From positions 1-24,111 of the IMG/VR virus record IMGVR_UViG_3300025132_000294: a DNA stretch of 24,111 nucleotides; one strand, 5' to 3'. The notes beneath the pieces were generated by a model. It did no database searches. It had not been told where the DNA came from and saw nothing but the letters and a program-made list of their open reading frames with translations. Both the position numbers and the translations under genes were made by a program. Numbering within the stretch: the stretch's first letter is position 1; every line of letters begins with the position of its first letter. This document shows, piece by piece, positions 1-24,111 of this stretch. This DNA is from a virus.

Positions 1-315
1 ATCCCACTCGAGATGTAGATTGTGGTCTAACAGCGTTCTTCCTGTCTCAATCAAGTTGAAAAATCTAAAGATGATCGTTGCCATCGCTACTTCAGGTTCG
101 GCAGATAATGGTCTGCGTATATGAGCAGCGAACCAACGAGTCGTTCTATCGTCTTCTCGAAAAACTTGGCAGAACTTGAACTTCTTAAAAATCTCATCTT
201 CAGTCCAAGGCGGGTCAGCGTTAGCGTCTTCTTTCTTTCTTCTAATCCGCTCTCGTTCTTCTATCCAATACAGATAGAGAACAAGCTCTTCTGAGATAAA
301 AGGCGTATTACTCAT
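1..315 (-). CDS. Partial DNA base hypermodification enzyme (5-hmdU DNA kinase helical domain/aGPT-PPlase-like), C-terminus off window
   Basis: An uninterrupted frame of 105 codons runs from an ATG at 315 off the left edge. Visible motifs, in order, are WIEERERIRRKK (residues 17-28), PPWTEDEI (35-42), FCQVFREDDRTTRWF (48-62) and an IFRFFNLIETG segment (82-92). This succession is what I know from the helical domain of phage 5-hydroxymethyl-deoxyuridine DNA kinases and the related alpha-glutamyl/putrescinyl-thymine pyrophosphorylases. Both act on hydroxymethylated thymine in phage DNA during thymine hypermodification. The catalytic C-terminal part is missing from the window, so kinase and pyrophosphorylase cannot be separated. 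The start overlaps the methyltransferase stop as ATGA, which suggests translational coupling; no strong Shine-Dalgarno is seen. Family membership rests on motif memory, not on a search. Confidence 0.72.
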   Translation of the reverse strand, partial: MSNTPFISEELVLYLYWIEERERIRRKKEDANADPPWTEDEIFKKFKFCQVFREDDRTTRWFAAHIRRPLSAEPEVAMATIIFRFFNLIETGRTLLDHNLHLEWD

Positions 316-1175
316 GGTTTCTTTCTTAATATCCATGCACAGTTGTTAGACACTTCTGGGAAGAAAGTCGCGGCAACTACTCTAAGAAACTGTTTACCGT
401 AGCGTTCTTGTAGAAGCTCGAACTGGTCGGGCCACAACCGCCACTCAGCGTCCTCATTATCTTTACTCATAGCTGCTTTTAGTTTAGGCATCTGAGCAAA
501 CGTACCAACTACAGATTGTAAAAACCATCCTCGAGTATATCGAGTCAACTCTTTCTTGAGTTCTTCAAACCCCCACTCGTATATGTGGTCTTCAGGCAAC
601 TTATCGTTGGAACCGTCGTGGTTAGGTGTAGAAACGTAAATTAATCCTCCTGGTCTCAAAACACGGTTAGCGTCATCAAGCCATGCTTGTATAAACTCAC
701 GGTTCATGTGCTCAATAACCTCTGTAGTCCAGAAGAAATCAATAGAGTTATCGGGTAAGTCGAACACAGGATTAACGGTGAGGTCTTGAATGTCAATCTG
801 TCCGTTAAAGTTCTTAAACCAAGTAGAATCTTCAACTAGTCCTGTAGGGCTGGAGTACCCTTGTTTCTCGTTAAGGCAAGCGGGGTCTATATCAACACCT
901 CGATAAGATGCAATCACGTCAGACTTCTTAACGGTGTAGGCTTTGTACAGATTTCTAAGAACCCATATTTCTCCACACCCTGCCTCTAGCACGTCGATAG
1001 GTCTCCCTAATTTTTTTGCTTCTTCAATACAGAGCGAGGAGATCTTATCGTAACGAGTCATATGAGTGATTTCGTCGGGTCGCCAGTTCCCTAGCATATT
1101 TCCACTAGCAATATCCATGCGAGTGTTTTTACTATTGTTTACATTTTCTTCGAGTTTCTTTCTAATAGAAGCCAT
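312..1175 (-). CDS. Class I SAM-dependent methyltransferase
   Basis: This 287-residue protein has a Rossmann methyltransferase core. The SAM-binding motif I is VLEAGCG (residues 62-68), an acidic strand-2 motif GVDID lies near 93-97, and a DLPDNSIDFFW...EVIEHM block is followed by VLRPGGLIYVSTPN (172-185), as in Methyltransf_11-type enzymes. The substrate cannot be read from the sequence. I chose the ATG at 1175 rather than the in-frame ATG at 1190: GGTGGAG lies 6 bases before 1175, while nothing similar precedes 1190. The ATG overlaps the stop of the preceding gene as TAATG, and the gene's own stop overlaps the next start as ATGA. It is therefore coupled to a probable DNA hypermodification gene, so DNA or a modified base is a possible substrate, as is a small molecule or protein. 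Confidence 0.85.
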   Translation of the reverse strand: MASIRKKLEENVNNSKNTRMDIASGNMLGNWRPDEITHMTRYDKISSLCIEEAKKLGRPIDVLEAGCGEIWVLRNLYKAYTVKKSDVIASYRGVDIDPACLNEKQGYSSPTGLVEDSTWFKNFNGQIDIQDLTVNPVFDLPDNSIDFFWTTEVIEHMNREFIQAWLDDANRVLRPGGLIYVSTPNHDGSNDKLPEDHIYEWGFEELKKELTRYTRGWFLQSVVGTFAQMPKLKAAMSKDNEDAEWRLWPDQFELLQERYGKQFLRVVAATFFPEVSNNCAWILRKKP

Positions 1176-1675
1176 TATGTTCTCCACCATGTTGGTTTGC
1201 GGCTAGGGTCTTTTTCCCATTTAGCAAAATGTTGTTTTTCGTTCATTAGATAATTTTGATAAGAGTCAAACACATCGTCTGATTTATATTCATCTGGCAT
1301 TGCTAGTACAAAACCGTAAGGTTGCTCTATCGTAGCTAGAACAGAACGAGGCTTGAAAGGAGCCCACATTAGCGGCCCTTTAAGTCTAGCAGAAGCATGG
1401 CTTTTCCCGTAACGGTGTGTGTATTCTTCGCACAAAGCAATAAAGTGTTTATACAGCCATCTGTAGTTCTCTCGAGCTAGTCGAACCCAAATACTACAGG
1501 GGTGATTAAGATGTGCAGTTTTATATAGTTCGTGTTCGTCTGCATATTCTGACGAGTATTCGCGCCACGCTGTTGATAACATCTGCGCTGATTCAAGAAT
1601 CATCTTGACAACGTGTTTATCACACAACGTCTGTGCACTTATTACTGGATCTGGGTCAGTAACAAATATATTCAT
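1175..1675 (-). CDS. Small phage protein, possibly pyrimidine-dimer glycosylase (DenV)-like
   Basis: This 166-residue basic, aromatic-rich protein has CDKHVVKMILESAQMLSTAW (residues 18-37), an HPCSIWVR segment, a NYRWLYKHFIALCEEYTHRYGK helix and a C-terminal KWEKDPSRKPTWW. Similar small phage proteins are, to my memory, often annotated as pyrimidine-dimer DNA glycosylase/endonuclease V. The order of an N-terminal DKH helix, a long central helix and a terminal aromatic Pro-Thr-Trp motif is reminiscent of T4 DenV. I cannot confirm homology by eye. If correct, it would cleave the glycosidic bond at UV-damaged pyrimidines; a role tied to modified thymine is another option. The ATG at 1675 has a strong AAGGAG six to seven bases upstream, and a promoter-like sequence lies between it and the helicase gene. 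Confidence 0.55.
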   Translation of the reverse strand: MNIFVTDPDPVISAQTLCDKHVVKMILESAQMLSTAWREYSSEYADEHELYKTAHLNHPCSIWVRLARENYRWLYKHFIALCEEYTHRYGKSHASARLKGPLMWAPFKPRSVLATIEQPYGFVLAMPDEYKSDDVFDSYQNYLMNEKQHFAKWEKDPSRKPTWWRT

Positions 1676-1698
1676 TTATTTCTCCTTTCTTATTTATT

Positions 1699-1729
1699 AG
1701 TTTACTTAAAGACCCTTAGAAAGTAAAGC
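1699..1729 (-). promoter_or_regulatory. Leftward promoter with dyad TTTACT/AGTAAA element
   Basis: On the - strand, TTTACT (1727-1722) and TAAACT (1704-1699) are separated by 17 bases, each matching the sigma-70 -35 or -10 consensus at four of six positions. The -35 box lies inside GCTTTACTTTC (1729-1719), which recurs exactly at 6533-6523. AAGTAAA follows as an inverted repeat of TTTACTT. The 55-bp gap between helicase stop and next start is otherwise empty. It would drive the three left-edge genes; the inverted half-sites could be an operator. Confidence 0.5.
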
Positions 1730-1730
1730 A

Positions 1731-3224
1731 CTAAAGCGGAAAATACTTTTGCGTCTGCGGCTCAATTAAATAAAGATTTTCTTTTGCTCTAGTAAGCCCT
1801 ACATAAAACACACGCGACTCATCGTCAGGATTGTCCTGGAAAGATTTGTACACGCGACTTGATATGTCTGTTAGTAAAATTACATTATCTGCTTCACCTC
1901 CTTTGGCTGCGTGAATGGTTGATAAACGTATCCGTGGTTCTTTTGTGATCTTTTCACCCCGCCTAAGCATGGCTCGTATGTAGCTGCGCTCATCTGCTGA
2001 GATTGCTGTGAATACATCGTACCAATATTCGTTAGGAAGGTTAGGAATGTGTTTTGAGGCTATTTCGTGTGTGATATAAGTATCAAAGTCGAAATTCTCG
2101 AGGGAGTTAGGTAGACGAATCTTTAAATAATTAAGCACTTTGGTGAAATCTACAAAAGGCATTCCCTCTCCTTTTCTAAAACTCTCCCAAGATCGCACTG
2201 CCATGATCTTTCTTTCCGAAACGCTTGGCTTATTTTTGCTTTTATAGAACCAACCTTCAGACCTACAGTGTTGTTCGATGTTATTAAGTAGGTAATTCGT
2301 CCTTGCTAATACTAACCACTCACCGTGTTCCATGTCTATAGTTTCATAAGATGGTTCCCACGAAACGTGTCCTTCTTCTTTTCTAGGGTTCCACACTTTA
2401 TGTACCCGCGAACCGACTTGTCCGATACAACGCTCGGCAAGGGTATGGATAGATTTAGGGATTCTATAGGACTGTTTGAGAACCATCGCGTTCTTAGAGT
2501 TACGAATGAGGTAATCAACATCTGCACCAGCCCAACGATAGATAGCTTGATCATCGTCGCCTGCGATATAGATACGATCAGCTGAGTCACACAACTTCCT
2601 GACCACGGCCCATTGAAGAGGAGAAAGGTCTTGAGCTTCATCGACAAACATTACGTCTAGCTTCGGAGCCTTTCCTCGGTCAAGGAACAGTTGCAGCATA
2701 TCAGTGTAGTCGATCAACAGTCGATCTTGTTTAAACAGCTTTAGTCCGTTGGCAAATCTCTCTAACTCGAACCAGCCTACAGCATCATCAGAATCGTGCC
2801 ATTGTGTTTCTAAACTGACCTGTCGCATCCTAGAGAGGTTTTCTATAAACAAGAGTCGATCATCTTTAGAGATACCAGAGATGTGTCCCTCTTCGGTGTT
2901 TACTGCTCCTTTCAATCTGAGGTTCAGCTTTTCATTTAAGTCGTATATATCCGAAGAAGACATAACACTACCCTTAGATAGACTCAGCTGATAAAAACAT
3001 AACGAGTGGAGGGTTCTAAAATACCGCAGTTGGTTATTAGTCACAGAGAACTTCGACATCGCTCTGCTCTTTCCTTCCTGCACTGCTTGTTTCGTAAACG
3101 TGAAGAACCCTATGTCTTCAGGATCTGTTCCTTTATCGAGTTCCTCTTCGAGTAACCCTAACAAGGTGCTTGTTTTACCAGTTCCAGGAGGGCCAAGTAT
3201 TATTTGTGCCCGTTGTGTTAGCAT
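1731..3224 (-). CDS. UvrD/PcrA-like superfamily 1 DNA helicase
   Basis: This 497-residue SF1A helicase has its motifs in order: Walker A GPPGTGKT (residues 11-18), motif Ia FFTFTKQAV (40-48), Walker B VDEAQD (194-199), motif III GDDDQAIYRWAGA (222-234), motif IV QSYRIP (251-256), motif V STIHAAKGGEADNV (435-448) and motif VI YVGLTRAKENL (474-484). It is an ATP-driven 3'-5' DNA translocase/helicase by family. At 497 residues it is shorter than bacterial UvrD (about 720), so accessory 1B/2B insertions are reduced, as is usual for phage versions. Its ATG abuts the primase stop directly (TAG then ATG) with no clear ribosome site, so translation is probably coupled to the primase and the two may act together at the fork. 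Confidence 0.93.
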   Translation of the reverse strand: MLTQRAQIILGPPGTGKTSTLLGLLEEELDKGTDPEDIGFFTFTKQAVQEGKSRAMSKFSVTNNQLRYFRTLHSLCFYQLSLSKGSVMSSSDIYDLNEKLNLRLKGAVNTEEGHISGISKDDRLLFIENLSRMRQVSLETQWHDSDDAVGWFELERFANGLKLFKQDRLLIDYTDMLQLFLDRGKAPKLDVMFVDEAQDLSPLQWAVVRKLCDSADRIYIAGDDDQAIYRWAGADVDYLIRNSKNAMVLKQSYRIPKSIHTLAERCIGQVGSRVHKVWNPRKEEGHVSWEPSYETIDMEHGEWLVLARTNYLLNNIEQHCRSEGWFYKSKNKPSVSERKIMAVRSWESFRKGEGMPFVDFTKVLNYLKIRLPNSLENFDFDTYITHEIASKHIPNLPNEYWYDVFTAISADERSYIRAMLRRGEKITKEPRIRLSTIHAAKGGEADNVILLTDISSRVYKSFQDNPDDESRVFYVGLTRAKENLYLIEPQTQKYFPL

Positions 3225-4748
3225 CTACAGTACGCTGTCGTCGAAATCAGGTAAGTCGTGTGATTCTGTCTGAGCTTCAAACTGTGGTATATGCCACACA
3301 TTCGCACCTTTCCCTTTTATATTGAAGAAATAAGAATCTCCTCCCATATTCCTCAACTTAGCTGTAAGTTTATTTCTAGGGTAGTCTCTGAAGTTTTTGC
3401 GGTGTAAGTAGTCCATCAGATCGCCTAGTCTAAAATATGTTCTATCTTTATCTGACCACGGCTTTCCTAATAGTAACTCGTCACGTTCTCTAGCAGGACG
3501 TTCAGTACAAAACGTCTCTAATAATTCGTTGAAATGCCCCTCAGTTGATGCGTCTTTAGGAACTTCGATGATAGTCAAAGTATCCAGGAGCTGTTGTATA
3601 ATTTGACGCCAGACATTATCCCTTACCTTCTGAGGAATAATATTGAGGCTGTCCATACACTTTCTCTGAAACCTATTCTGGTTCAGGAGTTCTTCAGTTT
3701 CTAACTCTAGTCGTCCACCTTCTACATCTAAGAACCAGATCGGTGGATCACTATTCTGTTTAGTTAGATTACTGAACAAAGGAGTGCCGCCCGAAGCCCC
3801 TATACCAAATTTACGAGTTCTACATAGAGGACTGTTACAGTGTCCCGCTATCGGCTGATCGTTACACTTATAGAAATAATCTTTCTTCTGAACCTGTTTC
3901 GTAACCGTCAATACTTCTTGCGCACTCAAAGGAGGAGAGAAGTGCTTATGGTTAGCCTGCTCTACTCGACTCTCCCAATCATCTGGGAACTTCTTTCGTA
4001 GAAAAACTCCTACATTAAACAGTCCTGAGTTTCGCATTCCTTTCGGAAACCCCTGAGCTATAAGATGCTCTAAACAAGGAGGAGCTTGATCTAACCACTC
4101 AGCGTCTTCTAGTATAGGAGTCACTTCTAGTTTTTCTAACTCTTCTTCAGTTAGAACGAGTGTCTCTACATACTCTAGGAATTCTTTCGGACTGAGAACT
4201 TTACCAGTCGGGCCGAAGCCGTAACCAGTAGAGTTCTCCCCGCCAAAATAAGGCATATTCAGAGAACTTCCTCTATCCCCTCGCTCTAATAAGAGCTTAG
4301 TTTGTTTAGGAAATATCTCAGACTGGCCAAACCCAATAGCAGACGCTACTTGTCTAAGTTTTCGTTGCATCGTAGATGCAGGGACGGGGTCAAACACAAA
4401 TAGAAATAAATGCGCCCCTCCACTCTTTGATCGACATACGACCAAAGGTAATTTAAATTTCTTTAGCTTCTTAGCTAAACCCTTCAGATCTACTGAAAAC
4501 TCATCGATATCAATAGATCCCCAAATGCAGTTGTTGTCTTCGTCAATCGGTACTATACCGAGACCTCTTTCACCTTTTAGGTGTTGTAACCAAATATCCT
4601 CAAGTTCTTTTTGGCTCAGAGTTTTAGATATAGTTACATACTTACCCTTTGCTTTCCCATCTTCCCGTGTTTCTTTTGTCGGGGTAAAGACACTATGACC
4701 GTGCCTTAACCCCGCAAAACGGTGGGCAAACTCTTCCTGTAATGACAT
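3225..4748 (-). CDS. Archaeo-eukaryotic primase (AEP, TOTE-like) for phage replication
   Basis: This 507-residue protein carries an AEP-type primase core: a WGSIDIDEF strand with acidic residues D80 and D82 (metal binding), VVCRSKSGGAHLFLF (103-117), EIFPKQ (144-149) and GSSLNMPYF (160-168). This set of motifs is what I know from the primase domain of TOTE-type systems and phage primase-polymerases. A middle domain contains PPC (C225), a GMRNSGLF motif, PPLSAQEV (272-279) and a cluster C295, C304, C309 with H303, which looks like a zinc or Fe-S site of PriCT/PriL type. The C-terminal 170 residues are not recognised. It would make primers and may also polymerise DNA. AAGGGTGA precedes the ATG. 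It sits between the SSB-like gene and the helicase, as expected in a replication operon. Confidence 0.8.
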   Translation of the reverse strand: MSLQEEFAHRFAGLRHGHSVFTPTKETREDGKAKGKYVTISKTLSQKELEDIWLQHLKGERGLGIVPIDEDNNCIWGSIDIDEFSVDLKGLAKKLKKFKLPLVVCRSKSGGAHLFLFVFDPVPASTMQRKLRQVASAIGFGQSEIFPKQTKLLLERGDRGSSLNMPYFGGENSTGYGFGPTGKVLSPKEFLEYVETLVLTEEELEKLEVTPILEDAEWLDQAPPCLEHLIAQGFPKGMRNSGLFNVGVFLRKKFPDDWESRVEQANHKHFSPPLSAQEVLTVTKQVQKKDYFYKCNDQPIAGHCNSPLCRTRKFGIGASGGTPLFSNLTKQNSDPPIWFLDVEGGRLELETEELLNQNRFQRKCMDSLNIIPQKVRDNVWRQIIQQLLDTLTIIEVPKDASTEGHFNELLETFCTERPARERDELLLGKPWSDKDRTYFRLGDLMDYLHRKNFRDYPRNKLTAKLRNMGGDSYFFNIKGKGANVWHIPQFEAQTESHDLPDFDDSVL

Positions 4749-4763
4749 TGCTCACCCTTAACA

Positions 4764-5555
4764 CTAAAATGGAACGTCGTCCTCGTTCTCTTCCTCCGTA
4801 GTTGTTACCACTGATTCTTGTTCTTGTTGTACTCGAACAGTGCCTTGTCTAGCCGCCTTCATAAACTCTAATGCCGCTGTTGCTAATGGCAATGAAGTTG
4901 GCCCTTCTTTTTCAACAGAAAGTCCCATCCAACTATACTGATCATTAGATTGCGGAATTGTAGTTAGTCGATATGTATGTGCAAACATGGGAGCTGGTAC
5001 AGCTTCTCCTGCCTTATTTAACACTCGAGCGTTGTTCAACATTGTATTCCAACGTCTCGAAAAGCCTAGCTGTGAAGAAGTCAAGCTCAATAGAACTTGC
5101 TCAGGGGCATTTTCATCTTGCGCAAAAATACAGTAATACTCTGCCGTTTCAGCAAGTTGATTACCATTATGCATAATGTATCGTCCACTGTCATCTTTTT
5201 TACAAGATGCTAATGTCTGTACAGAATGCTGGTCACTTACGAAACCACCACCGTTTTCCCGAGTCACCCACTCTATATACTTCTTTTTATAGGCGCATGG
5301 AATAATCAATACTCCGTCTGACCCGTCGTACACCGCCTCAGTAACCGTATTGAAGAAGTTACCTTCTTCTGCCTCAGCGATGTATTTACCGTCACTCTTT
5401 TTTAATTGAGGCGACATTGATTGCAGAATCCGTAGAAACGGAATTGCATAATCTGAAGCCTCCGCGTCCTCTAGCCCTGTACCTGCAGATAACAAATCGT
5501 CATCGAAAGGTATGAGGTCAGAGGCTTGCTGCTCTGCTACTTTCTTACTAGCCAT
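4764..5555 (-). CDS. Probable single-stranded DNA-binding protein with acidic SSB-type tip
   Basis: This 263-residue protein has a compact N-terminal and middle region ending in a disordered Gln/Glu/Thr-rich linker and an acidic C-terminus, NEDDVPF. The tip closely resembles the conserved DDDIPF peptide by which bacterial SSB recruits replication and repair proteins. An N-terminal DYAIPFLRILQSMSPQLK segment (residues 36-53) is typical of a phage family I recall as unknown or ssDNA-binding; no OB-fold can be proven by eye. The gene lies directly upstream of the primase and downstream of a conserved unknown that often accompanies it. A good GAGGA ribosome site lies six bases before the ATG. Function is inferred from tail and context. 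If right, it coats ssDNA and its tip contacts the primase, the helicase or host SSB partners. Confidence 0.6.
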   Translation of the reverse strand: MASKKVAEQQASDLIPFDDDLLSAGTGLEDAEASDYAIPFLRILQSMSPQLKKSDGKYIAEAEEGNFFNTVTEAVYDGSDGVLIIPCAYKKKYIEWVTRENGGGFVSDQHSVQTLASCKKDDSGRYIMHNGNQLAETAEYYCIFAQDENAPEQVLLSLTSSQLGFSRRWNTMLNNARVLNKAGEAVPAPMFAHTYRLTTIPQSNDQYSWMGLSVEKEGPTSLPLATAALEFMKAARQGTVRVQQEQESVVTTTEEENEDDVPF

Positions 5556-5565
5556 AGTTTTTCCT

Positions 5566-6147
5566 CTACTTTATTTTGGCGCGGGATCCCACGTATATCC
5601 CGAATAAATCAGCAGGAATATCCTTCCCACCCGTGAGCTGCTCCTTCACAAACGCATTTAACGTCTGTGAATGAACTCCTTGCTTAACCGCAGGGTCTAG
5701 TCCCTGCTGCTTTAATCTTTCTAATGTGTTCGAAGCCTTTTCGTCTTCGTCCTTACCGAACTTAACAGTGATTTCATGTTTGATAATCCCACCGTGACCG
5801 TTGCTCATTAACCAGTCGTGTGCTTTATCTCTGTTAGCTTCGGAGATGTGACCTTTATAGAACTGCTCTATAGATATTTTAGAGCCGTCTGTTAATTTTA
5901 TTTCCATCAAGTTAGCAGACTGCATTGCTTCAGGAAGCTCTTGTTCCCGTATTGTTCTGGCTAGTTCTTTAGCCGCTTTCAAGTCAGCTTCTAAACTTTC
6001 TACCAGTCTATCTTGATAGAGTAGTCTCTGCGCTGTTGCAGAAATCTTAGAGTATTCATTATCAGTAGTGGTGTCGCTCCACTCTTCTGTAGTTTCTCCA
6101 CCAGTCAACTCCTCGAAAGTCAACCCTGCGTCTTCTGTCTCAGACAT
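5566..6147 (-). CDS. Conserved phage protein of unknown function in replication operon
   Basis: This 193-residue soluble protein has an acidic, Thr-rich N-terminus (residues 1-30), then a helical coiled-coil-like stretch (about 35-75) with an ELPEAMQSANLMEIKLTDGS motif. It continues with KGHISEANRDKAHDWLMSNG and a C-terminal DIPADLFGIYVGSRAKIK. I recognise this arrangement as a recurrent phage family next to SSB-like and primase genes, but I know of no assigned function. The coiled coil followed by a small alpha/beta domain could suit a protein-protein or nuclease-inhibitor role, which is speculation. It begins inside the end of the preceding gene (8-base overlap), and AGGGGA precedes the ATG. 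There are no membrane segments. Confidence 0.75.
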   Translation of the reverse strand: MSETEDAGLTFEELTGGETTEEWSDTTTDNEYSKISATAQRLLYQDRLVESLEADLKAAKELARTIREQELPEAMQSANLMEIKLTDGSKISIEQFYKGHISEANRDKAHDWLMSNGHGGIIKHEITVKFGKDEDEKASNTLERLKQQGLDPAVKQGVHSQTLNAFVKEQLTGGKDIPADLFGIYVGSRAKIK

Positions 6148-6475
6148 ATATTTCCCCTAATTCTGTTGGAGTTCTTCTTATATCGAATGTAACAGGATAG
6201 TACGCCATCTCCTGTCTATCCCACTTCAAAACTGAAAACCGTCCGTTTACGGATGCTGCGATAGCACAACATAAACCTATTGCTGCTGGGTCTCCCACCA
6301 GTAACAGGTAATCTTCATCATTGAAATCACTTAGCTTTCTCTTTAGTTTTAAAACCTCTGGTCCTGTAGAAAGCATCAGGTTTGTTCTCGCTGGAAGTAG
6401 TAACTCTAGTTCACCGTACTTTTGAGCAGGGACTAAGTTTTTTCCAGGAGATTCTTGCACAATATACACTGTCAT
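6140..6475 (-). CDS. Small conserved phage protein, first gene of leftward replication operon
   Basis: This is a 111-residue soluble protein opening MTVYIVQESPGKNLVPAQKYG, with a hydrophobic central segment YLLLVGDPAAIGLCCAIAASV (split here by a DPAA turn) that looks like a buried helix rather than a membrane anchor. I do not assign a function; similar short phage proteins precede replication genes. AAGGAG lies 9 bases before the ATG at 6475. The preceding 30-60 bases hold promoter-like and inverted-repeat elements shared with the region upstream of 1675. As the first gene of the leftward operon it may be made earliest and most, which would suit a regulatory or takeover role. The last 8 bases overlap the next gene. 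Confidence 0.65.
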   Translation of the reverse strand: MTVYIVQESPGKNLVPAQKYGELELLLPARTNLMLSTGPEVLKLKRKLSDFNDEDYLLLVGDPAAIGLCCAIAASVNGRFSVLKWDRQEMAYYPVTFDIRRTPTELGEIYV

Positions 6476-6494
6476 TTCTAATTTCTCCTTTATA

Positions 6495-6533
6495 AGTAAA
6501 AACTTTACTAGAGGACTCGCTGGAAAGTAAAGC
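6495..6533 (-). promoter_or_regulatory. Leftward operon promoter with three AGTAAA/TTTACT half-sites
   Basis: On the - strand TTTACT (6531-6526) and TAAAGT (6507-6502) are separated by 18 bases. The -35 lies in GCTTTACTTTC (6533-6523), identical to 6 bases on either side with the element at 1729-1719. On the + strand the half-sites are AGTAAA 6495-6500, TTTACT 6504-6509 and AGTAAA 6526-6531, forming a short and a long inverted repeat. This is probably the promoter/operator of the replication operon. Confidence 0.5.
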
Positions 6534-6602
6534 GGTATTTATTGTATTACTTGATTTTAAAATAAAAACTTTTTTAAAAATTTCGTAAAAGAAGAGCAAT
6601 AG

Positions 6603-6675
6603 AGTAATAGAAGTAATAATTCAGTCCTAAACAGTTGAGACGTAAGGGAAAAACAGAGAGAAGAAAGTAATAGAA
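6603..6675. repeat. Direct repeat AGTAATAGAA (6603-6612 and 6666-6675)
   Basis: Two exact 10-base copies, 63 bases apart, lie in the AT-rich intergenic region, each preceded by a purine-rich stretch. They could be iteron-like or regulator sites. In such AT-rich DNA, chance is also possible. Confidence 0.35.
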
Positions 6676-6737
6676 TATATTAGTTGTATTAGTAAGGGGC
6701 TTTTTCTCAAGAAATAAATTTTCTATTTTTATTATTA

Positions 6738-6748
6738 TTTACTATAAT
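6738..6748 (+). promoter_or_regulatory. -10 box (TATAAT) of SNF2 helicase gene with overlapping TTTACT half-site
   Basis: TATAAT at 6743-6748 is a perfect sigma-70 -10 box, 31 bases before the start codon. The best -35 at 17-base spacing, TTTCTA (6720-6725), is weak, so activation or a phage-modified polymerase may be needed. TTTACT at 6738-6743 overlaps the box by one base and is the same half-site found in both leftward promoters. Confidence 0.5.
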
Positions 6749-6779
6749 CTCTATTAGAACTTAGAAAGGAAATAGAGTC

Positions 6780-8222
6780 TTGAAATACGAATTCAAGACT
6801 GAACCGTTTGAACATCAACGCACTGCGTTGCTTCGCTCATGGAAAAAAGAGAAGTATGCACTGTTCATGGAGATGGGTACGGGGAAGTCGAAAGTCTTAA
6901 TTGATACTATTGGCATACTTTACGGTAAAGGAGCCATTAACGCAGCTGTTATTATAGCCCCTAAAGGAGTCTACAAGAACTGGGCTTCTAGGGAGATACC
7001 TACACACCTTCCTGACTACATAGAGCACCATATAGCCGTTTGGTCGCCTAATCCTCGTAAGAAGGAGAAAGAAGATCTAACCGCGTTGTTTGATGTAATG
7101 GATAAGCTGAAGATCCTGGTCATAAACGTAGAGGCGTTTAGCTCAAAGAAAGGAGTGACGTTCACTGAGAAGTTTATTTTCAGTCACTTAACAATGTTCG
7201 CGGTTGATGAATCAACGACAATTAAGAACCCGAAAGCCGCTAGAACTAAGGCGATCATAAAACTTAGTAAAGACGCTAAGTTCAGAAGAATACTAACAGG
7301 GTTTCCAATAACTCAATCACCACTAGACCTGTATAGCCAGACAGAGACCTTAGAGAGAAATCTGCTAGGGTTTAGTTCTTTCTATTCTTTTCAGAATCAT
7401 TACGGTGAGGTTGTTAATCGGTACTTCGGAGGAAGAACAGTGAAACAGGTTGTAGGGTTTAGAAACCTAGATGAACTAACCACGAAACTTGATAAGTTTT
7501 CTTTCAGAGTATTGAAGAAAGACTGCCTAGACTTACCTGATAAAGTCTATCAGCGTAGAGATGTAGAACTAACATCTGAACAGAAGAAGCTCTATAACGA
7601 GTTGAAAGAATACGCAATTACGATCCTAGAAGATCAGGAACAGATTTCTGTTACTAACATACTCACACAGTTATTAAGACTTCATCAGATAGTATGCGGC
7701 CACGTTAAAAGTGACGATGACAAAGACATCCCTATAGACAGTAACCGTATTGACTCAATGTTCGAAGTGATATCAGAGATGCAAGGCAAGGTGATAATCT
7801 GGGCGAACTATCGTCAAAACATTATAGAAATAGTAAACAGCTTACACGAAGTGTTTGGAACACAGGCTGTATCTTCTTATTTCGGAGATACTCATCCTGA
7901 TGAGCGTGAGCGTGTTATTAGAGATTTTCAAGACCCTGAATCCCCGTTACGGTTTTTCGTAGGAAACACACAAACAGGAGGGTATGGGATTACGTTGACC
8001 GAAGCTAAGAATGTAATTTATTACTCTAACAATTTTGATTTAGAGAAACGCTTACAATCTGAAGATAGAGCGCACCGTATTGGTCAGACTAATAAAGTAA
8101 CTTACGTTGATCTTGTGGCAAAAGATACGATAGACGAAAAGATTGTCGATGCCCTCAGAAATAAACTAGATCTTGCTCAGGAAGTTCTAGGAGATGATAA
8201 GTGGCAGGACTGGTTACGCTAG
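6780..8222 (+). CDS. SNF2-like superfamily 2 helicase/translocase
   Basis: This 480-residue SF2 ATPase has a Q-like EHQ motif near residue 11, Walker A MEMGTGKS (30-37), motif II DEST (143-146), motif III LTGFPI (172-177), an HELICc domain with KVIIWANYR (337-345), motif V QTGGYGITLTEA (398-409) and motif VI QSEDRAHRIGQ (426-436). The RAHRIGQ signature is diagnostic of the SNF2/RapA-type family. Such phage enzymes are usually annotated as helicases and act as dsDNA translocases in replication, repair or protein displacement. The start is TTG at 6780: AAAGGA lies about 10 bases upstream and the next ATG is already in Walker A. It is the only + strand gene here, with its own promoter, and its last 9 bases overlap the end of the converging gene. 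Confidence 0.92.
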   Translation: MKYEFKTEPFEHQRTALLRSWKKEKYALFMEMGTGKSKVLIDTIGILYGKGAINAAVIIAPKGVYKNWASREIPTHLPDYIEHHIAVWSPNPRKKEKEDLTALFDVMDKLKILVINVEAFSSKKGVTFTEKFIFSHLTMFAVDESTTIKNPKAARTKAIIKLSKDAKFRRILTGFPITQSPLDLYSQTETLERNLLGFSSFYSFQNHYGEVVNRYFGGRTVKQVVGFRNLDELTTKLDKFSFRVLKKDCLDLPDKVYQRRDVELTSEQKKLYNELKEYAITILEDQEQISVTNILTQLLRLHQIVCGHVKSDDDKDIPIDSNRIDSMFEVISEMQGKVIIWANYRQNIIEIVNSLHEVFGTQAVSSYFGDTHPDERERVIRDFQDPESPLRFFVGNTQTGGYGITLTEAKNVIYYSNNFDLEKRLQSEDRAHRIGQTNKVTYVDLVAKDTIDEKIVDALRNKLDLAQEVLGDDKWQDWLR

Positions 8223-8618
8223 TCCTTCTGCCATCTCCATTGCATCTAGTTGAGCTAACGCTGATTCTAATTCAGCTTTAGCAGCTGGGATAGACCCTGC
8301 AAGACTAACTGCAGCATCGGCTAATCCACTAGCTATTTCTATAGGAGCTTCTTCCATCATAGCTTCCTCAGGCATCATCCCTTCTTCGCCTGCAACAGCG
8401 TTTAACAGCTCATCTAAACGAGCGTTGTCCTCTGCTGGTGCAGGATCCATGGGCGCAGGTGAAGCCATTTGAGAACCGCCTCCCCCTGCAGGTGGGGGAG
8501 GAGGCATAGAGCCTACGGGGGGAGCATTCAAGGGAGTTGGGTTGCCGCCCATAGGCATAGGGGCCGTGGAAGCTCTGAGTTGATCTAATCGGTTTGGCTG
8601 TGGGTTAATAGGCATCAT
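8214..8618 (-). CDS. Pro/Gly/Ala-rich small protein, last gene of virion operon
   Basis: This 134-residue low-complexity protein has an N-terminal half rich in Pro, Met and Gly (PPPPPAGGGG near residues 38-47), followed by an acidic, Met/Ala-rich helical C-terminus (residues 65-134). It has no recognised domain, signal peptide or membrane segment. Two tandem ATG codons (8618 and 8615) follow AAGGA. It is the last gene of the long leftward virion operon and its stop overlaps the SNF2 gene stop tail-to-tail by 9 bases, so the two transcripts collide or read through into each other. It may be a minor virion or scaffold-like component, which is a guess based on position. The long Pro/Gly run is encoded by a G/C-rich inverted repeat at 8479-8501. 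Confidence 0.65.
   Translation of the reverse strand: MMPINPQPNRLDQLRASTAPMPMGGNPTPLNAPPVGSMPPPPPAGGGGSQMASPAPMDPAPAEDNARLDELLNAVAGEEGMMPEEAMMEEAPIEIASGLADAAVSLAGSIPAAKAELESALAQLDAMEMAEGLA
8479..8501. repeat. G/C-rich perfect inverted repeat inside coding sequence
   Basis: CCTCCCCC (8479-8486) and GGGGGAGG (8494-8501) form a perfect 8-bp stem with a 7-base loop. The repeat follows from Pro and Gly codon runs, and no T-tract follows on either strand, so an intrinsic terminator is not supported. It could still slow polymerase near the convergent gene ends. Confidence 0.4.
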
Positions 8619-8623
8619 AATAA

Positions 8624-10036
8624 TTACGTCCTTGGTTTATTCGGTCTAAAAGCGTTTTGAAAAGGTTGAACATTCGTATCGAAATTCGTGAGATCCATAA
8701 TCCCGTTAGATGAAACTTGTCCACCGTTAGCTCCTGTGTAGGAAGATCCACCAGTAAACGGATTAGAATACTGAGTTCCTAAAAGAGGTTGGTTTCGATT
8801 ACCGTACTCTTCTGCAGTAAACGGTGCATTATAGTCCGAATAACTTGGGGTAAATGTTTTTAAGTAAGTGCTAAATGGATCTTGTTCTTGTCCTTCTCTT
8901 TGACTCTGAATTAAATTAGCCATTGGACTACCTCCAGGAAGAAACGAAGCTCCAGAGCTAAACTGTGACGTAGATCCTGTTCGTGGACCAGTAGGAGCCG
9001 CACTAGCAAAATAAGTATTTAGATCATCTTTAGTTTGATCAATTTGATTTTGTACCGCGTCTGCTTCGTATTGAGAAGTTACGTCTTGGTATTGTTGTTC
9101 CAAGGTGCCTAGTTTACCTTGAAGTTCTTGAATCGTTTGATCGTAACCAGCTCCTTGCTCGTCTAAGTACCCTTGTAGCTGCTCAGGGGTTAAATAGTTC
9201 TGAAACAGACCTTCTAATCCTGAAATTTGTTCTTGTAACTGAGGTTGAGTTACAAACTGGCTCATATCTTGACCGCTCATCTGTTGAGAGATAAGCTCGT
9301 TTATTTGTTCTTCAGTCATTCCTGAAGCAGCAGCTATTTCTGCAACGTCTTCTTCAGCTACTGTTTCCCCAGTTTCAACAGCGGCAACTGCTTCGTTAAC
9401 TAATGCTGCGATTTCTTCTCTGGTTAATACACCTTGGCTAAACAGTTGAGCCATTTGTTCTTCAGAAAATTGAAACCCAGTATTCACAATATTAAGAACA
9501 TCGTCTCTTGTAAGACCTTCTGAATCAACCATTGCTTGGATTTCTTCTGCAGTAAGAGATCCTTCTTCTATTCTTTCTTGAATAGTTTGTGTTGGGCCAA
9601 GATCTTCTACGTCTGCTACTGGGGGTAGTTCTTCTCTAGGATCGTTAACATTTACATAAGGGTCTTGATCTCCCTGTAACCACTCTGCAGCCCCCTCTGT
9701 AGTAGGGAACATTCCGTATTGTTCTTGCCAATTATACAGATCACGTTTAAAAGCGTCCATGCCTTTCTTGCCTTGGGATGCGCCAAACTGATATTCAGGA
9801 TCGCTTCTTTTAGGTTTAGGCGGTATTGTTGCTCTGACTTCAGCTGCAGTTTGAGGTTGTTCCGTGGTAATTTTTTTATCTGGGGCATAACCAATAAGTT
9901 CTTGTAAATTCTCAGGAAGTTCAAAACCCCCCATACCTCCTCTAAACATCTTGCGAGGTTTAACGCTGCCCCCGTCTTGCATTTCTTCAGTTTGATTAAA
10001 ATCAGGTAACGGGGCTTCGAAAATTTCTATTCTCAT
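8624..10036 (-). CDS. Probable virion protein with DGGSV..RKMF.GG motif and helical repeats
   Basis: This 470-residue, Gln/Glu-rich protein carries DGGSVKPRKMFRGG near its N-terminus (residues 21-34). The same pattern is found in the protein encoded at 17490-18593. Residues about 160-250 hold degenerate helical repeats of the type LTxEEIxxLV (GSLTAEEIQAMV, GLTRDDVLNIV, FSEEQMAQLF, VLTREEIAALV, MTEEQINELI). A coiled-coil-like segment (about 296-342) and a Gly/Ser/Tyr/Asn-rich C-terminal tail follow. No catalytic motif is seen. The placement at the end of the virion operon suggests an accessory or internal structural protein, but I do not recognise the family. AGGTGA lies 8 bases before the ATG. 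Confidence 0.7.
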   Translation of the reverse strand: MRIEIFEAPLPDFNQTEEMQDGGSVKPRKMFRGGMGGFELPENLQELIGYAPDKKITTEQPQTAAEVRATIPPKPKRSDPEYQFGASQGKKGMDAFKRDLYNWQEQYGMFPTTEGAAEWLQGDQDPYVNVNDPREELPPVADVEDLGPTQTIQERIEEGSLTAEEIQAMVDSEGLTRDDVLNIVNTGFQFSEEQMAQLFSQGVLTREEIAALVNEAVAAVETGETVAEEDVAEIAAASGMTEEQINELISQQMSGQDMSQFVTQPQLQEQISGLEGLFQNYLTPEQLQGYLDEQGAGYDQTIQELQGKLGTLEQQYQDVTSQYEADAVQNQIDQTKDDLNTYFASAAPTGPRTGSTSQFSSGASFLPGGSPMANLIQSQREGQEQDPFSTYLKTFTPSYSDYNAPFTAEEYGNRNQPLLGTQYSNPFTGGSSYTGANGGQVSSNGIMDLTNFDTNVQPFQNAFRPNKPRT

Positions 10037-10047
10037 TTATAAATCAC

Positions 10048-13000
10048 CTATATCGACATGACTCTCGAATACAGGTCCATGATTCCTGTAGTCGGGCCTT
10101 CAATAGCTTTTAATGCTCTTTGTTCAGCAGTTTCTCTTTCTTCAGAACCTATGTTGACTCCTCGAGAAATAGCCAAAGCACTAAGAAACTTGAAAAACTC
10201 ACGACGACCCATTGAGCGATCTCGAGCCTCCAAGAGTTTATTTAATTTAGTTGGATCAGCTAGTATTTGTAGCAGATCACTTCTAGCTTTATCACGATAA
10301 CCCATCAGAAAAGCTGTTACTCTTCTGCCTGTTTGAGTTAAAGGAGGAATGAACATTCGAATCGCGAAACTTGTTTCTTCGAGAAAATCTTCAATAGTAC
10401 CTGTTGCGGCAGATCCTTGAGCAACTGGGCTTTTCGGGCCGCGACGAGTACCTCGGTCAAGCAGTTTTCCAAAAGCTCTTAAATCTTTAGCGTATTGATT
10501 GCCAACATCTTTACCTAGTAATTGGCTAAACAATGACCCTAAACGAGCTGTTCCTTGTGGTCCTGCTCTCAAACCCTGGTTTATAAAATTAATAAAACCA
10601 CTAACATCGAAGTTATCTGTTTGGAAAAGTCCTCCCTCGTCAAGCTGTTGTTTTTCAAAGTTATCACGCATAAAGTCTCTTACGAGCGCAGTTACATAAG
10701 GTTGAAGCTCAGGTGTTTCTTGTAAGACTTTATTGAACTCAGCAAGACTCATATCTGCTTTTCCGGCAAGTCTTGCACTTTTACCAGCAAGTAGAAAATC
10801 TTTAACGAAATCAGCTGGAGGCTTACCTAGTTCTTTCTCTAGTTGTGTCAAAGATTCGGTAACTTGAGCAATTTCAGCTAATGCTTGTTCTTGTACATTT
10901 TTAAATTCTTTTAATTTTAAAAAGTCAGCTTCAGGAAACAGAGCTTGTAGCTGCTCTTCATTTTTATCTAAAAACTTACTCCATGCTTTATTTTGCTCAG
11001 CTAAAGGTAATCCTCCCATAGACTTACGAATATTTTCAACGACCAGTTGTCTAAGGTTTCCTAGTCGTACAATAGAGTCAGGAGATTTATAAATCTGACC
11101 TAATAAGTCTTCTATTTGTTTAGGCGAAGCTGACAGTACAAAATCAGCTATTTGAGAGGGTTCTTTATCTACCAGCTCTCGAATAAATCTACGCTCAATA
11201 GACGTGTTTAATTTATAGAGATCCTCTTGAGCTTTCATTAGAGGCCCAGCTATTTCTTGAATTTTTTCTCTTAATGCATCTGGGGTCGGAGAATCTATAC
11301 CCCCAGCAGATAGTTCTTTTCGCGCTTGAAATGTAATCAAATCATCCATTTGCGCTTCGACAGCGTCTCTAAGACCCGTAGCGATTTGTCTAACCTCTCG
11401 GTCAGAACTAGTCATAAACAGGTTGTTCAAAGCGTGATACATACCGTTCAACTGCCCGAAAGTAAGATCAGCTTGTTTTAAGAATTGACCTTTTTCGTCT
11501 ACTCCAACTCCCATAAGCTGTTTAAGAATACTTACTCCGTCTCTCATGGGAATCATGCTTTTTATAACATCAGAAGCTTCAACTTCTCCTAATGTACGCA
11601 TTATTTTATCTTTGCTCTCACCACCCCCTAGAGCTTCCGTAAATTCCTTACGAATCAAAGCGGTAGAGTCTAGTTTTTTGTCGTATTTTAAATCCGCTAA
11701 ATTACTAACCTCAGCGTTTACTGCATCTTTAGCTGTTTGATACTGCTCATCGTATTGATATAAAAACTCAGGACTGTTTCTTTTATAGACCAGTCCACCT
11801 GACTCTACGTCTCTTGTAAAAGTTGACCCTAGTTCATCGACAGTAAGCATCGCTTCAGGATCTTGGTCAGGCAATACTGTTTCTAAATCGGTTTGTTCTT
11901 CTATTTCTCGTTGACGAAGTCTAGACGCTTCAGCAGCTCTTTCAGCATATTCTTCTTGTTGTCTACCGAGGTAGTCTCTAAAATCATTATAAGAAATACC
12001 CTCAAGTTCAGGAGCGTTTTCTGTTAATTCTTGCCAGAAATTCTCTGAAGCTTTTTCATTGTTATTAAGTATTGATTGGTATACTTCTCGACCTTTAGCA
12101 GTAGGAGACAGTTGAGCAAAAAGTTCTAGTTCTAATGCTTTAAAGAAATCATCTTGAGTAAGTTCTCCTGCAGGAGGTCTATAAAATGTTCCTGCTTCGT
12201 CAGCCACAGCTATTGCAGCTTTCTTAGTTCTTTCAGCTAACTCTCCTGAAGAAAACTCAGGGGTTTTGCCTTTCGTTGAGATTTTAGCTTGTAGTCTTGC
12301 TAGTATTTCATTAGGAATATTTGAACCTGTAACTGCTTTCCAACCTGTAGAAAGCGCACCTAAAACACCTCCTACTATAGCAGTGCCTGCCCCAGCCAGT
12401 GCCGCAGCTAATCCAGCATCTTCAAAAGCTCGTTCTATTGAAATATTGTTTAAACTCAGAAGTTCTTTTTGTTTCTCACTTACTGCGGCTTCTCGTTCAG
12501 CTTCTTCTAAAGAAGTATCAGCTTCTATTTTTTCAATTTGAGCAAGAATCGCATTTGCTTGTTCCTCATCTCTGAACAAAGTATTACCGTAAGCAAGCTG
12601 AAGGAATCGCCCCATTCCTGCAGACACCCCAGCAATGGTTGCGGTAGCTGCGCCTTTCTTTATCTTACCGCCAACAGTAGACTCTTTTCTTAGCAGCTCA
12701 CCGGCTTCTTTAACACTATCCTTTATAAGTTTTCTATAGCCTCCGTACAACCCCATCTCAACAAGAATAGGTGTTATCTCTTGACCTAGCATGGTCAGTG
12801 TTTCTTCGGTAAGCATTTCGTAACCGAACTGAGGTCTCAGAGCTACCCATTCCCCCTGTTCTCCTTCAGCTCCATCTTTTCTAGGAACACGAATCGCGAG
12901 ACCCATACTCTTGTCGTTAGGGTTAATGTATCTTAATTCTGCATCCGGATACTCGTTTCGTAAGAGTTTTTCAGCTTCGAAAGGAGTCATATTAACAGGA

Positions 13001-13572
13001 AAGAAAGACGCTTTTACTCTCCAAGGAGAATCTGCATCAATAGGGTCTGAACCTCTTAACCACTTTTGATAGAAAGAGCTGTCTCCTTCGAAAATACGAT
13101 CAGGATTAACCTGTGCGTCAATTAATTCCTGACGATCTTCTTGATTCATCAAAGACTCTGTAATCCCTGAATACTCTGTTACATCTTCTACAACAGGAAT
13201 TCTTGACAACCCCGAAAGTACAGGAATCGGAATTATTGGTCGTCGCGGTTGTGGATCAACAGGGTCAATAGAAGGAGGAACATTGACCTCACTAGGAGCG
13301 TACAACATTAGATATTGATTCATCGCGTTAGCGATTTCTTTATCTGTATCGTCTACTAGTTCTAAAGCTCTTTGATCCCCTGCTTCAGCCCGTTCTAATA
13401 AATACTCGGATTGTAAAAAACTATTAAGGCGCAAAGGATCATTACTTAGAATCTCGCCATAAGTATAGTCTGAATCCCCTGCTAGAGAATTAGTAACCTC
13501 TTCACTCCATTTATAAAAATCAGGAGTTTGTAGGTACTCATCTAACAGTTCTATATTAGATTGGGTTGCCAT
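10048..13572 (-). CDS. Large probable internal virion/ejection protein (1174 aa)
   Basis: This is the largest protein of the window, 1174 residues, mostly helical and charged. A small domain around residues 195-275 contains RYINPNDKSMGLAIRVP and ends in an EITPILVEMG segment. Two Ala/Gly-rich hydrophobic stretches at about 307-320 and 385-409 could insert into a membrane; they lie in a charged, coiled-coil context (335-375). A long Glu/Gln/Lys-rich helical region follows, and the C-terminus ends FKFLSALAISRGVNIG with a short tail. Size, helicity, amphipathic segments and position among virion genes resemble podoviral internal core/ejection proteins (T7 gp15/gp16 type), without a catalytic transglycosylase motif that I can see. 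The function is inferred. The start is coupled to the preceding gene, with no strong ribosome site. Confidence 0.7.
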   Translation of the reverse strand: MATQSNIELLDEYLQTPDFYKWSEEVTNSLAGDSDYTYGEILSNDPLRLNSFLQSEYLLERAEAGDQRALELVDDTDKEIANAMNQYLMLYAPSEVNVPPSIDPVDPQPRRPIIPIPVLSGLSRIPVVEDVTEYSGITESLMNQEDRQELIDAQVNPDRIFEGDSSFYQKWLRGSDPIDADSPWRVKASFFPVNMTPFEAEKLLRNEYPDAELRYINPNDKSMGLAIRVPRKDGAEGEQGEWVALRPQFGYEMLTEETLTMLGQEITPILVEMGLYGGYRKLIKDSVKEAGELLRKESTVGGKIKKGAATATIAGVSAGMGRFLQLAYGNTLFRDEEQANAILAQIEKIEADTSLEEAEREAAVSEKQKELLSLNNISIERAFEDAGLAAALAGAGTAIVGGVLGALSTGWKAVTGSNIPNEILARLQAKISTKGKTPEFSSGELAERTKKAAIAVADEAGTFYRPPAGELTQDDFFKALELELFAQLSPTAKGREVYQSILNNNEKASENFWQELTENAPELEGISYNDFRDYLGRQQEEYAERAAEASRLRQREIEEQTDLETVLPDQDPEAMLTVDELGSTFTRDVESGGLVYKRNSPEFLYQYDEQYQTAKDAVNAEVSNLADLKYDKKLDSTALIRKEFTEALGGGESKDKIMRTLGEVEASDVIKSMIPMRDGVSILKQLMGVGVDEKGQFLKQADLTFGQLNGMYHALNNLFMTSSDREVRQIATGLRDAVEAQMDDLITFQARKELSAGGIDSPTPDALREKIQEIAGPLMKAQEDLYKLNTSIERRFIRELVDKEPSQIADFVLSASPKQIEDLLGQIYKSPDSIVRLGNLRQLVVENIRKSMGGLPLAEQNKAWSKFLDKNEEQLQALFPEADFLKLKEFKNVQEQALAEIAQVTESLTQLEKELGKPPADFVKDFLLAGKSARLAGKADMSLAEFNKVLQETPELQPYVTALVRDFMRDNFEKQQLDEGGLFQTDNFDVSGFINFINQGLRAGPQGTARLGSLFSQLLGKDVGNQYAKDLRAFGKLLDRGTRRGPKSPVAQGSAATGTIEDFLEETSFAIRMFIPPLTQTGRRVTAFLMGYRDKARSDLLQILADPTKLNKLLEARDRSMGRREFFKFLSALAISRGVNIGSEERETAEQRALKAIEGPTTGIMDLYSRVMSI

Positions 13573-13574
13573 AG

Positions 13575-15767
13575 TTATGGTCTAATTCTCAATGGTCTGC
13601 GATTAGTAGGACGAGTTAACCTTCCTCTGCCTGTAGGAATTTCTCCTGGTCCTTCAAGATTTATATCGTCTTCACTGATACCGTAATATTCGAAAAAGCC
13701 ATTGTATTTCTTGCCTTTCGGCCCAGTTATTTCACTTCGCAGGTATTTATTGTACAACTGCTCATATTCCCCTAGTCGCTCTAATATAGGAACATAGCGA
13801 TATCGTTGATTTTTTTCATCGTAAGTAAAATCGGGGTAAGCTCCACCTCGACTTACCATCGAGATTCTTTGCTGTACTCTATCTGCCGCTGCTCGTTTTT
13901 CTTCTGCAGTTTTCTGAGGATCGCTTAACGTATTGAGGTCTGCAGCATCGACGCCAAAAGTCCCTATTAGTTCATTATTCGTTTCTCTAATACCTATTTC
14001 ATCATGAACTCGAGCGTTGTTAGAAAGTTTTCTAAACTCCCCTGAATCGAATGTTTGAAAGCGTCCTTTTACAAAGTTGGCGATTTTCTTTCCTACTGCT
14101 CTAGCATTTTGTTGACCAAAACCTACTTGCTCTAGGAAGTTTGCAACGTCCTTATCTGAAAGGGATGTACCTGTTTGGCCATCTGCAGCAGCAGCAGCAT
14201 AGGCTAGTCGTAATTGTCCTGCCGCTAACATTCCTCGGTCTTCAAGAATACTTTGAAACTCATCGCTTTCTAAATCTAAAGAAGTGAAATCGTTACTATA
14301 GCCTTGGTCTATTGAATTTGTCTGCACTTCTTTTAATGCTGTAGTAAGTGTAGCTCTAGCAGCTGCTTTATCTTGTGCGCTTGCTGAAGAACTAGTCATT
14401 ACTGTGTTATAATCGTTACTAGCGATCAATAACTTATTCATACTTACTGCTGCTTGCGCACTGCCTGCTTGGTCATAAATAATATCGCCTACTGACTTAC
14501 CGCTTCGTTCAAACAGGTTATATAGCGCATTGATGTTTTTACCAACCGTATCCAGTGTTCCTGCAATCGCACCAGCGTCTGCTAATAACTCTGGGTTTGT
14601 TTCACCCTGTATAGTGATAGGTAGGAGATCAGCTGCAATGTTCGCTACTTCCATAGTAGCTATTTCTCGGTCTCTACGACCATCGAATCTTTTTACAAGT
14701 TGTGGATCGCCTTTTTCACGTGAGTCTAGATCAGCTAGTTCTTGATCATAGGGAACCCAGTTATCGTTATAGTCACTAGCCAAAGAAGCCGCAGATCGTT
14801 TTTTTCTTTTACCATCGCGGTTACGAGGGTCTAATAACATTACTCGTGAATCACGGCCTTGAGGAGTTTGCATAAACTGTACAGTTCCGTAAGCAATATC
14901 TCCATTAGTCGTGTTGTAAAGTTTTACATCTTTTGGTTTTCCAGGATCGTTATCGTCTAAGGTTAACGACTCACGAACAAAGTATTGACCTTTAGGAACA
15001 GGTGTTCGTTTACCGTTAGAATCTAATATGAAATCAACTTGCGGGTTGCCCGCACTAAGAACATAGCGAGTGGTTTTATCAGGAGAAATTAAAACAGTTC
15101 GTTTTACAGGGGAAAACGATCCATCTTTCATAAGCTCTGCGCTATAACTAACTTTACGGTCAAAATCACCTATATCGGCAAGTTTTTTACCACGTTCAGT
15201 TTGACGATCAAGATAGGCTTCTAATCGAGCTTCGTCTAAAGCTCCTCTAACTTTTCTACCCGCACCCGCTGTAGAAATAAATTCAGCAACTCCACCTTCT
15301 CCTTCATCGTCTAAAAATGCAGCAGGAGCATAAGTAAGAGCTTCGGTTAAGGCTTTGCCTAACAGAGTTTTTTGTCTGGGAACATCTCCTGCTGGAAGTG
15401 CTGAATCAACCAACTCTCTTCGTCTTTTGGCTTCCTCTAAAAAAGGATCTACTCCTGCTTTAGACTCTTCTAGTCCTAGTGTAGGCTTTTTAACTCCTAA
15501 CTCTTCAAGAGTTTTTTGATCTTTTTGATACAGAAGATTTTCTAATCCAGGAAGACTTCCTAATCCTTTTACTGCAGCTTCCCCGAGTAACGGGGAAATA
15601 GCACCTAATAAGGCTCCCTGTAACGCTTTCTTAGGCTCTTTTTGCGGGGTAGTGCGGAGTGCTGGGGTAGGAGCGAACTGCATCCCTCTTACGGGCGTTA
15701 CTTTAGGCGTCTGAACAAGATCCGCGAGTCCTCCCCCGCCGATATTAAAACCGAAATTCGTAGCCAC
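13575..15767 (-). CDS. Large probable internal virion protein (730 aa), GTG start
   Basis: This 730-residue soluble protein has a Gly-rich start (MATNFGFNIGGGG) and a hydrophobic Ala/Leu/Gly stretch ALLGAISPLLGEAAVKGLG (about 52-70). A beta-rich middle (about 205-310) and a helical Ala/Asp-rich second half follow. The C-terminus reads PTGRGRLTRPTNRRPLRIRP, very rich in Arg and likely to bind nucleic acid. No known domain is recognised. The start codon is GTG at 15767, overlapping the previous stop as TAGTG, with GAGGA eight bases upstream. With its two neighbours it forms a trio of large, low-Cys proteins between the tail-hub gene and the operon end, the place where podoviruses keep their ejection proteins. 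Virion function is therefore likely but unproven. Confidence 0.68.
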   Translation of the reverse strand: MATNFGFNIGGGGLADLVQTPKVTPVRGMQFAPTPALRTTPQKEPKKALQGALLGAISPLLGEAAVKGLGSLPGLENLLYQKDQKTLEELGVKKPTLGLEESKAGVDPFLEEAKRRRELVDSALPAGDVPRQKTLLGKALTEALTYAPAAFLDDEGEGGVAEFISTAGAGRKVRGALDEARLEAYLDRQTERGKKLADIGDFDRKVSYSAELMKDGSFSPVKRTVLISPDKTTRYVLSAGNPQVDFILDSNGKRTPVPKGQYFVRESLTLDDNDPGKPKDVKLYNTTNGDIAYGTVQFMQTPQGRDSRVMLLDPRNRDGKRKKRSAASLASDYNDNWVPYDQELADLDSREKGDPQLVKRFDGRRDREIATMEVANIAADLLPITIQGETNPELLADAGAIAGTLDTVGKNINALYNLFERSGKSVGDIIYDQAGSAQAAVSMNKLLIASNDYNTVMTSSSASAQDKAAARATLTTALKEVQTNSIDQGYSNDFTSLDLESDEFQSILEDRGMLAAGQLRLAYAAAAADGQTGTSLSDKDVANFLEQVGFGQQNARAVGKKIANFVKGRFQTFDSGEFRKLSNNARVHDEIGIRETNNELIGTFGVDAADLNTLSDPQKTAEEKRAAADRVQQRISMVSRGGAYPDFTYDEKNQRYRYVPILERLGEYEQLYNKYLRSEITGPKGKKYNGFFEYYGISEDDINLEGPGEIPTGRGRLTRPTNRRPLRIRP

Positions 15768-17497
15768 TAGCCAGTCCTCATTTTACGAGAAGTCATTGGA
15801 AAACGAGACGCGATTCCTCCATGCATTGCTTTGGCTGGGCTAAATCCCATCTTTCGTACTACATCAGGGGCTTTCTTAGAAAGAGCCGCGAGTCCTTTAT
15901 TTCCTTCAGGAATCGGCTTACCACCTTTCTCTACTGAACCTCCACCACCGAAATATCCTCCCATAGTCGCATAAGGGTTAAATGATCCTGCTGTGCCTGC
16001 AGTCGTACCGTATGGACTTTGTTGTGTAGTTCCTGAGTATCCTGTTCCACCAGCCAGCGGCCCTGCACCAGTTAAGAAATTTGCGTAACCAGACATAAGC
16101 TGTTGCGGTAAATTATACTGCCCTACAAAATTCTGATAATTAAGATCCATCTGAGCTTGATTTCTAGCTCGGTTCATTGCGCCTACGTTCATCATATTAG
16201 ACACGTCTCCCTGCATTAATCCAGGAAGCTGTGCGGCATAGCCCTGCATTGCTGATGCCCCAGTTTGTTGCCCTCCAGCAAGTTGTCCTGCAAGTCCACT
16301 TAACGCAGAAGAAGCCCCAGTCCCCATGCCGTAGAGCTGTTGCCCTCCTGACGTAAGCGCACCCGAAGTGCCCATTCCTGCTCCGTATCCTTGTTGCCCA
16401 AAACCAGCAACGGTCGAAGCTAGTCGTTCTAATCCTGCTCCTCTTTGTGAACCTAGTCCAGCAATTTCACCAGCAGCTCCACGTCTAGCAGCTCCACGTT
16501 GGCCTGCTACACCAGAAAGTAAAGAAGCTAACCCTGTTCTTGCTCCTCCTACTTGAGCACCTAACCCTGCAGTAGCCCCAGCAGCAGCTGCCTCAGCTCC
16601 ACGTTGTCTTCCAAACTCACCCATAGCCGCTGATCGTGAGCCTTCAAAACCACGACTCCTGATTCCTGCTACAGCATCCATCAATCCACGACCCGTTACA
16701 CGATCGGATTCTTCTTGTGTAAGTCGTGATCTTGCGCCTCCGAAAGCTCCTTGTCCTACTTCTCCAGCTCGTCGTCCAATATCGCTTTTAGCTTGCGATT
16801 CACGAATATCTTTCATCGCTTGCTGAACTACTTGATCCTCATAAGGATCCATATATTGACTTATTGAAGAAGGATCGAACCCTGCCGTGCTGGCCCGTGT
16901 TTGTTGTAACGCTTCTTGTATATACGGGTCTTGGGCAGTAACTGCACCTCGTCCTATTTGAGCTGCCTCAGTTAATCCTGCTAATTCATCAGCTCGGCCT
17001 GATCTAATTCCTGCGATACCTTCTGTTAAATACGGGTCAGACATAGTCTGGCCTTCTCTAGCTAGACGTTCAGCCTCAGATAACTGACCACGAAACTCGC
17101 CTTCTGCACCTACGGCTCTATCTAATCCTGTGCGAGTGTAATCTTCTCCTTGTTGTAGAGAACGTAAAAGTTGTGCTTTTGCTTCAGAGGTTCCTCCTGA
17201 TAACGTAGCAAGGGCTTCTTCACTTAGACCTGCAGCACGATTAAAATAAGGTTGATACGCTCCAAGACCTTGATCACTAAGCTGCATTGCAAGTTCTTCT
17301 CTAGGAGAGAAACCTGCAATGCGTTCACCTGTATAAGTAAATGGACTGCTATCGGCAGCTCCTAAGTTTTGGAACTGACTTGCGTAATACTGTTCTACTC
17401 CTGGAAGTAGACCAAAACGATTACCACCCCCTGTTAAGAGGTTGTAAATATATTGGTCAGGAGCCTGATAACTATATGCAGTTTGATTCTCAGCCAT
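15767..17497 (-). CDS. Gly/Ala/Gln/Arg-rich probable virion protein
   Basis: This 576-residue protein has an N-terminal conserved-looking region (SYQAPDQYIYNLLTGGG..., then YTGERIAGFSPREELAMQLS) and a middle helical part with SQYMDPYEDQVVQQAMKDI and RRAGEVGQGAFGGARSRL segments. A long stretch (about 270-440) is built almost entirely of Gly, Ala, Arg, Ser, Gln and Leu with regular small-residue spacing. The C-terminus has GGGGSVEKGGK and HGGIASRFPMTSRKMRTG. Many marine-phage virion proteins have this style; I know no assigned function, and an internal or ejection protein is likeliest. I chose ATG at 17497, eight bases after GGTGA, over upstream TTG/GTG/ATG codons at 17512-17506. The start overlaps the end of the previous gene. 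Confidence 0.68.
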   Translation of the reverse strand: MAENQTAYSYQAPDQYIYNLLTGGGNRFGLLPGVEQYYASQFQNLGAADSSPFTYTGERIAGFSPREELAMQLSDQGLGAYQPYFNRAAGLSEEALATLSGGTSEAKAQLLRSLQQGEDYTRTGLDRAVGAEGEFRGQLSEAERLAREGQTMSDPYLTEGIAGIRSGRADELAGLTEAAQIGRGAVTAQDPYIQEALQQTRASTAGFDPSSISQYMDPYEDQVVQQAMKDIRESQAKSDIGRRAGEVGQGAFGGARSRLTQEESDRVTGRGLMDAVAGIRSRGFEGSRSAAMGEFGRQRGAEAAAAGATAGLGAQVGGARTGLASLLSGVAGQRGAARRGAAGEIAGLGSQRGAGLERLASTVAGFGQQGYGAGMGTSGALTSGGQQLYGMGTGASSALSGLAGQLAGGQQTGASAMQGYAAQLPGLMQGDVSNMMNVGAMNRARNQAQMDLNYQNFVGQYNLPQQLMSGYANFLTGAGPLAGGTGYSGTTQQSPYGTTAGTAGSFNPYATMGGYFGGGGSVEKGGKPIPEGNKGLAALSKKAPDVVRKMGFSPAKAMHGGIASRFPMTSRKMRTG

Positions 17498-18593
17498 ATC
17501 GTTCATCACCAAAATTTATTCTATCAAGAGCTGCGATTCCTTGTTGAAGGTCGCCGCCACCCATTCGTCTCACGCCTTTAGCGGAAACAACGTACTCGTT
17601 AGGACTAGCCCAAATCGGAACTAAATCTTCTTTCTCGCCTCCAGGACCATCAACTTCACCGCCTCCTAGAAACATTTTACGGTTAAGGACTGTACCGCCA
17701 TCTTCTTTTTTCTTTGCTCGTGGTTCTTCTAATATTCCAGCGTCTCTTAATTTTTGTCCAATATAAATAGAAGCGTCCACTACGCTTTCAGGAATGTCTC
17801 CCGTAGTTTTAATAAATTTATCTATAGCTTCGTCACTTAACCCTAAAAGAGATAATGTTTGATAAACTGGATCATTTTGATAAATGTTTTCACTTTCTAC
17901 AGAACCCCCTTCTTCCATACCTATTCGCTGAGTACGAACTTTTCCTGGTCGAAATCTAGGACGTGGAGCACGAATTGAAGCGGGGGTGTCATCTTCCCCT
18001 ATAGCAGCTTTAGCTAAAACCCCAGCTATAGTGCCTCCCGTATTAATTAGTTCCCTAGCAAGTATAGGATTTTCTTCCATGTAATCTTTAAATCGTTGCA
18101 TTCGAGTTTTTTCATCAGTCGAAACAGGTGTGTCTGTAGCTGTCTCTGCTGCTTGAACAGCTGCGTCTACTGCACCTCCTTCTACACCACCAGGAGGACT
18201 ATTAATTGCTTCTGGTGCTTCTTTTACTAACTCACCTGTAGCTTCCCCGCCTTGGGTAAACACATCTTTTAGATACGTTCCTACATTAGCTCCAGCACTT
18301 CTAATTCCTTCTAAAAGACCGCCCAGAAACATTTCAGGAGGATCTTGTTGCAGAGGAGCGTCTACTTGATTACGGTAATGTTCATTTAAAGCATCAACAA
18401 GTTTACCGCCACCAATATTTCCAATACCAGTATTGGCTCCGTAAGTAGCGTATTTATTAAGTATTTCAGTAGTTACGTCAGGAGAGATGCCTATCTCGGC
18501 ATTTTGCTCAATCATCTTACGAGCGTTAGATTCAGGATTAGTCATCGAATCCATTAAGGATGCTCGTTGTTCGTCGCTAAATATACTCGTCAT
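17490..18593 (-). CDS. Virion-associated protein with RKMF.GG and VP..ASPNEYVV motifs
   Basis: This 367-residue protein is helical at the N-terminus, has Ala/Thr/Gly-rich linkers, a hydrophobic AGTIAGVLAKAAIG-like stretch near residues 192-203, and a basic PRPRFRPGKVRTQRIG segment. The last 75 residues are the most informative. DGGTVLNRKMFLGGG (298-312) is followed by DGPGG and then VPIWASPNEYVVSAKGVRRM, ending in a GGGDLQQGI...LDRIN segment. The latter matches the pattern (GPG..D.VP..LSPGEYVV...A....G...L..IN) that I know from C-termini of many phage tail and tape-measure proteins. A second PEMFLGG occurs earlier. It is probably structural, but the exact role is unknown. The gene starts at ATG 18593, just after the preceding stop. 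Confidence 0.7.
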   Translation of the reverse strand: MTSIFSDEQRASLMDSMTNPESNARKMIEQNAEIGISPDVTTEILNKYATYGANTGIGNIGGGKLVDALNEHYRNQVDAPLQQDPPEMFLGGLLEGIRSAGANVGTYLKDVFTQGGEATGELVKEAPEAINSPPGGVEGGAVDAAVQAAETATDTPVSTDEKTRMQRFKDYMEENPILARELINTGGTIAGVLAKAAIGEDDTPASIRAPRPRFRPGKVRTQRIGMEEGGSVESENIYQNDPVYQTLSLLGLSDEAIDKFIKTTGDIPESVVDASIYIGQKLRDAGILEEPRAKKKEDGGTVLNRKMFLGGGEVDGPGGEKEDLVPIWASPNEYVVSAKGVRRMGGGDLQQGIAALDRINFGDERYG

Positions 18594-18596
18594 AAA

Positions 18597-18926
18597 TTAC
18601 CCAACCTCTACAACTATTGATCCGCTTGCAATCACCTGTATTTCCCCTAGATTAGCTGTAGCACTGAGTCCAGAGGTAGTGGGCGTGGAGATATTCTGCC
18701 ACGAATCTCCCAAATATACCTGAAGAACACTTTCAGTTGTATTCCAAATAATACTCCCAGCTTCGAATTTCAACTCGTCTCTTTCGTCACTTGTAAAGAC
18801 AGGAGTTTTATCTGGATCGACCCTATCTAAACTTAATTCTAAAACTCTAACAGCTCTATTGAACGTCTCATTACGAACCGTAGGCTCTAGCTCAATAGGT
18901 AATCTTCCCTGTAAAAGTTTAGTCAT
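18597..18926 (-). CDS. Small tail/virion-associated protein
   Basis: This 109-residue protein has an N-terminal amphipathic helix (RNETFNRAVRVLELSLDRV) followed by a beta-rich module containing ELKFEAGSIIWNTTESVLQVY and GDSWQNIST. The pattern of a 'W-N-T-x-x-x-x-L-Q-V-Y...W-x-N/D-I' beta hairpin is common in phage tail-fibre and appendage proteins, so a structural role is likely. The C-terminal 30 residues are small and hydrophobic (ASGSIVVEVG). No enzymatic motif is seen. The start overlaps the tail-hub-like gene stop as ATGA, so the two are probably translated together and may assemble together. Confidence 0.62.
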   Translation of the reverse strand: MTKLLQGRLPIELEPTVRNETFNRAVRVLELSLDRVDPDKTPVFTSDERDELKFEAGSIIWNTTESVLQVYLGDSWQNISTPTTSGLSATANLGEIQVIASGSIVVEVG

Positions 18927-20806
18927 CTTCTTCCATTAGGACGAATATCTAAACGAGTGCCGCCAATCCTAAAACCTACCCCTAGTTGTATTCCCTCAGA
19001 CGCATCATCGTCTGATTCAAAACGGACTACGGCTTGTCTTGCACGTGCTCGCATATCTATTTTAGTAGTGGTCGCTGTAAACGCTGTTGTACTATCCGTA
19101 GCTAAAGAATCTCCAGGATAATTACGAGTTTTCAATACAGTGTTAATTTGTTGTCCAGAACCCCCTGTTCCCGTGAAATTTACGTCTGGAATCATGCGAC
19201 GAACAAACTGGAAGTTTTCGCCTTCTCCGATATCGAAATCAGCAGATTCTATATAAACGTCAGTCATAGGAGAACCGTCTGCATCATTCCCAGATTCGTG
19301 GTCATAAATATAATAACTGCTGCTTGCTTCTCCTGCTGCCCTAGGATTATTCTCAACTCCTTCATCAAGCCACGCGGTACGAGCTAATTTACCAATAGCC
19401 CACACTTTATCAACGTAGTTGTACGTTACATATCTATCAGGTAAGTCGGAATCGCTAGAATTATAAAACCAACCTACTTCATTAAATTGACGATTAAGAA
19501 GCCCAAAAAACTGGAAGTTCTGAGATTCATTAATATCGTCAAACACATAACTATGTACACTACACTCTACAGGTTGAACAGATCCGTTATAAACGTAGAA
19601 CCCTTTACGATCCATCCAGAAAACACCTGAAGGTGAGTTGACTGCTGCATTCGGGCCAATTAACCCCACACCTTCGTTAACTAGGTTAACGCCAAAAGTG
19701 AGCGGTGCACCTATAAACTGTAAACTATATAGTGCGGTATCTGTCCAGATTAGCGTTTCTTGTCTAGCTCGTAACCCACCTATGATTTGTGACCCTGAAG
19801 AAAGCCGTAAGTTTCCTGCAGTATTCGTACTTTTTGGCTCCCACTCTAAAATATTTTCTTGATCACACCAGCTGATTAACAACGGATCAAGAACATTGGA
19901 ACGAGTTGGGCCTGAGATTGGGTCAGAGCCAAGTACTAACACATGACGGTCTACCGCAGAAACTAAAACCTGAAGACCTAATGTGGGAGGAAGATTAGCG
20001 TTTGATACATCTTCTAAGGCTTTTGCTCTAACTGAAACGGTATCTGAATTATCCCAGAGAAAAATACCTCCTGCTCTTACGCAAGAAACCATATCTTCAC
20101 CAAAGTTATCAATAGACCATAACCGTAACTGGCTAGAAGCACTTAACGCACTAACTGATCCAAACGTACCGCTACCCCACGTACCAGAACCCCAACCAGA
20201 ACCAGACACGAAAGTATCTAGTCCAATATTGATTTGATAAGCTCCAACCACGCTGCTACCTCCGTTGCCACTGTCGCTGGCGTTAGCAGTAACCGTGGCT
20301 CCTGAAGTATCTTTCGCAGTAAACGTATATGCGTTAGCACTGGTTACAGTAGCTATTTCATACTCTTGATTAAGAACAGCCGCTGTAACTAAACCTCCTA
20401 AAGTAGCGGCTCCACTAAAGGTAACGAAATCCCCTGCTACTGCTCCGTGGTTCGTATCTGTTGCTGTAATAGTAGAAGAACCATTACTGGCTGAAAAAAT
20501 AACATCTCCCGCACTCGTAGTTAAACGGAGAGGGGTTATATCATTAAACTCATCGCCTTGTTGAATATAAAGTTTTAAACGAGTTCCAATACCTAAAAAT
20601 CTTGTACCTTGAAGATTAACCCAAGCGTGAAGTTTACGTCCTGTTCCCTTATACGCATTAAGAGAGTTTTTAGCCCAGCCGCCTATCTTTTCTGGAAATC
20701 CTTTTCTAAACCGAACTAAATTACCGTCAAACCATCCGTTCTCAGCGGTGTAGGCTGTTCCTTCTTTATTTATTCCAGGATTAAAAATAAACTTCTGAAG
20801 AGGCAT
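18923..20806 (-). CDS. Probable tail hub/nozzle beta-propeller protein (P22 gp10/T7 gp12-like)
   Basis: This 627-residue beta-rich protein starts MPLQKFIFNPGINKEG and continues GWFDGNLVRFRKGFPEKIGGW. Repeated propeller-like blades are suggested by LHAWVNLQGTRFLGIGT, RLWSIDNFGEDMV, DRHVLVLGS, RQETLIWTDTALYSLQFIG, GVFWMDRKGFYVYNG and YVFDDINESQNFQFFG. I know closely similar marine-phage proteins, and relate them tentatively to the P22 gp10 packaged-DNA stabilisation / T7 gp12 nozzle class. Residues about 100-185 look like an inserted Ig-like domain, followed by WGSG repeats (205-213). I chose ATG at 20806 rather than an extended frame to 20875: it overlaps the lysozyme stop as TAATG with AGGAG 10 bases upstream, and the upstream extension is lysozyme shadow. 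Confidence 0.6.
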   Translation of the reverse strand: MPLQKFIFNPGINKEGTAYTAENGWFDGNLVRFRKGFPEKIGGWAKNSLNAYKGTGRKLHAWVNLQGTRFLGIGTRLKLYIQQGDEFNDITPLRLTTSAGDVIFSASNGSSTITATDTNHGAVAGDFVTFSGAATLGGLVTAAVLNQEYEIATVTSANAYTFTAKDTSGATVTANASDSGNGGSSVVGAYQINIGLDTFVSGSGWGSGTWGSGTFGSVSALSASSQLRLWSIDNFGEDMVSCVRAGGIFLWDNSDTVSVRAKALEDVSNANLPPTLGLQVLVSAVDRHVLVLGSDPISGPTRSNVLDPLLISWCDQENILEWEPKSTNTAGNLRLSSGSQIIGGLRARQETLIWTDTALYSLQFIGAPLTFGVNLVNEGVGLIGPNAAVNSPSGVFWMDRKGFYVYNGSVQPVECSVHSYVFDDINESQNFQFFGLLNRQFNEVGWFYNSSDSDLPDRYVTYNYVDKVWAIGKLARTAWLDEGVENNPRAAGEASSSYYIYDHESGNDADGSPMTDVYIESADFDIGEGENFQFVRRMIPDVNFTGTGGSGQQINTVLKTRNYPGDSLATDSTTAFTATTTKIDMRARARQAVVRFESDDDASEGIQLGVGFRIGGTRLDIRPNGRR

Positions 20807-21225
20807 TACTGGTACTCTCCTGTTCGTATAATTTCTGTAACTTCTACAGCACGATCTCCAACCTGTTCGCTCCATCTGCTGTCCATAAACTCATCAGCAG
20901 CGTTTTCAAATTCTTCACGAGACATTGCTTCTAAAGCCTTTACAAAACCCCTCAGTCTTGTTTGACCAAGATTAAAACTAAGGTCTATCATGGCGTCCTG
21001 CCTAGCGTCATTTAAACCTGCAAACCAGTAGTATTCTTCTGTAAGTTCTTCTCGAACTCTTTTAATATCATTGTTTAGAAGAAAATTAATTTCATCCTCA
21101 GAAAGTCCTAGCCCATCTTCACTTATATTACGACCTACACCTATCGTTTCGTAGCCTGCGCTACACAAATAAACTTTATCTCGGACGCCTTCGTGTCTTC
21201 TTAGCATTTCAATCAATTCGTTCAC
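20806..21225 (-). CDS. T4-type lysozyme (GH24 endolysin), GTG start
   Basis: This 139-residue muramidase would cleave peptidoglycan at lysis. LRRHEGVRDKVY (residues 8-19) holds catalytic Glu12, matching T4 Glu11. GYETIGVGRN (24-33) holds Thr27, matching Thr26. The residue equivalent to Asp20 is Cys21. The C-terminal domain shows ARQDAMIDLSFNLGQTRLRGF, the usual GH24 helix. There is no signal peptide or SAR helix, so it needs a holin. I chose GTG at 21225: a perfect AAGGAGG lies six bases upstream and the resulting N-terminus (MNELIEMLRRHEG) matches T4 lysozyme in length. The in-frame TTG at 21264 lacks such a site. The gene overlaps the lipoprotein gene upstream and the tail gene downstream. 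Confidence 0.9.
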   Translation of the reverse strand: MNELIEMLRRHEGVRDKVYLCSAGYETIGVGRNISEDGLGLSEDEINFLLNNDIKRVREELTEEYYWFAGLNDARQDAMIDLSFNLGQTRLRGFVKALEAMSREEFENAADEFMDSRWSEQVGDRAVEVTEIIRTGEYQ

Positions 21226-21595
21226 TGACTTCCTCCTTGTTATCGGATTCTTTGTAATAGTCAATTATAGATAAAACCTGTCTAATGTATCTCTTAATTT
21301 CAGCCATGTTGTGCGAAAGGTTTTCATATCCTTTTGTAGAAAGCCCGTAAAATGCGTTAGTAGGAGCATTCCCTTCGTGTAAATCAATTAAATACTCTTC
21401 CATTGTTGCAGGGGTTAAAACAGTCCATTCAACAGGAAGCGTATTAACTTTATTGGGAAGCGGGGGGTGGTACTGCGGTGCAGGCTCTACAACCGTAACC
21501 ACCTCTACTTGTTTAGTTTCGGGTAAAGACGGTTTACGGTCAAGTACTGAACAACCGTTAAGAATTAGACACAGTAGTAATACTTTCCAACTCAT
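21209..21595 (-). CDS. Outer-membrane spanin-like lipoprotein (Rz1-like)
   Basis: This 128-residue protein has a short lipoprotein signal peptide: basic start MSWK, hydrophobic LLLCLIL, and lipobox L-N-G-C with the acylated Cys at residue 15. A Pro-rich mature segment (VEPAPQYHPPLPNKV) follows, as in Rz1-type o-spanins. An extra C-terminal region of about 75 residues contains a helix (YENLSHNMAEIKRYIRQVL). The start lies within the last 38 bases of the upstream single-TM coiled-coil gene, the nested arrangement typical of Rz/Rz1 pairs. AAGGAT lies eight bases before the ATG. It would sit in the outer membrane and join with the inner-membrane partner to fuse envelopes at lysis. It is longer than classical Rz1 (60 residues). 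Confidence 0.72.
   Translation of the reverse strand: MSWKVLLLCLILNGCSVLDRKPSLPETKQVEVVTVVEPAPQYHPPLPNKVNTLPVEWTVLTPATMEEYLIDLHEGNAPTNAFYGLSTKGYENLSHNMAEIKRYIRQVLSIIDYYKESDNKEEVSERID
21232..21238 (-). promoter_or_regulatory. Strong Shine-Dalgarno fixing the lysozyme GTG start
   Basis: AAGGAGG on the - strand is followed by six bases (AAGTCA) and GTG at 21225. It is the best ribosome site in the lysis region and decides the start against a TTG at 21264. It lies inside the coding sequence of the upstream lipoprotein gene. Confidence 0.8.
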
Positions 21596-21962
21596 TTAAC
21601 ACATCCTTAGTTCCTTTATTGATGATTTTTTCAATCAACTTAGGTTTTTTGAGCGACAGAACAGTGAGGTCATGTTTAGCAAACTTCTCTCTAATACTGT
21701 TAACCTCTTCCTGTGCTTTTTGATTTTCTTCAGTTAACGTATCTACTCTTGCAAGCATTAGCTCGTGTCTTTCAACTGTCTGTTTTAAGTTTTCATTTTG
21801 TTGTTGTATTGTTCCTTCCAGGATCTTTTCGTTTTGCAAAGCACGTTCTAGCTGTATGTGAAAAGATTCAAGTTCCGCTTGCGATTTATCGTAGTACAGT
21901 TTAAATGCGCCTGACAAAATCACTAAAGCGAGTCCTAATCCTATGCTAAGTTTAAATCCCAT
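21558..21962 (-). CDS. Inner-membrane spanin-like protein (Rz-like)
   Basis: This 134-residue protein has one N-terminal transmembrane segment (SIGLGLALVILSGAFKLYY, about residues 5-23), then a long periplasmic coiled coil (about 26-100) rich in Glu, Gln and Leu. A C-terminal KPKLIEKIINKGTKDVLNELE motif closes it. This N-in/C-out topology with coiled coil is the i-spanin plan. The downstream gene, a lipoprotein, starts inside its 3' end. Together they would bridge the periplasm and disrupt the outer membrane after the lysozyme acts. The start ATG at 21962 is almost joined to the upstream stop, with only a weak GAAGAAA ribosome site, so coupling is likely. Confidence 0.72.
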   Translation of the reverse strand: MGFKLSIGLGLALVILSGAFKLYYDKSQAELESFHIQLERALQNEKILEGTIQQQNENLKQTVERHELMLARVDTLTEENQKAQEEVNSIREKFAKHDLTVLSLKKPKLIEKIINKGTKDVLNELESITTVSNS

Positions 21963-21963
21963 T

Positions 21964-22284
21964 TTATTTCTTCGCCATGTAAGCGGTAGCTCCGAAATAC
22001 AAACCTATTATTGAAGCTTGAGAAAGAAATAACATATCAGATAAAGCTGAAAGAGTAGATAGTCTATCTTCTGGGACAAAAGGCATTAAAGGTAATAGAG
22101 AATATAGCACCATAGAAGACATCGCTACCCATGCTATTCTTCTTTGAGAATCTTGTTTCTCTTCTCTTAGATCTAGCTCAAGCATTTGCGTAGCACGCTC
22201 TAGCTCTTCGTCAGTAACAGTCCCATCGTTATCTATGTCATATTTTTCCCAGACAGAGTTTTTTTGTAGTTTTTTCTGGTCCAT
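21964..22284 (-). CDS. EF-hand calcium-binding protein with two transmembrane segments, lysis cassette
   Basis: This 106-residue protein has a textbook EF-hand loop, DIDNDGTVTDEE (residues 16-27), with acidic ligands at loop positions 1, 3, 5 and 12, Gly at 6 and Val at 8. A charged helix (28-48) follows, then two hydrophobic segments (about 50-70 and 84-103) separated by a loop VPEDRLSTL. Similar EF-hand/TM proteins occur in marine phages to my memory, with no firm function. Between holin-like genes and the spanins, a calcium-sensitive holin, antiholin or membrane regulator is a reasonable guess. I chose ATG at 22284, right after the upstream stop, rather than an in-frame TTG at 22296. Only one EF hand is present, so pairing by dimerisation may be needed. 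Confidence 0.72.
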   Translation of the reverse strand: MDQKKLQKNSVWEKYDIDNDGTVTDEELERATQMLELDLREEKQDSQRRIAWVAMSSMVLYSLLPLMPFVPEDRLSTLSALSDMLFLSQASIIGLYFGATAYMAKK

Positions 22285-22286
22285 AT

Positions 22287-22514
22287 CTAGTCCCAAAATT
22301 TTTGGTTTGCTCCAGCCATTACAGGTTTGCAGTAAGCCGTTATGTTGTGTTGTTTAATACCGCCTCTACAACGAACATCTCTGCAATTATGTTCTATCCA
22401 ATAAGCGAACTGTTGACAGCGATGTATATCTCTAAACAACATTTGCTCTGAGCCTTGAGTTACGTTTCCTTCAATAACCGTAATTAGCATAAAGGCTAGT
22501 ATGGTGCCTTTCAT
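22287..22514 (-). CDS. Small exported Cys-rich protein of unknown function
   Basis: This 75-residue protein has a hydrophobic N-terminus (MKGTILAFMLITVIEG) that looks like a signal peptide, followed by a short soluble part with four cysteines (C33, C44, C49, C62). These could form two disulfides in the periplasm. The family is unknown. The ATG follows the XhlA-like stop by three bases, with no good ribosome site, so translation is probably coupled. In a lysis cassette, a periplasmic disulfide protein might serve as antiholin-like signal or envelope factor, which is speculation. Confidence 0.6.
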   Translation of the reverse strand: MKGTILAFMLITVIEGNVTQGSEQMLFRDIHRCQQFAYWIEHNCRDVRCRGGIKQHNITAYCKPVMAGANQKFWD

Positions 22515-22517
22515 TTG

Positions 22518-22727
22518 TCATAGAAGTTTAGCTACAACTATGGTAGCGACTATAAATGGATACATTCCCCAAATCATCATTTCTAGTTTTTTAAACTTTT
22601 CAGAACCTTCATTCAGTCTTTCTTCTATCCTTTCGTATCTTAAAGTGCATTCTTTTTGATGCGTTTTTAATTCATTCAAGGTCTGTTGAGATTCCGAAAC
22701 TTTAGATTGGGCTTTTCTAGCAGCCAT
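22518..22727 (-). CDS. XhlA-like coiled-coil/TM lysis protein
   Basis: This 69-residue protein has a coiled-coil N-terminus (about residues 5-48; HQKECTLRYERIEERLNEG is part of it) and a C-terminal transmembrane segment (MIWGMYPFIVATIVVAKLL). This is the architecture of XhlA-type haemolysin/holin partners. It probably sits in the inner membrane with the coiled coil in the cytoplasm and helps the neighbouring holin-like protein. GAGGT lies about eight bases before the ATG, which overlaps the upstream stop as TAATG. Confidence 0.62.
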   Translation of the reverse strand: MAARKAQSKVSESQQTLNELKTHQKECTLRYERIEERLNEGSEKFKKLEMMIWGMYPFIVATIVVAKLL

Positions 22728-22930
22728 TAGTCTGACCTCTTTACAAATTTGATTGGGTTGGCTGTAGCTCCTTCCTTTGCCTTACCAATGTTTAACGCTG
22801 CGATCTCAACGATCTTATATAGCCGCCCAATCAAGGCATCGTCTTTCGGGGTAGGAGTCAGGCTGCATATAATCGATGCCGCACAAACAATACCCGTTAC
22901 TACAGATATTATATTAAGAACAAAATCCAT
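22727..22930 (-). CDS. Small single-TM protein, holin candidate
   Basis: This 67-residue protein has an N-terminal hydrophobic segment (FVLNIISVVTGIVCAASIIC, residues 3-22), then a TPTPKDDALIG turn and an amphipathic helix with a basic tail (KFVKRSD). The length and one-TM plan fit a class III-like holin or holin-associated protein. The neighbours (XhlA-like, spanins, lysozyme) support a lysis role, but which of the small membrane proteins forms the lesion cannot be told. GGAG precedes the ATG by eight bases, and start and upstream stop overlap as TAATG. Confidence 0.58.
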   Translation of the reverse strand: MDFVLNIISVVTGIVCAASIICSLTPTPKDDALIGRLYKIVEIAALNIGKAKEGATANPIKFVKRSD

Positions 22931-23148
22931 TATTTTTGCTCCGGAGTAACCGTTTCTAGTTGTTGCGCATACCAGTTAAATGCTGCCATGTGTGTATCAA
23001 GTTGTTTTTGATTAGAATTAATAATCTGGGTTATTTGAGCAATCTGTTCTCTAAGCTCGTCCATCCTGGTGTTTAACATCTCAGGATTAGGAGGAAGTTG
23101 AGCAACCTCGGTTTCTTCTACAGCTTCTGCTTTAGTGTCTTGTTCCAT
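22930..23148 (-). CDS. Small coiled-coil protein of unknown function
   Basis: This 72-residue acidic protein has a disordered Glu/Ala/Thr-rich start, then a helix from about residue 25 to 66 (MDELREQIAQITQIINSNQ and beyond) with heptad-like hydrophobics. There is no membrane segment or known domain. It starts 17 bases before the end of the oxygenase-like gene, with AAGG nine bases before the ATG. It could be a small structural or chaperone-like protein; the function is not known. Confidence 0.6.
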   Translation of the reverse strand: MEQDTKAEAVEETEVAQLPPNPEMLNTRMDELREQIAQITQIINSNQKQLDTHMAAFNWYAQQLETVTPEQK

Positions 23149-23833
23149 CTTCCTCTACCTTCCAAACATTTAAATTTGCAGCGACAGTACGCCGTTCGCC
23201 TTCACCCTCGAAAGGGTAAACCATATGTGTCAACCAGCTAGGGAACATTAAGAACTTCCCGACCTCTGGCTTAATGACAAAACTTTGTGGGGGAGCTAAA
23301 CGCTCTGTATCTAATAAACTATTACGGCCATAACTAAACGCGAGGCAACCATCTGCATTTCCACTAGAGTTATACAGGCTATACTCAGGACTTCCCGCTG
23401 TGGGCTGATCTAGGATTTGTTGGGGTACTTTTGTCCATGTAGTACAGGAAACGCCCATAATGGTTTTAGTGCCATGATCGTGCATTGGGTTGTAATCTCC
23501 CTGATAACTATGCACCGACCACAACTCGTCTGTAAGAACCTCTCTTTTACCTTTTAGTGGGTTACCAGAGTGAGCGCAGAACTGCTTGACGTAATCCATT
23601 GCCAAGCCCTGAATCGTCCAGTTAAAGTCTTTTAACTCTTCACAATGATGATCCATCGTAAGCTGTTGTCCGTGGGCTATCTGCCCTACTAATGTGCCCG
23701 CATGGCTCTTGCGTTCTTGATCTACCATTAACTTATCTAAGTAATCGTTAAGCGTACCTACCATGCTTTCAGATAGTTGTGCTTCCAGCATAAATACCGC
23801 TGGCAAAGAATGCAGCGTAAAGTGTTGCTCCAT
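23132..23833 (-). CDS. 2-oxoglutarate/Fe(II)-dependent oxygenase-like protein
   Basis: This 233-residue protein has a double-stranded beta-helix pattern like phage 2OG-Fe(II) oxygenases of the prolyl-hydroxylase-related type. YNPMHDHGTKTIMGVSC (residues 114-130) carries the proximal metal ligands, with H118 and H120. FLMFPSWLTHMVYPF (194-208) supplies the distal His203, followed by GERRTVAAN with R214/R215 for 2OG binding. The canonical proximal motif is HxD/E; here it reads HDH, so activity needs testing. Such phage proteins are assumed to hydroxylate proteins, nucleic acids or small molecules, but the substrate is unknown here. It is not of the TET/JBP type as far as I can see. The start overlaps the upstream stop as TAATG with no clear ribosome site, so translation is probably coupled. 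Confidence 0.78.
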   Translation of the reverse strand: MEQHFTLHSLPAVFMLEAQLSESMVGTLNDYLDKLMVDQERKSHAGTLVGQIAHGQQLTMDHHCEELKDFNWTIQGLAMDYVKQFCAHSGNPLKGKREVLTDELWSVHSYQGDYNPMHDHGTKTIMGVSCTTWTKVPQQILDQPTAGSPEYSLYNSSGNADGCLAFSYGRNSLLDTERLAPPQSFVIKPEVGKFLMFPSWLTHMVYPFEGEGERRTVAANLNVWKVEEDGTRH

Positions 23834-24096
23834 TAGCTAGGTATCACAAAGTCGTTATTAGGTACAGGCTCTTTAGGGGGATTAGTAATTACAGAGTCGT
23901 ATTGACTTTCAAACACCTCATCCCACTTGGCTGTTGGGCAAAGTGCCTCCAGTTCGCTTTTAGTCCACTCGCCTTCTGCTTTTGGAGTAAAGTGATTAGT
24001 AGTTACGTCACCTATTTTTTCAACAGCATCAAGCCCTATTCTTCTTTCATTAGTGTAATAGTCAGCTTGCCCTTCTGTTCCTTGCTCGTATTTCAT
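23833..24096 (-). CDS. Small hypothetical phage protein
   Basis: This 87-residue acidic soluble protein has no recognised domain, signal or membrane segment. Its middle part (EGEWTKSELEALCPTAKWDE) is helical, and the C-terminus is Pro/Asn-rich (TNPPKEPVPNNDFVIPS). The ATG at 24096 overlaps a TGA in the upstream frame (ATGA), and its stop overlaps the oxygenase start (TAATG), so it is locked into the same translation chain. The role is unknown. Confidence 0.6.
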   Translation of the reverse strand: MKYEQGTEGQADYYTNERRIGLDAVEKIGDVTTNHFTPKAEGEWTKSELEALCPTAKWDEVFESQYDSVITNPPKEPVPNNDFVIPS

Positions 24097-24111
24097 AACA
24101 AGATTCCATCG
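24093..24111 (-). CDS. Possible C-terminal end of upstream gene (cut by window)
   Basis: Reading inward from the right edge on the - strand, one frame gives the codons for D-G-I-L-L followed by TGA at 24095-24093, overlapping the next ATG as ATGA. That overlap type is used elsewhere in this operon, so the last residues of an upstream gene are likely, but only six codons are visible. Confidence 0.25.

Follow-up and report, generated by a model that had tools for sequence, protein, structure and literature searches.

A predicted O-methyltransferase in the place of the 5-hmdU DNA kinase suggests a methyl-capped thymine in phage DNA

The left edge of the IMG/VR viral record IMGVR_UViG_3300025132_000294, which derives from a marine phage and whose whole 24,111 bases form the window analyzed here, carries three open reading frames on the minus strand (positions 1-336, 312-1190 and 1175-1675). 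The first (1-336) is interrupted by the contig end and encodes the N-terminal ~105-112 residues of an HMUDK_hel (aGPT-PPlase clade 1) protein, hereafter HEL, with a probable start at 315 or 336; it matches PF18723 at an E-value of 1.5e-17 over profile positions 5-91 of 281, and also phrog_2396 at 3.4e-22. The second gene (312-1175) encodes a class I SAM-dependent methyltransferase, hereafter MT (PF13489, 2.9e-11), which begins with the MASIRKK start common to its relatives, and the third (1175-1675) encodes a DenV-like protein of the Pyr_excise family (PF03013, 1.1e-11; phrog_624, 2.8e-62). These results agree with the first-pass annotation, which had recognized HMUDK_hel motifs, a SAM methyltransferase and a DenV-like, glycosylase-like protein at this edge. 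Upstream on the same strand lie a UvrD-like helicase (1731-3224; PF00580, 1.4e-27), which is the first gene of a conserved replication module and keeps its position in relatives, and an AEP-type primase (3225-4748; PF22548, 1.9e-12; phrog_21866). A 2OG-Fe(II) oxygenase (PF13759, 7.4e-14) is encoded at 23132-23833, at the far end of the window and distant from these genes.

The couplings described earlier between the three genes are legible in the sequence, given particular starts: MT and HEL overlap as ATGA if HEL begins at Met8 (105 codons, position 315), and the DenV-like gene and MT overlap as TAATG if MT begins at MASIRKK (position 1175). The single promoter that had been proposed for the set found no support, as the 55-bp gap before position 1675 contains no minus-strand promoter-like site, and promoter-like sites in the region are not enriched (7 versus 6.2 in shuffles). 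The operon probably extends beyond these three genes, since the helicase and primase genes precede them in the same orientation.

Relatives that are 97-99% identical extend the contig past its edge. In L004 and other relatives, the full-length HEL is a protein of 323 amino acids, a solo HMUDK_hel without a P-loop domain, and the L004 protein matches PF18723 over residues 20-288 at 8.9e-43, so that membership in the HMUDK_hel family is seen for both the window fragment and the full relative. After HEL, these contigs carry a thymidylate-synthase-fold (TS-fold) gene (PF00303, 2.9e-22), a gene for 146 residues and polA, which encodes a family A DNA polymerase. The TS-fold protein has the catalytic cysteine (Cys146 equivalent, in a PCN motif), an asparagine at the position of E. 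coli residue 177 and no Trp80, a pattern that equals that of the dUMP-hydroxymethylase candidates of phages YuA and Ab18 and is kept in all typed members. The Asn/Asp177 rule that separates the dUMP from the dCMP type is discussed in PMC8670742, and among the HEL loci partnered by a kinase, MT, TAGT (TET-associated glycosyltransferase) or GT-B protein, all 195 that were typed have Asn at residue 177. The dUMP hydroxymethylase expected to the left of the contig is thus represented in relatives by a dUMP-type TS gene directly after HEL, and the link of this locus to thymine modification is well supported, the relatives' HEL being a full-length HMUDK_hel that adjoins a gene of this type. The order in the window's group is helicase - [DenV-like] - MT - HEL - TS - small gene - polA; all 125 related loci examined, 80 of them located through HEL alone, keep the MT-HEL-TS set intact, with MT immediately preceding HEL. 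Because gene order is conserved across the whole replication module, this adjacency alone proves little.

Among the closest described arrangements is that of the M6/YuA/PaMx11-type Pseudomonas phages, which carry a kinase, HMUDK_hel, a dUMP hydroxymethylase and an amino acid:DNA transferase (ADDT), and which share HMUDK_hel, the Asn177-type TS and polA with the window's group in the same order. In YuA, a kinase (PF18748, 7.8e-18) is followed by HEL (PF18723, 7.8e-59), Nmad5, TS, small genes and polA, with ADDT (PF18724) encoded upstream; the Ab18 arrangement is similar, with the kinase in the slot before HEL and the ADDT gene upstream. By contrast, in the window's group this slot of the 5-hmdU DNA kinase is filled by MT, with neither kinase nor ADDT. 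Both the kinase P-loop and the amino-acid transferase had been predicted to lie leftward of the contig. The kinase profile PF18748 found nothing in 45 long records of the MT group (29-82 kb, contigs that may be fragments) and was positive in three of four control phages, and the ADDT profile PF18724 likewise gave 0 of 45, with all four controls positive. The Ab18 kinase scores weakly with the Pfam model, and an iterated kinase HMM that included this divergent protein had no match in three near-genome-size contigs (53-66 kb); small P-loop kinases were absent from the same contigs, where Walker A motifs occurred only in UvrD and in one terminase-size ORF. As these searches of MT-group records detected neither, a kinase or ADDT elsewhere in the genome was rejected; a host kinase, or one too divergent to be recognized, may nonetheless serve the group.

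The best solved relatives of MT by profile are Hen1 (2.7e-9 and 2.9e-9) and UbiG (4e-8), which share with it the class I fold and the motif IV ExxEH, and differ from it in their low overall identity, their substrates and their N- and C-terminal regions. The metal-site-like residues of MT are E157, E160 and H161 (bases ~708-722) together with H202 and E205 (~574-587), the residue numbers counting from the upstream ATG (position 1190); the profile alignment covers ExxEH in both relatives, the later HxxE being aligned for Hen1 only. Their equivalents in HEN1 are E796, E799, H800 and H860, which we take to be metal-binding. These four residues have been described as conserved around the HEN1 active site (PMC1397878). 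Both ExxEH and HxxE are retained in 198 of 204 MT-family ORFs, and none of the family's ORFs has the base-methyltransferase motifs (D/N/S)PP(Y/F/W) or PCQ, so that an ordinary DNA base methyltransferase (N6-A, N4-C or C5-C) was rejected. The structure model of MT (pLDDT 86.4, pTM 0.86) finds mostly small-molecule methyltransferases as fold matches. MT is accordingly predicted, from its profile and motif matches, to be a Hen1/UbiG-like O-methyltransferase; class I methyltransferases change substrate easily, a point against the substrate proposed below.

Full-length relatives of MT that share its invariant N- and C-terminal residues are encoded by Stenotrophomonas phage AXL3 and by two Manatee Spring phage genomes. 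The MT-family alignment led to 80 further loci; nearly all have a TS-fold gene close by, accompanied in most cases by PRA-PH and TMK-like genes, and the gene order takes several forms. Where the TS of MT loci lacking HEL could be typed, in about 70 loci, it was always of the Asp177 (dCMP) type; nine atypical motifs in the typing were read by eye as PYD. As the TS has Asn177 with HEL and Asp177 without it, HEL tracks thymine, while MT occurs with both pyrimidines; the window-type MT is only 22-27% identical to its dCMP-associated relatives. A widespread cluster of MT, PRA-PH, TMK-like and dCMP-type TS genes without HEL is seen in L149-L227 and in AXL3 (L139:7851-10993), and is a candidate for the production of O-methylated 5-hydroxymethylcytosine. 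The AXL3-type cluster has the same MT family along its length (N- and C-terminal invariants, ExxEH...HxxE) and differs from the window's cassette in its cytosine-type (Asp177) TS, in lacking HEL and in the strong restriction resistance of the phage DNA (PMC7504290). This DNA was refractory to 35 of 37 restriction enzymes, the two that cut having A/T-only sites (PMC7504290), a pattern that would fit a modified cytosine.

We assembled a set of 108 HEL loci by scanning with the HEL alignment, adding the earlier loci and dereplicating at <90% identity. The partner was MT in 38 loci, a TAGT glycosyltransferase in 27, a kinase in 26, a GT-B protein in five and a macro-domain protein in one, and none was found in 11. 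The partner transferases are mutually exclusive, with never two at one HEL locus among the 108; MT was absent from all 38 records of the kinase, TAGT or GT-B type, and TAGT, whose identity was confirmed with Pfam (PF20691, 5.6e-24), from all 45 MT-type records. The TAGT phages have a primase 48%, a helicase 42% and a polA 57% identical to those of the window's phages, in the same order, and they belong to the same phage family. The two cassettes share this replication module with its small gene, HEL and a dUMP-type TS; however, the glycosyltransferase of the marine TAGT phages (L264, L251 and others) lies between HEL and TS, whereas MT lies upstream of HEL. Against the 42-57% identity of these replication genes, the TAGT-type HEL reaches only 35% and is no closer to the MT-type HEL than the kinase-type HEL is; this looks like cassette exchange within a phage family. 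On the HEL tree, the MT-type HELs form one clade (100/99), beside the Ab18-type HELs (a position subject to long-branch caution) and away from the TAGT clade. The MT-HEL pairing has a single origin on this tree, and its many co-occurrences are therefore not independent evidence.

Several other HEL loci carry distinctive gene sets. TAGT genes with HEL and a dUMP-type TS occur in the marine phages L264 (8825-9601), L251 (9647-10429) and L257 (8828-9601), and such loci are predicted to make a glycosylated, base-J-like 5-hmdU that would derive from a hydroxymethylated nucleotide rather than from a TET enzyme. FkbM-type methyltransferases stand beside TAGT in the HEL loci L308 (7898-8584) and L294 (9095-9784), where the sugar of the modified base might be O-methylated. 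In L247 (596-3022), HEL and TS have as neighbors a possible sulfotransferase, a PIG-L-like deacetylase and an APS-kinase-like protein, and a partial GT-B gene lies upstream; a sulfated or amino-sugar thymine is a possible product. Acinetobacter phage nACB2 (L129:5152-6840) has a macro-domain protein directly before HEL, and its genome encodes ADDT, no recognized HMUDK kinase and a P-mevalo_kinase-like protein after TS. The HELs of L280, L291, L297, L300 and L273 are solo, with no TS or recognized transferase nearby, and form a separate long-branched clade.

The structure model of HEL (pLDDT 92.5, pTM 0.90) has as its best Foldseek matches the PaMx11 5-PmdU glycinyltransferase gp46/PUGT (PDB 8z2n), followed by HhH DNA glycosylases; the E-values are weak, 0.026 at best, though the probability is 1.00 and the list is coherent. 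PUGT is a thymine-hypermodification enzyme that acts on DNA, and its TM-score with the HEL model is ~0.43. At the sequence level, a search of HEL against solved structures returned nothing credible, PUGT has no detectable similarity to HEL, and hhalign of HEL with the YuA ADDT gave nothing, so that the link to the PaMx11 transferase comes from fold comparison. Since this fold match is to an active transferase, HEL itself could be catalytic. Residues conserved in HEL across all partner types suggest a common DNA-side role, whichever transferase is present.

The DenV-like gene had been taken as a member of the coupled set. Of the MT-type loci 19 of 38 carry it, and of the TAGT-type loci 19 of 27, in some cases at a distance of kilobases; as an optional gene of variable place it was rejected as a functional part of the cassette. 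In the pyrimidine-dimer glycosylase DenV/EndoV of T4, Thr2 is the nucleophile. The window's DenV-like protein starts with MNIF, and residue 2 in the family members listed is Asn, not the Thr of EndoV.

Drawing on computed gene content, gene order, transferase exclusivity, residue types and fold class, we consider it somewhat probable that MT, HEL and the relatives' TS form a thymine-hypermodification cassette, in which MT replaces the 5-hmdU DNA kinase and caps 5-hmdU as 5-methoxymethyl-dU. The TS-fold enzyme, to judge from its active-site residues, would convert dUMP to 5-hydroxymethyl-dUMP, which would enter phage DNA as 5-hmdU, as in YuA/M6- and PhiW-14-type phages. HEL, with its helix-hairpin-helix, DNA-glycosylase-like fold and its conserved residues, would bind the DNA and present the flipped 5-hmdU. 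The partner of HEL would then transfer its own group, phosphate, sugar or, here, methyl, to the 5-hydroxymethyl oxygen, and MT, taking the methyl from SAM, would yield 5-methoxymethyl-dU, the product expected of an O-methyltransferase together with a dUMP hydroxymethylase. No amino-acid transferase would be needed, because methylation caps the hydroxyl instead of activating it. The first-pass annotation had suggested that the methyltransferase is a tailoring step after 5-hmdU activation; its role in thymine modification is supported, but its place after activation is not, as kinase and ADDT are missing and MT sits in the kinase slot. Direct action of MT on the 5-hydroxymethyl group is more likely, and we file the cassette as a variant of thymine hypermodification rather than as a member of the kinase pathway.

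The methyl-capping reading has to be weighed against three others. A host or undetected phage kinase might phosphorylate 5-hmdU, with MT methylating a later intermediate, for example at an amino group. HEL is otherwise best known beside a kinase and ADDT, and divergent kinases exist, that of Ab18 being an example, but we judge this pathway unlikely: kinase, ADDT and glycosyltransferase-type partners are all absent from the 45 long records, no small Walker A protein was seen in the three near-genome-size contigs even with the HMM that includes the Ab18 kinase, and MT has an O-methyltransferase-type active site. A similarly low probability attaches to the action of MT on free 5-hmdUMP or 5-hmdUTP before incorporation, with HEL serving another role in DNA. 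MT relatives do occur beside nucleotide-pool genes (PRA-PH, TMK-like, dCMP deaminase) without HEL, and a phage 5hmC carbamoyltransferase is active on both DNA and the triphosphate (PMC8670742). However, the association of the dUMP-type TS with HEL, and of the dCMP type with MT loci lacking HEL, suggests that 5-hmdU is reached only with the help of HEL, and kinase and glycosyltransferase partners take the same slot.

Least likely of the readings considered is that the proximity of MT to HEL is incidental to a single phage lineage, the enzyme being a passenger with a target of another kind (tRNA, protein, lipid or host metabolite). The generic class I fold of MT, the single origin of its pairing with HEL and the conservation of the surrounding gene order regardless would all accommodate a passenger. 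Against this, nearly every locus of the distant set has a member of this MT family, with N- and C-terminal motifs of its own, next to a TS-fold pyrimidine hydroxymethylase, in several gene orders, and MT is absent where another transferase pairs with HEL.

An O-methyltransferase in the kinase place suggests a methyl-capped thymine, a modification not known to be described in phage DNA. A literature search for methoxymethyl bases in phage DNA found none, and the primary papers on the kinase pathway may hold an earlier mention of the methyltransferase partner. More broadly, we propose tentatively, as plausible though somewhat short of probable, that HMUDK_hel is not a part of the kinase but a general 5-hmdU-presenting module with an exchanged transferase (kinase, TAGT, GT-B or methyltransferase), and that MT would produce 5-methoxymethyl-dU in the marine phages and its AXL3-like cousins 5-methoxymethyl-dC. 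AXL3 is a cultured phage, so half of this claim is directly accessible. Should this hold, methyl-capped hydroxymethylpyrimidines would add a new class of base to those of phage DNA, the work of an O-methyltransferase family found across many phage lineages; HMUDK_hel would be recast as one DNA-side subunit that serves different chemistries on 5-hmdU, and the base modification of a phage would become predictable from the partner gene of its HEL.
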